This document shows positions 1 through 64,000 of a stretch of DNA of 64,000 nucleotides, one piece after another. The notes below the pieces were generated by a model. It ran no database searches, was not told the origin of the DNA, and worked only from the letters and a program-made list of their open reading frames with translations. The position numbers and the translations under genes are program-made. This stretch comes from Halohasta litchfieldiae. GTDB lineage: Archaea; Halobacteriota; Halobacteria; Halobacteriales; Haloferacaceae. The stretch is from positions 744,001-808,000 of the forward strand of contig NZ_CP024845.1 in assembly GCF_002788215.1 (NCBI RefSeq), read 5' to 3'. Position 1 is the stretch's first letter. Each line of letters begins with the position of its first letter.

Positions 1-398
1 GTGACCGAGTCGACAACCGTCTCACTGTCGGTCTGGACGACACGAAGCTCGTAGGTTCGCTCGTCTCCGTCGTTCCACGGCGGCGGAAGCTCATTTTTAT
101 ATGTCGGTTCGGGACCGAGTCGACCGCCCGAGGAGATCCGCTTGTTCGATCCGTTCGTCCGCTCGTAGGCCTCGATTTGGTAGCTGCCAGTGCGGTTGGG
201 GAGCCGGTAGTCGAGTTCATATCTAGCTCCGTCGATATCGTTGATATCGTACACCGAGACGTTTTCGATCACGGCCCCGGTCGTCGGCTCACCGATTGTC
301 GTTTCGTACTCCGCAGTCGCCAGACAGCCGCCGCCGGCCAGACTCACACCGACGAGCAGAGCCAGTAGTAACCGCCGGTTGGAATGAGGAACGGTCAT
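1..398 (-). CDS. Putative secreted lipoprotein (partial, 3' end outside window)
   Basis: The reading frame starts at an ATG at 398 and runs off the left edge, so only the first ~132 residues are visible. The N-terminus has basic residues (SNRR), a hydrophobic stretch and a lipobox-like Gly-Gly-Cys, which fits export and lipid anchoring on the outer face of the membrane. The mature part is polar, with short beta-rich segments and no enzyme motif I recognise. It sits 4 bases upstream of the prenyltransferase-like gene on the same strand order (that gene is transcribed first), so the two may be cotranscribed. Function unknown. Confidence 0.7.
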   Translation of the reverse strand, partial: MTVPHSNRRLLLALLVGVSLAGGGCLATAEYETTIGEPTTGAVIENVSVYDINDIDGARYELDYRLPNRTGSYQIEAYERTNGSNKRISSGGRLGPEPTYKNELPPPWNDGDERTYELRVVQTDSETVVDSV

Positions 399-402
399 TG
401 TC

Positions 403-1008
403 TCAGGCTCCGAACCGCCGCTGTCTGTCCTCGTAGTCGAGCAACGCCCGGAGATAGTCACGTTTTCTGAAATCCCGCCAGTTGACGTCGGTAAAGTAGA
501 GTTCGGAGTACACCGATTGCCAGATCATAAAATCCGACAGCCGTTCGGCCCCGGTTTTGATAACCAGATCCGGCTCCTCCCGGAACACGAGCCGGTTGTC
601 GATCTGTTCGGCCTCGATTTCGTCGGGCGAGAGGTCGCCCGCGTCGACGGCCTCTGCGAGCTGTCGGACGGTTTCGGTGAACTCCCGTTTCCCGCCAAGC
701 CCAATCGAAATCTGGATTGGCTCCTCGGCCTGCTCGGTGTCGTCGGGACCTCTGACGGCCATCGGTCGAGGGACCGATAGCTCCGCAAGCTCCCGGCGGA
801 GCGTCGGGATCACTGCCTCGTCGAGCACGCTAACCGAGACGGTGATTCGCTCGGCACCGTATTCGACGGCCCACTCGAAAAACGCGGCCAGCGTCTCGTA
901 GGCTCCCTGTTCGAGGAGGTCTCGCTCGGTGATGACGACCGCAACGTGGCGTGGGGGGTCTTCGGACTGTCGACGGAGCCGGACGGCGAGATAAGTGTCG
1001 TACAGCAC
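403..1008 (-). CDS. Cis-prenyltransferase (UppS) family protein, divergent
   Basis: The product aligns by eye with undecaprenyl diphosphate synthases: a His-Val-Ala-Val-Val segment near the N-terminus, a GLGGKREF segment, PDLVIKTGAERLSDFMIWQ and the YSELYFTDVNWRDF stretch, ending in RRFG. The family joins isoprenyl units in cis to make dolichol-type lipid carriers. The segment that normally reads MDGNGRW, with the catalytic Asp, reads ITERDLLEQ here, so the usual catalytic residue appears to be missing. A longer frame to 1152 exists, but its first 48 residues look non-coding; I chose the GTG at 1008 because family similarity begins there (LYDTYLAVR), giving 201 residues. It is divergent from a DUF92 gene. 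It could be a non-catalytic partner subunit. Confidence 0.8.
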   Translation of the reverse strand: MLYDTYLAVRLRRQSEDPPRHVAVVITERDLLEQGAYETLAAFFEWAVEYGAERITVSVSVLDEAVIPTLRRELAELSVPRPMAVRGPDDTEQAEEPIQISIGLGGKREFTETVRQLAEAVDAGDLSPDEIEAEQIDNRLVFREEPDLVIKTGAERLSDFMIWQSVYSELYFTDVNWRDFRKRDYLRALLDYEDRQRRFGA

Positions 1009-1191
1009 TACCGGACACTCTGCCCGGAGCGGTAAAAACTCGCTGTCAGCGACATTCGGTCTGTTGGAGACGGTTCCCGCTCGACTGCCACCCGGTGGGC
1101 GGTCGAGACGGGAACATCCGACAACAACCAGTATCAGACGGCGTTTCGGCATGTCGGGACCGTTAAGTGTGTCTCGGGGATACGGCGTTGT

Positions 1192-2505
1192 GTGACAGAT
1201 GGGTTCCGACGCGCCGGTGGATTCGCCGCTGTCGCCAGCCTCGCGCTGGCGGCTCCAGCGCTCGGCCCGTCGACGGCAATCCCCTTCGCAGTGATCGCTC
1301 TCGTTGCGGCCGTCGGCATCACCGACGGCCCGCTATTCGACCTGTTTGCTCGCCCCGGTGACTGGGAGGACGGTCGACTCAACGGGCTGGCTGGCTTTTC
1401 GCTTGCCGCGGCGGCCCTCGCCCTGTTGGCGACCGTTCCCCAAACTCCACTGCCAGTCGGTATCTTCGTCGGGACGCTATTCATACTCGGCTTCGGAAAC
1501 CTCGGGATGGAGGCCGTCCGGACACAAACCAGCGAGCCGTTTTTAACAGTCGCTGGTTTCGTCGCCACTGGCTTTCTGGCCGGGATCGGTGGCCAGTATC
1601 TGGTCGACCTCCAGCAGGCCACACCGGTCGCGTGGTCGTTGATCACGTTTCTGGCTATCGTCGGCGCGCTGATCGCCGCCCTGCTCCGGGAACTCCTCTA
1701 CGAGCGGGACGACCCGCTGGTGTTGCTCTCGGTGGGGCTCGTACTGTGGCTGTTCGCCGAACTCGTCGGGACGATGCCGCCGGTCGAACTCGTCGCCGCC
1801 CTCGTAGTCACGGTCGTCCTCGGGGCTATCTCCTACGGGTTGGGCACCGCGTCGGTCTCAGGAATGCTCACTGGCGTCCTGCTCGGCGTGCTGATGATCG
1901 TTCTCGGCGGCTTCGGCTGGTTCGCCGTGTTGATTGCGTTTTTCGGTATCGGTGGGCTCTCCTCGAAGTTCCGCTACGGCGACAAGGAACAGCGCGGCGT
2001 CGCCGAGGACAACGATGGAGCCCGCGGCACTGGCAACGTGTTGGCGAACGCGGCGGTCGCGCTCGTCGCCGTATTAGGATTCGCCATCGTCGACGGAACC
2101 GGCCCGCTGGCGGTGGCCTTTTTATTCGCCTTCAGCGGCTCGGTGGCGACAGCGCTCGGCGATACACTCTCCAGTGAGATCGGCGGGCTGTTCGACTGCC
2201 CGCGGCTCATCACGACGCTCAAACGCGTCGAGCCCGGCACCGACGGCGCGATCACGTGGCAGGGCGAACTGGCTGGCCTCGCCGGAACCGGTCTCACCGG
2301 CCTGCTGTCGATGGTCGTCCTTCCGCTGGGGGCGATGTGGCCCGCCGCTGGCATCGTCGCGTTCGGCGGCTTCGTCGGGATGACCGTCGACAGCCTGCTG
2401 GGGGCAACCCTCGAAGGCGGCCGACTCGGCAACCAATGGGTCAACTTCCTCGCAACACTCAGCGGCGGGCTGTCGAGCGCCGGACTGGCCATCTGGCTCC
2501 TTTGA
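1192..2505 (+). CDS. DUF92 family integral membrane protein (VTE5/VTE6-like)
   Basis: A 437-residue hydrophobic protein with roughly 10-12 predicted membrane spans. The C-terminal half has the family hallmark: GIGGLSSKFRYGDKEQRGVAEDNDGARGTGNVLANA, then SGSVATALGDTLSSEIG and GTDGAITWQGELAG. DUF92 (PF01940) includes plant VTE5/VTE6, which phosphorylate phytol or phytyl phosphate, so a role in polyprenol or prenyl phosphate handling is a reasonable inference; the archaeal substrate is not known to me. It starts at a GTG with no longer credible start, is divergent from the prenyltransferase-like gene, and its stop is followed one base later by the acetyltransferase start, indicating one operon. 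Confidence 0.85.
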   Translation: MTDGFRRAGGFAAVASLALAAPALGPSTAIPFAVIALVAAVGITDGPLFDLFARPGDWEDGRLNGLAGFSLAAAALALLATVPQTPLPVGIFVGTLFILGFGNLGMEAVRTQTSEPFLTVAGFVATGFLAGIGGQYLVDLQQATPVAWSLITFLAIVGALIAALLRELLYERDDPLVLLSVGLVLWLFAELVGTMPPVELVAALVVTVVLGAISYGLGTASVSGMLTGVLLGVLMIVLGGFGWFAVLIAFFGIGGLSSKFRYGDKEQRGVAEDNDGARGTGNVLANAAVALVAVLGFAIVDGTGPLAVAFLFAFSGSVATALGDTLSSEIGGLFDCPRLITTLKRVEPGTDGAITWQGELAGLAGTGLTGLLSMVVLPLGAMWPAAGIVAFGGFVGMTVDSLLGATLEGGRLGNQWVNFLATLSGGLSSAGLAIWLL

Positions 2506-2506
2506 G

Positions 2507-2980
2507 ATGACACCCCAGCCACCCATCCGACCTGCTCGCTCGGACGACGGGGCTGTACTCCAACAACTCCAGTCGCTCCTCTCGGAGCCGAGTCCCGGAC
2601 TGCTGTCGACCGCCCTCGCCGAACGGTCGACTGCTTCCATTGGGTCAGCGAGCGCGCTCCAAACGTCGACGCTGCTTATAAGTCCAGACAGCACCGACCA
2701 GCCGGTCGGCTATCTGCTCGCAGTCGGCGGCGAGTCGACACATATCGCTGAACTCGCGGTCGACCCCGACCATCGCCGAGAAAATCGGGCGACGGCTCTT
2801 TTACAGGAGATCTGTACGAACGCGACGGAGCCGGTGACGGTTCACGTTGCAGCGGACAACGAACCCGCGCTATCGCTCTACCGGCGGGTTGGGTTCGTCG
2901 AGCAGGGTCGCTCGTCGGAGCTATTCGAGCGTAGTGACGGACTAACGCTGGTGTATGATCCGTCTACGAAAGTAGACTGA
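2507..2980 (+). CDS. GNAT family N-acetyltransferase
   Basis: A 157-residue protein with the GNAT fold pattern: an opening IRPARSDDGAVLQQL, the core strand AELAVDPDHRRENRATALLQEI that binds the acetyl-CoA pyrophosphate, and the C-terminal NEPALSLYRRVGFVEQGR motif. The usual Arg-x-x-Gly-x-Gly/Ala loop reads RRENRA here, so one conserved glycine is replaced. The substrate (protein N-terminus or small amine) cannot be read. It follows the DUF92 gene with a one-base gap, which suggests translational coupling, and converges on dnaG. Confidence 0.85.
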   Translation: MTPQPPIRPARSDDGAVLQQLQSLLSEPSPGLLSTALAERSTASIGSASALQTSTLLISPDSTDQPVGYLLAVGGESTHIAELAVDPDHRRENRATALLQEICTNATEPVTVHVAADNEPALSLYRRVGFVEQGRSSELFERSDGLTLVYDPSTKVD

Positions 2981-2989
2981 GGCTACCGA

Positions 2990-4447
2990 TCAGACTTCGA
3001 CATCGAGTTCGGCCGTCCGGAGCTGTTCGGCCGTAAGCACGCGTGTATCGACCGGCTGTTTGACGAACTCGCCGGTCGACCGAGCGACGATGTGGTCGAG
3101 ATCGCGTTGGGTGGCGATATCCAGCATCTGTTGGGTGAGTTCGCCGTCGAACACGAGGGCGAACACGTCGTCGCTGGTTTCGAGCGCTGAGACCAGTTCC
3201 TCGAGGTCGACTTCTGTGAGTAGCTCGAACGATTCCGAGAGGAGCCGGGCGGTCCCAGTTCCCTCGTCGATGACCTCACGCACGTGACTTTGTAGCGTCG
3301 CGGGTGTCTCCGTCTCGGCTTCGGTCGGAGACTCGTGGGCTACCGCCTCGCCATCCGGCGTCTCGTCGGCTGTCGGTGTGTCGACTGTCGGCTCCGAATC
3401 AGCGCCCGTCGACTCCGGATCGGTTGTCGAAGCTGGATCGACCGGCTCCGTTGACCGTTCGGTGGTTTCAGTCGAACTCGTCGGGATCACTTCGACCTCG
3501 GTGGGTGACTCCGAATCGGCGTCCGTCGACGTGGTCGTCTCAGTCGCGGCACTCTGCTGATTCTCGGTGTCGGTTTCGGATGGGGCGGTATTGGTGTCCC
3601 CGGTCTCGACGAGGCCAGCGATGGTTTCCCGGATGTTTTGGACGTCCCCGAGGCGGTCGGCGGCGATCTTCTCGCGGAGCAGCGAGTGGACCTCCTCGCG
3701 GGAGAGGTCTTCGACCGATTGGTCCGCCGGCGCGAAGACGACGTAGTCGACGTCGCCGACCTGCAGCAGCTCTCGGAGGATGAGTTCGCCGCCCCGGTCG
3801 CCGTCGACGAAGACGGTGACTGTCTTCTCGGCGGTCAGCGAGGCCACGGCGTCGGGGACGTTCGTCCCCTCGACGCCGATTGCGTTCTTGATGCCGTGTT
3901 TCAACAGCTGGAGGACGTCGGCCCGCCCCTCGACAATGATGATCGCATCCGAGGAGGTGACGCTGGGTCCGGCCGGGAGACCGGCGTACTCGGCGATCTC
4001 GTCGACCTGGGCCGACTCCCGAACGTCGGTCAGTAGCTCCTCGCTGGAGATCGCGGTCTCGTCGAAGGCGGTCGCGAGGAGCTCCTTGGCTCGGTCGACG
4101 ACCTCGCGTCGTTTGGCGGCCCGAACGTCTTCGATAGAGGTGACTTCGATGGTGGCTCGACATGGGCCGACGCGTTCGATTGTCTCCAAGGATGCGCCGA
4201 GGACTGCCGTTTCGGCCTTGTCGAGACTCGTCGCAATCGTGAGCTCGCCGAACGACTGGCCGTTTTCCGAACTAATCTCGACATCGATGCGACCGACTTT
4301 CGAAGACTGCTGGAGGTCTCTGAGATCCAACTCGTCGCCCAACAGGCCTTCAGTTTGGCCGAAGACCGCGCCGACGACGTCGCTCCGCTCGACGACGCCC
4401 TCGGCGGCGATCCGGGCGTGAATAAGGTATTTTGCTGTATCGTCCAT
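2990..4447 (-). CDS. dnaG: Archaeal DnaG-like primase
   Basis: This 485-residue protein matches archaeal DnaG, which has RNA primase activity in vitro and is also a stable subunit of the archaeal RNA exosome. The TOPRIM domain is visible: IIIVEGRADVLQLLKHG around residues 170-187, with the catalytic Glu, and VFVDGDRGGELI about 40 residues later with the Asp-x-Asp metal site. A long acidic, Thr/Ser/Glu-rich linker of about 110 residues separates this from the C-terminal domain, as is common in haloarchaeal versions. The frame is open upstream to 4558, but family similarity (MDDTAKYLIHARIAAEGVVERSDVVG) begins at the ATG at 4447. Confidence 0.95.
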   Translation of the reverse strand: MDDTAKYLIHARIAAEGVVERSDVVGAVFGQTEGLLGDELDLRDLQQSSKVGRIDVEISSENGQSFGELTIATSLDKAETAVLGASLETIERVGPCRATIEVTSIEDVRAAKRREVVDRAKELLATAFDETAISSEELLTDVRESAQVDEIAEYAGLPAGPSVTSSDAIIIVEGRADVLQLLKHGIKNAIGVEGTNVPDAVASLTAEKTVTVFVDGDRGGELILRELLQVGDVDYVVFAPADQSVEDLSREEVHSLLREKIAADRLGDVQNIRETIAGLVETGDTNTAPSETDTENQQSAATETTTSTDADSESPTEVEVIPTSSTETTERSTEPVDPASTTDPESTGADSEPTVDTPTADETPDGEAVAHESPTEAETETPATLQSHVREVIDEGTGTARLLSESFELLTEVDLEELVSALETSDDVFALVFDGELTQQMLDIATQRDLDHIVARSTGEFVKQPVDTRVLTAEQLRTAELDVEV

Positions 4448-4586
4448 GGTGTGTTCCCTTTGGGGAAATGATGGTGATGACTCTGAATCCGCAACTGCTC
4501 TAACACTCTTTATAAAGACTGTGGTCCCAAATAGCTGTCGTCCACTCGAAAACGACACAATCAGTCACGGTAGCGTCATCGAGCCG

Positions 4587-5327
4587 TTATTTATCGATTT
4601 TTCCAGCGAGCCAGTCGCTGGCCGTCCGAAGTGAGACCAGCGGTTCGGGTGGGGCGTCGTACTCGAAGATAATCCACTCCACGTCGGCGTCGGCAGCTGC
4701 ATCCAGACAGCCATCGAGATCCACGTCTCCCGTCCCGAGGTCGACGGCCAATCCACCACCGGGGGCGGTCGAATCCAGTCGCATATCCTTGAGATGGATC
4801 GCCGTCAGTCGGTCGGCATACCGATCAATGAGTCCGACCGGATCGGCGTCGGCGGCCGCCGCCCACCCCACATCCAGTTCCAGCCCGACGCCGGTTTCGT
4901 CGAGCAACACGTCCAAGGCGAACGTGTCGTCGACCATCTCGAACTCCGCGTCGTGGTTGTGATAGGCCAGCTCAAACCCTGCCGCATCGAGGTCTGCGGC
5001 AACGCTGTCAATCGCTGCTGCCGCGCCGCGAATTGTTCCGGTCTGGAGCCGCTCTCGGTCGAGATATGGAATCACGACCGTCTCGACACCGAGCTCGCGG
5101 TAGGGTTCGACCGCGCTCTCGACGCCGGCTTCGAGCGTCGACAGTGGAATGTGGGCGCTCGGCGCACTGAGGCCCAACTGATTAAGCGTCGACCGAATCG
5201 CCACCGGATCAATCCCCAGCCCCGCGAACTCGACGCCGTCGAATCCGGCGTCGGCAACCGCCTCGAGCTGGGCTGTCACCGACAGTGATGAGGCTTCCAT
5301 CGTGTACAGTTGGACAGCAGTTTTCAT
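4587..5327 (-). CDS. Sugar phosphate isomerase/epimerase (xylose isomerase-like TIM barrel)
   Basis: The 246-residue product has the AP endonuclease family 2 / xylose isomerase-like barrel pattern (PF01261): the start KTAVQLYTM, DAGFDGVEFAG, the YHNHDAEF segment with a metal-binding His, LELDVGWAAAA, AIHLKDM and the final IIFEYD. These His, Glu and Asp residues usually hold a divalent metal. The physiological sugar cannot be read; inosose- or hydroxypyruvate-type isomerases are possible. It stands alone between dnaG and the DUF3311/symporter pair, on the opposite strand from the latter. Confidence 0.85.
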   Translation of the reverse strand: MKTAVQLYTMEASSLSVTAQLEAVADAGFDGVEFAGLGIDPVAIRSTLNQLGLSAPSAHIPLSTLEAGVESAVEPYRELGVETVVIPYLDRERLQTGTIRGAAAAIDSVAADLDAAGFELAYHNHDAEFEMVDDTFALDVLLDETGVGLELDVGWAAAADADPVGLIDRYADRLTAIHLKDMRLDSTAPGGGLAVDLGTGDVDLDGCLDAAADADVEWIIFEYDAPPEPLVSLRTASDWLAGKIDK

Positions 5328-5428
5328 GGCTGAGCGTTTGCACCGAAGCAGATTATAGCTCGTGACTGATCGGATACCATGACTCTCTCCCGATACGACA
5401 CTCTCAGCCGGGAGTGTCGACGCGAATT

Positions 5429-5451
5429 ATTGAAGAACTTATTTCTTCAAT
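5429..5451. promoter_or_regulatory. Inverted repeat upstream of symporter operon (candidate operator)
   Basis: A perfect 9-base inverted repeat, ATTGAAGAA-N5-TTCTTCAAT, lies about 58 bases before the DUF3311 start. A TATA-like TAATATTTA follows at about 5473-5481, near 28 bases from the ATG, so the repeat sits just upstream of the core promoter. That position suits a dimeric regulator. It could instead be a structured end of an unseen transcript, though no gene ends nearby on the + strand. Confidence 0.5.
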
Positions 5452-5508
5452 GGGCTGTTCTGAGGGTAGTTAGTAATATTTAGGTGCGTCTGTCGACTAC
5501 CAACGCTA

Positions 5509-5724
5509 ATGACAGTCCGTCTTCGAACCCTGCTGTGGGTGGTGACGTTCACCGTGCTGGTCGTCTTTTCGGTCCCGTGGTTCCTCTGGGGTGACTCACG
5601 GACGGCCGCCGGTCTCCCACTCTGGCTGTGGTGGCATATCGGCTGGATGGGGCTCGCAAGCACCGTTTTCTACCTGTTCACACGTACGGATTGGGATCGA
5701 TATATGGGGGTGAGCGATGTCTGA
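5509..5724 (+). CDS. DUF3311 small membrane protein
   Basis: A 71-residue protein with two membrane spans (about residues 5-25 and 38-58) and the DUF3311 pattern VPWF ... GLPLWLWWHIGW. DUF3311 proteins are typically encoded just before a sodium:solute symporter and are thought to be accessory subunits. Here the end overlaps the symporter start by 8 bases, so the two are translationally coupled. Confidence 0.85.
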   Translation: MTVRLRTLLWVVTFTVLVVFSVPWFLWGDSRTAAGLPLWLWWHIGWMGLASTVFYLFTRTDWDRYMGVSDV

Positions 5725-7240
5725 ACTGCCGCTCCAACTCGGGGAACTGCCGCTCCAACTCGGTATCGTCGTCGGCTATTTGCTACTCGCCCTAGTGATC
5801 GGGCTCGTCGCCTATCGTGTGTCGACCAACGTCGCCGAGGATTACTATCTCGCCAATCGGTCGATTGGGACGCTGGTGCTGCTGTTTACGACGTTTGCCA
5901 CGCTGCTGTCGGCCTTTACGTTCTTCGGCGGGCCGAACCTCGCCTACGCCCAAGGCCCCGAATGGATTCTCGTCATGGGCGTGATGGATGGGGTGTTGTT
6001 CGCCATCCTGTGGTATCTCATCGGCTACAAGCAGTGGCTCATCGGTCAACAAGAGGGGTACGTCACGCTCTCGGAGATGTTGGGTGATCGGTTCGGGTCG
6101 ACGCGACTTCGCGGCCTCGTGGCTGGCATCAGCCTGTTTTGGCTGTTCCCGTACGTCATGCTCCAGCAGATGGGCGCTGGCGAAGCGATTACCGGCCTGA
6201 CTCGTGGGGCGGTCCCATACTGGGCCGGTGCGGCGCTTATTACGGCGTTTATGATCCTTTATGTCGTGATCGCGGGGATGCGTGGCGTCGCGTGGACCGA
6301 CACGATTCAGGGGCTGTTCATGCTCTCGGTGATATGGATCGCCGTCGCGTGGGTCCTGTCAGCGGTCGGTGGAGCAACCGAGGCGACTGCGGCCCTGCAG
6401 TCGACTAACCCCGAATTTCTCAGCCTCGGGAGCAGCTTCTACACGCCAGCGTACATCATCTCGACGGCGGTCGTGATCGCCTTCGGCGTCACGATGTTCC
6501 CCCAGATCAATCAGCGCTTTTTCGTCGCCGGCTCCGACCGCGTCCTCAAACGCTCGTTCGTGCTCTGGCCGGTGTTGGTCCTCCTGTTGTTCGTCCCGGC
6601 GTTCCTGCTGGGCACGTGGGCGGCTGGCCTCGGCATCACGGTTCCCGAGGGGTCGAATGTCCTCCCAGTTCTACTCGCTGAGTATACGCCAGTGTGGTTC
6701 GCCGCGCTCGTGATCGCCGGCGCGCTGGCGGCGATGATGTCGTCGTCGGATTCGATGCTGCTGTCCGGCTCGTCGTACTTCATTCGGGATCTCTACCGAC
6801 CCTTTATTGACCCGACGCTGGGCGAGACCCGAGAGGCGTGGCTCGCCCGCATCGGCGTGGCCGTGTTTGCGACAGCGACCTTCGTCGCCAGTCTGAGTCG
6901 ACCCGGCACCCTCATCGAGGTCGGTAACACCGCCTTCGGTGGGTTTGCTCAGTTGACGCTTCCGGTGATGGTCGCACTCTACTGGCGCGGGACGACCCGC
7001 AACGGGATGCTCGCTGGCATCGCAGGGAGTCAACTGCTGTACCTCACACACGTCTTCATCCCCCCGGTGACCGTCGACCTCGCGGGCAGGACGATTCCAC
7101 TGTTCGCTAGAAGCTACGGCGGGTGGGATGTCGCACTCGCCGGGATGGCTCTCGGCGCGCTGCTCACTGTCGGTGTCTCGCTGCTGACGACACCAGCGGA
7201 CGAGGAAGACGACAGTCGGTTGATTGTCGGTGCCGATTAG
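5717..7240 (+). CDS. Sodium:solute symporter (SSS family)
   Basis: A 507-residue integral membrane protein with about 13 predicted spans and the SSS family (PF00474) fold: SIGTLVLLFTTFATLLSAFTFFGGPNLAYAQG, the GMRGVAWTDTIQGL loop, FPQINQRFFVAGS, and ALAAMMSSSDSMLLSGSSYFIRDLY, which carries residues around the sodium site. It should couple sodium entry to uptake of a small solute such as a carboxylate, amino acid or vitamin. The preceding DUF3311 gene is a usual partner. The first residues contain a duplicated ELPLQLG, encoded by a tandem repeat of 21 bases. A structured repeat follows its stop codon. Confidence 0.92.
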   Translation: MSELPLQLGELPLQLGIVVGYLLLALVIGLVAYRVSTNVAEDYYLANRSIGTLVLLFTTFATLLSAFTFFGGPNLAYAQGPEWILVMGVMDGVLFAILWYLIGYKQWLIGQQEGYVTLSEMLGDRFGSTRLRGLVAGISLFWLFPYVMLQQMGAGEAITGLTRGAVPYWAGAALITAFMILYVVIAGMRGVAWTDTIQGLFMLSVIWIAVAWVLSAVGGATEATAALQSTNPEFLSLGSSFYTPAYIISTAVVIAFGVTMFPQINQRFFVAGSDRVLKRSFVLWPVLVLLLFVPAFLLGTWAAGLGITVPEGSNVLPVLLAEYTPVWFAALVIAGALAAMMSSSDSMLLSGSSYFIRDLYRPFIDPTLGETREAWLARIGVAVFATATFVASLSRPGTLIEVGNTAFGGFAQLTLPVMVALYWRGTTRNGMLAGIAGSQLLYLTHVFIPPVTVDLAGRTIPLFARSYGGWDVALAGMALGALLTVGVSLLTTPADEEDDSRLIVGAD

Positions 7241-7276
7241 GGACCGCCTACTGACCGATCAACCCAACTGATTGCC

Positions 7277-7297
7277 CTCACAGACACTCACTGTGAG
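7277..7297. promoter_or_regulatory. Inverted repeat between symporter and protease genes
   Basis: CTCACAG-N7-CTGTGAG lies 37 bases after the symporter stop and about 50 bases before the protease start. Either a stem that ends the symporter transcript or an operator for the protease is possible; no T-run follows the stem. Confidence 0.35.
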
Positions 7298-7347
7298 AGC
7301 CAATCACAGCTATGTGAAACGTAGCTGAATGTATGTGCAACTACCTG

Positions 7348-8571
7348 ATGATGAACCGACGAAATTTCTTACGGGCATGTACGGTAAGTGGGCTTCTCCC
7401 GGGCGGCGTTGCTGCGTCTATCCATGGCGCGAGTGCACATCAAGCGGATGGAACAGCGACCACTGGCTCCGAGTCAGCCACTGTTCCGGTCGAACGCGGT
7501 CGACGCGTTGTGAACCAAGCACAGTATGACGACGGAACCATCCCCGACACACCACCGTCGTACAACTCCGAGACGGTCGCAGTCGACTCCCAAACTGTCG
7601 ACGAAATCACGGCGGGCCGGGAGCTGTCGGCCGAACTGCTCGGCCGACTCAATGAACTCGCCGGCACGCAACTGGATTTTGATTCCAGCACCCACACTGT
7701 GAGCGTGAGCAGACAGTCCACCGCTGACGGACTCCGGCTGTTCGTCGACTGTCCACCCGGAACCAACACCGGCCGGATCGATTCCACCGTCGAGCGAATT
7801 ATTGATCAGCTTGGCTCCGAGTCTCTCGAATCTCGACTTCCCGACCACGTCGAAACAGTCGACATACAGGTTCGGAACCGCCCGACAGAACGTCTCGAAG
7901 TCGACTGCCAGCGCAGCTTCGGCCGGTTTGCGGATGCCAAATACCGAACCAACGGGATCGCAATGGGAGCCGCAGCCAGAAGCGAAACGGTCGGGAAAAT
8001 CGCCTCAACGGGGTTCCGTGGACTCCGCAACGGTCGGGGGGTCATCGTGACAACTGCGCATACATTTGAGACCAACAAAGACCAACCTCCCGCAGAGCTC
8101 CGTGGTGCCGAACTGTATCAGTCCAGACGACCCCATTCTGTCGGGCGGTGTCACGCAATCGACGGGCGCGTCGACGCCGCGGCGGTCGCCGTCGACACCG
8201 ACAGCTACCCCAGCCGGTATCTCGCCGCCCCCGGCGGCAACAGCTACAATGACGAGCCGATTGTGGGCACCGCAAGCTGGTCGGTCCTCGAAGCCTACCA
8301 CGCCGAAGGACGACCGATCTACAAACAGGGCGCGGTCTCCGGCCGCTGTGAGGGCCGGATCACCGAACTCAGTGAGTCAGACAGCGGCTATCGGGAGCTG
8401 GGCGTCGACATCCACAGCGCGGGCGGCGACTCCGGCGGTCCCTACTTCATTTCGACCGACGAGGGACTGCTCGTCGCAGGAATCCATAAGGGCGTTCGGT
8501 CTGTCGGCAGCCAACGACGGGCAGTGTTCGTCGGCTCGATTCTCGACAGCCTTGGAATCAGTTTCTACTGA
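7348..8571 (+). CDS. Secreted Tat-dependent trypsin-like serine protease
   Basis: The N-terminus MMNRRNFLRACTVSG is a twin-arginine signal, followed by a hydrophobic stretch and an Ala-Ser-Ala-His cleavage region, so the folded protein is probably exported. The C-terminal ~190 residues resemble chymotrypsin-fold proteases: VIVTTAHTFE holds the candidate catalytic His, DAAAVAVD the candidate Asp, and GGDSGGPYFI is the classic Ser motif. Residues 40-200 form an unassigned propeptide-like region. ATGs at 7333, 7348 and 7351 are all in frame; I prefer the second because it puts the Arg pair a few residues from the start. Extracellular peptide supply would fit the peptidases and CstA in the window. 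Confidence 0.82.
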   Translation: MMNRRNFLRACTVSGLLPGGVAASIHGASAHQADGTATTGSESATVPVERGRRVVNQAQYDDGTIPDTPPSYNSETVAVDSQTVDEITAGRELSAELLGRLNELAGTQLDFDSSTHTVSVSRQSTADGLRLFVDCPPGTNTGRIDSTVERIIDQLGSESLESRLPDHVETVDIQVRNRPTERLEVDCQRSFGRFADAKYRTNGIAMGAAARSETVGKIASTGFRGLRNGRGVIVTTAHTFETNKDQPPAELRGAELYQSRRPHSVGRCHAIDGRVDAAAVAVDTDSYPSRYLAAPGGNSYNDEPIVGTASWSVLEAYHAEGRPIYKQGAVSGRCEGRITELSESDSGYRELGVDIHSAGGDSGGPYFISTDEGLLVAGIHKGVRSVGSQRRAVFVGSILDSLGISFY

Positions 8572-8632
8572 TCCCACTCAACAGAAGCCCGCTCGGTCGA
8601 CGACTGGAAAGACGACCTCTGACCCGACAGCA

Positions 8633-9142
8633 TCAGGGACAGTCGACGCCTTCGAACGAATCCGGCTCCGGACCTTGATCGACGCCCTCTGTTGTGCCCG
8701 AACCGAGACTCACGAGCATCGCTTGCCCGCCGTAGCCGTGGGTCTGGTCGTGGCCGCGGACAATGACACAGTCGACGTCGTCGGGAACCTCGATTGGCTC
8801 GGACCGGGTAAACGGCTCGGAGGAGTGTGCATGAGTGAGTTCGCGTCGACCGAGTTCCGAGCCATCGAGTGTTTCGACCTGCCACCAGTTGGCGTAGCCG
8901 TCCTCTCCCTCGTCGTCGTGATGCAGTGTGACGGCGAACTCTACGGCCGTCTCCTGCTGTGTGAGCTCCACACCGACGACGTTTGCCTCCTGCAGATTGA
9001 GCCCCGTCCCCGACCCGTCGGTCGACGTGGTGGAGCTGCCGTCAGCCGACTCGTCTGCTGCGGTGCCGCTACAGCCTGCCAGCGTGCCGACGGTAACGAG
9101 ACCGAGACTACCGAGGAGTCGACGGCGCGAATAGCGAGCCAT
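8633..9142 (-). CDS. Tat-exported lipoprotein of unknown function
   Basis: This 169-residue protein begins with SRRRLLGSLGL, a twin-arginine signal, and then LAGC, a lipobox, so it is probably exported folded and lipid anchored. A short Ser/Thr/Gly/Asp linker follows. The remaining ~115 residues look like a beta-sandwich with several conserved-looking His and Trp residues (HHDDEGEDGYANWWQVETLDG, HAHSSEPF). I know no function. It converges with the protease gene. Confidence 0.8.
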   Translation of the reverse strand: MARYSRRRLLGSLGLVTVGTLAGCSGTAADESADGSSTTSTDGSGTGLNLQEANVVGVELTQQETAVEFAVTLHHDDEGEDGYANWWQVETLDGSELGRRELTHAHSSEPFTRSEPIEVPDDVDCVIVRGHDQTHGYGGQAMLVSLGSGTTEGVDQGPEPDSFEGVDCP

Positions 9143-9547
9143 GGGGACGGCACAGCCTCCCGTTTAAAAAGTAGTGTGTCTCTACTCGTCGTAGGAGCCA
9201 CCGACAGCCGATTATATATCATGTGAGCCGACAGTAATGGTCGACTAGCTACTGTATTTCATTACGAGATCCTCGATCAGTACGACCAATCAGGGATATT
9301 TAAACCGCAGTGCGCCACGCTCTGCCCGGCGGAAGTAGATGAGATGTAAAAATGGGCCGGCTCAGATTCGAACATGGCGAGACGGTCGACCTCACTCCGT
9401 TCGGTCGCTGCGACTCGCTGGCTCGAATCTTCGCGTGTTCCATACACCCGCACTCGGAACGCCTTCGTTGTCGCTCACGGCTACGCCGTTCGCATGCATG
9501 GCGCGTAGCGCCACGCCCCGCTCGGCGTTCAGTGAGTGCGGGAGAAG
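9143..9547. other. Gene-poor region downstream of tRNA-Pro
   Basis: No credible protein gene is seen here. The right half (9353-9547) lies 3' of the tRNA and holds a copy of the tRNA 3' end plus GC-rich sequence with short inverted repeats, including TGGCG-N5-CGCCA around 9500. Short frames over this stretch are translations of the tRNA and repeats. Confidence 0.6.
9353..9373 (-). repeat. Duplicate of the tRNA-Pro 3' end (attachment-site scar)
   Basis: These 21 bases are identical, in the same orientation, to 9548-9568, the discriminator base, 3' acceptor strand, 3' T-stem strand and T-loop of tRNA-Pro. Identity stops at the T-loop border. A direct repeat of a tRNA 3' end is the mark left by tyrosine-integrase insertion. 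The 174 bases between the two copies carry no integrase, so an element has probably been deleted. Confidence 0.7.
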
Positions 9548-9620
9548 TGGGCCGGCTCAGATTCGAACTGAGGTTACGGCCACCCGAAGGCCGAAGGATA
9601 CCAAGCTACCCCACCGGCCC
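9548..9620 (-). tRNA. tRNA-Pro (CGG anticodon)
   Basis: The minus strand folds as a cloverleaf: acceptor GGGCCGG pairs with CCGGCCC, the anticodon stem CGGCC pairs with GGCCG around the loop UUCGGGU, giving anticodon CGG, and the T-stem CUCAG pairs with CUGAG around UUCGAAU. The discriminator is A and no CCA is encoded. The D-arm is GGGU...AUCC. It reads the proline codon CCG, and no intron is seen. Confidence 0.92.
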
Positions 9621-9669
9621 GCAGTCGACCAGACACCGTCGCCGAGTTTAACGATTATGGTCTGTCGAC

Positions 9670-10266
9670 TCAGTACGTCTCATAGCCTGCGGTATCGAGC
9701 CAGTTCTGCACCACCGTCATCGTCTGGTCGGCATGCAGAATCTCCGGCCCGACACTGATCCGCTGGTCGGCCTGCTCGGCCAGTAGCTCGGCTTCGTCAT
9801 CAGTGACATCGTGGTGGTCCGACAGCACGAAAATCGGGTTCTCCGGCGGCGCGGCCTCGGCCAATGACTCACCGTCTTCGTGGAGTTCGACAACCGTGCC
9901 ATCACGGGCAACGGTGTCGAGCGTCGACTCGAAGTCCATCCGGTAGAGCTTCACACCCGGCGAGACGTCGGCTGGCTGGTGGCCGATGGCGTCGTCGCGG
10001 GCTTCGAGCGCGCCGCGAATCCGGGAGGCGACCGCTCGCTCGTCGGGATAGAGATGTTTGGCCGTCGACCCATCGAACCGAACGGTGTACTCGTCGTTCA
10101 GTACGAGATGCACGCGTACGTCCTCTCGAATCCCGTGGGAGACAAATAGGCCGGCGTTCACACAGCGACACAGCACGTCGAGTCGACCGGCGCCGCCGCT
10201 GAGATCCGACAGCGAAAACTCCGATGTCGTCGGGGCCTCGTGACCGAGAACAATGAACTGACGCAT
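9670..10266 (-). CDS. trmY: tRNA (pseudouridine-54 N1)-methyltransferase TrmY
   Basis: The 198-residue product matches TrmY, a SPOUT-fold enzyme that methylates N1 of pseudouridine 54 in archaeal tRNA using S-adenosylmethionine. Family marks are MRQFIVLGHEAPTTSEFSLSDLSGGAGRLDVLCRCVNAGLFVSHGIREDVRVHLVL at the N-terminus (in pieces) and the C-terminal knot ENPIFVLSDHHDVT. The start is the ATG at 10266. It acts on the product of Pus10, which is also encoded in this window (21066-22346), so two successive steps of position 54 modification are present. It lies just upstream of tRNA-Pro on the same strand. Confidence 0.95.
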   Translation of the reverse strand: MRQFIVLGHEAPTTSEFSLSDLSGGAGRLDVLCRCVNAGLFVSHGIREDVRVHLVLNDEYTVRFDGSTAKHLYPDERAVASRIRGALEARDDAIGHQPADVSPGVKLYRMDFESTLDTVARDGTVVELHEDGESLAEAAPPENPIFVLSDHHDVTDDEAELLAEQADQRISVGPEILHADQTMTVVQNWLDTAGYETY

Positions 10267-10321
10267 ACTGATCAATAGCGGGCACTGGCTAAGTTGGTAC
10301 TGATTCGCTGCGGAGGGATCT

Positions 10322-10582
10322 TCAGGCGGCGGTCGGCAGATAGCTGTTGCCGTCTCGATCCACGAGATCCTTCGTCATCAGCGTGTTGAGGATCGGTAAC
10401 AGCGAGATGCTTTTCATCTCCAATGACTGGTTGAGTTCGTTGAGCGTCGACTCACCACTGACCCGGAGGTAGAGGTAGACGAGTTTCGTGCCATCGGAGC
10501 TGAGTTCGGCGGGGACCGAAACCGACTCGGGATCTGCTGGACCGTACTGGTCTGATGCGGATTCCGTGGGTGGGTTACTCAT
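10322..10582 (-). CDS. Small winged-helix DNA-binding protein (haloarchaeal)
   Basis: An 86-residue protein whose second half has a winged-helix pattern: LVYLYLRVSGESTLNELNQSLEMKSISLLPILNTLMTKDLVDRDGNSYLP, i.e. a helix-turn-helix followed by a beta wing. Such short haloarchaeal proteins resemble MarR/ArsR-type regulators without a sensor domain. No ligand site is seen. It is monocistronic, with a 218-base upstream gap. Confidence 0.7.
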   Translation of the reverse strand: MSNPPTESASDQYGPADPESVSVPAELSSDGTKLVYLYLRVSGESTLNELNQSLEMKSISLLPILNTLMTKDLVDRDGNSYLPTAA

Positions 10583-10800
10583 GGTAATTGGGTGTGCGCA
10601 GACGAGGACTGGAGGGGGGTGACTGTGCTGTCGCTCGCTGCAGACTGCCGATCACGATCCACAGTCGACCTCGCCGGGCGCTTCACCTATCGAAGAGTAG
10701 GGCTTGCCTAATAGCTGTTGTGTGGGGTGAAATTGGATGTCTACGGGAATGGTAAAACAATTAAAACAGCCTGTGGCAGACTGTTCGGCCAGCGAACTAC

Positions 10801-11274
10801 TCAGTCGGCATACTCCAACTGACTCGTTTCTTCGAGGCTGTCGAGACAGCTTCCAACCGTCTGCACGGTTCCATCGTCGACGTGGGGATACACGGCATTG
10901 AGTTCCGCTTCCTCGTAGACGGCCAGACAGACGCTGGGAAGTGTCACCACACGGTAGTTCTCGTCGGTGATCTCACAGTCGAGCGACTGAATCTTGAACG
11001 CCGAATGAAGCCCGACCGACTCGGCGTTGGCCCACTGCTGGAACGCGGTGAAATGGTCGAAGACGCGCTGATAGTACGAGGTCCCTTCCAGCGGGCCCGA
11101 AATGCGGATCTCTTTGGCCCAGATCTGGACGTCGTACTCCTTGATCCGGTCGGCGTCATCGAGGTCGGCGAGTCGTTCCAACACCGCCTGTTTGCGCCGC
11201 TCACAGCCTAACTCCGGACCTGCACGGATAAAGAGCTTGACAGTGCGCTGCTTCGGATGACTCTCTGCGATCAT
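10801..11274 (-). CDS. Conserved haloarchaeal protein, unknown function
   Basis: A 157-residue soluble protein that I do not assign. It starts RTVKLFIRAGPELGCERRKQAVLERLADLDD, a ferredoxin-like beta-alpha-beta pattern, and contains LDCEITDENYRVVTLPSVCLAVYEEAEL. The frame is open to 11316, but a TATA-like TTATATA lies about 28 bases before the ATG at 11274, which supports that start and a nearly leaderless transcript. No partner is apparent. Confidence 0.65.
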   Translation of the reverse strand: MIAESHPKQRTVKLFIRAGPELGCERRKQAVLERLADLDDADRIKEYDVQIWAKEIRISGPLEGTSYYQRVFDHFTAFQQWANAESVGLHSAFKIQSLDCEITDENYRVVTLPSVCLAVYEEAELNAVYPHVDDGTVQTVGSCLDSLEETSQLEYAD

Positions 11275-11424
11275 TGTCGGAGAGGTACGCGAACCACGGG
11301 TATATAATGACCTCACGATCTCAGTATCGACGTTCAGTACGCTAACACAGTCGAATTCGGAATAAAAGACAGTCGGCCAAATGGACCTGTCGACTATCGT
11401 GAGTCGTAGCGTCAGGTCGGCGTC

Positions 11425-12054
11425 TTACTCGTCGTCCGATTCGGGAACGGGGTCGATCAGGACGACGGCCTCACCTTTGATGAGTTGTGTCTCGGAGTCG
11501 TCATGGACGTCGGTCGACAGGATGTATTTGTTGTCTTCGAGATCATCGATGACCTCGATGGTAGCGGTGAGTCGGTCGCCGATGTAGGCGGGCGCGAGAA
11601 AGGACAGATCCTGAGAGAGATAGATCGTCAATCCGGGAAGCCGTGCGAGGGCGGCACTGATCAGCCCCGAGACGAGCGTGCCGTGGGCGATTCGGGTGCC
11701 AAAACGACTTTTTTCGGCGAACTCGTCTTCAAGATGGAGGCGATTGGTATCTCCCGAAATGTCCGCGAACGCCCCCACGTCCTCGTCGCTGAACGTTTTG
11801 GAGAACGTGATTCGGTCGCCGACCGACAGTACGCCCGGCTCGTCGCTCTCTCGGGTGAGCTCCCACTCGGGGCGGGCGTAGGCGACCGACGGTCCCCCGC
11901 TCGTTCGGTCGGTGTCGCTAACGCCGTAGGCAGCCAACGCCGCACGGTTGACTTCGACGGCACTCTTGACGAGATGTCCCGTCGCCCGGACCCATGCATC
12001 CGCCATGTTGTACGGTACAGTTTCAATGCCCGCCGTAGATTCTTCACCATTCAT
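11425..12054 (-). CDS. phaJ: MaoC-family (R)-specific enoyl-CoA hydratase (PhaJ type)
   Basis: The 209-residue protein has an N-terminal ~60-residue extension and a C-terminal hot-dog fold of the MaoC/PhaJ type. The hydratase motif is seen in DISGDTNRLHLEDEFA (catalytic Asp and His) and GTRIAHGTLVSGLISAALARLPG. PhaJ makes (R)-3-hydroxyacyl-CoA from enoyl-CoA, linking beta-oxidation to polyhydroxyalkanoate (PHA). It is divergent from phaR, and the 173-base space between them holds nested inverted repeats. The place next to phaRPEC supports the name. Confidence 0.88.
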   Translation of the reverse strand: MNGEESTAGIETVPYNMADAWVRATGHLVKSAVEVNRAALAAYGVSDTDRTSGGPSVAYARPEWELTRESDEPGVLSVGDRITFSKTFSDEDVGAFADISGDTNRLHLEDEFAEKSRFGTRIAHGTLVSGLISAALARLPGLTIYLSQDLSFLAPAYIGDRLTATIEVIDDLEDNKYILSTDVHDDSETQLIKGEAVVLIDPVPESDDE

Positions 12055-12146
12055 GATTAGTGATATTCGGAACTCGGTGGGTACCTGCCTTATCGGTTTC
12101 GGTCAGCCACCCGCTGGTCGACTCCTAGCTACGGTGTACCCTCATT

Positions 12147-12193
12147 TACCATTTGTTGCCATTGAATGGTATGTGTTGGTATCTGGCGACAAA
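12147..12193. promoter_or_regulatory. Nested inverted repeats in the phaJ-phaR divergent promoter
   Basis: Two overlapping repeats are seen: TACCATT-N11-AATGGTA (12147-12171) and TTTGTTGCCA paired with TGGCGACAAA (12152-12161 and 12184-12193, 9 of 10 matches). They lie 35-80 bases before the phaR ATG, where a regulator could control both directions. PhaR of Haloferax mediterranei is known to bind its own promoter, so autoregulation is a natural guess. Confidence 0.45.
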
Positions 12194-12227
12194 CACTAAG
12201 TGAGTATCCACCGAAGGTGTAATCGAG

Positions 12228-12554
12228 ATGACGAACGGCTCAGACGAGATGGCGTGGTCGCCGATGCAGTTTGCAACACAACTGCAGGAGGCTGGCCAAG
12301 AGATGACCGCACAGCAGATGCAGGCATTCACCGAACTCCTGTCTTCGAGTACAGACAGTGGGCCGTCGGGGTTCGATCCGGCGGGGATGGCCTCGCTCGG
12401 CACGGGGATGGCGATGTTCAAGACCCGTGTCCAGAGCGGCGGCCGAATCAGTATTCCCGACACCGAACGCGAGGTGTTGGGTATCGACGAGGGAGATATC
12501 GTCCAGACGTTCGTCATCCCAATCACGCAGCCCTCCAGTGATACCAATGAGTAA
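12228..12554 (+). CDS. phaR: PHA regulator PhaR (AbrB-type)
   Basis: The 108-residue protein has a C-terminal AbrB/SpoVT swapped-hairpin domain, KTRVQSGGRISIPDTEREVLGIDEGDIVQTFVI, and an N-terminal helical half (SPMQFATQLQEAGQEMTAQQMQAFTELL) that could touch the granule. Haloarchaeal PhaR binds DNA and controls phasin and granule formation. Its last 8 bases overlap phaP, so regulator and phasin are coupled as in Haloferax mediterranei. Confidence 0.88.
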   Translation: MTNGSDEMAWSPMQFATQLQEAGQEMTAQQMQAFTELLSSSTDSGPSGFDPAGMASLGTGMAMFKTRVQSGGRISIPDTEREVLGIDEGDIVQTFVIPITQPSSDTNE

Positions 12555-13137
12555 CACAGAACAGCAGTACACAGCGTCCAACCCGATGGCATCGATGTTC
12601 GAATTCCAGCGACAGTCGATCAAGCAGGGTCAGCAGGTCCTCCAGCAGAGCATGAACGCCCAAAAGCAGGCCCCCCGCGTCTGGAAAGACGCAATGGAGT
12701 CCCAGCGGTCGGTCCAGAAAACGGGGCTCGAAGCCTCTCGCAGCGTCGCCAAAAGCATCGTCGAGATGATGGAAGCGAGCATCCCGAGCGACCAACCGAT
12801 GGTCGACGAGGACGACAGTGATGCCACCGAACGACAGCACGAGGCCTTCGAGAGCCTCCACCAAGCGGTCGAAGATCAGTTCGAGGCCGTCGACGAGATC
12901 AGCGACCAGACGTGGGACTCCATCGAACAGCAGCTCGACGAAAACGCCGACAACTACGCCGAGTTCGTCGACCAGTCCACGTCGATGACCGAGGAGTCGG
13001 TCAACGCCTTGGTCGACTCCCTTGAGGACGTCCAGTCGGATGTCGAGGATATCGAGTTCAGCGTCGAGGCCGAGACCGACCAGTCGGTTGGGACCAGCCG
13101 GATGGACGTCGACATCGACGACGAAGAGACGGCCTGA
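12547..13137 (+). CDS. phaP: PHA granule phasin PhaP
   Basis: A 196-residue, highly acidic, almost wholly helical protein rich in Gln, Glu and Asp (FEFQRQSIKQGQQVLQQSMNAQKQ and long amphipathic repeats), without enzyme motifs. This is the pattern of haloarchaeal phasins that coat PHA granules. The start is the ATG at 12547, which overlaps the end of phaR by 8 bases; upstream sequence in the frame is the out-of-frame shadow of phaR. phaE follows after 23 bases. Confidence 0.88.
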   Translation: MSNTEQQYTASNPMASMFEFQRQSIKQGQQVLQQSMNAQKQAPRVWKDAMESQRSVQKTGLEASRSVAKSIVEMMEASIPSDQPMVDEDDSDATERQHEAFESLHQAVEDQFEAVDEISDQTWDSIEQQLDENADNYAEFVDQSTSMTEESVNALVDSLEDVQSDVEDIEFSVEAETDQSVGTSRMDVDIDDEETA

Positions 13138-13160
13138 GCGGTCGACTACGAGAGCCTCCG

Positions 13161-13715
13161 ATGTCAGATACAACCCAAGCAACCGCCGGTGACGAACCGT
13201 GGAGCGAGTACGCCGAGGAGCTGAACCAGTCGTTCTTCGAGGCGTTCGAGCAGAACATGCAGATGCAGTCGGAGTTCCTCGATTCGTGGCGGGAGTCGTT
13301 CGGAGAGAGCAACATCGACGAGACCACCGTCGAGGGAATGGCCGGAGCCAGCCGGGCCTACGAGGTCTGGATGGAGGCCGCCGAAAGCCAGTACGAACTC
13401 GTTGCCGAGTCGCTCCGCGGTGAGGACGTCGACCTAGAGGAGTTCCGAGATCTCTGGCTCAACGCCTCGAACGAGGCGTTCAAAGAGGTGATGGGAACGA
13501 GCGCCTTTGCGGCGGCGACCGGCCAGACGATTGGCGATATGCTTGAGGCGAGCGAACAGCTCGATCACGCAAGCCAAGAAACCCTCCGTTCGATGGGCTT
13601 TGCCACCGAGGGTGACATCGAGGAAATCGGCGAGCGATTGGTCGAACTCGAACGTCGACAGCATGCGGTCGAACAGAAGATTGACCGTCTCATCGAACTG
13701 CAAGAGGAGGACTGA
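13161..13715 (+). CDS. phaE: PHA synthase subunit PhaE
   Basis: The 184-residue helical acidic protein is the small partner of class III PHA synthase. It has [20 protein letters not shown] near the N-terminus, a central [20 protein letters not shown] and a C-terminal coiled coil ([27 protein letters not shown]). Haloarchaeal PhaE is shorter than bacterial versions, as here. It is needed for synthase activity and lies 8 bases before phaC. Confidence 0.9.
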
Positions 13716-13723
13716 ACCATTTC

Positions 13724-15265
13724 ATGAACCCCCTCACCGCCACAATCGACGCCCAGCAGCGCGGCTTTGAGGCGACCGCGGAGTTCCTCGAAAAAACTCC
13801 CAAACTCGCCGAACAGATGGAACGGGTCTCCGATATCGACGTCGGAATGACTCCCAGCGAAGTCGTCTACGAGGAAAACAAGCTGCAACTGCTCCACTAC
13901 AAGCCAGCGGAGGTGGGTATCGAGCCGGAGACGACACACGATATACCGATCCTGATCGTCTACGCGCTGATCAACAAGCCCTACATTCTCGATCTCCAGC
14001 CGGATCGAAGCGTCGTCCGTCGACTGCTTGAAGCTGGGTTCGACGTCTACCTCATCGACTGGGGCGAGCCCTCACGGCTTGATTCGAGCCTCACACTCGA
14101 CGATTACGTCACCCGGTACACCGACAACTGCGTCGACGTCGTCCGCGAACGCTCCGGTCAGGAGTCGATCAACCTGTTCGGCTACTGTATGGGTGGGACG
14201 ATGAGCGTGATGTACGCCTCGCTGTTTCCCGACAAAGTCCGGAACCTCGGCCTGATGGCCGCAGGCCTCTGCTTCGACGATACCGGTGGCGTGCTCGAAC
14301 TCTGGGGCGAAGAAGAATACTACGACGCCGAGCAGGTAACTGACACCTTCGGCAACGTCCCGGCGGACTTCCTCGATGTCGGCTTCGCGCTGATGGACCC
14401 GGTGTCGAACTACGTAAGCAAATATTTGCGGCTCTACGACAACGTCGACGACGACGAGTTCGTCGAGAACTTCGCCCGAATGGAACGCTGGCTCGACGAA
14501 GGGATCGACGTTGCCGGTGAGACCTACCAGCAGTTCATCGAGGATATCTATCAGGACAACAAACTGGCGCGCAACGAGTTCTACCTCGGCGACAAACACG
14601 TCGACCTCGCTAACATCGAGATGCCAATCGTGCAGGTGGTCGGCGACTACGACCATCTGATCCCGCCGGAGTCGAGCACGCAGTTCAATGATCTGGTGGC
14701 GAGCGACGATGTGACGACAATCGATGCGTCGACCGGCCACATCGGGCTCTCGGTGTCGTCGAGTTCACACGAGGTGCTGTGGCCCAGCGTCGCCGACTGG
14801 TTCGGCGAGCGATCCAATCCGGAGACAGAAGGTGAGGCCGAAGCCGAACCGGACACGGAACCGGAACCGGAATCCGAGGCTGAGACAGAGCCTGACGACA
14901 CGGAGTCGACCGGCAGTGAGGCCGAGCCGCGTGATATCGAGCCCGAGACGAACGAAGCCGAAACGAACGAAGCCGAAACGGGTGACGAGGACGCTGTGGC
15001 CGCCGACGAGCCCGACGAAACTGCGGAGGTCGACGAACTCGACGACACTGACGAGTCGACGTTCTCGAAAGGAGTCGGTGGCGATGATCTGGAGTCAATC
15101 CACGGAATCGGTCCTCACTACGCCGAACAACTTCGTGGTGCAGGCGTCGACAGTGTCGGCGCACTCGCCGACGCTGACGCTGAATCGGTGACCGAGAGCG
15201 TCACGGCCTCCACTGAACAGGTCCGAGAGTGGATCGACAACGCGACAGAGTACCAGTCGGAGTAG
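13724..15265 (+). CDS. phaC: Class III PHA synthase PhaC with C-terminal helix-hairpin-helix domain
   Basis: PhaC polymerises (R)-3-hydroxyacyl-CoA into PHA on the granule surface. The alpha/beta-hydrolase core covers about residues 60-360: the lipase-like box GYCMGG with Cys near 155, an Asp in [10 protein letters not shown] and a His in [10 protein letters not shown] form the triad. Residues ~365-450 are an acidic linker with a repeated ETNEA unit. The last ~60 residues, [32 protein letters not shown], look like a helix-hairpin-helix domain of the type that binds DNA. At 513 residues it is longer than a plain class III PhaC. It follows phaE by 8 bases. Confidence 0.93.
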
Positions 15266-15501
15266 TCTCGAAGCGGTTTGTCGTCGGCTGTGCTGCTGGC
15301 GGATTTTTTTGATAGCCGTACCGTACTGAGTACTGCAACAAGACTTAATGGCGGATTCGACACACCAGTAGACAAGCGGTCGACACGGTGTGTCCGCCAC
15401 TCCCTCCAGCGGTTGTCTGCAGTCCATCAGCCACTGAGCCGACAGCTCTCCACAACGGGGGGTGTTTTCCACATCCACTGTTGCCGCCCATTCCCCGCAA
15501 T

Positions 15502-16245
15502 ATGAAATTAGATTCCCAAACGTGCGTTGTTACCGGCTCGTCACGCGGTATTGGCAAAGGCATTGCAACCGAACTCGCCTCCCACGGCGCAAACGTCGTC
15601 GTCAACTACCGAAACTCCGAACGGGAAGCCTACGACGTTGTCGACGAGATCGAAGCCGACGGCGGCACAGCAATCGCTGTGCAGGCCGATGTGACCGAAG
15701 AAGACGAGGTCGAAGCGATGGTCGGCCGGGTCCGGAACGCCTTCGGTCCGACCGACGTGCTCGTCAACAACGCTGGTATCACCGTCGACAAGAAGTTCGA
15801 TAACATGACCCGTGAGGACTGGGATGCAGTGATGGATGTCAATCTCGGCGGCGTCTACAACTGCACCAACGCCTTTTTCGACGATCTGAAAGCCGCCGAC
15901 CACGGTCGACTGATCAACATTTCGAGCGTCGTCGGCCAGCAGGGCAACTACGGACAGGCCAACTACGCGGCCACCAAAAGCGGGCTGTTCGGCTTTACCC
16001 GGACGATTGCGCTCGAACTCGCCGACACTGAAACGACCGCCAACTGCGTCTCGCCGGGGTTCGTCCAGACCGATATGCTGGATAAAGTGCCCGAACGCGT
16101 CCAGAACAAGATCCTCGAACGGATTCCGCTCGACCGGTTTGCCGAGGTCGACGACGTAGCCTGCATCGTGCGGTTCCTCGCCAGTGAGGATTCGAGCTAT
16201 ATGACCGGGCAGGTTTTCGGCGTCAACGGTGGGATGGAGTGGTAA
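15502..16245 (+). CDS. phaB: Acetoacetyl-CoA reductase PhaB (short-chain dehydrogenase)
   Basis: A 247-residue short-chain dehydrogenase: TGSSRGIGKGIA nucleotide-binding loop, NNAG, ISSVVG with the Ser, and YAATKSG with the Tyr-x-x-x-Lys catalytic pair. It matches FabG/PhaB, and its position after phaC points to NADPH-dependent reduction of acetoacetyl-CoA to (R)-3-hydroxybutyryl-CoA. The frame is open upstream to 15388, but similarity starts at the ATG at 15502. A T-run near 15303 and a 236-base gap suggest it has its own promoter. Confidence 0.93.
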   Translation: MKLDSQTCVVTGSSRGIGKGIATELASHGANVVVNYRNSEREAYDVVDEIEADGGTAIAVQADVTEEDEVEAMVGRVRNAFGPTDVLVNNAGITVDKKFDNMTREDWDAVMDVNLGGVYNCTNAFFDDLKAADHGRLINISSVVGQQGNYGQANYAATKSGLFGFTRTIALELADTETTANCVSPGFVQTDMLDKVPERVQNKILERIPLDRFAEVDDVACIVRFLASEDSSYMTGQVFGVNGGMEW

Positions 16246-16281
16246 TCTTACTTATAGGTGGCCCCCGAACCGGGAACTGAG

Positions 16282-16566
16282 ATGCCAACAGTGAGCGTCG
16301 ACCTCGATGAGGAGCTGTTCGAGTGGCTCAGCCAGCGCACCCGTGATCACGACTCGTCTCCGGCCGCTGAACTCGCCGCACTCGCCGCGGAGGCCCGCTC
16401 CCGCGAGTTGGCCGACGAACCAGCGACCGAACTTCCGGTCGGCGTCTACGAAGCCGACGACGGTACCACCGTCGTCGAACTCGGTGATCCCGAAACCGAC
16501 GAAACCGATCTCCCGGTCGGCGTTTATCACGAGAAAGATACGGACGCTGACGAACCGGACTCCTAG
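16282..16566 (+). CDS. Small acidic protein with repeated LPVGVY unit
   Basis: A 94-residue protein of unknown function. Residues 1-25 (PTVSVDLDEELFEWLSQRTRD) have a ribbon-helix-helix-like pattern. The C-terminal half carries two copies of a unit with LPVGVYEADDGT / LPVGVYHEKDTD. A TATA-like CTTATA about 30 bases before the ATG at 16282 supports that start over the GTG at 16258. It may belong to the PHA locus by position only. Confidence 0.6.
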   Translation: MPTVSVDLDEELFEWLSQRTRDHDSSPAAELAALAAEARSRELADEPATELPVGVYEADDGTTVVELGDPETDETDLPVGVYHEKDTDADEPDS

Positions 16567-16652
16567 CTAGGATAGCTGGGCTATCAACGTTGATTCATCG
16601 CTAACCCTCGCACATCCATTTTAAAAGAAGGCTGCTGAGTGGATCGCCCCGG

Positions 16653-17462
16653 TTAGTCGGTCAGCCCGTAACCGCGTTTGAACAGCACGATATTCATCGC
16701 AACCACGACGGCTGTTCCGGCAGATAGCACCGCCAGCGAGGTCAGTGGGTCGACTTCCGCAACGCCCAGGAATCCATAGCGGACGCCGTTGACCATGTAC
16801 ACCATCGGGTTCATGAGCGAAACCGTCTGGAGCATCGGCGGCAGGTCCTGCAGCGAGTAGAATACGGCCCCGAAGAACACCAGCGGTCGGAGCAGGAACT
16901 GATTCATCATCGTCAGATCGTCAAAATCGTCAGCGACGAGCCCGCCGACGATGCCGAGGCTCGAAAACAGCAGGGTGATGACGAGCATGAACGCGACGAG
17001 GAACAACGGTTGCTCAATTGGGACTGGCTGGTAGAGCCCGCCGATAATGACGACACCCAACACCGAGATGAGCGTCCCGACGAGGACGCCTCGCAGGGCC
17101 GACGACAGCAGATAGGCCCAAACCATCTGACTGTAGGACAGCGGCGAGGTTAGCGTCTCGTCGATATACTCGTTCCACCGCCCGTGGAAGATCGAAAACG
17201 AGGCGTTCTCGAAGGCGTTCGAGACCGCCCCGAGCACCACTAGCCCCGGTAGAATAAACAGAATGTACGGGACACCGATGATGTCGCCTACACGTGTTCC
17301 AAGCACGACCCCGAACACAGAGAAGTACAGCACATTGGTGATAAACGGCGGAACAAAGGTGTTCTGCGGTCGACGCACGAAGCGCAGAATCTCTCGTTTG
17401 ACCAGCGTGTAGAAGCCAGTCGGGATCCCTGCCGCAGCAGCTGCGCGGTCGACAACGCTCAT
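16653..17462 (-). CDS. ABC-2 type transporter permease
   Basis: A 269-residue protein with six predicted spans of the ABC-2 permease type. It starts TLVKREILRFVRRPQNTFVPPFITNVLY, and the central loop has the ENASFSIFHGRWNEYIDETLTSPLSYSQM stretch typical of multidrug and polysaccharide exporters. Its start overlaps the ATP-binding subunit stop by 4 bases (ATGA). With the upstream ArsR gene it forms a three-gene operon. The exported substrate is unknown. Confidence 0.9.
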   Translation of the reverse strand: MSVVDRAAAAAGIPTGFYTLVKREILRFVRRPQNTFVPPFITNVLYFSVFGVVLGTRVGDIIGVPYILFILPGLVVLGAVSNAFENASFSIFHGRWNEYIDETLTSPLSYSQMVWAYLLSSALRGVLVGTLISVLGVVIIGGLYQPVPIEQPLFLVAFMLVITLLFSSLGIVGGLVADDFDDLTMMNQFLLRPLVFFGAVFYSLQDLPPMLQTVSLMNPMVYMVNGVRYGFLGVAEVDPLTSLAVLSAGTAVVVAMNIVLFKRGYGLTD

Positions 17463-18511
17463 TGTCGACCTCCCTCAGCCGCTGGCTGTCCGCCATCGGG
17501 AGCCACCGGTTGTTCCTCACTGGGTTCCTCCGTCTCGTCGACTGAATCAGTAGCGCGCTCCTCGGGTGAGGCGTCGCTCTCGTCAGTGCGGGTCATCTCC
17601 ACGAAGATTTCTTCGAGTGAGGTCCGGGCGATTTCGAGGTCGACAATCTCCAACCCGGCCCGGTCCAGTTCGCGGACGAGATCCGGCGCAACCAGTCCAC
17701 CCTTGCGGGCGGTGATTGTCAACCGGTGGCCATCGAGGTCGACCGATTCGACCCGACTGTCGTCAGCCAACAGATCAGGTAGCGTTGCGGGCGGGTCCCG
17801 GAGTTCGACGATGATTCGGTCGGCACCGCGACCCTTGAGTTCTGTAGGGGTGGCGACCGCTCGAATCGATCCCGAATCCAAGATGGCGACCTCGTCACAG
17901 AGGCGTTCGGCCTCCTCGATGTAGTGGGTCGTCAGCAGGATTGTCGTCCCCTGCTCGTTGAGTTCGGTAACGAGATCCCACAGGTCCCGCCGGAGTTGGA
18001 CGTCGACGCCCGCACTCGGCTCGTCGAGAATCAGCAGGTCCGGATCGGTAATCAGGGCGCGAGCCAGCAAAAACCGGCGTTTCATCCCGCCCGAAAGCCA
18101 GTCGAATCGAGTATCGCGCTTGTCGTAGATGCCGACCTGTTTGAGCACCTTGTCGGCGCGTGCTTTGGCCTCACTGGCCGGAATTCCGTGGTAGCCCGCC
18201 TTGTGCTCAAGCACCTCACGGATCGGGAAAAAGCGGTCGACGTTGAACTCCTGTGGCGCGAGGCCGATGGCGTTTCTGGCCTCCCGGTAGTCGTCTTCGA
18301 CATCGTGGCCGAAGACGCGGGCGGTGCCGCCGGACTTTCTGACGAGCCCAACGAGCGTGTTGATAAACGTCGTTTTGCCCGCGCCGTTCGGGCCGAGCAG
18401 GCCAAAGAAACTCCCCTCGGGGACGGTCAGCGAGACCCCATCGAGGGCCGTCACATCCTCGTACTCTTTTGTGAGATCTTCGATTTCGAGGGCCGGCGTC
18501 GACTGGCTCAT
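17459..18511 (-). CDS. ABC transporter ATP-binding protein
   Basis: The 350-residue protein has a complete nucleotide-binding domain in residues ~8-225: Walker A GPNGAGKTT, Q-loop near LAPQEF, signature LSGGMKRR and Walker B LLILDEPSAGVD, then the switch His in TTHYIEEA. This is the DrrA/NatA export class. A C-terminal domain (IIVELRDPPATLPDLL...LEEIFVEMT) follows, then an acidic tail of about 35 residues. Both ends overlap its operon neighbours by 4 bases, so all three genes are translationally coupled. Confidence 0.93.
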   Translation of the reverse strand: MSQSTPALEIEDLTKEYEDVTALDGVSLTVPEGSFFGLLGPNGAGKTTFINTLVGLVRKSGGTARVFGHDVEDDYREARNAIGLAPQEFNVDRFFPIREVLEHKAGYHGIPASEAKARADKVLKQVGIYDKRDTRFDWLSGGMKRRFLLARALITDPDLLILDEPSAGVDVQLRRDLWDLVTELNEQGTTILLTTHYIEEAERLCDEVAILDSGSIRAVATPTELKGRGADRIIVELRDPPATLPDLLADDSRVESVDLDGHRLTITARKGGLVAPDLVRELDRAGLEIVDLEIARTSLEEIFVEMTRTDESDASPEERATDSVDETEEPSEEQPVAPDGGQPAAEGGRQ

Positions 18512-18903
18512 TCGGTCGCCTCCACTGGGTCGACAAACTCGGTTGCGTGGTCGATCAACTCAAAAATCTCCGTATCGGCCACGCTGTAGTAGCTCCATTT
18601 GCCCTCCTTGCGAGTGGTCACGAGCCCGGCGTCAGTCAAACATTTAAGTTGGGTTGCGACCGTCGACTGGGGAGCCTCGACGGCAGTCTGTAGCTCACAG
18701 ACACAGCACTCGCCGTCACGCAGTGCCCACAGCAAGCGCAGCCGCAGGGGGTTCGAGAGCGCTGCACAGAGACTGCTCACCCGGTCGGCGACCGCAGCGT
18801 TGCCCGCCCGCTCGCGGAGCGCTGCCGCCTCCGCTTCGGGGTCGTCGTAGAGTCGAGTAAGGGAGTCCGGAAGCTCACCTGTCGACGCGGTAGACTCGGT
18901 CAT
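18508..18903 (-). CDS. ArsR-family transcriptional regulator
   Basis: The 131-residue winged-helix protein has SNPLRLRLLWALRDGECCVCELQTAVEAPQSTVATQLKCLTDAGLVTTRKEGKWSYYSV in pieces. The Cys-Cys-Val-Cys in the recognition region resembles the metal-binding ELCVCDL of ArsR/SmtB sensors, so thiol or metal sensing is likely. I chose the ATG at 18903 over a TTG at 18918. It heads the ABC exporter operon, and a perfect palindrome lies upstream of its TATA-like box. Confidence 0.88.
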   Translation of the reverse strand: MTESTASTGELPDSLTRLYDDPEAEAAALRERAGNAAVADRVSSLCAALSNPLRLRLLWALRDGECCVCELQTAVEAPQSTVATQLKCLTDAGLVTTRKEGKWSYYSVADTEIFELIDHATEFVDPVEATE

Positions 18904-18960
18904 ATCGTAGTAGTCCAATATGAGCCAGCCGCCTAAATACTGCGTGGTCGGGCCGTATAC

Positions 18961-18981
18961 TGGCAGTGTGTCACACTGCCA
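18961..18981. promoter_or_regulatory. Perfect palindrome upstream of arsR-type regulator
   Basis: TGGCAGTGTG and CACACTGCCA flank a single central T. The palindrome is 58 bases before the regulator ATG and just upstream of a TATTTAGG-like box near 18932-18940. It is also 20 bases after the flavoprotein stop, but no T-run follows on the minus strand, so an operator is more likely than a terminator. Confidence 0.55.
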
Positions 18982-19001
18982 CGAGAGGGACTACCAGTCA
19001 G

Positions 19002-20873
19002 TTACTCCAGATGGTGGTAGTCGAGTTCGTGGTGTTCGTCGAGCGCCGCTTGGACCGGTTTGCTGGGTTCGGCAACTGGCCGTCGACGGATCGCTATCCC
19101 TCGTTTGCCATCCGAGACGATGAGGCTCTCCCGGAACTGGTTGTCCATCTCGGGGTAGTCAGAGCGGTAGTGGGCACCCCGTGATTCGGTACGTTCGAGT
19201 GCGGTTCGAAGCGTTGCCTCGGCGACCGCTAGCGAAAAGCCGAGGTCGACGGCCAACTCGAAGGATCGCGTCGTCCGGTCGCCCTCGATCCGGAGTTCAC
19301 TGATTCGGTCCCGAAGGGTTTCGAGTTCCGAGACCGCCTCCCGGAGTCCCGCTTCGTCTCGGATAATCCCGGCGTCTCGCCAGAGCAGTTCACCGAGATC
19401 ATCGAGTAGTTCCTCGGCTGTCGTTGCTCCGTCGGCGGCTTCGAGCTGCGTGAGCCCAGCGAACTCCCGCTCGGCTTGGGCACGCATGCGGAGCGAAAGC
19501 TGCGTCTTGGTTTCGGTGATAACGTCGACATCGCCGGAGCCACCATCTGTAGCGAACCCACGCGGTTGGACTTCGGCGGCGATATGCTGACCGACCGGTT
19601 TGGCGACCGCCACGGTTTCGGCCAGCGAGTTGCCGCCAAGTCGGTTTGCACCGTGGACGCCCGCCGTGGACTCACCGACAGCATACAGCCCGTCGACGCC
19701 GGTTTCGCCAGTGTGCGGGTCGATGTCGACCCCACCCATCGTGTAGTGCGCGGTGGGCGCGACTTCCATCGGATCGCTCGTGATGTCGACGCCGAGATGC
19801 CCAAACCGGTCGACCATCCCCGGCAGTCGGTCCTGAATATAGTCGTCATCACGATGAGAAATGTCGAGATAGACGCCGCCATTGGCTGTGCCGCGGCCCT
19901 CGCGAATCTCTTGAGTGATCGCTCTGGCGACCACGTCACGGGCGTCGAGTTCCATCTGGTCCGGCGAGTAGCGCTCCATGAATCGCTCGTTTTCGGCGTT
20001 GTACAGTCGACCACCCTCACCACGAACGGCCTCGGTGACGAGTCGACCATCCCACTCTTCGCCGTAGCGGTCGCCGACCATCCCGGTGGGATGGAACTGG
20101 ACGAACTCCATATCGAGGAGTTCCGCACCCGCATCAAGTGCGAGCGCCGGCCCGTCGCCGTTGTTTTCTTCGTCGCGTGAGGAGTGGCGGTTGTACATCG
20201 CACTTGAACCTCCGGCGGCGACGACGACCTGATCGGTGACGAAACAGAGGTTGTCGCCGGTTTCCATATCGAAGCCGACCGCGCCCTCCACGCGGTCGCC
20301 ATCAGACAGCAGGCGGGTGATCATCACGTTCTCGCGGTAAGGGATCGACAGCGACTGGGCTTTGTCGACCAGTGTTTCGAGCATCGCTTCGCCGGTATGG
20401 TCGCCGACAAAACAGGTTCGCCGGAACGACTGGGCACCGAAATATCGCTGTTGGATCTGTCCGTCTTCGGTCCGGGCAAAGGGCATCCCCCAGTCGACGA
20501 GTTCACGAATCCGATTGGGCATCTCGCGGGCGACGAGTTCCACCGCGTGGGGGTCGTTGAGGAAGTGGCCCTCTCGAAGCGTGTCGGCGGCGTGAATTCG
20601 CCAGTCGTCTTCGGGGTCGCGGCTGCCGAGGGCGGCGTTGATCCCACCGGCGGCCCACGTCGTGTGAGCGTCGCCGTAATCGCGCTTGCCGATTACGAGC
20701 GGCTCGACTCCCTGCTCCTTGAGTTCGATAGCGACCCGTGCCCCGGCTGCACCGGCTCCAATGACGAGGACGGGGACGTGGATTTCCTCGTATTCGATAT
20801 CGGTGGGAGTCGACTGAGCGTGGTCGGAAGCCGATGCGTCGCTGTAGATCGAACTGGTTGTATACTGGCTCAT
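19002..20873 (-). CDS. Fumarate reductase / succinate dehydrogenase / L-aspartate oxidase family flavoprotein
   Basis: The 623-residue protein has an N-terminal FAD-binding motif VLVIGAGAAGARVAIELKEQG, TTWAAGGINAALG, the substrate-domain segment FVQFHPTGMVGDRYGEEWDGRLVTEAVRGEGG with catalytic His and Arg residues, and GLYAVGESTAGVHGANRLGGNSLAE. A helical C-terminal domain follows (QLSLRMRAQAEREF). It fits SdhA/FrdA/NadB-like enzymes. No iron-sulfur or membrane subunit is nearby and no NadA/NadC gene is seen, so the exact reaction is open. The start at 20873 follows CCTCCA; the longer frame to 21023 lacks similarity. Confidence 0.85.
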   Translation of the reverse strand: MSQYTTSSIYSDASASDHAQSTPTDIEYEEIHVPVLVIGAGAAGARVAIELKEQGVEPLVIGKRDYGDAHTTWAAGGINAALGSRDPEDDWRIHAADTLREGHFLNDPHAVELVAREMPNRIRELVDWGMPFARTEDGQIQQRYFGAQSFRRTCFVGDHTGEAMLETLVDKAQSLSIPYRENVMITRLLSDGDRVEGAVGFDMETGDNLCFVTDQVVVAAGGSSAMYNRHSSRDEENNGDGPALALDAGAELLDMEFVQFHPTGMVGDRYGEEWDGRLVTEAVRGEGGRLYNAENERFMERYSPDQMELDARDVVARAITQEIREGRGTANGGVYLDISHRDDDYIQDRLPGMVDRFGHLGVDITSDPMEVAPTAHYTMGGVDIDPHTGETGVDGLYAVGESTAGVHGANRLGGNSLAETVAVAKPVGQHIAAEVQPRGFATDGGSGDVDVITETKTQLSLRMRAQAEREFAGLTQLEAADGATTAEELLDDLGELLWRDAGIIRDEAGLREAVSELETLRDRISELRIEGDRTTRSFELAVDLGFSLAVAEATLRTALERTESRGAHYRSDYPEMDNQFRESLIVSDGKRGIAIRRRPVAEPSKPVQAALDEHHELDYHHLE

Positions 20874-21065
20874 TGGAGGGGTGAAACGCCGAAACGCCTC
20901 TGTTAGTATATAAGGGATAGAGCCGCTTGAAGGCTTCGCGCGAGGGGAGTAGTCGACAACCAAATCCGTACTGTGTCGACTGAATCTTCGAGGGACGGCT
21001 CCCGTCAAGCTTCCCCAAAACACCGAAAAGGCAAGACAGTTATCGCCGCCGTGGGATGAACGGGT

Positions 21066-22346
21066 ATGAGTCTGCTTGCCGAAGCCCGGGCGGTCATCGA
21101 GGCTGGCCCGGTCTGTGATAGCTGTGTCGGCCGGGTGTTCGCCGACCGGAGTTTCGGCCTCTCGAACGTCGACCGCGGCCGAAGCCTCCGAATCTCGCTT
21201 GCGCTCGATGACGACGAACCCTACGAATCAGTCGACCCCGTCGATTGTTGGGTGTGTGAGGGCGAGTGCGGCCGGTTCGACGAATGGGCCGAGCGCGCGG
21301 TCGACGCAGTTGGTGACCCCGAGTTTTCGACCTACCAAGTCGGCACGAAAACCCCGCCGCTGATCGAAGAAAACGACGAACTGCTCCGGATGGACGCCGG
21401 ACTCGACGCCGACCGCGGCGAACTATTCAAATCCAATTTTAACCGCGAGGTCGGCAAGCGAATCGGCCAGCTTACTGATACCGAGGTCGAGTTCGGTCGA
21501 CCGGACGTCCAGATCACCCTCGACATCGAAAACGACCGTGTCGAAACCAAAATCAATTCCGCCTTTATATACGGCCGCTACCGCAAACTGGAGCGGGATA
21601 TTCCTCAGACCGAGTGGCCCTGCCGGGAGTGTCACGGGAGCGGCAGACAGGGCAAGCGCACCTGTGACCACTGCGACGGCGAGGGGTATCTCTACCCCGA
21701 GAGCGTTGAACAGCTATCTGCGCCCATCGTGATGGACGTGATGGACGGCACCGAGGCCACCTTCCACGGGGCGGGTCGAGAGGACGTCGACGCCCGCATG
21801 CTGGGCACTGGTCGACCGTTCGTGATCGAAGTTGAAGAGCCATACCGCCGGACTGTCGACACCGAACGACTGGAGGGCGATATCAATGCCTTCGCCGAGG
21901 GAAAAGTCGAAGTCGAAGGCTTGCGGCTGGCGAGCTACGAGATGGTCGAACGCGTCAAGGGACTCGACGCCTCGAAAACCTATCGCGCAGCCGTAGAGTT
22001 TGAGGAGGATGTGACCGAGAGCGACCTGCAGGCGGCCATCGAGGAACTCGATGGGTCGACTATCGAGCAGTACACGCCCGAGCGCGTCGACCACCGCCGC
22101 GCAGGCCTGACTCGTGTTCGAGAGGTCTATTCAGCCAGTGCTGAATTTGAGGACCTTACTCACGCCACAGTCGAGATCCACGGCGAGGGTGGCCTGTATA
22201 TCAAGGAACTCATCTCGGGCGACAACGACCGCACCGAGCCAAGCCTTGCGGGACTGCTGGGTATTCCAGCAGTCGTCACGGCTCTTGATGTGACGGCTGT
22301 CGAAGGCATCGACGAACCGTTCGAGGACGAGGATTTCTTTTTATAA
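21066..22346 (+). CDS. pus10: tRNA pseudouridine synthase Pus10
   Basis: A 426-residue protein matching archaeal Pus10, which makes pseudouridine 54 (and 55 in some species) in tRNA. The N-terminal zinc site CDSCVGR...CWVCEGEC is followed by a THUMP-like region, an extra CRECHGSG...CDHCDGEG zinc pair, and the catalytic domain with HGAGREDVDARMLGTGRPF, where the Asp is catalytic. It supplies the substrate for TrmY in this window. The next gene, RNase HII, starts 4 bases after its stop. Confidence 0.95.
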   Translation: MSLLAEARAVIEAGPVCDSCVGRVFADRSFGLSNVDRGRSLRISLALDDDEPYESVDPVDCWVCEGECGRFDEWAERAVDAVGDPEFSTYQVGTKTPPLIEENDELLRMDAGLDADRGELFKSNFNREVGKRIGQLTDTEVEFGRPDVQITLDIENDRVETKINSAFIYGRYRKLERDIPQTEWPCRECHGSGRQGKRTCDHCDGEGYLYPESVEQLSAPIVMDVMDGTEATFHGAGREDVDARMLGTGRPFVIEVEEPYRRTVDTERLEGDINAFAEGKVEVEGLRLASYEMVERVKGLDASKTYRAAVEFEEDVTESDLQAAIEELDGSTIEQYTPERVDHRRAGLTRVREVYSASAEFEDLTHATVEIHGEGGLYIKELISGDNDRTEPSLAGLLGIPAVVTALDVTAVEGIDEPFEDEDFFL

Positions 22347-22349
22347 GCA

Positions 22350-23009
22350 ATGACCGAGTTCCGGATCGGCGTCGACGAGGCGGGCAAAGGCCCCGTGTTG
22401 GGACCGATGGTCGCGGCCGCAGTCCGTGCGGCACCGAGCGATCTCCCCGACGGACTCGCGGATTCCAAACGCCTCACCGCCACAAAACGGGAGTCGCTGG
22501 CCGAGCGGCTTCGAGCCACTGAGGACGTCGACATCGGAATTGGCGTCATCACGGTTGCGGAGATCGACGATCCGGAGAGCGATATGAACAGTCTCACCGT
22601 TGCTGCGCAGGTTCGGGCGATTGCGGCAATCGCACAAAGTGACGACAACGCCATCGTCGACGCCGGCGACGTCTCGGAATCACGCTTTGCCCGCCGGGTC
22701 ACGGAGGGCGTTGCTGGAGAGGGGATCGAGATCGAACTGACTGCCGAGCATGGAGCCGACGACAGCTACCAGTTGGCCGCAGCCGCAAGTGTGATCGCAA
22801 AAGTCGACCGTGATAGCCGCATCGCCACGATTGGGGCCGAGTACGCCCAGCCGGTCGGCAGTGGCTATCCCAGCGATTCGACCACGCGAGACTTTTTGGC
22901 GGGCTATGTCGACCACCATGGAGAGCTTCCGGCCTGCGCTCGGCGGTCGTGGTCGACGTGTGAAGACGTGCTCGCCGCGGCTGAACAGGCCGCACTCGGC
23001 GATTTCTGA
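22350..23009 (+). CDS. rnhB: Ribonuclease HII
   Basis: The 219-residue product opens with RIGVDEAGKGPVLGPM, the Asp-Glu-Gly active-site start of RNase HII, and contains IVDAGDVSESRF, ADDSYQLAAAASVIAKVDRD and GSGYPSD. It removes RNA from RNA-DNA hybrids, including single ribonucleotides and primers. It follows pus10 by 4 bases, so the pair is probably one operon. Confidence 0.95.
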   Translation: MTEFRIGVDEAGKGPVLGPMVAAAVRAAPSDLPDGLADSKRLTATKRESLAERLRATEDVDIGIGVITVAEIDDPESDMNSLTVAAQVRAIAAIAQSDDNAIVDAGDVSESRFARRVTEGVAGEGIEIELTAEHGADDSYQLAAAASVIAKVDRDSRIATIGAEYAQPVGSGYPSDSTTRDFLAGYVDHHGELPACARRSWSTCEDVLAAAEQAALGDF

Positions 23010-23025
23010 ATTTGGGCCGGTTCTC

Positions 23026-23316
23026 TTAGTCGACCTTTTGACGCGCTGTGTCAGCGGCGTCGGTTTCGGTCGGCTCGTCGGGTTTGGGGAGTCGACGGAT
23101 CGTAACGAACCCGACCAGCATCGCCGCAATCCCGAGGACGACCAAGAGGGAGGCGGACTCGCCCGTGTTGTTTCCGGCCGCCAACAGCAGTGCCAGCGCG
23201 CCGACAGCGACAGCACACACCCCGAAGACGGCCTTCGAGAGTGCTGCCGCCAGTTGTCCGACCGCCCGTCGAACGCTGCTCGTGGCAGCGTCGTCTGCCC
23301 GTGAGTCGGATGCCAT
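23026..23316 (-). CDS. Small membrane protein, unknown function
   Basis: A 96-residue protein with a charged N-terminus, two predicted membrane spans (about residues 31-48 and 55-73) and an acidic C-terminal tail. I recognise no family. It converges with rnhB and lies upstream of secD on the other side of a 104-base gap with its own promoter space. Confidence 0.6.
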   Translation of the reverse strand: MASDSRADDAATSSVRRAVGQLAAALSKAVFGVCAVAVGALALLLAAGNNTGESASLLVVLGIAAMLVGFVTIRRLPKPDEPTETDAADTARQKVD

Positions 23317-23420
23317 CTGTCTCCCCTTTTATTACCAGATACAAAACTCATCGGTTCGGTCAGACGACCGTCAGACAGCGTCGACAACTGACAACAAAAA
23401 TAGCCGAGTGAACAGCCCGC

Positions 23421-24986
23421 TTAGCGGTCGGTCATCAGATACCGCAGGATGTCACCGTAGGCCGGGCGGGTGATCAGCACCCCGACGAGCACGCCGAGGA
23501 TCGTGAAGATCGCAAACCCACGGAGATCACCGAGCGACAGCACTGCCAGCGGTGACATCGCAAGGATCGTCGTTGCGGCGGCGACACCGATCACCCAGAA
23601 GGCGCGTTTGAACCGCGAATCGAAGACCTTCTGACTGGAGACATCGCCCTCCGCCATCACCTCGTCGGCGATGATGATCAGGTCGTCGACACCCGTACCG
23701 ATCACCGCAATGAAACCAGCGATCACTGCTAGATCCAGTGGATAGCCCAGATAGGCCGCAAAGCCGAGCAGGATCACCACCTCCGAGAAGGCAGTGACGA
23801 TCATCGGCAGGGCGACTTTCGGCTCGCGGTAGCGCAGGAAGACGACTCCTGCGACCGCCAACACCGAGAGGATCCCGACAATAAGCGAGTTGGCCCGGAA
23901 GTTCTCACCCTGTGTCGGCGAGATGAACGAGGTCGTCCCGCCGTCGATATCGAGGTTGGCCGGGAGCGCACCGGCACGCAGGTTGATCGCCACGCGCTGG
24001 GCCTCCTCGAAGGAGGTCGTCGTCAGGATGAAGCTCGAATCCTTCGCCCACTCGCCGTTTGCGATGCTCTGTGCGAGGCTGGGGTCCATCCCGAAGGCGT
24101 TGACGACCTCATCGTCGACGACCAACAGGAGACATGGCTCGGTCGACTCGGGGTTCTGGTTGTATGTGCACCGAGAGCCGCCCTCTCCTGCAAGCCCGGT
24201 TTCGACGGCCGTCTGCCGGAACTGGTCGGCGGAGCTCTGGCGCACCGTTACCGGCACGTGTGGCCCGCGTCGGTCGTCTTGGGTTGCAGTACTGACACTC
24301 TGGAAGTCATCACCCGTGAGCACGGCCCGCTCGGTGACGTACTCCCCACCGTCGTTTTGATGATAGATGTCGACCCGAACGTTCCCGCGTTCCTCGATCA
24401 GCGAAATGACGTCCTGTCGATCCTGTCCGGGGACTTCGATGAGCATGAAGAACTCACCGGCGGCACTGGAGACCTGTTGGACGGTACTCCCGGAGAGTCC
24501 GGCCTGATTGACTTTCCCGGAGAGCACTGCAATCGCCTCGTCGCGGGTGGCCTGTGTGACCCCATCGCGGATTTCACCGTACTCGTAGCCTGCGGCGTCC
24601 ATCGCCGTAGCGAACTGTGACTCGGTAATATCGGGGTTGACCATCTCGACAGTCGCGGCCGTTTCGGGACCGCCCTGTCGGGTAATCACATCAGTCGTAT
24701 CCGTGTCGGGGAGCTCTCCTGCGACCGCGGCCGCGACCTGGGCCCGGCTATCGTCACCGAACTCGACGTTCTCGGCGGTCATGCCGATCAGTGGCGCTCT
24801 GATCCGCGTCCCACCGGCCAGATCAAGGCCGAACTTGAGGTTGGTGAGGCTGTCTGCCTGCTCGGACTGGTTGCCGAACTCCTCCTCGCCGCCGCCAAGC
24901 GCCGGCGAGACCAGCGCGACCGTCGACAGTATCACAACGATGACCAGCAATGTGATCCGCCAGTTGGATTTGATTCGGTCGATCAT
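23421..24986 (-). CDS. secD: Preprotein translocase subunit SecD
   Basis: The 521-residue protein has one N-terminal span, a large extracytoplasmic domain starting KFGLDLAGGTRIRAPLIG and five C-terminal spans with VALPMIVTAFSEVVILLGFAAYLGYPLDLAVIAGFIAVIGTGVDDLIIIADE. SecD with SecF helps proteins cross the SecYEG channel. The start overlaps the secF stop by 4 bases, the usual archaeal arrangement. No archaeal SecA is expected. Confidence 0.95.
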   Translation of the reverse strand: MIDRIKSNWRITLLVIVVILSTVALVSPALGGGEEEFGNQSEQADSLTNLKFGLDLAGGTRIRAPLIGMTAENVEFGDDSRAQVAAAVAGELPDTDTTDVITRQGGPETAATVEMVNPDITESQFATAMDAAGYEYGEIRDGVTQATRDEAIAVLSGKVNQAGLSGSTVQQVSSAAGEFFMLIEVPGQDRQDVISLIEERGNVRVDIYHQNDGGEYVTERAVLTGDDFQSVSTATQDDRRGPHVPVTVRQSSADQFRQTAVETGLAGEGGSRCTYNQNPESTEPCLLLVVDDEVVNAFGMDPSLAQSIANGEWAKDSSFILTTTSFEEAQRVAINLRAGALPANLDIDGGTTSFISPTQGENFRANSLIVGILSVLAVAGVVFLRYREPKVALPMIVTAFSEVVILLGFAAYLGYPLDLAVIAGFIAVIGTGVDDLIIIADEVMAEGDVSSQKVFDSRFKRAFWVIGVAAATTILAMSPLAVLSLGDLRGFAIFTILGVLVGVLITRPAYGDILRYLMTDR

Positions 24987-25852
24987 CGTTTGACCCCCTT
25001 GTGAACGTGCCAGCGAAGCAGACTCACGTTGAGCAGATAGGTGTTCATCAGGTCAGCCATCAGTCCGAGCACCAAGATCAGTCCAATCGCGGTCATGATC
25101 TGAATGCCAAACATGTAGGCCAGCACAGTCATCACGGCCATCGCCGCAATCGAGGTGACCGTCATTGTCACACCGGTCCGCATCGCCCGGCGCGTCGACT
25201 CGTAGAAGTCCCCCGACCGACGGAGGACGCTGTTGTTCAGCAGAATATCCGAGTCGACGCTGTAACCGATCAACATCAGGAGTGCCGCAATCGTCCCGAG
25301 CGTGAGATCGATTCCAAGCAAGTTCATCATCGCAAGCGGAATGATCACGTCCGAAAACGCCGAGATGACGACTGCAATCGATGGTACAAAGGATCGGAAC
25401 ATCAGAAAGATCAGCAGACTCATGCCGACGAAGGCGACGACGACACCGCCGAGGGCGAGCAGTCCAGTATCGGTGCCGAAACTCGGCGATACCGAGTCAA
25501 TCGTCCGTATGTTGAAGCCCGCCGCATTCGCCTCCTGTTCTAACTGTGTGGTCGCGGCCTCACCGCTCGCAAACGTCACGACGAACGAGCCGTCGACGGC
25601 GACCTGCTGGACCGACTCAGGAGACGCCGAAAACGCCTCGTCGATCTGCTGGCGAGGGTTCTCGCCGGGCGCGTCGATTCGTAGCTCAGTCCCACCTGTA
25701 AATTCGAGGCCCATATTTGCCGGGGCACCCGTCACCACGTACCAGCCGACAATCACGAGCAGTGCTATTGCCAGCAACGCCAGCGGCACCGCCACGAGTT
25801 GTCGGTTCGTGTACCGGGTGTAGTCGACCTCCGGTACCGCTATCTCTACCAT
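24983..25852 (-). CDS. secF: Preprotein translocase subunit SecF
   Basis: The 289-residue protein has six predicted spans, the MGLEFTGGTELRIDAP motif after the first, and the C-terminal LTLGTIAALLMLIGYSVDSDILLNNSVLRRSGDFYESTRRAMRTGVTMT pattern (in pieces). It pairs with SecD, whose start overlaps its stop (ATGA). The promoter lies in the AT-rich 284-base gap before the ISH1-like element. Confidence 0.95.
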   Translation of the reverse strand: MVEIAVPEVDYTRYTNRQLVAVPLALLAIALLVIVGWYVVTGAPANMGLEFTGGTELRIDAPGENPRQQIDEAFSASPESVQQVAVDGSFVVTFASGEAATTQLEQEANAAGFNIRTIDSVSPSFGTDTGLLALGGVVVAFVGMSLLIFLMFRSFVPSIAVVISAFSDVIIPLAMMNLLGIDLTLGTIAALLMLIGYSVDSDILLNNSVLRRSGDFYESTRRAMRTGVTMTVTSIAAMAVMTVLAYMFGIQIMTAIGLILVLGLMADLMNTYLLNVSLLRWHVHKGVKR

Positions 25853-26128
25853 ACGGTTTCGTCTGACTCAGCCTTGAATAAGCCTTCTTGTTGACCAATG
25901 TGTAGGCGCACATATGTAAATTATCTGTTTATAAGTGGTTGGAGAGAAAATACGAATCAGACATCGAGTCAAACCAATGATGACGTCCCATTGACTAAAA
26001 TTATGGAATGTCCCATGTGTGGCTATCTGGGCCTTCCCCGAGTGATCGATACCACTCGTTCGTCACGCATAACAGCATAACTCCAGCAACACTCGCCCCG
26101 ACAGATAGACAGGTGGATGTCTCATGTG

Positions 26129-26136
26129 CTTAGTTC
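26129..26136 (+). repeat. Target-site duplication, left copy (CTTAGTTC)
   Basis: CTTAGTTC directly borders the left end of the IS element and is repeated exactly at 27063-27070. An 8-base duplication is what ISH1-type IS5-family elements make. Confidence 0.9.
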
Positions 26137-26168
26137 GGCTCTGTAGTTTCGGTATACGGCGGTCGATT

Positions 26169-26990
26169 TCATGGAAATCGGACGCTCCGTCGAAGGTTGT
26201 AGACAGCCGCTTTGAGCACCATTTCTCGGAACTCTAAGTGCCAACTTCGCGCACGCACGGCGGAGCCGAGCGTGCGCTTGATCGATGAGAAGACGGTTTC
26301 AGACATCGAGCGTTGGTGATACCGATCACTGTCCATGCGGGCGTTGTGAGCGTGATCGAGCGAAGAATAGATTCGATGCTTGATCAGGGGACGAACACCG
26401 TATCCACGGAGTTCGTCTCTGAAGGCTTTCGAGTCATAGCCACGGTCTGCAGCCAACGAACGCAGGTCGGCCGCATTCCTGCGGGCGACCTGCGGGCCAA
26501 TCTTTGCGTCGTGCTTCTTTGTCGTTGTGCAGTGGATGTCGGTGATGTACAGCGTTTCGACATCCACCAAGGCGGTGACTTTCAACGCACGAACGCGGTA
26601 GGAGGTGCGGTTGGCGTAGTGTCTGCTGGGCTGATCGCGGTCGAAGCCTGTTGCATCGATAGAGGCGTGACCTGTGCGTTTCTCGGCTGAACGGCCGAGA
26701 AACGCACGCCACGTCTTCATCGAGATCCGGCCAAACCAGGTGCGGAGAACGGTGTAGTGAGGGAGTCTTGTGAGACCAATTTCTTCGAGGATGCCGGGCA
26801 TTTCGCTGAGCAAATCAATCGTTCCACGATATGATTTGCCCAGCTCGATACGGAGTGCATGGAGCGTGAGCATCGCCCATTCAGCGAACCCGCGACCCCC
26901 ACGGGGGTCGGCGGGTTCGTCGGGGTTAGCGACAACTAGTTTAGCTTTCGTGACTGCAGTACGGGTGAGGAGACGGATTTCCGATATCAA
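26169..26990 (-). CDS. IS5-family transposase
   Basis: A 273-residue DDE transposase. The catalytic residues appear in HASIDATGFDRDQ (first Asp), LAADRGYDSKAF (second Asp) and QRSMSETVFSSIKRTLG (Glu). An N-terminal helical region with FAEWAMLTLHALRIELGKSYRG precedes the core. It is intact and fills almost all of the element. The coding sequence holds five long hairpins (see the separate repeat entry), which is unusual. Confidence 0.93.
   Translation of the reverse strand: MISEIRLLTRTAVTKAKLVVANPDEPADPRGGRGFAEWAMLTLHALRIELGKSYRGTIDLLSEMPGILEEIGLTRLPHYTVLRTWFGRISMKTWRAFLGRSAEKRTGHASIDATGFDRDQPSRHYANRTSYRVRALKVTALVDVETLYITDIHCTTTKKHDAKIGPQVARRNAADLRSLAADRGYDSKAFRDELRGYGVRPLIKHRIYSSLDHAHNARMDSDRYHQRSMSETVFSSIKRTLGSAVRARSWHLEFREMVLKAAVYNLRRSVRFP
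26249..26919. repeat. Five hairpins within the IS5-family transposase gene
   Basis: Stems seen directly: GCGCACGC/GCGTGCGC with inner CGGC/GCCG (26249-26277); CGCAGGTCG/CGACCTGCG (26461-26494); a perfect 14-base stem GTGCGTTTCTCGGC/GCCGAGAAACGCAC with a 6-base loop (26674-26707); GCAAATCA/TGATTTGC with inner ATCG/CGAT (26810-26839); CGAACCCGC/GCGGGTTCG with inner GACCCCC/GGGGGTC (26885-26919). They lie inside coding sequence. Confidence 0.85.
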
Positions 26991-27062
26991 ACTGATCTGT
27001 CTCTTCGCTTTCTACAGCAATAAAGGAGCTTTTGCCGTTACGTCTAGCGAAACTACAGAGCC

Positions 27063-27070
27063 CTTAGTTC
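27063..27070 (+). repeat. Target-site duplication, right copy (CTTAGTTC)
   Basis: Second copy of the 8-base duplication. On the minus strand it reads GAACTAAG and contains the TAA stop of the gene at 27064-27621. Confidence 0.9.
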
Positions 27071-27621
27071 TCCACCTCTTCGAGAGTCAGTAACACACGC
27101 ATAGAGAACTCATCAGCGGTCATCTCACCAGCATTGTACGATTCAGCCCATTCAGTTTCGGCATACCAAGAGGCTGTTTCACTATCGTCGACAGGATCAA
27201 GTGCAGTAACTTCCATTCGATCTGTCGTGACACCTTGGTCGATGGCACCAGCATAGACACCTGTTATGGTCCCCATATCTTCGACCACTTGTTGCTCTGT
27301 CGTCCCTGTTGAATAGTATTCGACAGAAAGAATGTTTTCCTCCTCATCGATTTCGACGGTCTGTAATTCGATCCCTTGGTCTTCGATAACCGTCTCAAAG
27401 AGAACTAAGATTTGCTCTTCTGAGAGCTCATCATCAGTTTGCTGTGTTAAGGGCAACTGGTCTGTTGGCGTACTTGCTGTTACACCATTTACTGCAACCG
27501 ACAGTATACAGAGGATGACAAACGAACCAATAGCGAGTATTCGTAGGCCTTGTACCGTTTCATGCCATCTCAACGTCGTATGTTCTGCATCGTCTTTTTT
27601 TGATCGGATCTTGTGAGACAT
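27064..27621 (-). CDS. Membrane-anchored or secreted haloarchaeal protein (DUF8159-like)
   Basis: A 185-residue protein with a charged N-terminus, one hydrophobic segment (residues ~29-50) that is either a signal or anchor, and an acidic outer domain. The pattern TGVYAGAIDQGVTTDRMEVTA ... WYAETEWAESYNAGEMTADEFSMRVLLTLE resembles a haloarchaeal domain family I recall as DUF8159; function unknown. Base composition is visibly lower in GC than the flanks. Its TAA stop lies in the IS target duplication, so the native C-terminus appears kept. Confidence 0.7.
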   Translation of the reverse strand: MSHKIRSKKDDAEHTTLRWHETVQGLRILAIGSFVILCILSVAVNGVTASTPTDQLPLTQQTDDELSEEQILVLFETVIEDQGIELQTVEIDEEENILSVEYYSTGTTEQQVVEDMGTITGVYAGAIDQGVTTDRMEVTALDPVDDSETASWYAETEWAESYNAGEMTADEFSMRVLLTLEEVEN

Positions 27622-27963
27622 ACACTATCACATACATAGTAATCATGACTAACTCTTGTTACCACTTGCACAGTGAACAACTTGAGAAATCGTTCATGCG
27701 GATGCAAATGTACCGTTCCACTGTGGGTGGCATCAGGATGACGACCACGATGCCCTCGGCGAGGCACAGTTTTAGTACGAGACTGCTTCGATGGAGACAC
27801 CACACAATAAAATAGTCGTATTTGAGACATAAGCCCTCCAAAACTACTCTGTGAATGCTGTACTGATTTCTTTGAGACAGTGATCCCAAATATACCACTG
27901 ACCTCTCACCCAACGGAGTTCTGTGAGAGCGAAACCGTTTCACTTCTGTGAGATGTATATTCG
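27622..27963. other. AT-rich intergenic region
   Basis: These 342 bases hold the divergent promoter of the DUF8159-like gene and the DoxX gene. One 94-codon frame on the minus strand (27659-27943) has no domain pattern and haloarchaeal-untypical composition, so I do not call it a gene. It could be a decayed gene. Nothing else is recognised. Confidence 0.5.
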
Positions 27964-28359
27964 ATGATGACTGACGTTTTAGACCGAGTCAAGCGTCCAC
28001 TACTGTACGTATTGGGTCCGGCGTTTGTCGTCGCAGGCGTGTTGCATTTCGTCGTGCCGGAGTTGTATGTCCAAATCATCCCACCGATCTTTCCGGCACC
28101 ACTTTTCCTCGTCTATCTGTCTGGAGTTGCCGAAATCGCCGTTGGGATCGGCCTCTTGATTCCCCGCACGCAACAGCTCGCAGCGTGGTCGACAGTCGCA
28201 TTATTGATAGCAATCTTTCCAGCCAACGTCTATATGGCCACCCACGGGGTCGTCATCGACGGGATGCCGGGTGGTGGCAACCCCTCCGAGTTGGTTCGGT
28301 GGGGTCGACTCCCACTGCAGGGCGTGTTGATTCTGTGGGCACTCTGGTATACTCGATGA
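27964..28359 (+). CDS. DoxX-like membrane protein
   Basis: The 131-residue protein has four predicted spans and the DoxX-like pattern LGPAFVVAGVLHFVVPELYVQIIPPIFPAPLFLVYLSGVAEIAVGIGLLIP (in pieces). DoxX family members are membrane proteins of respiratory or redox context, but no reaction can be assigned. A second ATG follows the first directly. It converges with pyk. Confidence 0.82.
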   Translation: MMTDVLDRVKRPLLYVLGPAFVVAGVLHFVVPELYVQIIPPIFPAPLFLVYLSGVAEIAVGIGLLIPRTQQLAAWSTVALLIAIFPANVYMATHGVVIDGMPGGGNPSELVRWGRLPLQGVLILWALWYTR

Positions 28360-28408
28360 GCTTCCGTATTGGAGTAGATGGGCGAGAACACCTCCGGCAG
28401 CGAGGACG

Positions 28409-30166
28409 TTACCGAAGGTCCGATCTGAGCTGGTCGACCTCACCGCGGTAGATGATGCCGCGTTCCGCATCGAGTGTCACCATCTCCCCATCACTGATCT
28501 CACCGGTCAGATCCCCACTGGTGATCGTCGGGATATCCTGGTCGCGTGCCACAGTCCGGACCGTACTTGCCAGCTCACCGTGACAGTCGACGATTCCCGC
28601 GATGCCCTCCAGATCACCGCTCAACTCTCCGTCGAACTCCATTGGAACTCCGACGATAGCGCCCTCGGGGATCTCCGAGAGATCGCCGGAGTCGACCCAG
28701 TGGAACGCACCGACAGCCACGCCGTCGACAACCGACTCGCCGGAGCCAATCGTCTCCGCGGCGACGTGGATTTTCAGCGTGTTCGACGAACTCGTACTGT
28801 CGAGTTCGGTCATCATTCCCGAGAGGACGACGACCGTATCACCGCTGTCGACGGCCTCCGTTTCGAGTCCCGTCTGGACCGCGTTTTCGATGACGGCACT
28901 CGCGCCCTCCGAGGTGTAGGGCGTTGTCTCGGAGATGATACCCCACGACAGGGCCAGCCTGCGGCGGACCTCGTCGCTCGGCGTCGACCCGACGATGGGA
29001 ACCGACGGGCGGAACTTGGATACTTTTTGTGCCGTGTAGCCGGATTCGCTCGCCGCAACGATGGCATCCGCGTCGATATCGCGGACGAGGTATCTGGCCG
29101 ACCGGGCCAACGCATCCGTCTGTGGCACGTCGGCCTCCGGGACGTTCTGTTCGACGATTTCGTTGTACTCGTCGCTCCGTTCGACATCCCGAACGATCCG
29201 ATCCATCGTCTCGACGACGAGCGGCGGATGGGCACCCATCGCTGTTTCGCCCGACAGCATCACTGCGTCAGTGCCATCCAGAACCGCGTTGGCCACGTCG
29301 GAGGCTTCGGCGCGGGTCGGTCGACGGTTTTCGGTCATCGAGTCGAGCATCTCCGTCGCCGTGATGACCGGCACACCGGCGTTCCGACATTTGTTGATGA
29401 TTCGTTTCTGGGTCATCGGCACGTCTTCGAGCGGCATCTCGACGCCGAGGTCGCCGCGGGCGACCATCACGCCGTAGGCCGCATCGATGATGCTATCGAT
29501 GTTGTCGACCGCGACATCTCGCTCGATTTTCGCGATAATTGGAATGTCCGCCCCCAACTCCTCCAGCGCATCGCTGATCTCGTAGATGAACTCGCCGTCC
29601 CGAACGAACGAGGCGGCGACGAAATCAACCTCCTTGTCGGCGGCCACTTCGAGTTCGCGCCGGTCTTGTTCGGTGACGGTAGGCAACCCGAGTTCGACAC
29701 CCGGCACGTTGACGCCTTTTCGCCCGCCGAGTTCGCCACCGTTCCCGACTGTTACAGTGACCGAATCCTCATCGACGGATTGGACTGTCGTCTCGATACG
29801 GCCATCGTCGAGCAGGATCCGATCACCCGGTTCGACGGCGGTCAGACTGTGTGAGACCCCCACCTCTTGGGGGGTTGCCTCTTGGCCTTCGACAAACCGG
29901 ACGGTAGAGCCTGCTTCGAGCCGGATTTTCTCCTCGATTGGGGCGGTTCGAATCTCGGGACCGGGCAGGTCGTGCATCACTGCGACCGGCCGGTCGGTTT
30001 TTGCGTCGACTTCGCGGACCCTGTCGATCACCGTACGACGCTGGTCGGGCGTACCGTGGCTCGCGTTCATCCGAGCGACCGACATGCCAGCCTCTGCGAG
30101 TGCTTCGAGTGTCTCCGGTGAATCCGATTTCGGGCCAATCGTACAGACGATCTTTGCGTTTCGCAT
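28409..30166 (-). CDS. pyk: Pyruvate kinase
   Basis: The 585-residue enzyme converts phosphoenolpyruvate and ADP to pyruvate and ATP. The start KIVCTIGPKSDSPETL, the barrel segments ARMNASHG, IIAKIERD, VMVARGDLGVEMPLEDVP and VITATEMLDSMTENRRPTRAEASDVANAVLDGTDAVMLSGETA (in pieces) are all present. After the usual C-terminal domain it has about 105 extra residues ending TITSGDLTGEISDGEMVTLDAERGIIYRG, a PEP-utiliser mobile-domain-like extension known from some Bacillus enzymes. A TTTATATG box lies about 70 bases before the ATG. Confidence 0.96.
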   Translation of the reverse strand: MRNAKIVCTIGPKSDSPETLEALAEAGMSVARMNASHGTPDQRRTVIDRVREVDAKTDRPVAVMHDLPGPEIRTAPIEEKIRLEAGSTVRFVEGQEATPQEVGVSHSLTAVEPGDRILLDDGRIETTVQSVDEDSVTVTVGNGGELGGRKGVNVPGVELGLPTVTEQDRRELEVAADKEVDFVAASFVRDGEFIYEISDALEELGADIPIIAKIERDVAVDNIDSIIDAAYGVMVARGDLGVEMPLEDVPMTQKRIINKCRNAGVPVITATEMLDSMTENRRPTRAEASDVANAVLDGTDAVMLSGETAMGAHPPLVVETMDRIVRDVERSDEYNEIVEQNVPEADVPQTDALARSARYLVRDIDADAIVAASESGYTAQKVSKFRPSVPIVGSTPSDEVRRRLALSWGIISETTPYTSEGASAVIENAVQTGLETEAVDSGDTVVVLSGMMTELDSTSSSNTLKIHVAAETIGSGESVVDGVAVGAFHWVDSGDLSEIPEGAIVGVPMEFDGELSGDLEGIAGIVDCHGELASTVRTVARDQDIPTITSGDLTGEISDGEMVTLDAERGIIYRGEVDQLRSDLR

Positions 30167-30394
30167 TAGTAGGTCTCCCCTGCTACTCGGCTGTGTGTGA
30201 GTTGCTGTCTATCCACATTGTAACAGTCGATTGGCACATATAAAAATCGAATAGGCTATTTCAAAAAATGTTGAATTAAATTACTGGTTCTGTACCACCG
30301 AATATGTCTTTATAATTGCTCTGCAGTCGACAGACCATTTATAATCACGTCTGTAGCCATGCCCTATTCACGGGACTCGTGAATACAATCTCGA

Positions 30395-30796
30395 CTACAA
30401 TGGCCTTCCATCGGGCAACTGCCCGCGAGCCTGCAACCCTGCTTGGAAGCGCTCGATCACGTCGGACTCGTGGGTTTCACACGCTAACACAGCAGCCACT
30501 CCGTGCCCGATTTGAACGACGGGATGCTCAAGCGTTTGGTCGGCCCGTCGACAGCCCGGACACTGGATCCCACCGGCTGGACGGTGCGACAGCAGTTTCG
30601 CAGTCTCGTCGGCCGTGAGCCCACAGAGCAGGCGAAACTGTTCGAGATGCACCTCACAGCCGACAACCGGGACCGTAAGGGAGTCGACCAGCAAAAACGA
30701 GACGGCATCACGTCCAGTAGCGTCCAACGCAGCCTGACAATCCGGACACGATGGGCTTGGCCCGACTGGCCCGCCGTTTGAATCCTCCGAGACCAT
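30395..30796 (-). CDS. Cys-rich zinc-binding-type haloarchaeal protein (paralogue A)
   Basis: A 133-residue protein with CPDCQAAL near the N-terminus, PVVGCEVHLEQFR, then IQCPGCRRADQTLEHPVVQIGHGVAAVLACETHE. The paired Cys and His residues suggest one or two zinc sites. I know no function. It is about 65% identical by eye to the 133-residue product of the upstream gene at 30874-31275, so the two arose by tandem duplication. A shared promoter element GTAAGTGAT (plus-strand reading) lies 25 bases before its start. Confidence 0.75.
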   Translation of the reverse strand: MVSEDSNGGPVGPSPSCPDCQAALDATGRDAVSFLLVDSLTVPVVGCEVHLEQFRLLCGLTADETAKLLSHRPAGGIQCPGCRRADQTLEHPVVQIGHGVAAVLACETHESDVIERFQAGLQARGQLPDGRPL

Positions 30797-30873
30797 AGCG
30801 TCCCATTAGATGGCCGATACGTAAGTGATGGTGTCGACGCTGGATTCCAGTTCTCGAATAGCGACAGGACCGA

Positions 30874-31275
30874 TTACAGTGGCCCATCGACATGCAACTG
30901 TCGACGCGTCTCCAGCCCGGTCTCGAAGCGGTCGATCAGTTCGGTCTCGTGGGTTGTACACGCAAAGACACCGGCGACCCCGTCTTCGACTTGAATGACC
31001 GGATGCTCATGCGTATTGTGGGCGCGTCGACAGCCCGGACACTGGATGCCACCGGCCGGATAATGCGACAGGAGCTTCGCCGCATCGTCGGTCGTGTGGT
31101 CACAAATCGCGCGGAACTGTTCAAGATGCTCATCACAGCCGACAACCGGCACCGTAAGTGTCGCTACCAGCAGAAACGAGACCGCGTGTCGACCGGCAGA
31201 TTGCAGTGCAGCCTGACAGTCCGAACACGTCGGGCCAGAAACGACTGGCGTCGCTGGTCCGTTTTCTGATCCCAT
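30874..31275 (-). CDS. Cys-rich zinc-binding-type haloarchaeal protein (paralogue B)
   Basis: Also 133 residues, with CSDCQAAL, PVVGCDEHLEQFR, IQCPGCRRAHNTHEHPVIQVEDGVAGVFACTTHE. All Cys and His positions of paralogue A are kept. The frame is open to 31377, but the paralogue comparison puts the start at the ATG at 31275. The same GTAAGTGAT element (plus-strand reading) lies 31 bases upstream. Function unknown. Confidence 0.75.
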   Translation of the reverse strand: MGSENGPATPVVSGPTCSDCQAALQSAGRHAVSFLLVATLTVPVVGCDEHLEQFRAICDHTTDDAAKLLSHYPAGGIQCPGCRRAHNTHEHPVIQVEDGVAGVFACTTHETELIDRFETGLETRRQLHVDGPL

Positions 31276-31367
31276 AGGATACTGTCGTAATCGTGTGGCT
31301 GACAAGTAAGTGATTGGGTTCGGGCTGGTGTCGACGAGTCGTTCTCCAGAACAACGTTTGAATGTTA

Positions 31368-31389
31368 CCCCGCGCACGGTGGCGCGGGG
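31368..31389 (-). repeat. Right-end hairpin of the TnpB element / probable omega-RNA 3' end
   Basis: CCCCGCGC-ACGGTG-GCGCGGGG, lying 11 bases after the tnpB stop codon region on the minus strand. In related elements the right end encodes the guide (omega/re) RNA scaffold that overlaps the tnpB 3' end, so the RNA probably includes this stem with the guide taken from the sequence beyond it. Confidence 0.65.
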
Positions 31390-31399
31390 AATCCTGCTC

Positions 31400-32641
31400 T
31401 CACGAGGGCAGACTTCCTGTTTCTAAGACGTGACTTGCAGACACACGCTGGAAACCAGCGGTGTCCGTAGCGGTCACAGTCTCCACAGGCGTTGATTCGG
31501 GCCATCCCAACCCTAACTCAGAAAACCCTCTCTGCAAGACGTTCATCGCCGCGTTTGCGTCCCTGTCCGTCTTGAACCCACACGACGGACACAAATGTTC
31601 CCTGACCCAGATAGGCTTCGGGGTCTCCACACCACACGACGCGCATTCTTTCGTCGTCCCTCTTGCTTCGACCTGTTTGACGTGACAGCCGTACAGGTCG
31701 CCTTTGTATTCGAGGAGGGTGATGAACTGTCTCCACGCCGCATCCTGCTTGTTGCAAGCGTTCCCGTCGCCCTGAAGCATACTTTGGACGTTCAGGTCTT
31801 CTACGAACACGGCGTCGTACTCACGGACGAGCCACGTCGTAATCTTGTGCTGGTAGTCCAGCACCTTCCGACGAATATGGCGTTTGACGTTAGCAACTTC
31901 GACTCGTTGTTTCTCGTAGTTGTTCGAGCCTTTCTCCTTGCTAGACAATTTGCGTTGTTCGCGGCGCAGACGCTCGTAATCGTCTTCAAGGTCAAGCCAA
32001 TCCACGGTTTTGCCATCGGTGGTGTGGATGTAGTTCTGGATGCCGAGGTCAATCCCGACGCTGTTGCTTGTATCAAGTGAATCAACGTTGGGTTTCTCGG
32101 GTAGGTTGGCGTCGTCGGTTTCCAGTCCGAAGGAGACGAACCATTCACCGGTTGTCTCCTTCTTGAACGTGACCTCTTTGATGTTGGCGCGGTCAGGAAG
32201 TGGGCGCGAATACCGGATTTTCACCCAGCCGATTTTGCTGAATCGAACGTAGGCGTACTTGTCGTGGCCCCTCTTTTCATCGAGGTCGAAACCAGACTGG
32301 TTGTACGTCACGCTCCGGTATTCAGTGGGTGCTTGCCGTTTGAGCCGACCAACGTTGTATCCTTTCTCTTTCTTTTTACGAAGGTTTGAGAGGTTGCGGT
32401 GGAAGCGAGCGACGGTGGCTTGTGCGGCCTTCGAGTGCATTTCACTGAACACTGACCACGTTCGTTTCCACTCAGGAAGTTTGTTGTTCTGGTCGTACTC
32501 ACTCGGTTTGTCGTCCTCGGGACTGTTCGTGTAGTCCCATCGGACGTGGTTGTAGAGCTGGCGATGAACGTCTATATGTTGTTCCAGTTCAGCCGCTACC
32601 TCTTGTGTTGGGTAAGCGTGGTAGCGGTGACTGTATTCCAT
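31400..32641 (-). CDS. tnpB: RNA-guided endonuclease TnpB (IS1341 type)
   Basis: The 413-residue protein has the OrfB/TnpB layout: N-terminal helix-turn-helix part (YSHRYHAYPTQEV), then a split RuvC nuclease with the Asp in SVGIDLGIQNY, the Glu in AVFVEDLNVQSM and the final Asp in TDRDANAAMNVLQRG, plus a zinc finger CASCG...CPSCG. All three catalytic acids are present, so it may be active. TnpB proteins cut DNA under guidance of an RNA from the element's right end and help keep the element after transposition. Confidence 0.93.
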   Translation of the reverse strand: MEYSHRYHAYPTQEVAAELEQHIDVHRQLYNHVRWDYTNSPEDDKPSEYDQNNKLPEWKRTWSVFSEMHSKAAQATVARFHRNLSNLRKKKEKGYNVGRLKRQAPTEYRSVTYNQSGFDLDEKRGHDKYAYVRFSKIGWVKIRYSRPLPDRANIKEVTFKKETTGEWFVSFGLETDDANLPEKPNVDSLDTSNSVGIDLGIQNYIHTTDGKTVDWLDLEDDYERLRREQRKLSSKEKGSNNYEKQRVEVANVKRHIRRKVLDYQHKITTWLVREYDAVFVEDLNVQSMLQGDGNACNKQDAAWRQFITLLEYKGDLYGCHVKQVEARGTTKECASCGVETPKPIWVREHLCPSCGFKTDRDANAAMNVLQRGFSELGLGWPESTPVETVTATDTAGFQRVSASHVLETGSLPS

Positions 32642-32703
32642 CTCTGTCTCTTGATTACAGATGTGTTCACTTAATGATTTGTATCACGAGTTGTCGGCTT
32701 CAT

Positions 32704-32725
32704 CCCCGACCACGGTGGGTCGGGG
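32704..32725 (-). repeat. Left-end hairpin of the TnpB element
   Basis: CCCCGACC-ACGGTG-GGTCGGGG, 63 bases upstream of the tnpB start. It has the same stem length and identical loop as the right-end hairpin, with only the inner stem bases changed in a compensating way. Confidence 0.75.
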
Positions 32726-32859
32726 TATTCGCCTCGCTAACCAGTATAAAAACGCGGCTGACCAGCGATATGTCGACCGAACACTCAGTCTCATGTTTAG
32801 TTGGTGTTGCATGATAGATAATACCATAGATTTGATGACAGTACGTTCTCAGTCGACAC

Positions 32860-34017
32860 TCAGCCGCGCGTGGCGACCAGCGGTTCCGGTCGCGTCTCGG
32901 CCATTGGAATCGTGAACTGGACTGTCGTTTCCCCGGCTTCGGATTCGATCCAGATCTCTCCCTGATGTCGGTCGACGACGAGTTCACACACTGCCAGCCC
33001 GACGCCGGGACCGTCGGTAGCCTCGCCTGCATCTCCGAAGATGCGAAACAGTTTCTCGGTATCACTCGCAATACGATCCAAGCCGTCGTCCACGACGCTG
33101 AATCGGTACTCGTCGTCGCCCCGGATTGCGGACACTCGGATTTCGCTGACGTCGGTTCCATGTTCGAGTGCGTTTCCCAGCAGCTGTTCGAACACTGCTT
33201 CGAGCTGTGTGGCGTCGCCTTCGACTGTCGGCAGGTTCTCAGTCTTCACGGTGACGTCTGCATCCCGAAGCTGTGGCTCCAGTGTGTCTACAACGTCGGT
33301 GACGACTGCAGCGGTGTCGACAGTCTCGACTGTCATCTCCTGTGCGGTTGTTTCGTAGTAGTTCTGGAGGGCGTCGATCATCGCGAGCATCTCGCGGGCT
33401 CCGTCTTCGGCGAACTCCAGATACTCCGCGGTCGACTCGCCGTCGTCCGGTTCGGATGCCAGCAAGTCGACGTAGGTGGCGACCATTCGGGCGGGCTCTT
33501 GGAGGTCGTGTGCGGCGACGTAGGCGAACTCCTGTAACTGCTCGTTGGACTGGTCGAGTTTGTCGACAGTCCATTCCAGTTGCTGGGTGGTCGACCGAAG
33601 TTCACTGACTGTCCGGTCGCGTCGGACCCTCTCCAGCCCGAGAAAGACGCCCGCGATACCACCGGCAACGGCCACGAAGGTAGCCTGAAACACGATGGCC
33701 TCGAAGGGGAGATCCGCCTCCGGCGTCAGATACTGGTGGAACGCATATCCACTGGAGGCCACGGCTGCGACCGCGTACACGGCAGTTGCTCGAAGCCCGA
33801 CCACGAGAGACTCGGCTCTCGACTCGGTCTCGGTGAGCGCGTAGTACACCGACCCACAGAGCGCCAGTGACAGCGCCAACAGTGACCACTGGCCCAGAAT
33901 CGTCGGCAGGAGTGGAGCCTCGTGGGTCAGGATGTGGTAGATCGAGATTGACACTGAGAGCGTCGACAGCCCGACAAGCAGTGGCGTCCCTACCCACTGT
34001 GCCCTCTCTCGTGACAT
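32860..34017 (-). CDS. Membrane histidine kinase
   Basis: The 385-residue protein has five or so N-terminal spans in residues ~10-130, a short coiled coil, and a kinase core. The phospho-accepting His lies in EFAYVAAHDLQEPARMVATYVDLL, followed by the N-box LLGNALEHG, a degenerate D-box VVDDGLDRI and the G-box GPGVGLAVCELVVDRHQGEIWIES. It has no PAS or GAF domain, so the membrane part is the likely sensor. No response regulator is adjacent. Confidence 0.9.
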   Translation of the reverse strand: MSRERAQWVGTPLLVGLSTLSVSISIYHILTHEAPLLPTILGQWSLLALSLALCGSVYYALTETESRAESLVVGLRATAVYAVAAVASSGYAFHQYLTPEADLPFEAIVFQATFVAVAGGIAGVFLGLERVRRDRTVSELRSTTQQLEWTVDKLDQSNEQLQEFAYVAAHDLQEPARMVATYVDLLASEPDDGESTAEYLEFAEDGAREMLAMIDALQNYYETTAQEMTVETVDTAAVVTDVVDTLEPQLRDADVTVKTENLPTVEGDATQLEAVFEQLLGNALEHGTDVSEIRVSAIRGDDEYRFSVVDDGLDRIASDTEKLFRIFGDAGEATDGPGVGLAVCELVVDRHQGEIWIESEAGETTVQFTIPMAETRPEPLVATRG

Positions 34018-34630
34018 GGCAAATCATTACAACAGACTGTGTTATATCTGGTGTCCCACGTGAGGCAGCTACACAGGTCCCCACCGATCAACTGTCACCC
34101 GGATCGAGTTTATAACACAACTAGCGAAACTCATCAAATCCACTCCAGCAGGTAGCCATCGCGCGTCGACTCAATGGGAACACCGTTTTCACCGAAATAA
34201 ACACGGATTTCTCCAAACCACTAACTGCTGTACTGGGGCCGATTGCCCAGCTTCGGGGCTATCGGGGTGCCTACGGTAGATCTATGCAAGATGCCTTCTG
34301 GGAGCGGCATGTCGAGCAGCCTGAGAGATAGGCGTAGTATTTAAACCGAGTCGACGAAGCCGTCGCTCACTGGTATAGAAGTGAGAACGTCATCAGCTAC
34401 GGTCAGGCTCAGTGTGCGGTTAGACCGCATGGTTATCGAAACCTGACCGGCAGCATGACGTTCGCATATAGACATGGCGTCGTCGGTCGTATATACGTGT
34501 TGATCGAACTGTGTGGTAGCCGACCCATCTCTGCGGCGTGGACGGTGAATCACTCAACGATATCTACCTGTCGACGAACATGACTGCGGGACCATCTTTT
34601 TGCGTCTCGACACCCAATGCTGTATCCCTC
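34018..34630. other. Gene-poor region with possible degraded coding sequence
   Basis: No secure gene is seen in these 613 bases. On the plus strand about 34122-34331, a startless frame ending at TAG encodes a protein-like stretch with LTAVLGPIAQLRGYRG and SMQDAFWERHVEQPER; on the minus strand the overlapping frame ends GVPIESTRDGYLLEW. One of them may be a gene remnant. A 70-codon minus frame (34341-34553) has weak support. The promoter of the histidine kinase lies at the left end. Confidence 0.45.
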
Positions 34631-34825
34631 ATGACTACCGCTTCCTTCCAATCGGTAAACAAAATCAGCATCGTCTCGACCCTCGTCGACGCCGCCCTCG
34701 CGTTCGCTCGTGGTCGACCAAAGAGTGGACTCGTCCTCCTCGGAGCCGCCGTGCTGTCGTCTCGTATTCCCGGGATCGGAACCGCAACGTCGCTGCTGCT
34801 TCGGCTTATTCGGCGATTTCGATAA
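34631..34825 (+). CDS. Small membrane protein, unknown function
   Basis: A 64-residue protein with an N-terminal polar part, a hydrophobic segment SGLVLLGAAVLSSRIPGIGTATSLLLRLI and a basic tail RRFR. The start chosen (ATG at 34631) gives a compact protein; an upstream ATG at 34538 is in frame. It lies 12 bases before the YdjM-like gene, so the two may be cotranscribed. No function known. Confidence 0.5.
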   Translation: MTTASFQSVNKISIVSTLVDAALAFARGRPKSGLVLLGAAVLSSRIPGIGTATSLLLRLIRRFR

Positions 34826-34837
34826 CGCAACACTCCA

Positions 34838-35395
34838 ATGGTCGACATCAGTGGCCATTTGGGTATGACACTGCTGTGGCTGGCTCCGACGTGGCTTGTG
34901 TTCGACCAGACAAAACCCGCAGCAACGTTCGTACTCGCAGGGCTCCCGTTCGGGCTCGGACCGGATCTGGATCTCGTTTTCAGTCGACTCTTTCGGACGA
35001 TCAGACATCACGGGATCTTCCATACGGTCCTCGCGGTGACGGTTCTCGCTACGATTGTCGGGCCAGTTGTCGGGACACTCCTTGAGAGAGTGGTTGGGGG
35101 GAGCGATTGGTTCCGAATCGAGGAGACACGTGACAGCTATCGCTTCGGTTTCTTCGCTGTCTGGATCGCCGGACTCAGCCACATTTTTGCGGATATGCTG
35201 TCGGCCCCCGACATCGCCCAAGCGGTCGAGCCGTTCTGGCCACTGTATTTCGAATCAATCAGCTTCGATCTCGTCTGGTACAACGCGGCGTGGTTCAACT
35301 GGGGGTTACTCGCCGCCGGGATTTTCGTCAACGTGGGACTGTTTGTTTACAAAAGAGACAGCAGTCAGATAGCAGCGGTCACCAACAGCGACTAA
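34838..35395 (+). CDS. YdjM/LexA-binding-type membrane-bound metal-dependent hydrolase family protein
   Basis: The 185-residue protein has about four spans and the PF04307 pattern: SGHLGMTLLWLAPTW, AGLPFGLGPDLDLVF, RHHGIFHTVLAVTV and GLSHIFADMLSAPDI, with the His and Asp residues conserved in the family. The family name rests on distant similarity to metal hydrolases; the reaction is unknown. It ends where the DUF5812 gene begins from the other side. Confidence 0.85.
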   Translation: MVDISGHLGMTLLWLAPTWLVFDQTKPAATFVLAGLPFGLGPDLDLVFSRLFRTIRHHGIFHTVLAVTVLATIVGPVVGTLLERVVGGSDWFRIEETRDSYRFGFFAVWIAGLSHIFADMLSAPDIAQAVEPFWPLYFESISFDLVWYNAAWFNWGLLAAGIFVNVGLFVYKRDSSQIAAVTNSD

Positions 35396-35872
35396 CTACG
35401 GCAGATATCGAATGCTCACCACGCCGGGTTCGGACCGAATTTCGACGCGGTTGACACCCAGTCGCGCCGCCCGCGACAGCGTTCCCTCGCGGTCGTCGAC
35501 GATATCTGCAACTGCCTCGGTGGTCCCGTCTTCAGGAACGGTCACCACGTGAATTTCACCGATTCCCGCCCGTGGCTCTCGTGTGAGCTCGCCGACCGGC
35601 TGGTCGGCCGCCAGCTCTCGTTCTTGGACCGTCGGCGGCTCCTCGCTTTCCTCGATTAAGAGGGGTCTGCGTTCTTCGATGTCGACCAACTGCCACGACA
35701 GCTCAAGCGGTGGGGCCGGCGCGACAGTGCCCTCGATAGCGTCGTCGACGTCGACGCCGGGGTTCGAGGCCAGCGTGTGGACCTGTCCGTCGTGGACGTC
35801 TTTCACCACCGCCGACTCGTCGTCGGCGTGGGTTACGAGAAACGTGCTTTCTTTTTGTTCGTCGTCAGTCAT
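35396..35872 (-). CDS. DUF5812 haloarchaeal protein
   Basis: A 158-residue acidic soluble protein that matches what I recall of DUF5812: KESTFLVTHADDESAVVKDVHDGQVHTLASNPGV at the N-terminus, a central Glu-rich linker and the C-terminal EGTLSRAARLGVNRVEIRSEPGVVSIRYLP. Conserved in haloarchaea, with no known role. Its stop directly abuts the stop of the convergent hydrolase-like gene. Confidence 0.78.
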   Translation of the reverse strand: MTDDEQKESTFLVTHADDESAVVKDVHDGQVHTLASNPGVDVDDAIEGTVAPAPPLELSWQLVDIEERRPLLIEESEEPPTVQERELAADQPVGELTREPRAGIGEIHVVTVPEDGTTEAVADIVDDREGTLSRAARLGVNRVEIRSEPGVVSIRYLP

Positions 35873-35944
35873 ACAGGATGGTTGTGGTGGAGGGCTTTCG
35901 GCGTTTCGTCATCTGGCTGCGTATTCTGCTGCTGTACCCAGCGC

Positions 35945-36481
35945 TCAGCGCGACAGCAGGTAGTGACCGAGAGCCATCACGCCCATCATAATGGCTGGCG
36001 GGCCAACTGCGGCAATCTGCGGCAGGAGATAGAGGATGTTTACAATCGGGCCAAAGAGGCCACTGGCGGGGTCACGGCAGATCTGCTCGCCATCGAGTTC
36101 GAAACACTCCGGAATCGAGATGATGGCGGCGACGTAGATCGACAGCAGGAAGCCGACGCCCAGCAGTGCCATGATTGTGTCGTACCGCGGGTGGTACGAA
36201 AATCCCCGACGGTGTTTGCGAGCGACGAGCAGAATTGGCGCGAGCAGCGGCCCGGCCGCAAAGAGGCCAACAACCGCAATGAACGTCCGTGAGAGCGTCA
36301 GCGAGCCGCCGGGACTGCTGGCTGTCTGGCCGATCCAGACCACCAGACTGAGCGTAAACAGGCCGCCGATGAAGATTGCTCCAAGCGCGCCGAAGATGAC
36401 GTACAGTTTGAAGATGCGCGAGTCGCCGTGTCTGAACGCGTAGGGAAACGCGCCGAACAGGCCGCGATAGCCATCTGCCAT
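35945..36481 (-). CDS. Membrane protein, conserved in haloarchaea
   Basis: A 178-residue protein with four predicted spans and a short polar N-terminus (MADGYRGLFGAFPYAFRHGDSRIFKLYV). An extracytoplasmic loop holds IPECFELDGEQICRDPASG with two Cys that could pair. The ATG at 36481 is preferred to one 11 codons upstream. Function unknown. Confidence 0.7.
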   Translation of the reverse strand: MADGYRGLFGAFPYAFRHGDSRIFKLYVIFGALGAIFIGGLFTLSLVVWIGQTASSPGGSLTLSRTFIAVVGLFAAGPLLAPILLVARKHRRGFSYHPRYDTIMALLGVGFLLSIYVAAIISIPECFELDGEQICRDPASGLFGPIVNILYLLPQIAAVGPPAIMMGVMALGHYLLSR

Positions 36482-36595
36482 TGGTGGCGATAGGTGGTCA
36501 CCGAAATTAAACATCGTGGATCACTGTTTGTGGTTCAGAACGACAGTCGACTGGTTAGACAGACGGTAACGACTTTACGGTAGCCGAACGGGCAT

Positions 36596-37894
36596 ATGCG
36601 TATGTATCTGGATATTGGAAACGTGTTGAATACCAGTCCCGGCATCACCGAGCAAACGCTGGACCGCCTCGACGACCGCGTGGCCATCGCCCACGACCGA
36701 ATCGAGGAGGGTCGAGAGGCCGAGGAACACGGCTACGCCGCCCTCAACCTCCCCCAGACCGTCGACACTGACGAAATCAGATCCGCACTCGAACCGTTCG
36801 GAACTCCCGAAGCCGTCCTCACGGTCGGGATCGGTGGCAGCGCCCTCGGCGCGGCCACCATCTCCGACGCCCTCGCCGACCAGACCGACGTCGAGGCCCA
36901 CTTCCTCGATAACGTCGACCCCGAAGACACCGCGGCGCTCCTCGACTCACTCCCTCTCGACGAAACGGTTCTCAACGTCGTTTCTCGCTCCGGCACAACC
37001 GCCGAAACACTGGCGAACTTCCTCGTCGTCCGTGAGGCGATGGAGGATGCAGGCGTCGACTGGACCGAACAGACCTTCGTCACGACTGGCGACGAGGGCA
37101 ACCTACGGAATCTGGCCGACAAACACGACCTCCCGTCGCTCAGAGTCCCCGATGGTGTTCCGGGTCGGTTTTCGGCACTGTCGACTGTCGGCCTCGCTTG
37201 CGGCGCACTACAGGGTATCGACATCGAAGGCGTCGTCGAAGGGGCCCGAAGCGAGATGGACAAGCTGTCGGGGTCCTTGGAGGACTCACCGGGGTATGCC
37301 TACGGCGCGGTTGCCTACGCGCTGGCCGAGCGCGGTGCGCTGACCAACGCGATGATGCCGTATGCCGAATCCCTCGAATACTTCGCCGAATGGTTCGCCC
37401 AACTGTGGGCCGAGAGCCTCGGCAAGGAAGGGCTGGGCCAGACTCCCGCCCGCGCACTCGGCGCGACCGACCAGCACTCCCAACTCCAGCTCTACCGCGC
37501 TGGCCCACGCGACAAACTCGTCACCCTCGTGCGACCCCGCGAGCGCGAGGATATTGACATTCCAGAAACTGATCTCGAAGGCCTGTCGTATCTCGGCGGC
37601 GCTGGACTCGGCGACCTCTTGGATGCCGAGTTCGAGGCCACCGAGGCCAGTCTCGCCGCGGAGGACCGACCGAATATCCGAATCGAAGTCGACGCGGTCG
37701 ACGCACATGGCATCGGCGAACTGATGTACGCGATGGAGGCCGCCACCGTGATGTATGGCGAACTCGCCGGGGTGTCGACGTTCACCCAGCCAGCAGTCGA
37801 ATGGGGCAAAAAGGCCGCCCGCGGCCTACTCGGCGGCGGCGAGTTCGAGGAGGCCGACGCCGTGGCCGACAAACGCGAGTTCACCATCGAGTAA
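36596..37894 (+). CDS. pgi: Glucose-6-phosphate isomerase
   Basis: The 432-residue enzyme interconverts glucose 6-phosphate and fructose 6-phosphate. Family marks are LTVGIGGSALGAATISDAL, LNVVSRSGTTAETLANFLVVREAM, the active-site Glu region AEWFAQLWAESLGKEG and the final FTQPAVEWGKKAARGLLG with the catalytic Lys. With gap, pgk and pyk it places much of sugar-phosphate metabolism in this window. A TTTACGG box precedes the start by about 25 bases. Confidence 0.95.
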   Translation: MRMYLDIGNVLNTSPGITEQTLDRLDDRVAIAHDRIEEGREAEEHGYAALNLPQTVDTDEIRSALEPFGTPEAVLTVGIGGSALGAATISDALADQTDVEAHFLDNVDPEDTAALLDSLPLDETVLNVVSRSGTTAETLANFLVVREAMEDAGVDWTEQTFVTTGDEGNLRNLADKHDLPSLRVPDGVPGRFSALSTVGLACGALQGIDIEGVVEGARSEMDKLSGSLEDSPGYAYGAVAYALAERGALTNAMMPYAESLEYFAEWFAQLWAESLGKEGLGQTPARALGATDQHSQLQLYRAGPRDKLVTLVRPREREDIDIPETDLEGLSYLGGAGLGDLLDAEFEATEASLAAEDRPNIRIEVDAVDAHGIGELMYAMEAATVMYGELAGVSTFTQPAVEWGKKAARGLLGGGEFEEADAVADKREFTIE

Positions 37895-38003
37895 CTCGGC
37901 CCACACATCTCACAAACAGGCGTCGAGCCGGGTATTCATAACAACTTATTTATGCTGCTCACAGTGATATTGCTGGAACTCCAATGACCCGACTCGAATA
38001 CGC

Positions 38004-38942
38004 ATGACTGGGCCAAGAGTTCGGGATGAGAGACGGGCGGCCGTCCCGCTGGAGACGACGTTTCTGTTCGCATTCGTTGTGATTATCGGCCTGATCGTTG
38101 GCGCGGTCGCGTTCGGCTACATCGATCTGGTTGGCCAGTCGACGACAGTGCCTGTGGACGACGGCGAGTGCAGCTACTCGCTGGAGTTCGACCCCCGCGA
38201 TGTGGCCGAATTCGCCGAAGACAGAGCCGCAAACGAACGGTATACTGACGGCACATTCCCCTGTGTGCTGTGGCTCGATGCCTCACAGAGCCGTGGGTTC
38301 GCTCCCGGCGAGCCCGTCACGAGGTGGCAGGACAAAAGCAGCAACGGCTTCGCAGCGACGCCAACCGACGAGGCTCCCGAGTGGGCGGTCGTCGACGGCG
38401 TTGAGGCAGTCCGGTTCTCTGGGAGCTCACACACCGCACTGACGATCGACGCGACGCCGGATGCAATGTCGGTACGCAACGACTCCGGACTGACGGTGAC
38501 GATGTTGGTGTATGTGGTCGACAAGAATCACCGAGACGGCGGCCTGTACGCGATTGGCGCAGCCGATGGAGCCGACTCGGCCATCGAGATACGGCAGTCC
38601 GACGAGCCACGAGAAAGCTCCCGGGCGGATGAGTGGCACGCCGATCCCGGCCCGGCAGCCAAAATAACGACCGACGGCGAGTGGGCGATCATCACCCATA
38701 CGACCGATGGCGAGCGCGGCACCGTCTTTATAAATGGTGAGAACCGCGGCTCGGATGGAGATGGTGTCGCCGAACTCGGGAGTGAGGTGCGGATCGGTGC
38801 GGCCGGATCGAGTCGGGCATTCAACGGCTACGTCGCCGAATACTTTGTCAGCAACGAACAGTTGTCGACGGCCAATCGGAATATCGTCGAGTGTGCAATG
38901 GACGCCAAACACGACTCGGTCGTCGATCTCGATGCCTGCTGA
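38004..38942 (+). CDS. Surface protein: pilin-like N-terminus plus LamG/concanavalin-like domain
   Basis: The 312-residue protein starts RRAAVPLETTFLFAFVVIIGLIVGAVAFGY, a positively charged segment and hydrophobic helix like those of type IV pilins and archaellins, with a Glu shortly before the helix core. After a Cys-bearing linker comes a beta-sandwich domain: VLWLDASQSRGFAPGEPVTRWQDKSSNGFAATP ... AVRFSGSSHTALTI ... GTVFINGENRGS ... NGYVAEYFVSN, a LamG (concanavalin A-like) pattern that often binds glycans. It probably sits on the cell surface. It converges with the arsA-like gene. Confidence 0.75.
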   Translation: MTGPRVRDERRAAVPLETTFLFAFVVIIGLIVGAVAFGYIDLVGQSTTVPVDDGECSYSLEFDPRDVAEFAEDRAANERYTDGTFPCVLWLDASQSRGFAPGEPVTRWQDKSSNGFAATPTDEAPEWAVVDGVEAVRFSGSSHTALTIDATPDAMSVRNDSGLTVTMLVYVVDKNHRDGGLYAIGAADGADSAIEIRQSDEPRESSRADEWHADPGPAAKITTDGEWAIITHTTDGERGTVFINGENRGSDGDGVAELGSEVRIGAAGSSRAFNGYVAEYFVSNEQLSTANRNIVECAMDAKHDSVVDLDAC

Positions 38943-39920
38943 TTACTGGGTCTGTGTCGGTACCTCGACCGTGGTCTCGATGTCGACCTCGTCCGCGAGT
39001 TCGTCCAAAAAATCACCTTTGATCTCTGAAACCCTCGTTTCGATTTCGGCGACCAAGGGCGGCTCGAACTCCCTTCGGACGCGGTCGAGTCGCTCGGTTT
39101 CGGTCTCGATCCGGTCCCGGAGATAGCGCGCCCCGCGACCGCTCTCGTCGGGGTCGGGCGCAGGCGTCAGTTTGTTGGCGACGAGGCCACGCACTGCCAA
39201 TCCCTTCTGGTCGAGTTGACTGATGGCACGGGCCGTCTCGTTGACCGAGAGTTCGTCGGGGTTCAACACGAGAAAGAAGGCAGCGTCCTCCCGGAGGGTC
39301 CGGCCAGCGAACTCGAAAAAGTTTTTGCGTTCTTCGAGCCGTGCGAGCACCGGGTCGCCCTCCATCACACGCCGCGCTTCGTTGTTCCCGACGGCGGCCT
39401 TCTCGAAGAGGTCGATGCTTACCTTGCGTTTCTGCATCAGGCGGTCGACCCAGTCTTCCAACAGTTCCGGTAACCCGAGCAGGCGGAGTGTGCCGCCGGT
39501 CGGCGAGGTGTCGAAAACGACCCGGTCGTAGGGCTCAGCGTTGCGCATTACGTCGACGAACCGATCAAAGAGGGCGGCCTCGTAGGCTCCTGGCGTCCCG
39601 TGGGCCATCTCCAACTGACGGTTGATCTCGTTTACCATCGCCGTTGAGACCTGCTCGGAGAGCCCCTGCCGGAGCTCATCTAAATGACGGGTCACCTCTT
39701 CGTCGGGATCGATCTGCATCGCCCAGAGGTTCTCGATTCCGTCGACTGACTGGGCATCGTCACTGAACGGCTGGTCGAATACATCCGAAACTGAGTGGGC
39801 GGGGTCAGTCGAGACGACCAGCGTTTTGTGACCCGCGCGGGCGCATTTGAGGGCGTAGCTGCTGGAGACGGTCGTTTTGCCGACGCCGCCTTTGCCGCCG
39901 AAGAAGACGAACGGCTCCAT
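38943..39920 (-). CDS. ArsA/GET3-family ATPase
   Basis: The 325-residue protein has the deviant Walker A FFGGKGGVGKTTVSSSYA, switch I VVSTDPAHSVSDVFDQ, and switch II region FDTSPTGGTLRLLGLPE typical of the arsenite ATPase/GET3 class. Archaeal members are linked to tail-anchored protein insertion or metalloid handling. The start at 39920 shares one base with the stop of the upstream small gene (TAATG), so the two are tightly coupled. No ArsB or ArsD is nearby, so a GET3-like role is as likely as arsenite export. Confidence 0.9.
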   Translation of the reverse strand: MEPFVFFGGKGGVGKTTVSSSYALKCARAGHKTLVVSTDPAHSVSDVFDQPFSDDAQSVDGIENLWAMQIDPDEEVTRHLDELRQGLSEQVSTAMVNEINRQLEMAHGTPGAYEAALFDRFVDVMRNAEPYDRVVFDTSPTGGTLRLLGLPELLEDWVDRLMQKRKVSIDLFEKAAVGNNEARRVMEGDPVLARLEERKNFFEFAGRTLREDAAFFLVLNPDELSVNETARAISQLDQKGLAVRGLVANKLTPAPDPDESGRGARYLRDRIETETERLDRVRREFEPPLVAEIETRVSEIKGDFLDELADEVDIETTVEVPTQTQ

Positions 39921-40216
39921 TAGAAGTGGTACTGCTGGCCCTTGCGTTCGACGTACGACCCTCGGTCCCAGAGTCGACGTTCCCACGCCTCAAACTCGTC
40001 TTCGAGGTAGGGCAAGAGTTCAGCCGTGTAGTAGGACACTGGCGAGGGAATCCCGAAGGCATCGGGGAAACACGCCAGCATGAACGCATCCTCGGTGTCT
40101 TCGGCCTCCTTTTCGATCTTTTCGTAGGCCGGGTGGGTGATCATCCCGTGGTAGAGGCCCCGAAGCCACTCTTCGAGCGTTGTGCGAAATGATTCGATCC
40201 GTTCGGCGAGTGTCAT
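39920..40216 (-). CDS. Small conserved partner of the ArsA-family ATPase
   Basis: A 98-residue soluble helical protein (LAERIESFRTTLEEWLRGLYHGMITHPAYEKIEKEAEDTEDAFMLACFPDAFGIPSPVSYYTAELLPYLEDEF in pieces). No known domain. The one-base TAATG overlap with the ATPase gene indicates translational coupling, so a physical or functional partnership is inferred. Confidence 0.72.
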   Translation of the reverse strand: MTLAERIESFRTTLEEWLRGLYHGMITHPAYEKIEKEAEDTEDAFMLACFPDAFGIPSPVSYYTAELLPYLEDEFEAWERRLWDRGSYVERKGQQYHF

Positions 40217-40309
40217 ATACTGTCACACGGATGAGTGCATGTAAAACCTATCGCGGCGGAACCCCGATTTGTGACTGTATTTTAACTGATAGTGGTCCGA
40301 ACGTCGCCT

Positions 40310-41494
40310 ATGAGCGGATCGATCCCGGTGACTATTCTCTCAGGGAGTCTCGGCGCGGGAAAGACGACACTGGTCAACCAGCTGCTGTCGACCGCGGGCG
40401 ACCGCGATCTCGCCGTGTTAGTCAACGATATGGGCGAGGTCAACGTCGACGCCGATCTGGTCGCCGAAGGCTCGGAGTTGGATCTCGACGACGGCGTGAC
40501 CGAACTCTCCAATGGGTGTATCTGCTGTGAGCTACAGGATGATCTCGAAACCGCGGTTGTCAGACTGGCCCAAGACCGGTCGTTCGACCACCTGATCGTC
40601 GAATCATCCGGCATCTCCGAGCCAGCCCCCGTCGCCCGACTGTTCACCACCGAGTCCCGCGTGGCTGCGCTGTACGATGTCGACGCCCTCGTCACCGTGC
40701 TGGATACGCGCCGCTTTCTGGACTGCTTCAGCGGCGACTCCGCGCCCCAGCGACAGGGAAGCGACGAGGACCGCCCGCTGTCGGATCTGCTGGTCGAACA
40801 GATCGAAGTCTCGAATATCGTCCTGCTGAATAAGGCTGACCAGTGTACCGAGTCGGAACTTGCGGAGGCCAAGTCGCTGGTCGGGGCACTCCAACCTGAC
40901 GCGGAGACGATTCGGACGGAGTTTTCGGCAGTCGACCTCGACCGCCTGCTCGGCGTCGACCGATTCGAGGAGACCGCAGTAGCGGATCTACCGGGGTGGA
41001 AACGTGCACTTGACGCGGCAAACGGGGATCACGATCACCACGACCACCACCACCACCCGGACGAGGTGTACAACGTCTCTTCGTTTACCTACCGTCGACG
41101 CCACCCGTTCGACCCCGAACGGTTCGCCGACGTTCTCCAGAATCTCCCGCCCGAAATCGTCCGCGCGAAAGGCACTGTCTGGCTTGCTGGCTGCGAAACA
41201 CGGATCACGATGAGTCAGGCTGGACCGTCGATCAGAGCCACCGCCCAAGGGCCGTGGATCGCTAGCCTCCCCGAAGTCGACCGGAAGATGTACCGTTCGA
41301 ACCGTCCCGACTTGGAGTGGGATGACGAACACGGCGACCGAAGAAGCGAACTCGTCTTCATTGGGACGGAGTACGACGAGGAAGCCCTCCGGGATGCACT
41401 AACCGAGGCACTCGCTACTGGTGAGAGCGAACAGTCAGTCGACGACCTGTTCCCGACTGAGGCTGGCGAGGAGACCGTCATCCGCCACTACTGA
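40310..41494 (+). CDS. CobW/COG0523-family GTPase (metal chaperone)
   Basis: The 394-residue protein has Walker A SGSLGAGKTT, the metal-binding NGCICCELQ (Cys-x-Cys-Cys), ESSGISEPAPVARL and the GTP-specific NKAD. A His-rich loop DHDHHDHHHHPDEVYN precedes the C-terminal CobW domain (FDPERFADVLQNLP...VWLAGCETR). Such proteins deliver zinc or other metals to target enzymes using GTP. I chose the ATG at 40310, about 28 bases after a TTTAACT box, over a GTG 18 bases upstream. A zinc-ribbon gene converges directly on its end. Confidence 0.92.
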   Translation: MSGSIPVTILSGSLGAGKTTLVNQLLSTAGDRDLAVLVNDMGEVNVDADLVAEGSELDLDDGVTELSNGCICCELQDDLETAVVRLAQDRSFDHLIVESSGISEPAPVARLFTTESRVAALYDVDALVTVLDTRRFLDCFSGDSAPQRQGSDEDRPLSDLLVEQIEVSNIVLLNKADQCTESELAEAKSLVGALQPDAETIRTEFSAVDLDRLLGVDRFEETAVADLPGWKRALDAANGDHDHHDHHHHPDEVYNVSSFTYRRRHPFDPERFADVLQNLPPEIVRAKGTVWLAGCETRITMSQAGPSIRATAQGPWIASLPEVDRKMYRSNRPDLEWDDEHGDRRSELVFIGTEYDEEALRDALTEALATGESEQSVDDLFPTEAGEETVIRHY

Positions 41495-41698
41495 TCAGCA
41501 GGCACAGTCGCGGCCGGTCGACCGCTCGAACCGCATTTCGTCGCCGCAGTCCGGACACACAGGCTCGCCGTTGATGTCGACATCCCGAATCCGATTGTTG
41601 CAGTCATCACACCAGTAGGCCCTCTTTGAGCCGTCGTCGGGGCGGTCGCTCGGCGATGGGGATTCGAACGCCGCCGTTACTGAATCGATCAATCCCAT
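41495..41698 (-). CDS. Small zinc-ribbon protein
   Basis: A 67-residue protein with WCDDCNNRI and VCPDCGDEM, two Cys-x-x-Cys knuckles that make a zinc ribbon, and a Cys-Ala-Cys end. Haloarchaea encode many such proteins; roles are mostly unknown. The ATG at 41698 gives the natural start (GLIDSVTAAFE). Its stop directly abuts the CobW gene stop. Confidence 0.75.
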   Translation of the reverse strand: MGLIDSVTAAFESPSPSDRPDDGSKRAYWCDDCNNRIRDVDINGEPVCPDCGDEMRFERSTGRDCAC

Positions 41699-41777
41699 GA
41701 CTGACAGTATCATTCTCAACCATTACAAATCCCGCTAGTGCTGTGTGTCAGCGACGCACAGCCGTCTGCGGCTACTC

Positions 41778-42182
41778 TCAGCACTCAGCTGCGAGGGTAT
41801 CGAGTGCCCGGTCGAGTTCGCCGCGGCGTTTCCAGCCAGCGATCCGGTCGGCAAACGGAATCGATAGCGAAAGCGCGACCCGTGACTCCATCGTGACTTG
41901 CGAGCCCTCGTTTTCGCGGTCGACAGTAACAGTCGTTTCCATCGCCTCGAACGGCCCCAGATCGCCAGCCTGTTCGTAGTAGTAGCCATTGGCCCGTGAT
42001 TCGAACCGGAGTTGAAACTGGAGTCCGGGACCACTCGCAGTGACGACTGTCTCACCGTTGCGCTCGTCGACCGAGTCGACGCTGAAACTCCCTTCGTACT
42101 CGACCAGTCGCCGCGGAGTGAGTAGGTGATCGAGTTCAGCCGGGGTGGCCGAGACGAACCGTGATCGTGCTACCTCACGCAT
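41778..42182 (-). CDS. SRPBCC (polyketide cyclase/START-like) family protein
   Basis: A 134-residue protein with a START-like helix-grip pattern: REVARSRFVSATPAELDHLLTPRRLVEYEGSFSVDSVDE at the N-terminus, an antiparallel sheet, then a long C-terminal helix (FADRIAGWKRRGELDRALDTLAAEC). The fold binds hydrophobic ligands. The start at 42182 is chosen because the in-frame upstream part is not protein-like. Confidence 0.75.
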   Translation of the reverse strand: MREVARSRFVSATPAELDHLLTPRRLVEYEGSFSVDSVDERNGETVVTASGPGLQFQLRFESRANGYYYEQAGDLGPFEAMETTVTVDRENEGSQVTMESRVALSLSIPFADRIAGWKRRGELDRALDTLAAEC

Positions 42183-42234
42183 GACTGACCAATTGGTCCA
42201 GCGCGGTATAACTCCACCCGGCAGTAGCAGGTGG

Positions 42235-42552
42235 TCAGATGAAAAGCGGAATCGCAAGCGCGACGATAACAACCACGAGGATAGCCATCAGATAAAACAG
42301 GCGTTCGCCACGCGCTCCGGCGGGGAGTTCGCCCACCATATCGGGGCGGGCGGTCCACACCTGCTGGTAGTAGGCACTCACCGCGGCAAGAACCGAGAGA
42401 CAGACGGAGCCAGCGATTGCAGTCGACAGCGAGAGCCCGAGGGCCTGCCCATAGAGGGGACCGAACGACAGCATCAACAGGGCTGCCAGTCCGGTGATGA
42501 CGACAAACGGGACCGGGTCGACGGCCACGCCGTCACGGTTGGGGAGTTGCAC
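42235..42552 (-). CDS. Membrane protein, unknown function
   Basis: A 105-residue protein with three predicted spans (residues ~14-33, 40-60 and 86-104) and a short cytoplasmic loop TARPDMVGELPAGARGERLF. Haloarchaeal, no known domain. It lies 52 bases upstream of the SRPBCC gene on the same strand. Confidence 0.65.
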   Translation of the reverse strand: MQLPNRDGVAVDPVPFVVITGLAALLMLSFGPLYGQALGLSLSTAIAGSVCLSVLAAVSAYYQQVWTARPDMVGELPAGARGERLFYLMAILVVVIVALAIPLFI

Positions 42553-42609
42553 ACAGGCGGTTGGCCTGCCAGCGCCAAAAACTAAGTGTTGGTAAAAAGA
42601 CCATGACCT

Positions 42610-42828
42610 ATGAGCGATGGTGACACCGAGGGATTCAGCGAGGGAGCCGCCGCCTCGGATGGCGACCCTCGTGTGTTGCTTGCGATCAACGCGATCCTGT
42701 CGACGATGTTCGGGTGGACGATTGTCGGCGGGCTCTCGTTTCTCGATGTGGTGGCGTTCGACGCTATCAATGTCGCGACGGCCGCCATCGTGATCTTCTC
42801 GCTGACGTATCTGCTAACGATGTCCTGA
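42610..42828 (+). CDS. Small membrane protein, unknown function
   Basis: A 72-residue protein with an acidic N-terminus (DGDTEGFSEGAAASDGDPR) and two predicted spans. It is divergent from the 105-residue membrane protein with a 57-base gap that must hold both promoters. No family recognised. Confidence 0.65.
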   Translation: MSDGDTEGFSEGAAASDGDPRVLLAINAILSTMFGWTIVGGLSFLDVVAFDAINVATAAIVIFSLTYLLTMS

Positions 42829-42847
42829 TACTGTTTATTGTAGACGG

Positions 42848-43066
42848 TTACCGACCGTAGGTCAGTTTGCGGGCGATTTCGTTGAGACGTGACGTGAGTC
42901 GACCCATCCATGCCTCCGGTGAGATCCGCCGGAGTTCCGACTCCTCGACTTCGATCCGGCTCTCGCCGAATGGGTCCCGCTCGTCGGCGGCCTCCTCGTC
43001 ACCGACCGCAGTGACCACCGTCGACATCGAACAGCGGCCACAGGCCTCGGTCTGTTTCTCGGTCAT
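42848..43066 (-). CDS. Small acidic protein with N-terminal Cys pair
   Basis: A 72-residue soluble protein with ACGRCSMSTVV at the N-terminus and an acidic centre, ending in a helix WMGRLTSRLNEIARKLTYGR. One Cys-x-x-Cys alone would need a partner to hold zinc. It is divergent from the gene at 43143. Function unknown. Confidence 0.6.
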   Translation of the reverse strand: MTEKQTEACGRCSMSTVVTAVGDEEAADERDPFGESRIEVEESELRRISPEAWMGRLTSRLNEIARKLTYGR

Positions 43067-43142
43067 TAATATACGTGTTTATTCGAAAACAACTTAAAAT
43101 CACCCGCTGGCCTTTTTAACCCACCTGCTGTTATGGCGAACT

Positions 43143-43745
43143 GTGAGCAGAGACGCCGAGGAACTACCGGCTGCAATTCGGGAGTCGGTCCCCGAGTTCG
43201 ACGACGAGTATCTCGACCGCGTCGCCGGTCGACTGCTGTACAACTACGATCTCCAGAAAGACTACACGCTCCACGGCGAGCAGTGGGCCCTCTACGGCGA
43301 GATGCGCGTAAAAAGCCAAAAGCAGTTCTTCCATCCCGCCCTGAGCTACGGCGACCACGAGTCCGAGGAGTATTTGCTGGTCCGCCGGTCGGACCACCCA
43401 ACAGTCGACGAACTCAATCGACTAGTCGATCTCGGCCACGACCTCGCCGACGAGTGGATCACCGCCGACGAGGAACATTACGGCACAGATATCACGTTCA
43501 TCCTCATTTCCGAGGAGATTCCAGACGCCGTCGTCGACTACGTCGAGGGATTCCGGGACCGAACACTGCTCAAATTCGGCTACTACGGCCACTACGACGT
43601 GAATCTCGTCGTGGTCGCCCCCGACGCCGAGCAGTCTGTCGCAAGCGAGGTCGCCGACGTTGCCGCCGCCTTCCAGCTGTGGGATGACGTGTCGACGCCC
43701 GATGAGGGAGTTCTCTCACGGTTCGCCAAGCGGTTCTGGCAGTAG
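43143..43745 (+). CDS. Conserved haloarchaeal protein, unknown function
   Basis: A 200-residue soluble acidic protein starting at GTG. Visible segments are EFDDEYLDRVAGRLLYNYDLQKDYTLHGE, FHPALSYGDHESEEYLLVRRSDHPTVDEL and LLKFGYYGHYDVNLVVVAPD. It looks like an alpha/beta domain and is of a type conserved among haloarchaea; I cannot give a function. It converges with cstA. Confidence 0.75.
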   Translation: MSRDAEELPAAIRESVPEFDDEYLDRVAGRLLYNYDLQKDYTLHGEQWALYGEMRVKSQKQFFHPALSYGDHESEEYLLVRRSDHPTVDELNRLVDLGHDLADEWITADEEHYGTDITFILISEEIPDAVVDYVEGFRDRTLLKFGYYGHYDVNLVVVAPDAEQSVASEVADVAAAFQLWDDVSTPDEGVLSRFAKRFWQ

Positions 43746-43768
43746 CGATAAAAACAGCAGCAGCGAAC

Positions 43769-45637
43769 TTAGTCGTCGCTCGGCTCTACAGCCGGTGAGT
43801 CCGAGTCATACCGGACCTCACGGATGTTGTAGTAGCCAAGCCGGACCAACCCGAGTGCGAGTCCAATCAGGACCAGCCCCAAGGCCGCCTGAACAATCGA
43901 GGAGGCGATTGCTTCGCCAGCGAGTGGCTCTTCGAGCGCGCCGGTGAAGTTGAGATAGAGGTTCGCATAGAGGTTTTCGTAGAAGACGAGCCATGCAAGC
44001 GCGAGGATGGTCGTAACAGTCATAATCGCCATTGGGACGCCGGTCGACACCAGCTGTTTGGCGTCGTCCCAGTTGGCGAGCCAAATGGTTGCGGTCAACA
44101 ATGCCAGTGCTGCCAGCAGTTGATTGGCACCGCCGAACAGCGCCCACAGCGTCACCCATTGGCCGGAGACGACAAGCAGGTAGGCCGGAATGACCTGAAT
44201 CAGTGGGTTGGTGTACCGACCACGGGCAATCGAGCCGATGTCGGCGTTGAGCCCCGTATCGGTTTGGCCAGCAGGCAGGCCGACGATCTCTTCCATCAGG
44301 TACCGACCGAGTCGAACTGCGGTGTCAGTAGAGGTGAGCAGGAAGCTCACGAGGACGAGCGCCATGAACACCGCACCCACTGTTTCAGGAATGCCAAGAC
44401 TGGTGAGAATAACGCCGCCGCCGGAGGCGAAGTTTGGCAGGGCAGTGCCGATCCCGCCCGCGGAGTCTGCAAAGCCCCACACCGCGAGCGTCGACAGTGC
44501 GACCGCCGCAAGCAGGCCCTCGCCGAGCATGCCGCCGTAGCCGATTAGCCGGGCATCAGTCTCTTTGTTCAACTGTTTGGCAGTCGTTCCCGACGAAACC
44601 AGCGAGTGGAACCCACTGATCGTTCCACAGGCGATGGTGACGAACAGCAGTGGGAACAGCGGCAGGAAGACGCCTTCAACGCCCCAGAAGCCGTTGAACG
44701 CCCCCATCGAGGAGTCGATCACCAGTGGTTCCGATGAGGTGGCGAAGATCGTCCCGACGATGATCGCCACGACAGAGCCGCCGACTCCGGTGTACAGCAG
44801 GAACGACGACAGGTAGTCTCGCGGCTGGAGCAACACCCACACTGGGAGCGCGCTGGCGATGCTCGCATACACCATGACGATAGGAATCCAAGCTGCGGTG
44901 TTCGCACCGAGGGCCGCCGCACCGGGCACCCAGTCGCCAGCACCGCTCAGCAACACTGTCACCCCGATATCGGCAGTCCGCTCGGCGGTTGGCTCGAACA
45001 GCGCGATTGGGTAGTTGATTCCGACCCAGACGGCCGCGAATACACCGGTGACGAAGACGACAGTGCCGGGAAGGAACGGGCCATCAAGTTGGTAGAGATA
45101 CACCCCAAAGACGAGTGCCAATGCGATATAGATCGAAGAGGCCGTCGACACTTCGGGATAGGCGTTAAATACGATCCCGACGACTAAGGCGAAGACCGCC
45201 ACGACGAGGACAATCGTAAGGAAGGCGAACCACAGCAGCATATTTTTGCCCCCCTCACCGACGTACTCGCCGACGATGTAGCCGATCGATTTCCCCTCAT
45301 GACGGAGCGATCCCGACAGCGAGACGAAGTCGTGGACCGCACCCATTAGCGGATTGCCGATGGCGATCCACAACAGCGCGGGCACCCATCCCCACACCGC
45401 GCCTGCTGTGATTGGGCCAACAATCGGTGCACCGCCCGCAATACTCGAATAGTGATGGCCTAACAGAACCGGCTTCTTCGAAGGGACGTACTCCTGTCCG
45501 TCCTCGTACTTATGAGCAGGTGTTTCTGCCTCCTCGTCCAGTCCGATGAACTGTGAGAGGTATCGTGAGTACCACATATACCCAGCGGTGAACGTTACTA
45601 ACACTGCCGCGATGATCCAAATTACCTGTGTTGCCAT
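43769..45637 (-). CDS. cstA: Carbon starvation protein A (peptide/pyruvate transporter family)
   Basis: The 622-residue protein has about 16-18 predicted spans and the CstA pattern: YVPSKKPVLLGHHYSSIAGGAPIVGPITAGAVWGW (in pieces), SLRHEGKSIGYIVGEYVGEGGK, and the later FHSLVSSGTTAKQLNKETDARLIGYGGMLGEGLLA. In Escherichia coli the family takes up peptides and pyruvate under carbon limitation. The ATG at 45637 is the natural start; an inverted repeat lies 32 bases before it, suggesting repression by a dimeric regulator. Confidence 0.93.
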   Translation of the reverse strand: MATQVIWIIAAVLVTFTAGYMWYSRYLSQFIGLDEEAETPAHKYEDGQEYVPSKKPVLLGHHYSSIAGGAPIVGPITAGAVWGWVPALLWIAIGNPLMGAVHDFVSLSGSLRHEGKSIGYIVGEYVGEGGKNMLLWFAFLTIVLVVAVFALVVGIVFNAYPEVSTASSIYIALALVFGVYLYQLDGPFLPGTVVFVTGVFAAVWVGINYPIALFEPTAERTADIGVTVLLSGAGDWVPGAAALGANTAAWIPIVMVYASIASALPVWVLLQPRDYLSSFLLYTGVGGSVVAIIVGTIFATSSEPLVIDSSMGAFNGFWGVEGVFLPLFPLLFVTIACGTISGFHSLVSSGTTAKQLNKETDARLIGYGGMLGEGLLAAVALSTLAVWGFADSAGGIGTALPNFASGGGVILTSLGIPETVGAVFMALVLVSFLLTSTDTAVRLGRYLMEEIVGLPAGQTDTGLNADIGSIARGRYTNPLIQVIPAYLLVVSGQWVTLWALFGGANQLLAALALLTATIWLANWDDAKQLVSTGVPMAIMTVTTILALAWLVFYENLYANLYLNFTGALEEPLAGEAIASSIVQAALGLVLIGLALGLVRLGYYNIREVRYDSDSPAVEPSDD

Positions 45638-45668
45638 TATTGCGTACGCTCCACTATTCAGAATGAAC

Positions 45669-45686
45669 AATCATTACTTAATGATT
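45669..45686. promoter_or_regulatory. Inverted repeat in the cstA promoter
   Basis: AATCATT-ACTT-AATGATT, a perfect 7-base inverted repeat, lies 32-49 bases before the cstA ATG in AT-rich sequence, over or next to the expected TATA box. A regulator bound there would block the core promoter. Confidence 0.5.
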
Positions 45687-45750
45687 AGCTAATTATTATC
45701 TATAGATGGAAGGCAAAATAAAGTTTGCAAGACGGTTCAACGTCTATATA

Positions 45751-46584
45751 TTATTTTGAGATACCGTACCGTGGATGAGTTGGGTCGACCATATACTGTC
45801 GCTCCCGGCGATCAATCGTCTTGATTCGGTCGACATCCTCGGCCGTCAGTTCCCAGTCAGTGACTGCCAGATTTGATTGGATGTGTGCAGGCGTGGTCGA
45901 CCGCGGAATCGTCGCGATCCCGTTTTGAATTTGCCAACGGATGACGATCTGTGCTGGGCTTTTGCCATATTTCTCCGCGAGATCCTGAACAACGGGGTCA
46001 TCGAACACCTTTGTTCGGGCCAGCGGGGCCGCCGCAGTCAGTTGGAGATCGGTTTCGGCGGCATACTCCCGGAGTTCCGGTTGTTTGAACCACGGATGAA
46101 GTTCAGCTTGGTTCGTCGCAATCGGCACGTCGGCAATCTGCCGGGCAAACCTGAGTTGATAGGCGGTGAAGTTGCTCACACCGATGTTACGGACGAGACC
46201 CTCGTCGACGAGATGGGCCATCGCTGACAGCGTTTCGCGCAGCGAAATCGCGGGGTTCGGCCAGTGGATCAGATACAGATCGAGGTAGTCGGTGCCTAAT
46301 CGATCTAGCGAATCATGACTGGCTGAAATAAGGGATTCGTAGTGCAGGTGTTTCGGCACGACTTTCGAGGTGACAAACAGCTCCTCGCGGTCGTACTCCG
46401 CGAGGGCCTCGCCGACTTCGCGTTCGTTCCCGTATCCCTCTGCGCAGTCGACGTGGCGGTAGCCCGCCTCAAGAGCTGTTCGCACAGCCTTTGTCGTGGT
46501 GCCCGGGTCGATGTCGTAGGTACCAAATCCGACCAGTGGGAGTTCGTCGCCGCTCGGCAGTGTTCGTGTCGGCACAGTCGACAT
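45751..46584 (-). CDS. Aldo/keto reductase
   Basis: A 277-residue enzyme of the aldo/keto reductase superfamily with the catalytic tetrad: Asp and Tyr in HVDCAEGYGNE, Lys in VTSKVVPKH and His in LYLIHWPNP. The nucleotide-binding end reads IPRSTTPAHIQSNLAV. It reduces aldehydes or ketones with NAD(P)H; the substrate is unknown. The ATG at 46584 is preferred to one 18 codons upstream. It is followed by a short AT-rich gap to cstA. Confidence 0.9.
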   Translation of the reverse strand: MSTVPTRTLPSGDELPLVGFGTYDIDPGTTTKAVRTALEAGYRHVDCAEGYGNEREVGEALAEYDREELFVTSKVVPKHLHYESLISASHDSLDRLGTDYLDLYLIHWPNPAISLRETLSAMAHLVDEGLVRNIGVSNFTAYQLRFARQIADVPIATNQAELHPWFKQPELREYAAETDLQLTAAAPLARTKVFDDPVVQDLAEKYGKSPAQIVIRWQIQNGIATIPRSTTPAHIQSNLAVTDWELTAEDVDRIKTIDRRERQYMVDPTHPRYGISK

Positions 46585-46638
46585 ACGCCCTGTCGACGCG
46601 GCGCTTGCTTGAATGTAGGGGCCACACCTGACGACCAA

Positions 46639-47142
46639 CTACCCCAGTTTGTGGTGCGTGATCGCGTCGACACCCGACTGCTCGGTGTCAAGCGTAGCGA
46701 CGTAAAACGCGTCGTCAGCACCGGGAATCGGCAGCCCACCGGGATTGACGCGGACAGTCCCATTGCGGCTTTCGATAGCTCGCTCGTGGGTGTGGCCGTG
46801 GAACACGTAGTCGTACTCGCCGCTGTCGACCAGTGCTTCTCGGAGCAGTTTGTTGGTGCCGTGATAGACAGCGATGGAGACCCCATCGACGGTGAACTGG
46901 CCGCACTCGCCGAGATACGTGCCGAACTCGTCGACCACGTTTGACAGTGCCCATTCGCCATCATTGTTCCCGCGAACGGCGTAGAACTCGAAGGAATCGG
47001 AGTCAAAGGGGGTCGCCGAAAACGGGGCGACGATGTCGCCGCAGTGGATAACGCGGTCGACGTCTTCGGATTCGAAAAACGAGACGGCTTGGTCGACGTG
47101 ATCGAGATTGTCGTGGGTATCGGAGACGATGCCGAGTTGCAT
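46639..47142 (-). CDS. YfcE/MJ0936-type metallophosphoesterase
   Basis: The 167-residue protein shows the calcineurin-like phosphoesterase motifs: GIVSDTHDNL, VIHCGDIVAPF, VRGNNDGEW and YDYVFHGHTHERA, the set that binds two metal ions. Members cleave phosphodiesters such as cyclic nucleotides or artificial substrates; the natural one is unclear. The start at 47142 opens directly with MQLGIVSDTHDN. Confidence 0.92.
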   Translation of the reverse strand: MQLGIVSDTHDNLDHVDQAVSFFESEDVDRVIHCGDIVAPFSATPFDSDSFEFYAVRGNNDGEWALSNVVDEFGTYLGECGQFTVDGVSIAVYHGTNKLLREALVDSGEYDYVFHGHTHERAIESRNGTVRVNPGGLPIPGADDAFYVATLDTEQSGVDAITHHKLG

Positions 47143-47199
47143 ATCACAGCGGTCGTCTGCAAGCCCTAAGAAACCCATCCGTGCTGTCGGGCGGTCGAA

Positions 47200-47592
47200 T
47201 CACTCGAACGCATCCGGCGTCGTCCAGCCGGAGACCGTCCGCTCCCGGGCGAGGAACGCCCCGAAATACAGGATCGTTGCCAGCAACATCCCGGTCACAG
47301 TGTCGTTGAAGAGCGTGTACAGACCGGGGGCCAGCAATGCAATCAGGAACGTTCCGAGAAAGACACTCAAGATGAGGAGGCCACGCCCGCTGGTCCCGAT
47401 ACGGTGGAACCACTCCTCGATTCTCTCGGTCGCAAGTGCGGCAGTCGACAAGAAGAACGCGATAGCGACCGTTGGCACCGAATCGATATCGGCAATCATG
47501 TTCGGGAGGAGTGTTCCTGCGGCGAGAACGATCATCAGTAGTTCGCTCCACGTCGGGGGCCGGTTCGGAAAGTACGGGTCGACGAGGGCCAT
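47200..47592 (-). CDS. Membrane protein, unknown function
   Basis: A 130-residue protein with four predicted spans and an amphipathic N-terminus (DPYFPNRPPTWSELLMIVLAAG). A conserved-looking loop TERIEEWFHRIGTSGRG separates the middle spans. No family recognised. It lies upstream of the phosphoesterase on the same strand and may be cotranscribed. Confidence 0.68.
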   Translation of the reverse strand: MALVDPYFPNRPPTWSELLMIVLAAGTLLPNMIADIDSVPTVAIAFFLSTAALATERIEEWFHRIGTSGRGLLILSVFLGTFLIALLAPGLYTLFNDTVTGMLLATILYFGAFLARERTVSGWTTPDAFE

Positions 47593-47664
47593 GCGTAACC
47601 AGTCAGCCTACTGAACAAAGAAGGTGTGTCATCCACAGGCGGAAACGCACCGTCGACCGGGCGA

Positions 47665-48885
47665 CTACTGAGCGGCGTCGATCAGCAGTTCGATACCCGG
47701 CAGATCGTCGCCGGTCAGTGCGCGGATGTACGCGCCGCCAGCAATCGAGACGTGGTCGAAGGCATTCTCATCCATCCCGTACATCTCGATGGACCGTGAG
47801 GTGTCGCCACCGCCGATCACCGAGAAGCAGTCGGTTTCGGCGATGGCTTTGACCGCACCGACCGTCCCGGCCGCGAACTTCTCGTCCTCGAAGACGCCAA
47901 GTGCGCCCTTCAGGAAGACGGCATCCGAATCCCGAATGATCGGATCGTATTTGTCGACGGTCTCCTCGGAGATGTCCATGTAGTCGTAGTCGGCGGCGTT
48001 GAGCTCCTCGTTGTCGTGTTCGGCGCGCTCGTCGTTATCATCCTCGTAGGCCAGCCCTTCGGGGAGTTTGATCTGATCGCGGCGCTCTTCGTACAGCTCC
48101 TGAATGATCTCCTTGTTGTTCTCCCACTGGGTGTCGTAGAGATCCAAGTTCTCGTGGCGGTCGTAGCCGATATCGTAGCCTGCGGCTCGCAGGAACAGAT
48201 GGCTCGCAATGCCACCCAGACAGAAGGTGTCGATCTTGTCGCCGAGCGTGTTCATCACGCCGATCACGTCGGTGGCTTTGGTGCCGCCGACGACCATCGT
48301 GACCTGCCCGTCGAACTCCCGGTTCGCAATCGCGGTGTTGGCCTCGTATTCGGTTTCCATCACGCGGCCAGCAAAGGCTGGCAGCACGAGCGGGAAGCCG
48401 ACGAGCGAGGCGTGTTTCCGGTGGGCCGCCGAGTAGGCGTCGTTGATGTAGGCGTCGAAATGCGGGGCAAGCGTCTGGACGAACTCGGTTTCGGCTTTGA
48501 CTTCGGGGTCTTCCTCGGGGAGTTCGTCGTCGCTCATCCGGGTGTTTTCGAGCAGCAGGACCTCGCCGGATTCGAGCGCGTCGATGGCATCGAGAGCCTT
48601 CTCGCCGTAGATGTCGTCGACGAACTGGACGTCACGGCCGATGTGGCCCGCCATGATCTCGGCGTGCTGGTCGAGCGAGACGAACGTGTCGTTGCCGGGT
48701 CGGCCTTGGTGGGCCATCAGGACGACGCGGTGGCCGGCCTCGGCGAGTTCTTTGATCGTTTTGGCATGGCGGCTAAAGCGGCGATTGTCCTGGACTGCGC
48801 CGTCTTCGACGGGGGAGTTGAGGTCGAGACGGACGAGGACGCGCTGTTCGGCTTCGAGATCGTCAATCGTGTTGAAAGATGTCAT
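47665..48885 (-). CDS. pgk: Phosphoglycerate kinase
   Basis: The 406-residue enzyme interconverts 1,3-bisphosphoglycerate and 3-phosphoglycerate. Seen are VLVRLDLNSPVEDG, NRRFSRHAKTIKELAEAGHRVVLMAHQGRPG (in pieces), LLLENTRMSDDE, INDAYSAAHRKHASLVGFP and CFSVIGGGDTSRSIE. A haloarchaeal insert with DQIKLPEGLAYEDDNDERAEHDNEE is present. The start is the ATG at 48885. It follows gap by 79 bases on the same strand, so the two steps are probably expressed together. Confidence 0.95.
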   Translation of the reverse strand: MTSFNTIDDLEAEQRVLVRLDLNSPVEDGAVQDNRRFSRHAKTIKELAEAGHRVVLMAHQGRPGNDTFVSLDQHAEIMAGHIGRDVQFVDDIYGEKALDAIDALESGEVLLLENTRMSDDELPEEDPEVKAETEFVQTLAPHFDAYINDAYSAAHRKHASLVGFPLVLPAFAGRVMETEYEANTAIANREFDGQVTMVVGGTKATDVIGVMNTLGDKIDTFCLGGIASHLFLRAAGYDIGYDRHENLDLYDTQWENNKEIIQELYEERRDQIKLPEGLAYEDDNDERAEHDNEELNAADYDYMDISEETVDKYDPIIRDSDAVFLKGALGVFEDEKFAAGTVGAVKAIAETDCFSVIGGGDTSRSIEMYGMDENAFDHVSIAGGAYIRALTGDDLPGIELLIDAAQ

Positions 48886-48964
48886 GGGTCTGTCGTACGG
48901 GGTATGTTCGGGGGGATTCAAAAAGCGCTGCAACGGGCCATCAAAGATGGTGTGGGTGGACGCG

Positions 48965-50017
48965 TTAGGCTTCGTCGACGATGTACGCGGCGACGTCGAG
49001 CATCCGGTTCGAGAAGCCATACTCGTTGTCGTACCACGTGAGGATCTTCACGAGGCCGCCGTCGCCGACGACGTTCGTCGAGTTGAGGTCGGCGTACGAG
49101 GAGAACGGCAGGCCAACGATGTCCGAGGAGACGACCTCGTCGTCGGTGTAACCGAGCACGCCAGCGAGTGGGCCGCTGTCGGCGGCATCGCGGAAGGCGT
49201 CGTTGACGTCGTCGGCGGTCACGTTGGCTTCGAGGTCGACGACCAGCTCGGTGATCGAGCCGTTCGGGATCGGGACACGGATCGCCATCCCGTCGATCTT
49301 GCCTTCGAGCTGTGGCAGGATCTCGGTGGAGGCCTGTGCGGCACCCGTCGAGGTCGGAACGATGTTCTCGGCGGCCGCGCGACCACGGCGCTGTTTCGCT
49401 TTCGGTGCGTCGATGAGTGTCTGACTACCTGTGTAGGCGTGGATGGTTGTCAGCGTCGCCGTGTTGATGCCGAACTCGTCGTCGAGCACCTTTGCGACCG
49501 GCGTGACGCTGTTGGTCGTACAGGAGGCGTTGGAGACGATGTCCTCGCCCTCGTACTCGTCGTGGTTGACGCCGTAAACCATCGTTTTGACCGGTTTGTC
49601 ACCTTTCGGCGGTGCCGAGATGACGACCTTGTCAGCACCGGCTTCGAGGTGGAGACTCGCCTCGTCTTTGGTGCGGAAAATGCCCGTACACTCGAAGGCG
49701 ACGTCGACGTCGAGGTCGCCCCACGGAAGCTCGCTGGGGCTTTTGACGTTGTACAGCGGAACCGAGCTACCGGCGATGGAGAGCTGATCCTCTTCGAGTT
49801 CGAGACCGTCGAGTCGACCCATGATGGTGTCGTACTTGCCGAGGTACTCCATGTCCTCGAAGTCCATCACGTCGTTGATTCCCGCGAGTTCGAGTCGCGG
49901 ATTGTCCATGATTGCTCGGAAGACACTCCGACCGATTCGGCCGAATCCGTTCAGTCCGATACGAATTACGTCGTCTTCGTCGACCTCCTCACCTGCATCC
50001 AGATAGGATTTACTCAT
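48965..50017 (-). CDS. gap: Type I glyceraldehyde-3-phosphate dehydrogenase
   Basis: The 350-residue protein is of the bacterial-type GAPDH class: IRIGLNGFGRIGRSVFRAI, the catalytic Cys in VSNASCTTNSVTP, the His in TTIHAYTGSQTLIDAPK, RGRAAAENIVPTSTGAA and the C-terminal WYDNEYGFSNRM. It has an N-terminal extension of about 15 acidic residues, seen in haloarchaeal GapB-like enzymes. It oxidises glyceraldehyde 3-phosphate or acts in the gluconeogenic direction, with pgk directly downstream. Confidence 0.96.
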   Translation of the reverse strand: MSKSYLDAGEEVDEDDVIRIGLNGFGRIGRSVFRAIMDNPRLELAGINDVMDFEDMEYLGKYDTIMGRLDGLELEEDQLSIAGSSVPLYNVKSPSELPWGDLDVDVAFECTGIFRTKDEASLHLEAGADKVVISAPPKGDKPVKTMVYGVNHDEYEGEDIVSNASCTTNSVTPVAKVLDDEFGINTATLTTIHAYTGSQTLIDAPKAKQRRGRAAAENIVPTSTGAAQASTEILPQLEGKIDGMAIRVPIPNGSITELVVDLEANVTADDVNDAFRDAADSGPLAGVLGYTDDEVVSSDIVGLPFSSYADLNSTNVVGDGGLVKILTWYDNEYGFSNRMLDVAAYIVDEA

Positions 50018-50179
50018 AACCGAATGAGTGTACTACAGGCACTTAAAATAGCCTGAAAGCAATTCACGAAAAACACGACATACAGAAGGTTAGAACCGAT
50101 TGTAGGCAAGATATGTGATTTCTATGGGTCGACCCGCCCGGACAGAAACCTTTTGAGCCATCCTCACATACGGCGAGGT

Positions 50180-50548
50180 ATGAGACGAGACGACCGCGAC
50201 GACCCGTTCGGCGACATCTTCGACGAGATCGAGCGCATGATGCAGGGCATGACTGGCGGGATGGACGACGCGGGGTTCAGCACGGAAACACATATCGACG
50301 TCTACGAGGAAGACGACCTCGTCCGGCTCGTCGCGGATCTGCCGGGCATCGACAAAGACGAACTCAGCCTTCAGTGTGACGGCAAAACGCTCACGATCAG
50401 TGCCGCCAGCGACCGCAGAGAGTACGACGAACGCGTCCGCCTCCCGGTCGGCGTCGACGAACACTCCGCCGAGGCCACGTTCAACAACGGCGTGCTGAAC
50501 GTCACCTTCGAACGCGCCGACGACACTGCCGCCATCGACGTCGAGTAG
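50180..50548 (+). CDS. Hsp20/alpha-crystallin small heat-shock protein
   Basis: The 122-residue protein has a short N-terminal arm with DPFGDIFDEIERMMQGMTGGMDD and an alpha-crystallin domain: THIDVYEEDDLVRLVADLPGIDKDELSLQCDGKTLTISA (in pieces), RVRLPVGVDEHSAEATFNNGVLNVTFER. The A-x-x-x-N-G-V-L motif is clear. It holds unfolding proteins in solution. The ATG at 50180 follows a GGCGAGG ribosome-binding-like sequence; an ATG 9 codons upstream is less likely. Confidence 0.92.
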   Translation: MRRDDRDDPFGDIFDEIERMMQGMTGGMDDAGFSTETHIDVYEEDDLVRLVADLPGIDKDELSLQCDGKTLTISAASDRREYDERVRLPVGVDEHSAEATFNNGVLNVTFERADDTAAIDVE

Positions 50549-50795
50549 TCCCGCCCCTCCCGCGCGACACAACTACCCTACCCTGATCGTCTCCCTGTTC
50601 TCGCTGTCAGCGTTCCATCCGATGAACACAGTCTCAAACGGTCCATCGCGACAGAGAGTCGCGTCACTCCGAGAGAGATACCTATCAAGCAACACGCACT
50701 GGGCGCTTGTCGACGGTGCTGCAAACCGAGTGGATGACGGCAATCTGCCGGTGAAAAAAGAGTCGACTAACCGTAGTAGCCAGTTCCTACTAGCT

Positions 50796-52178
50796 CTATT
50801 CGTCGTTTGGCCCGTCACCGACCGCAGTTTCACCGACCGACGCATGGCCCTCGATCAACTCTTGGCCACCCATGTACGGACGGAGCGCCTCGGGAATAGT
50901 TACCGTGCCGTCGTCGTTTTGGTAGTACTCCAGAATGGCGACCATCACACGCGGCACCGCAACCCCCGAGCCGTTGAGCGTGTGGAGGTAGTCGGCGGAC
51001 TCGTGTTGCTCGGGCCGGTACTGGATTCCCGCCCGGCGGGCCTGAAACTCCCGGAAGTTCGAGACCGACGAGACCTCCAGCCACCGGCCACCCTCCGCGG
51101 GACCGTCTTCCATATCGTCGCCGGGTGCCCAGATTTCGATATCGTACTTTTTGGCCTGTGTGAAGCCGAGATCACCGGTACACATCTCTAGGATTCGGTA
51201 GGGAAGTCCGAGTCGGTCGAGAACAGATTCGGCCTCCGAAACCAGTCCCTCGAACCGGTCGTCGCTTTCGTCGGGTCGAACGAAGTTGACGAGTTCGACC
51301 TTGTTGAACTGGTGAACACGGACGATGCCGCGGGTTTCGGTGCCGTGTTCGCCCGCTTCTTGCCGGAAGTTCGGCGAGTAGGCCTGATATTTGAGCGGGA
51401 GATCGTCGTCCAGCAGGATCTCATCGCGGTGGAGGTTCGTCACTGGTACTTCGGCGGTCGGCAGGAGCCAGAGATCGTCGTCAGAGTAGGGCTGTTCGTT
51501 GTCGCCCTCCAGTCGGTAGGCGTCCTCGGTAAACTTGGGGAACTGGCCGGTGCCGCGCATCGAGGCGCTGTTGACTGGGATCGGCGGGAAGACGTCCATA
51601 TACTCCTGCTCGCGGTGGACGTCCAGCATGAACTGAATGAGGGCATGTTCCAGCCTCGCGCCGTCGCCTTTCAAAAAGTAGAAGCCGCCGCCGGAGACTT
51701 TTGCACCGCGAGTGAAATCCAGGATTTCGAGTTCTTCACCCAAATCGTAGTGGGGCGTCACCTCGTCGGGGATCTCACGGAGGTCGTCGAACCCTTCGCG
51801 TCGACGCTCGACGTTGTCGTCTTCGTCGGCTCCCACGGGCACCGAGTCGTCGGGCAGCTGCGGGAGGGTCAGCAGTGCGGCTTCGAGTTCGGCCTCCAAC
51901 TCGTCGGCACGGGACTCGATCTCCTGCAGTTCTTCCTTCAACTCAGTCGACCGCTCGATTGCGTCTTGGGCGGCTTCCTCGTCGCCATCCTGTTTGAGCT
52001 GGCCGATTGTTCGCGATACCTCGTTGCGTTCGTGTCGGAGATCATCGCCCTCGCTTTTCAGCGAGCGCCACTCCTCGTCGATGTCGAGAATCCGGTCGAG
52101 ATCCACGTCGACGCCTTTCGTCTCTAGGGCAGCACGGACGGCGTCGGGGTTCTCCCGGACGAACTGTCTACTCAGCAT
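50796..52178 (-). CDS. serS: Seryl-tRNA synthetase
   Basis: The 460-residue class II synthetase has the N-terminal coiled-coil arm (LKSEGDDLRHERNEVSRTIGQLKQDGDEEAAQDAIERSTELKEELQEIESRADELEAELEAALLTLP in pieces) that grips the long tRNA arm. Motif 2 is FRQEAGEHGTETRGIVRVHQFNKVEL and motif 3 includes NGSGVAVPRVMVAILE. It charges tRNA-Ser. It is the bacterial-type enzyme usual in haloarchaea. Confidence 0.96.
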   Translation of the reverse strand: MLSRQFVRENPDAVRAALETKGVDVDLDRILDIDEEWRSLKSEGDDLRHERNEVSRTIGQLKQDGDEEAAQDAIERSTELKEELQEIESRADELEAELEAALLTLPQLPDDSVPVGADEDDNVERRREGFDDLREIPDEVTPHYDLGEELEILDFTRGAKVSGGGFYFLKGDGARLEHALIQFMLDVHREQEYMDVFPPIPVNSASMRGTGQFPKFTEDAYRLEGDNEQPYSDDDLWLLPTAEVPVTNLHRDEILLDDDLPLKYQAYSPNFRQEAGEHGTETRGIVRVHQFNKVELVNFVRPDESDDRFEGLVSEAESVLDRLGLPYRILEMCTGDLGFTQAKKYDIEIWAPGDDMEDGPAEGGRWLEVSSVSNFREFQARRAGIQYRPEQHESADYLHTLNGSGVAVPRVMVAILEYYQNDDGTVTIPEALRPYMGGQELIEGHASVGETAVGDGPNDE

Positions 52179-52247
52179 TGCAGATGGGTTTTCCCGGCTC
52201 TCAGAAAACCGTGTCGGGTCTGCGTTGCGAGCGGTGAGGCTACCGGT

Positions 52248-53576
52248 TCAGACGCGGACGTTCCGACCATCAGTCTCGCCAAACTGTTCGGCGTCACTGC
52301 TCCGGTCTGCGTTCTCACCGGGTGTCCGCTCGTAGGCGACCTCTCCACGAAGCAGCGTGAGTTCGGGAAAGACACCGAGTCGACCCTCAAAGGGAGTCCA
52401 GTCACAGTTCGTATGCGTGTCTGCACCGCGAATCTCGCGGGCCTCGTCGGGGTCAACGAGCACCAGATCGGCGTCGTAGCCCTCCTCAATCCGACCCTTC
52501 GAATCGAGATCGAAGATCTCAGCTGGATTGTGTGCGACGAGCTCTTCGACGCGCTCGTAGCTCAACTCACCCTGCCGAGCCGATTCAAGAAGGAGCGGGA
52601 CCATCGTTTCAACACCGGGAACCCCGCTAGGGGCCTCCCAAAGACTGGTTTCTTTCTCTTCGCGTGTGTGTGGCGCGTGGTCGGTGGCGATCATGTCGAC
52701 CGTCCCATCTGCGACACGCTCAAAGACTGCTTTCCGTCGTTTTTCACTCCGGAGTGGTGGGTTCATTCGGCCGTAGGTCCCGAGGTCAGCGAGATCGTCC
52801 CGAGAGAGATACAGATGGTGTGGACAGACCTCGCAGGTCGCCCCACCCTCCACTGCAGCATCGATCCCCTCCGGCGTCGAGGTGTGAGCGATATGGATCG
52901 TGCCACCCGCTTCCTGACCAACCTCGGTCGCCCGTTCAACCGCAGCTTTCTCGGCCTCGGCGGTCCGGTAGGCACTCCATAACTCGGCGTTGGCCTCGCG
53001 GCCCACCCCGCCAGCGTCGGCCTCGCGGGTCGACTCGTCGAACAGTGTCTCGTCTTCAGCATGGACCGTCACCGTCAGGTCGACGTCGGCAGCCGCCTCG
53101 ACAGCATCGGCAAACAGGTCGAGCGAGACGCCCATATCGCCGGTCGAATCCGCCAGAAAAACCTCGCCGAGCGCACAGATCGGCTGCTCGAACAGTGAGT
53201 CGGGGTCCCAGTCGCCGGTCACCCCACCGTTGATCCCGTAGTCGACGCGTGCGTGGCTCGCATACTCGGCTTTGGCATCGAAGTTGGCCGCCGAAGTCGT
53301 CGGTGGATTCGTGTTTGGCATGTCAACAACAGTTGTCACCCCACCAGCGGCTGCGCTTTTGGTGGCCGTGCCCCACGTCTCTTTGTGCGAGTACCCCGGC
53401 TCCCGAAAATGAACGTGGGCATCGATTGCGCCCGGCAGCAGGAGTTTGCCATCGGCGTCGATCACGGTTTCGTCCGGCTCAGCGGCGAGGTCCGCGTCGA
53501 CCGTCTCAATCTGCTCTCCCGAGATGCGAACGTCGACGGTGCGACCGTCGGCGAGTTCGGCGGTAGTAATCAACAT
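52248..53576 (-). CDS. pyrC: Dihydroorotase
   Basis: The 442-residue amidohydrolase has the metal site IDAHVHFREPGYSHKETWGTAT, a second His in TIHIAHTSTPEG and the Asp in DMIATDHAPHTREEK, with MNPPLRSEKRRKAVFE between. It closes carbamoyl-aspartate to dihydroorotate in pyrimidine synthesis. Allantoinase is a related alternative, but the MNPPLR and DHAPH pattern favours PyrC. The ATG at 53576 starts MLITTAELADGRTVDVRI. Confidence 0.92.
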   Translation of the reverse strand: MLITTAELADGRTVDVRISGEQIETVDADLAAEPDETVIDADGKLLLPGAIDAHVHFREPGYSHKETWGTATKSAAAGGVTTVVDMPNTNPPTTSAANFDAKAEYASHARVDYGINGGVTGDWDPDSLFEQPICALGEVFLADSTGDMGVSLDLFADAVEAAADVDLTVTVHAEDETLFDESTREADAGGVGREANAELWSAYRTAEAEKAAVERATEVGQEAGGTIHIAHTSTPEGIDAAVEGGATCEVCPHHLYLSRDDLADLGTYGRMNPPLRSEKRRKAVFERVADGTVDMIATDHAPHTREEKETSLWEAPSGVPGVETMVPLLLESARQGELSYERVEELVAHNPAEIFDLDSKGRIEEGYDADLVLVDPDEAREIRGADTHTNCDWTPFEGRLGVFPELTLLRGEVAYERTPGENADRSSDAEQFGETDGRNVRV

Positions 53577-53737
53577 ATCCTGCCATGAGATGGGGATGGT
53601 CCTAAGTGTCGTGGGTTTGGGTGGACAACTGATCGAACGTTCCAAGAATGACAGTCATGCTACCGATCCAGCGACACGAGCCTATAACAGCGTTTCAGTA
53701 CCGGAATCGATTTACCAGATAAACCAGTCTACAAACT

Positions 53738-53944
53738 GTGATTGTTACAGCTTTGTTACAGGGTGCTTCGGCCCCGAATGTGGTTGGGGTGTTGACGCTT
53801 CTCATCCAGATTGCGTTGGTTCTCTGGACGTACACGGACGCCCAAAAGAACAGTAGCCATCCCGCCTTTCTCTGGGCATTTGTCGTGTTCCTCTCGTCGG
53901 TGCTCGGCATCATCGCCTACCTCATTCTCGGCCGCAACGCCTAG
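53738..53944 (+). CDS. Small two-span membrane protein (PLDc_N-like)
   Basis: A 68-residue protein with GTG start and two spans. The segment ALVLWTYTDAQKNSSHPAFLWAFVVFLSSVLGIIAYLILGR resembles the phospholipase D N-terminal membrane domain (PLDc_N), often found alone in haloarchaea. Its last four bases overlap the end of the convergent lipoate ligase-like gene. Confidence 0.7.
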   Translation: MIVTALLQGASAPNVVGVLTLLIQIALVLWTYTDAQKNSSHPAFLWAFVVFLSSVLGIIAYLILGRNA

Positions 53945-54669
53945 TTACCCTGCGTCTCGGTCGTTCCTGCGTGACTGACCGTTGGAGACCGAGTGCCGAC
54001 CAGCGCCGTTTCGACCGCCTCTGCGATCACTCCGGGATCGTCCGGGCCACCAGCAGTCGACACGCTCCCGACCGAGTCGGGATCAAACGGGATGTCAAGC
54101 TTGCGGTAAACGGGGCCTAACACGGCACTCAGTTCGGATTCGTCTGCTTCAGCAACCGTGAGACAGCCAGCGATGAGTGCTGCTCCCGACTGGACGCGCT
54201 GGGCGACGCCGGCAACTTTGCCAACTGGCTCACCCCCGTCGACACTGCTCACCGAGTGGCTTCCCGGACAATATGCGTTGGCTGGCTCGCCCCGCGTTAC
54301 GTCGGCTCCGAGATCGGACAGCACGTCGACGAGTAGCTGGCTGGTCTCGCTGTAGCGGTCGCACATCCCCTGTCGAATATCATCGATTGGAACTGCGTGG
54401 GCAATCGCCAGCGTCCGGCCGGTGTAGGCGACCGCACGGCCGCCGACGCGCCGGTCGACGGCGTGGTAGCCACGAGCTTCGGCCGCCTCTGTGGCGGCGT
54501 CGTAGCCATCAGCATGGCTATCGCGTCGACCGAAGGCAACCTGCCGGTGTGGTCGCCAGACCCGGACGGCAGGAACACCGGTCTCGGCTGTCTGTGTGAG
54601 CAGATTGGCAGTTACGGCTCGATCAGCCGCCGGATCGTCGGCTCGACCACGATACACCCGAATATCCAT
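53941..54669 (-). CDS. Lipoate-protein ligase A family protein
   Basis: The 242-residue protein has the biotin/lipoate ligase fold: PAVRVWRPHRQVAFGRRDSH, RGYHAVDRRVGGRAVAYTGRTLAIAHAVP and VGKVAGVAQRVQSGAALIAGCLTV, where the Lys should contact the lipoyl-adenylate. It attaches lipoate, octanoate or a related cofactor to a carrier protein. No 2-oxoacid dehydrogenase or glycine cleavage gene is beside it. Confidence 0.88.
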   Translation of the reverse strand: MDIRVYRGRADDPAADRAVTANLLTQTAETGVPAVRVWRPHRQVAFGRRDSHADGYDAATEAAEARGYHAVDRRVGGRAVAYTGRTLAIAHAVPIDDIRQGMCDRYSETSQLLVDVLSDLGADVTRGEPANAYCPGSHSVSSVDGGEPVGKVAGVAQRVQSGAALIAGCLTVAEADESELSAVLGPVYRKLDIPFDPDSVGSVSTAGGPDDPGVIAEAVETALVGTRSPTVSHAGTTETQGN

Positions 54670-54805
54670 ACCGAAAGCTGGGTCCCCGGCGGCTAAGCGG
54701 TTCCGCTGTCCATTGGCTGAGTTTGGTCAACCGGTTTCCCCCGTCGACTGCTTTTATTTCGACTGTCGGCTGACATTTAAGCGGTCCGGGGTCAGTGGTT
54801 CTGTT

Positions 54806-55909
54806 ATGGACCCACGCGTACACGAGCATGCCGAGATTCTCGTCGACTGGAGTGCCCGCATCGAAGCCGGTGACAACGTTGTACTGAGTGTTGCCGAAGG
54901 CGCACACGATCTCGCGGTGGCAGTCGCCGAAGCCGTCGGCGAGCGCGGCGCGAACCTCGTGGCAACCTACGATTCCGAGGAACTCGCCCGGGCGTATCTC
55001 CGGGGTCACGATGGCGAGTTCGATTCGAATCCAGCCCACGAACTGGCGCTCGTGGAGAACGCCGACGTCTATCTCCGGCTCGGCGGTGGCCGCAACACGA
55101 CTGCGACCGCCGACGTTCCAAGTCCCACACGGCAGGCCTATCGCCGCGCCCGCACCGAGATCCGTGAGGCCCGAATGGATACCGACTGGGTGTCGACGGT
55201 CCATCCCACCCGGTCGCTGGCCCAACAGGCCGGCATGTCGTTCGAGGCCTACCAAGAGTTCGTCTACGACGCCATTCTCCGCGACTGGGAGTCGCTGGCC
55301 GAGGAGATGGCCCAGCTCAAAACAGTCCTCGATGAGGGAAGCGAGGTCCACATCGAGAAAAGCGAGACCGATCTGTGGCTCTCCATCGAGAATCGAACCG
55401 CAGTCAACAGCGCTGCGTCGGTTGTCTATGATTCCCATAACCTCCCGTCAGGCGAGGTTTTCACCGCTCCCGCGGATGCAGAGGGCACCGTCTTTTTCGA
55501 TATTCCAATGACGGTCGACGCTACCCGGCTTCGGGATGTCCAGCTCACATTTGAGTCCGGTGAGGTCGTCGACTATACAGCCGAGCAGGGCGAGGCGGTG
55601 CTCCGAGAGATCCTCGAAACCGACGCAGGTGCGCGTCGACTCGGCGAACTCGGAATCGGGATGAACCGCGGCATCGACCGTGTTACGGATAACATACTGT
55701 TCGACGAAAAGATGGGCGAGACGGTCCATCTCGCGGTAGGCAGAGCCTACGATGCCTGTCTCCCAGAGGGCGAGTCCGGCAATCAGTCGGCGGTCCACAC
55801 TGACCTCATCACCGATATGAGCGAGGAGTCGACGCTCTCGGTCGACGGTGAGGTAATCCAGCGGGATGGAACGTTCCGGTGGGAGAGTGGCTTCGCTGGG
55901 GGAACCTGA
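54806..55909 (+). CDS. M29-family aminopeptidase
   Basis: The 367-residue protein matches thermophilic aminopeptidases (M29): GEVFTAPADAEGTVFFD with a metal Glu, RRLGELGIGMNRGIDRVTDNILFDEKMGETVHLAVGRAYD with Glu, His and Tyr, and SAVHTDLITDM with the His and Asp. It removes N-terminal residues from peptides using two metal ions. A TTTAAG box at 54775-54780 stands about 27 bases before the ATG at 54806, which decides this start against the longer frame. Confidence 0.92.
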   Translation: MDPRVHEHAEILVDWSARIEAGDNVVLSVAEGAHDLAVAVAEAVGERGANLVATYDSEELARAYLRGHDGEFDSNPAHELALVENADVYLRLGGGRNTTATADVPSPTRQAYRRARTEIREARMDTDWVSTVHPTRSLAQQAGMSFEAYQEFVYDAILRDWESLAEEMAQLKTVLDEGSEVHIEKSETDLWLSIENRTAVNSAASVVYDSHNLPSGEVFTAPADAEGTVFFDIPMTVDATRLRDVQLTFESGEVVDYTAEQGEAVLREILETDAGARRLGELGIGMNRGIDRVTDNILFDEKMGETVHLAVGRAYDACLPEGESGNQSAVHTDLITDMSEESTLSVDGEVIQRDGTFRWESGFAGGT

Positions 55910-55966
55910 ACAATAAAAAAGCAGTAAACGCGGGCTACCGAGCGATGGGCGAGTGTTTGGCGTCGC

Positions 55967-57103
55967 CTATCGCTCGTCAAGCGGGACGAACTCGGCGTCT
56001 TCGGGACCGGTGTACTTCGCTCGTGGACGGATCAATCGATTATCCTCCCACTGTTCGAGGATGTGGGCGATCCAGCCGCCGACGCGGGAGACCGCGAAGA
56101 TCGGCGTAAAGAGATCAATCGGGATCCCCATCTGGTAGTAGGTCGTCGCCGAGTAGAAGTCGACGTTCGGTGCGAGACCTTTCTCCTCGGCGATATACTC
56201 CTCGATGGCGACCGACATCTCGTACCATTTGGTGTCGCCAGCGGCCTCACCGAGTTCCTCGCTTTTCTCGCCGAGGATGTTCGCACGCGGATCTTTGACG
56301 TTGTAGACACGGTGGCCGAAGCCAGCGATCCGCTCGCCGCGGTCGATGGCGTCGACAACCCAGTCGACGGGGTCCATCTGGGAGTCGTCGATCTCTTGGA
56401 GCATCTTCATCACGTTGGCGTTCGCGCCGCCATGCAAACTGCCCGACAGCGTGCCGATAGCCGAGGTAACGGAACTGTGGAGATCCGCCAGCGTCGAGGC
56501 GGTGACCATCCCCGAAAACGTTGAGGCGTTGAGCCCGTGGTCGGCGTGCAGCACCAGTGCCATATCGAAGGTATCCGCGAGCACGTCGTCGGGCTCCTCG
56601 TCGTTGAGCATGTAGAGGAAGTTCGCGGCATGGTCCAGATCGTCGCGTGGCTCGACGGGCTCCTTGCCGTTGCGGATACGGTTGAACGCCGCGAGCGCGG
56701 TCGGCATCTTGGCGGTGATGCGTCGACTCTTGCGGTCGTTGGCCGCGGCGTTCGTGACGTCCGCATCCGCGTCGGGGTCGTAGGCGGCCAGCGCGGAGGT
56801 GATTGTCCGGATCGCGGCCATCGGCTCCTCGTCGGCTTCGGCGAGGTTGCGGACGATTTCGAGCACGCCATCGCTGAGTTGGCGGGCCGCGACCATCTCC
56901 TCGGCGAACGACGCCAACTGCTCGCTGTCGGGCAACTCGCCGTGCCAGAGCAGATACAGCGTCTCTTCGTAGCTGGCCTGTCGGGCGAGTTCCTCGATAG
57001 GGTAGCCGCGGTAGATCAGCCGTCCGATATCGCCATCGATGTAGCTCAGGTCGGACTCGGTGACCACCACGCCCTCAAGCCCACGCTTCAGCTCAGTAGA
57101 CAT
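55967..57103 (-). CDS. citZ: Citrate synthase
   Basis: The 378-residue enzyme joins acetyl-CoA and oxaloacetate. The catalytic residues lie in LVLHADHGLNASTFSGMVTASTLADLHSSVTSAIGTLSGSLHGGANANVMKML (in pieces), GFGHRVYNVKDPRA and LAPNVDFYSATTYYQMGIP. The N-terminus LEGVVVTESDLSYIDGDIGRLIYRGYPIEELA is typical of the type II dimeric form of archaea. It stands alone. Confidence 0.96.
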   Translation of the reverse strand: MSTELKRGLEGVVVTESDLSYIDGDIGRLIYRGYPIEELARQASYEETLYLLWHGELPDSEQLASFAEEMVAARQLSDGVLEIVRNLAEADEEPMAAIRTITSALAAYDPDADADVTNAAANDRKSRRITAKMPTALAAFNRIRNGKEPVEPRDDLDHAANFLYMLNDEEPDDVLADTFDMALVLHADHGLNASTFSGMVTASTLADLHSSVTSAIGTLSGSLHGGANANVMKMLQEIDDSQMDPVDWVVDAIDRGERIAGFGHRVYNVKDPRANILGEKSEELGEAAGDTKWYEMSVAIEEYIAEEKGLAPNVDFYSATTYYQMGIPIDLFTPIFAVSRVGGWIAHILEQWEDNRLIRPRAKYTGPEDAEFVPLDER

Positions 57104-57278
57104 ACCTCAACGTTTTTGTTTGCCTCAAAAAAGCGTTATCGTTTAGGAAGCAACCGGTGTGTTTCGACAGTGTCGGGGTTCTGTATTCCAAAACTGTACG
57201 TCTCTCTTTTTATTGTGTGTGCCTCTAAGAAATTGTAACCGTCATAATTGACGGACTGAGACGCCCAAAAACTGCTTT

Positions 57279-59126
57279 TTAGGCCGTCGAAACCGTGATC
57301 TGCTGTTTGCGGTCGATTGCGTCTTCCAACTCTTCGGCGATGGCTGAGCCACGCGAAATCTGAATATCTCCACCGCGACCCACCGTTGCGGTGAACAGAT
57401 ACTCGTTGTCGGCCTGCACCTCGACAGTTTCGCCGACGTGTTCGTCGAGGCGAATCACGACGTGGCGGGCGGTGATCTCCGGCTGGACCACCTCGCCCGC
57501 GGGCTGAAGTTCTTCGCCGCCCGAGCCACTCGGCTTAGGGGAGCCGGGTCGTTCGTCGAGCGTCCGCACGTCGATATCGATCCCGAGTCGGTCCTCGATG
57601 TCGGTGATCCGACCGCCGCCTTTGCCGATCACATACGAGATGTCGTCCTCTTCGACGTAGACCACTGCGTTGTTCTGGCCTTTGAGGTCGACCGCCACGT
57701 GGCCGCGCGCAACGGAGCGAATCTCGCGTTCGATCTCCTGTTTGGCGATCCGGTCGACGCCGGTATCCTGACTCTCGCCGTCTTTGAGTGGCACCGTGAC
57801 CACCTGTCGGTTGAATGTATAGATCTCGTAGGCCGGGGTGCCGGTCTCGAAGTCCGAAATCTGGATCACGGGCCGGGCAAGGTCTTCGGCCGTCAGCCCC
57901 TCGGGGACCTTGACCTCGGTCGTCACGTCGTAGACGGTGTGGACCTCACCGGCCTCGATGTAGACGACGGTGTCGACGACCTGTGGGATCATCCCCAGCT
58001 CGACGCGGCCGACGAGTCGCTGGAGGGCGTCGATGGCCCGTGTCGCGTGAACGACACCGACCATCCCGACGCCTGCCAGTCGCATATCCGCAAACACGCT
58101 GAAGTCCTCGGTTTTCCGGACCTCGTCGTAGATCGTGTAATCTGGCCGAACGAGTAGGAGTGAGTCGGCAGTTTTGGCCATGTCGCCCGCGAGAGCGGTG
58201 TACTGGGTGATCTCCGGGCCGACCTGGAGGTCCCGTGGTTTCTCCATCGTTTTGACCGCGTAGTCGTTGTCGTTGAGGAATTCTGCTACTGCCTGGGCGA
58301 ACGTCGACTTCCCGGCTCCGGGAGCCCCCGAGATCAGGACGCCGCGCTGGCGTTCGAGCAGCCGATCCCTGAGGTCGTCGGCGAACTCGTAGTCGTCGAG
58401 TGTGGTTTTGACGATGGGTCGAACGGCCGTGATTTCGATTCCGTCGGCGAACGGTGGTCGAGCGACGGCGATCCGGTAGTCTTGGTACTGGACAATCGTC
58501 ATCCCCGGCTCGCTCAGTTCGACGAACCCCTCGCGGCTGGTCCGGGCCAGCGCCTCGATATCGTCGGCCCACTCGTCCATCTGCTCGTCGGAGGTGACCG
58601 TTTCGTCGATAGTTTTGTAGCTCATCCCGCTGAGCGCGCCGCGTTTGGCCTTTGGCTTGGTGTCGGTCTTGAGGTGGACGCTCATCGTTTCGTCGTCGAA
58701 GAACTGCGCGATTGGGAGATCCTGGTCGCTCTGGACTTCGGGTTCGACGTACTCGACGCTGAGTCCTTTGGCCTTGGCGACCTCCGACTGGACAATATCG
58801 CTCGACAGCAGCGTTGCCTCGTGGTCCTCGGCGACGTCCCGGATGATGGCGTCGACATCGCCCTCGCTCGCGCCAGCCTGTTCGGAGCCGCTGGCGCGTC
58901 GACCGACGTATTCGAGTTCGATTGTCCCCTCGTCAGCAAAGCCAGTGAGTTTCTGGAGCTCTTCGAGCCCGTTCCAGCCGCTGTCGTAGCCCGCGTTCGC
59001 CTGTGATTCGAGTTCACCGACGACAGCCTCCGGGACCAGTACGGTGGCCTCCTTGTAACTGCCGTCTGCAATTCGCTCGGACACGCGACCATCGATGACC
59101 GCGCTCGTGTCCGGCACTAATTTCAT
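57279..59126 (-). CDS. PIN domain - PilT-type ATPase - KH domain protein
   Basis: A 615-residue archaeal protein with three parts. Residues ~1-130 are a PIN domain (LVPDTSAVIDGRVSE; acidic nuclease-type residues). Residues ~230-470 are a type II/IV secretion ATPase core with Walker A GAPGAGKST and the segment LLVRPDYTIYDEVRKTEDFSVFADM. Residues ~515-570 are a KH RNA-binding domain (VVYVEEDDISYVIGKGGGRITDIEDRLGID). The combination is conserved in archaea and suggests ATP-driven RNA handling or membrane-linked RNA decay, but no role is proven to my knowledge. The ATG at 59126 begins MKLVPDTSAVIDG. Confidence 0.92.
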   Translation of the reverse strand: MKLVPDTSAVIDGRVSERIADGSYKEATVLVPEAVVGELESQANAGYDSGWNGLEELQKLTGFADEGTIELEYVGRRASGSEQAGASEGDVDAIIRDVAEDHEATLLSSDIVQSEVAKAKGLSVEYVEPEVQSDQDLPIAQFFDDETMSVHLKTDTKPKAKRGALSGMSYKTIDETVTSDEQMDEWADDIEALARTSREGFVELSEPGMTIVQYQDYRIAVARPPFADGIEITAVRPIVKTTLDDYEFADDLRDRLLERQRGVLISGAPGAGKSTFAQAVAEFLNDNDYAVKTMEKPRDLQVGPEITQYTALAGDMAKTADSLLLVRPDYTIYDEVRKTEDFSVFADMRLAGVGMVGVVHATRAIDALQRLVGRVELGMIPQVVDTVVYIEAGEVHTVYDVTTEVKVPEGLTAEDLARPVIQISDFETGTPAYEIYTFNRQVVTVPLKDGESQDTGVDRIAKQEIEREIRSVARGHVAVDLKGQNNAVVYVEEDDISYVIGKGGGRITDIEDRLGIDIDVRTLDERPGSPKPSGSGGEELQPAGEVVQPEITARHVVIRLDEHVGETVEVQADNEYLFTATVGRGGDIQISRGSAIAEELEDAIDRKQQITVSTA

Positions 59127-59293
59127 GTTGCTCAGTAGTCGGGGGGCACTGATAAGGGTGATGCGATTCCGGAACGCAGTATACTGACACTCAGGTACGC
59201 GAGTCGACGGCTGTCGTACTCCGGTCGACTGATACGCCCACCGAGAAAGATCGACCGCACGGGACTTTTGGACACCGGGCGAAATGGATCGGT

Positions 59294-60391
59294 ATGAGCC
59301 ACCACAACGTTCGAAAACTAACTGAGACGCTAGTGTCGATTCCAAGCCACGACGATCCGACGACTGTCGGCGACCGAATCGAGAGCTGGCTCCGAAAAGA
59401 GACCGACGCAACAGTCACCCGTGACGAGGTGGGCAACGTTATCGCGCGGCGAACCGTTGAGGGATCGTCCGACGACTCGCTGGCACTGGTCGGCCACCAC
59501 GACGTGGTGCCACCGGCCGACTCCCAAGTCGACGCTGACGGCAACTACGTCCTCGACCAGCGCAAGGGTCGCCTCTACGGTCGTGGCACCGCAGATATGA
59601 AAGGCCCACTGGCGGCGGCGATGGTCGCCTTCCGGGATGCCGAGCCCGTGGTCGACCTCGTATTTGCGAGTTTCGTCGGCGAGGAACAGGGCGGCATCGG
59701 CGCACAAGCAGCCATCGAAGAAGGATTTTCGCCCACGTGGGCGGTGGTCACTGAGGGGTCGACGGGCTACTCGGCTCCGGGTGTGACCGACGTGGCAGTC
59801 GCTCATAAGGGGCGGCGCGGGAGTACGATTCGCGCGACGGGAACGGCTGGCCACGCCAGTCGACCCGCCGACGCCGAAAACGCGATCTATCGGGCCTGTG
59901 ATGCGGTCGACCTCATTCGGTCCCTAGAGGCTCCCGAAACGACGGTGCTCGGTGCCGAACTGAGCGGGAGCGTCGCCGTCACCGAAATCGAGGGTGGCTC
60001 GGCGTGGAACGTGATTCCCGACGGCTGCTCAGTGACTGTCGACGAACGTACCGTCCCGGGCGAGCGAGTCGACCTTGCGCAGGCCGAGGAAATCGAAGGC
60101 ATCGAGTGGGAGGTCGATCAGGACCTGCCGCCGATGGCCTGTGATGATCCCGCGTTTGCCGACCGCGTGCTGGCGGCGGCGGCCGACACCCAGTCGGGCG
60201 AACCACAGCAGGTTGCCAAACCCCACGCCACCGACGCGGGCTGGCTCGCTGCGGCCGGGACCGACTGCGTGGTCTGCGGCGCGGCCGAACCGGGTGAGGC
60301 CCACACCGCAACTGAGAGCGTCTCGCTTGAGGTGGTCGACCGGTGTTACGATATCTACCGGATAGTCGCTGAGTTGCCGGTGGGTAACTAA
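59294..60391 (+). CDS. M20-family metallopeptidase (acetylornithine deacetylase/DapE-like)
   Basis: The 365-residue protein has the M20 two-metal site: LVGHHDVVPP (His, Asp), GRGTADMKGPLAA (Asp), FVGEEQGGIG (Glu pair) and a late GEAHTATESV (His). The dimerisation domain contains HKGRRGSTIRATGTAGHASRP. It hydrolyses an N-acyl bond of an amino acid or a dipeptide. The succinyl-diaminopimelate or acetylornithine type is likely, but no arginine or lysine pathway gene adjoins it. Confidence 0.92.
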   Translation: MSHHNVRKLTETLVSIPSHDDPTTVGDRIESWLRKETDATVTRDEVGNVIARRTVEGSSDDSLALVGHHDVVPPADSQVDADGNYVLDQRKGRLYGRGTADMKGPLAAAMVAFRDAEPVVDLVFASFVGEEQGGIGAQAAIEEGFSPTWAVVTEGSTGYSAPGVTDVAVAHKGRRGSTIRATGTAGHASRPADAENAIYRACDAVDLIRSLEAPETTVLGAELSGSVAVTEIEGGSAWNVIPDGCSVTVDERTVPGERVDLAQAEEIEGIEWEVDQDLPPMACDDPAFADRVLAAAADTQSGEPQQVAKPHATDAGWLAAAGTDCVVCGAAEPGEAHTATESVSLEVVDRCYDIYRIVAELPVGN

Positions 60392-60469
60392 CGCCAACAG
60401 ACTGCTTCCAGCAGTCACGGAGACCGCCGCCAGCAGTGCGTTGATACGTCCGCACGCGAATGGTGGGAT

Positions 60470-61870
60470 ATGGCAACAGAGGCGAGCGCAGTCGACACGC
60501 CGGAAGCGTATGCAGACCTCCTCAACGAAATCGAACAGGTCAACGCTATCGAGAGCGCCAGCGAGATTCTCTCGTGGGACCAGCAGGTGATGATGCCCGA
60601 AGGTGGGACCCCCGCCCGCTCGAAACAGCTGTCGACTCTTTCGTCGCTCTCTCACGAATTGCTTGTCGACGGGCCTGTTGGCGACCTGCTCGACCAACTC
60701 GAAGACGAGTCGCTGACCGACGATCAAGAAGCAGTCGTCCGTGAAGTGCGTCGACAGTACGTTCGCGCCGAGCGCGTCCCCAGCGAACTGGTCGAGGAAA
60801 TCTCCGAAGCCACCTCGGAGGCCCTCGGCGCGTGGGAGTCGGCCCGCGAAAACGACGACTTCGAGGAGTTTGCACCACATTTGAGACGGCTGGTCGATCT
60901 CAAACGCCAGTATGCCGAACATATCGACTCGGAAGCCGACCCCTACGCCGTGTTATTCGCCGACTACGAGCCGTGGCTACCCCTTTCGCAGGCCGAGTCG
61001 ATCCTTGATGAACTCCGCGAAACGCTGGTTCCGCTCATTGAGGATATCCGGGCCTCCGAGGTCGATCTCGCGACCGATGCCTTCGAGGGAACCTACGACA
61101 CCGACACCCAAGAGGACCTTTCCCGAGAGGTGCTGGAACTGCTGAACTACGACTTCGGCCGCGGTCGACTCGACGTCTCGACCCACCCATTTACCTCCGG
61201 CAATCAGTTCGACTGCCGGGTGACGACGCGGTTCGACGAACGCGATCCGATTGGCGCGCTGACGTCGACGATCCACGAGTTCGGCCACGCCTACTACACC
61301 CTCGGTCTGCCCGACGAGGCGTTCGGAACGCCGCTTGGTGACCACCGGAATCTTTCGGTCCACGAATCCCAATCGCGGCTCTGGGAGAACCATATCGGTC
61401 GATCCGAGGCGTTCTGGGACCTGCTTCTCCCGAAGTTCAAAGACGCGTTCCCAGAGGCCGACGATCTCTCTTCCCGGGCGGCCTACGAGGCGGCTAATCA
61501 GGTGTACGATGAGAACTTCATTCGCGTCGAGGCCGACGAACTCACCTACCATCTCCACATTATCGTCCGGTTCGAGATCGAACGCGAACTCATCAGCGGG
61601 GATCTCGCGGTCGACGCGGTCCCCGAGCGGTGGAACGAACTCTACGAGGAGTATCTCGGCATCACCCCGCCGTCGGACGCGATGGGCTGCCTGCAGGACA
61701 TCCACTGGAGCCACGGCAGTTTCGAGGGTGTCATAGAAAGCGTCACACACGAAGACGCAGGATGTTGGAACTGTGTCTACGAGCGCCAGCATCCTGCAAG
61801 AGGAGACTTCTATCGACGAGTTCTTCAATGTAATGGCGACCGAGACGCTCGCGTTGTTCGAGCATCTTGA
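60470..61870 (+). pseudogene. M32 carboxypeptidase (Taq type), C-terminus cut off by an IS
   Basis: The frame encodes a Taq-type carboxypeptidase up to about residue 418: WDQQVMMPEGG near the N-terminus, TIHEFGHAYYTLGLPDEAFGTPLGDHRNLSVHESQSRLWENHIGRS (in pieces), with the HEFGH metal site and a later Glu. Family members continue for about 80 residues beyond HWSHGSF. Here the frame enters the IS left end at 61724 and adds about 48 unrelated residues before a stop at 61870. The product probably lacks part of its fold, so I treat the gene as broken. The missing end is not on the other side of the IS. Confidence 0.88.
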
Positions 61871-62771
61871 GTTCGACTTTCTCGAAGAATTCGATGTGTT
61901 CGCCCCCGCTCGCCGGGGGCGAACACGAGATCATCACCCACCAGCACTCTTCCGAGCGTTCCTGCACTGCTACTACAAGAACGTCTACGGCATCCGTCCA
62001 GTCACGCGAGAACTCCAGAACACGGTCGTCTGGCTCAGCTGTGGCTTCGATCGACCGCCGTCGAGAGACGCGGTCGATCGCTTCCTCACCGACCTCGAAC
62101 ACGTCGTCGACGAGGTCTTCGACCGCCTCGTCGAGCAGGCCGCCTGCCGCGGCCTGCTCGACTTGACCTACTCCATCGATTCCACCGACGTGAGGACGAT
62201 GCCCGCCGACCAAGACGCGTCGAAAGGCTACGATCCAACCGCCGAAGAGTACTACCACGGCTACGGCTGTACGATCGTCTCGACCGGGCAAAAGATCCCG
62301 ATTGCCGCGGAGTTCACCGAGAGCAAGCAAGCGCCAGAGGAGACGGCGATGCGCGTCACGTGTGACGCGCTCGCCGTCGAGAAACCGATCTGGATGCTTG
62401 GAGACAGCGCCTACGACACGCTCGGCTGGCACGACCACCTGCTGGCCGCAGGGGTCGTGCCAGTCGCTCCGTACAACGCACGAAACACCGACGATCCGAA
62501 AGACATCGAGTACAGGGTCGAAGCCCGCATCGACGAACACAGCGAGGACGTTCAGCTGAAGCAATCGACGCTAGACGAGACGTACAACCGCCGGAGTGGA
62601 GTCGAACGAACCAACGACGCCGTCAAGGACTGCGGCCTCGGGCACGTTCGCGCCCGAGGCCGCGTCCACGCACGAGCACAAGTGTTCCTCGCGCTGTGCC
62701 TTCGTCTCGTTATTGCGATCACCAACGACGAACGCGGAGACAATCCAGGAAGCACCGTCATCACGCTATGA
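61773..62771 (+). CDS. DDE transposase (IS4/IS5-like superfamily)
   Basis: A 332-residue transposase beginning at a GTG. The RNase H-like core has the first Asp in LTYSIDSTDVRTM, the second in WMLGDSAYDTLGWHDHL and the Glu in NRRSGVERTNDAVKDCG. The N-terminal part contains ALFRAFLHCYYKNVYGIRPVTREL. An internal ATG at residue 21 is a possible alternative start. Five long hairpins lie within the coding sequence (separate entry). The stop overlaps the right inverted end region of the element only slightly, so the gene is intact. Confidence 0.9.
   Translation: MSTSASILQEETSIDEFFNVMATETLALFEHLEFDFLEEFDVFAPARRGRTRDHHPPALFRAFLHCYYKNVYGIRPVTRELQNTVVWLSCGFDRPPSRDAVDRFLTDLEHVVDEVFDRLVEQAACRGLLDLTYSIDSTDVRTMPADQDASKGYDPTAEEYYHGYGCTIVSTGQKIPIAAEFTESKQAPEETAMRVTCDALAVEKPIWMLGDSAYDTLGWHDHLLAAGVVPVAPYNARNTDDPKDIEYRVEARIDEHSEDVQLKQSTLDETYNRRSGVERTNDAVKDCGLGHVRARGRVHARAQVFLALCLRLVIAITNDERGDNPGSTVITL
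61896..62663. repeat. Five long hairpins within the DDE transposase gene
   Basis: Seen directly: a perfect 13-base stem GTGTTCGCCCCCG/CGGGGGCGAACAC, loop 5 (61896-61926); a perfect 14-base stem GTCGAGCAGGCCGC/GCGGCCTGCTCGAC, loop 5 (62130-62162); GACGGCGA plus GCGCGTCAC paired with GTGACGCGC plus TCGCCGTC, 17 pairs with one bulged T (62342-62378); TGGCACGACC/GGTCGTGCCA with inner CCTGC/GCAGG (62423-62466 including outer pairs); a perfect 12-base stem GCGGCCTCGGGC/GCCCGAGGCCGC, loop 8 (62632-62663). Confidence 0.9.
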
Positions 62772-62774
62772 GAA

Positions 62775-64000
62775 CTATTCTATGACACCCTCATCCTGAA
62801 CGTTGATCTCGTCGTTCTCGGCGTCGTAATGGTTGATCTCGGTCAGCGACTTGTTCCGCCGGACCTTCTTGCCCTTGACGCGGGTTGAGGTCTGGATCGA
62901 AACGAGATCCAGCGCCGAGAACATCGTCTTCGAGACGTTGATCGGCTGGGTCGTAAACCGCTTGAGCACCTCGCCCACCGAATCGGCGTGGAACGTGGTG
63001 TAGGTGGTGTGACCGGTCGACATGACCTGGAACAGCGTCCGGCCCTCTTCGCCACGGATCTCGCCCATCACGATGTAGTCGGGCCGCTGGCGGAGGGCGG
63101 CCTCCAGCAGGTCGAACTCGTCGATGTCGCCCTTGTCGCCCTCGGTGAACGAGGGCCGGGTGACCGAGGCGATCCAGTTGCGCTGTGGGAGTTCGACCTC
63201 GCGGGTGTCCTCGATGGAGACAATCTTCGTGTTCGATGGGATAAACAGCGACACCGCATTGAGCGAGGTCGTCTTCCCCGAGGCCGTCCCGCCAGCGAAG
63301 ATGAGGGATTTGTCGTTCTCGATGGCCAACCACAAAAAGGCCATCTCGTTGAGCGAGAACGTCTTCCAGTTGATGAGGTCGATTGGCGTAAAGGGGACCT
63401 CCTTGAACTGCCGGATCGTGTAGTTGGTCCCGTGATCCGAGACTTCCTTGCCGAGCGTCAACTGAGCACGGGAGCCATCGGGGAGCGTGGCGTCGACCTG
63501 CGGACTGCGTTTGGAGACACCCTTCCCAGAGCGCTGGGCGAGTTTGACGACGAAGTCGTCGAGTTCGCTCTCGCCGTGAACGACGTTGGTGATGATCTGC
63601 TCGTAGCCCGAATGGTAGACGAAGACCGGTGAGTTGTAACCGTCACAGGAAATATCCTCGACGTTGATGTCGTGTTTGATCGGGTCGATCCGCTCGTAGC
63701 CGAGGAAGTCCCGCTGGAGGTAGTAGAGCAGTTTTTCGACCTGGTATTCGGTCAGCGTCTCGGCGTTCTCCGCAAGCACGACTGGCTCCGGCCGGGCAGA
63801 GATCCCGTTGAGTTCCTGATCAGTCGACACTGTCTCGGTGTCCGTCTCCAGATCGAAGCCGAAACTCGCCAAGAACTCCCCCAACTCGCTGTCGGGATCG
63901 GGATCGAGTCTGTACTCGTCGGGATCGAGCCGGTCGGGGACGAGTCGCTGGTGGAGCGGTGGTCGGTCGTCCCCGTCGGTCGAGGAGTCCCGCGAGTCGA
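62775..64000 (-). pseudogene. PilB-type (type II/IV secretion) pilus ATPase, 3' truncated by IS and 5' outside window
   Basis: The frame enters from the right edge and ends at 62775 inside the IS end. It carries the archaeal PilB/FlaI-type ATPase core: Walker A FAGGTASGKTTSLNA, Asp box SIEDTREVELPQRNW, Walker B DYIVMGEIRGEEGRTLF and the His box GHTTYTTFHADS. Haloarchaeal PilB proteins continue for more than a hundred residues after ENDEINV; here the final Gly-Val-Ile-Glu is encoded by the IS repeat and the rest is lost. The ATPase core is whole, so partial function cannot be excluded. It powers assembly of type IV pili. No pilin or PilC partner is visible. Confidence 0.88.

Follow-up and report, generated by a model that had tools for sequence, protein, structure and literature searches.

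The window, meaning the whole 64-kb stretch of Halohasta litchfieldiae DNA that was analysed, contains two insertion sequences (IS), here called IS_A and IS_B. IS_A is a complete element of 926 bp on the reverse strand (26137..27062), bounded by 22-nt terminal inverted repeats (26137..26158 and 27041..27062; 91% identity between the two ends) and by a perfect 8-bp target duplication, CTTAGTTC (26129..26136 and 27063..27070). Its transposase ORF (26169..26990, reverse strand; 273 aa) encodes a DDE_Tnp_1 domain (Pfam PF01609; E 9e-23, 81.5 bits) and shares, over approximately its full length, 57.5%, 56.8% and 45.8% amino-acid identity with ISH28, ISH19 and ISH1A respectively. By its domain, terminal repeats, 8-bp duplication and homology to named members, IS_A belongs to the ISH1 group of the IS5 family; the D and E columns conserved in the alignment of this group are candidate catalytic residues. 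The element is present once in the 3.33-Mb genome, alongside several more distant relatives; a search of viral contigs returned no relatives. Its insertion point coincides with the end of a hypothetical gene (ORF 27064-27621), whose TAA stop codon falls within the 8-bp duplication (27063-27070), leaving that gene intact. A contig labelled as a Rhodobacteraceae MAG (L202) bears a haloarchaeal ISH1-group IS and is probably mis-binned.

Seven stems are present in the IS_A transposase gene. Four are the main stems, numbered from the 5' end of the mRNA: stem 1 (26885-26900/26904-26919; 13/16 paired ungapped, or about 15 pairs with one G bulged), stem 2 (26674-26687/26694-26707; a perfect 14 bp), stem 3 (26461-26475/26480-26494; 14/15 paired) and stem 4 (26249-26261/26265-26277; 12/13 paired). 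The remaining three are clade-specific, at 26805-26817/26832-26844 (13 nt, 12 paired), 26532-26541/26558-26567 (a perfect 10 bp) and 26390-26401/26406-26417 (12 nt, 11 paired). Every hairpin named in the initial annotation, including the perfect 14-base stem (26674-26707) and the 16-pair stem with one bulge (26885-26919), is thus found in the gene, together with three for which it had listed no coordinates. Stems were scored at +1 per match and -2 per mismatch with loops of 3-20 nt and counted at a score of at least 10; chance levels were taken from 300 synonymous-codon shuffles per gene that preserve protein and codon usage. By this measure the IS_A gene contains five stems against 0.02 expected, a count reached in 0/300 shuffles. 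The 28 host genes of the window that were scored contain one altogether, and the flanks of ISH1-group loci average 0.39 stems per kb compared to 5.2 per kb in the genes themselves. Against codon shuffles, the RNA folding z of four genes, all of the ISH1 group, ranges from -5.6 to -10.6.

IS_B (61724..62792, forward strand) is an ISHla6-like member of the ISH11 group with perfect 15-nt terminal repeats; no matching target duplication was found at its flanks. Its transposase ORF (61773..62771, forward strand; DDE_Tnp_1, Pfam E 2e-27) contains perfect stems of 13 bp (stem 1; 61896..61926), 11 bp (62048..62080), 14 bp (62130..62162), 11 bp (62426..62463) and 12 bp (62632..62663), and scores five stems against 0.19 expected (0/300 shuffles). 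The element overlaps the 3' end of an M32 carboxypeptidase frame (60470-61870) and has 11 further identical copies elsewhere in the genome. Near-identical ISH11-, ISH6- and ISH3-type elements are common to the source genome and other haloarchaeal genera, the ISH11-type one having 99.7% identity to Halorubrum lacusprofundi ISHla6, which indicates recent exchange between genera.

Distribution of stems among families and hosts

Between four and ten coding-sequence hairpins are present in the DDE transposase genes of five unrelated haloarchaeal IS families (the ISH1 group, ISH11, ISH8 of the IS4 family, ISH3 and ISH6), at conserved positions that are specific to each family. The stems of ISH8, ISH3 and ISH6 also fall in conserved columns, averaging 4.9 per gene over 27 sequences, 5.9 over 30 and 4.1 over 12, respectively. 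A blind scan of 400 kb sampled from the H. litchfieldiae genome returned six stem clusters, all six in transposase genes (ISH11, ISH6 and ISH3 types). Among annotated genes, 63 stems were counted in 15 haloarchaeal transposases (2.0 expected) and seven in 72 other haloarchaeal genes (4.1 expected), compared to none in nine bacterial transposases (0.33 expected) and two in 59 other bacterial genes (3.6 expected). Haloarchaeal IS200/605 TnpA genes also lack stems (0 in 29 genes, 0.5 expected). Among ISH8-like genes, those of haloarchaea (37-54% identical to ISH8A) carry 5-8 stems, while no stems were found in bacterial ISH8-subgroup genes (Aeromonas and Raoultella; ISAeme4, ISApu1 and ISApu2) or in other IS4/IS5-like bacterial genes. 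DDE genes of other Halobacteriota classes show a faint excess (1 vs 0.17 and 4 vs 0.70 expected). A slight excess was observed in IS5-like transposases of the Methanosarcina class (L292:19911-20807, L394, L398 and L402) at a GC content of 31-38%, including two stems against 0.03 expected in Methanomethylovorans.

The initial annotation had proposed, from two dissimilar transposases, that selection acts on haloarchaeal IS genes rather than by accident in one family. The occurrence of the trait in five unrelated DDE families, its absence from the bacterial relatives tested and the near lack of excess in host genes bear this out, and the single-family account is rejected. A general property of transposases is likewise rejected, both by bacterial genes of IS1, IS4, IS5, IS21, IS30, IS91, Tn3 and ISNCY (0 stems) and by stem-free haloarchaeal Y1 genes.

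Some haloarchaeal genes are exceptions, with ISHtu1 and ISH7A lacking stems and ISH15 nearly so. A sub-clade of ISH11 (L107/L109; 92.7% identical, from two genera) has lost nearly all of its stems while its frames remain open, providing a natural comparison for stem function. Stems are therefore not indispensable, since ISHtu1, ISH7A and this sub-clade retain open frames. Haloarchaeal TnpB genes (L266, L271 and L284) show a small excess, with four stems against 0.2 expected in seven genes, perhaps originating from the overlapping omega-RNA.

The spacing of the stems is regular within one group. In IS_A, the main stems start at 26249, 26461, 26674 and 26885, at intervals of 212, 213 and 211 nt, and spacings across the ISH1 group are 212/213/217 or ~222/220/214. 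The ~212-nt spacing reported in the initial annotation consequently holds for this group, but finds no support as a spacing common to other families: a universal ~212-nt period was rejected, the other families showing no clear periodicity. Relative to random placement, gap evenness has a median percentile of 0.18-0.23 in four families and 0.54 in ISH8. From one major stem to the next, the distance often falls between ~185 and 220 nt (212 in the ISH1 group, ~190 in an ISH8-like element, L328, and ~190 in ISH6).

Conservation, compensation and selection

Conservation was assessed in 71 distinct ISH1-group sequences (100-52% amino-acid identity) and 49 ISH11-group sequences (48-100% identity). 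In the ISH1 group, the same alignment columns hold stems 1 to 4 in 66, 58, 67 and 62 of the 71 sequences, with three further stems clade-specific. The ISH11 group has its own conserved set; in the order given above for IS_B, its stems are found in 46, 25, about 43, about 45 and 44 of the 49. Conservation across family members, on which the initial annotation had made its proposal depend, thus extends to ISH1, ISH11, ISH8, ISH3 and ISH6. The covariation test it had suggested within an IS family revealed compensatory changes in the ISH1 group. Stem 2 shows compensation that alters amino acids. Arms stay paired through coupled amino-acid changes in QV...DL (GCAGGTCGCC/GGCGACCTGC) versus QL...EL (GCAACTCGCC/GGCGAGTTGC), and likewise in LLR...AQLH (GTGCTGCTGCGC/GCGCAGCTGCAC) versus LLR...AQEH (GTGCTCCTGCGC/GCGCAGGAGCAC). 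Watson-Crick consensus pairs amount to 76%, and to 89% in ISH11, falling to 23-32% when slid by 1-3 columns. Base pairs are therefore kept by compensation, as in conserved RNA structure.

Substitution patterns also differ between stems and the remainder of the genes. Divergence at 4-fold sites is 2-5 times lower in stems than outside; in the ISH1 group, synonymous divergence drops by roughly half within stems, and in ISH11 it is up to ~5 times lower there, and amino-acid changes in stem codons are about half as frequent in close pairs. It is almost certain that selection acts, at the nucleic-acid level, on hairpins in haloarchaeal DDE transposase genes of these five families. The need for nucleic-acid pairing thus accounts for part of the amino-acid conservation in these transposases, and IS analyses based on dN/dS or codons may give misleading results.

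Two accounts without selection on structure were weighed. One holds that the stems are a by-product of GC-rich codon usage or of the amino-acid sequence. High-GC genes do lift the chance level slightly, but codon shuffles yield 0.02-0.3 stems per gene compared to the 4-7 seen; this control for GC and amino-acid bias, also proposed in the initial annotation, reproduced the stems of neither IS_A (0.02 vs 5) nor IS_B (0.19 vs 5), which refutes a codon or GC artefact and leaves this account scarcely credible. The other is mutational, with template switching in quasi-palindromes copying one arm onto the other so that stems stay perfect without being selected. Such copying would be consistent with the strand symmetry of the stems and with the two-sided changes that accumulate over long times. 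It is nonetheless highly improbable: host genes show little excess (7 vs 4.1; one stem in the 28 window genes), bacterial and IS200/605 TnpA genes are without stems, and among close relatives (4-fold divergence <0.2) 332 stem differences are one-sided and 10 two-sided. Selection is the better account because recent differences are one-sided and ordinary genes barely show an excess; genome-wide template switching, which should raise stem counts in every gene and make recent changes two-sided, is disfavoured.

Action as RNA or as DNA

Tests of strand symmetry give little indication that the stems are selected as sense-strand RNA. In each of the five families, consensus folds are as strong for the sense strand as for the antisense (-145/-162, -243/-255, -175/-163, -212/-240 and -219/-252), whereas SRP RNA of the same class, used as a control, folds asymmetrically (-152/-103). 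Singleton mismatches in stems comprise 139 G.U and 118 A.C, compared to 62 and 17 in haloarchaeal SRP RNA, though some singletons may be mutations in decaying copies, not yet sifted by selection; opportunity-normalised third-position transition rates are 0.700 and 0.713. These singleton and fold-energy tests were adopted because a count of distinct mismatch events proved insensitive on SRP RNA. Raw in-stem mismatches (65 G.U to 12 A.C) were rejected as a sign of RNA selection, being mostly due to few shared positions and disappearing when distinct events are counted. Neither a preference for G.U over A.C nor a stronger sense fold was found, while persistent mismatch types in formed stems of intact genes lean weakly towards RNA (G.U 4 to A.C 0; 62 and 12 of 8,691 cells). 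The stems are thus nearly strand-symmetric and almost strictly Watson-Crick, with a weak hint of RNA. A search with Rfam models matched them to no known RNA family (best match E 0.75, far below the gathering score).

Many haloarchaeal mRNAs are leaderless, and no 5' UTR hairpin can hide their ribosome-binding site. An IS in such a host would consequently place its control within the gene. In every family the first stem lies near the gene start, ~30-150 nt inside (in ISH3 genes, a stem of 13-14 bp at nt ~51), and not over the ribosome-binding site or start codon as in the IS200/IS10 type. The favoured reading, tentative and with a likelihood somewhat short of even, is that the stems serve as a translational brake on the transposase mRNA. 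They would fold in this mRNA, and probably in antisense transcripts too; we infer that ribosomes would stall early at the 5'-most stem and again at later ones, so that transcription would yield little transposase except where the stems are melted by an RNA chaperone, for instance SmAP1. In Halobacterium salinarum, transposase mRNAs are abundant, yet only 4 of 33 mobilome proteins were detected, of which three are IS200/605 TnpB; Ribo-seq shows a pile-up over the 5' end of one ISH3-family transcript. Deletion of smap1 lowers transposition of IS4 and ISH3, with the authors mentioning the potential of SmAP1 to melt hairpins (PMC10134880). A brake is the most economical reading of these published data together with the stem-loaded ISH3, IS4 (ISH8), ISH1, ISH11 and ISH6 genes and the stem-free IS200/605 TnpA. 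Against it stand the strand symmetry of the stems, in which G.U is hardly commoner than A.C, the open frames of the stemless ISHtu1, ISH7A and L107/L109 clade, and the small stem excess of TnpB, a protein that is detected. Strand symmetry could fit if antisense RNAs must fold too, or if the stems act in single-stranded DNA.

Each of these possibilities corresponds to a rival reading. At the DNA level, the inverted repeats would form hairpins in either strand when single-stranded, as in recombination tails, heteroduplex loops or gap repair, and in the polyploid, recombination-rich haloarchaea they could make IS copies less prone to ectopic recombination or protect a new insertion from erasure by loop repair. 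Each element would then be selected for hairpin richness along its full length, and the DDE transposons of haloarchaea would have converged on a strand-symmetric code of hairpins within their coding sequences, for example one shielding single-stranded IS DNA. We regard this as unlikely, albeit worth serious attention: strand symmetry with a near absence of G.U preference, the presence in multicopy DDE IS rather than host genes, the spread of stems over the whole gene and the weak signal in Methanosarcina-class elements argue for it, while the persistent mismatch types lean to G.U. Stems as GC-rich as these, 10-14 bp long and with 3-20 nt loops, do not readily extrude from double-stranded DNA, which also counts against it, and a literature search for a DNA-level role of such stems found nothing specific. 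Alternatively, sense and antisense transcripts might both need the stems, for example for loop-loop contact or to resist antisense pairing. Antisense RNAs are common on haloarchaeal transposases, occurring on 32 non-redundant ones in H. salinarum (PMC6523106), and strand symmetry would follow; however, most of the mRNA lies outside stems and IS200/605 genes also have antisense RNAs despite their stem-free TnpA, making this a rather doubtful explanation. A further proposal, that pauses at stems hold the nascent transposase near its own DNA for co-translational binding, would account for stems throughout the coding sequence. Cis preference is established for many IS transposases and known in bacteria. 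Given that the tested bacterial IS transposases nevertheless lack stems, and given strand symmetry, such cis action is very improbable. If the translational brake is the correct reading, the stems are a concrete candidate cis element for the H. salinarum transposase mRNAs without detectable protein, and also for the effect of SmAP1 on IS4 and ISH3 transposition.

Relation to known systems

The closest known elements, ISH1A, ISH28 and ISH19, belong to the same transposase family as IS_A and have stems at homologous positions; no description of these coding-sequence stems, or of coding-sequence hairpins in the other haloarchaeal transposases considered here, was found in the open-access literature. 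RNA structure limits transposase output in IS200, IS10 and ISPpu9 (PMC8450116; IS200 and IS10 through papers cited in PMC10134880), and the haloarchaeal stems would act similarly on protein. Those elements, however, rely on a single 5' hairpin, sited either in the 5' UTR or at the ribosome-binding site, in contrast to the 4-10 stems found here along the coding body of unrelated families in one host lineage, where amino acids co-vary with pairing. The sotRNA or omega-RNA of IS200/IS605 is also a structured RNA overlapping a haloarchaeal transposon gene (PMC8303175), but is a discrete 3' non-coding RNA of tnpB, unlike the present stems, which have no Rfam match. Quasi-palindrome (template-switch) mutation likewise involves inverted repeats with strand symmetry, though it would affect all genes and produce mostly two-sided changes, neither of which is seen. 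The selection described here for nucleic-acid structure within coding sequence is tied to host lineage rather than transposon family, and suggests a further layer, so far unrecognised, in the control or protection of mobile DNA. Compared to these systems, what appears to be new is the presence of many conserved coding-body stems that would have originated separately in five families and are tied to host lineage. The distance from known mRNA-structure control would be greater still if the stems prove to act at the DNA level, in which case host DNA handling would have influenced protein sequence in transposases unrelated to one another.
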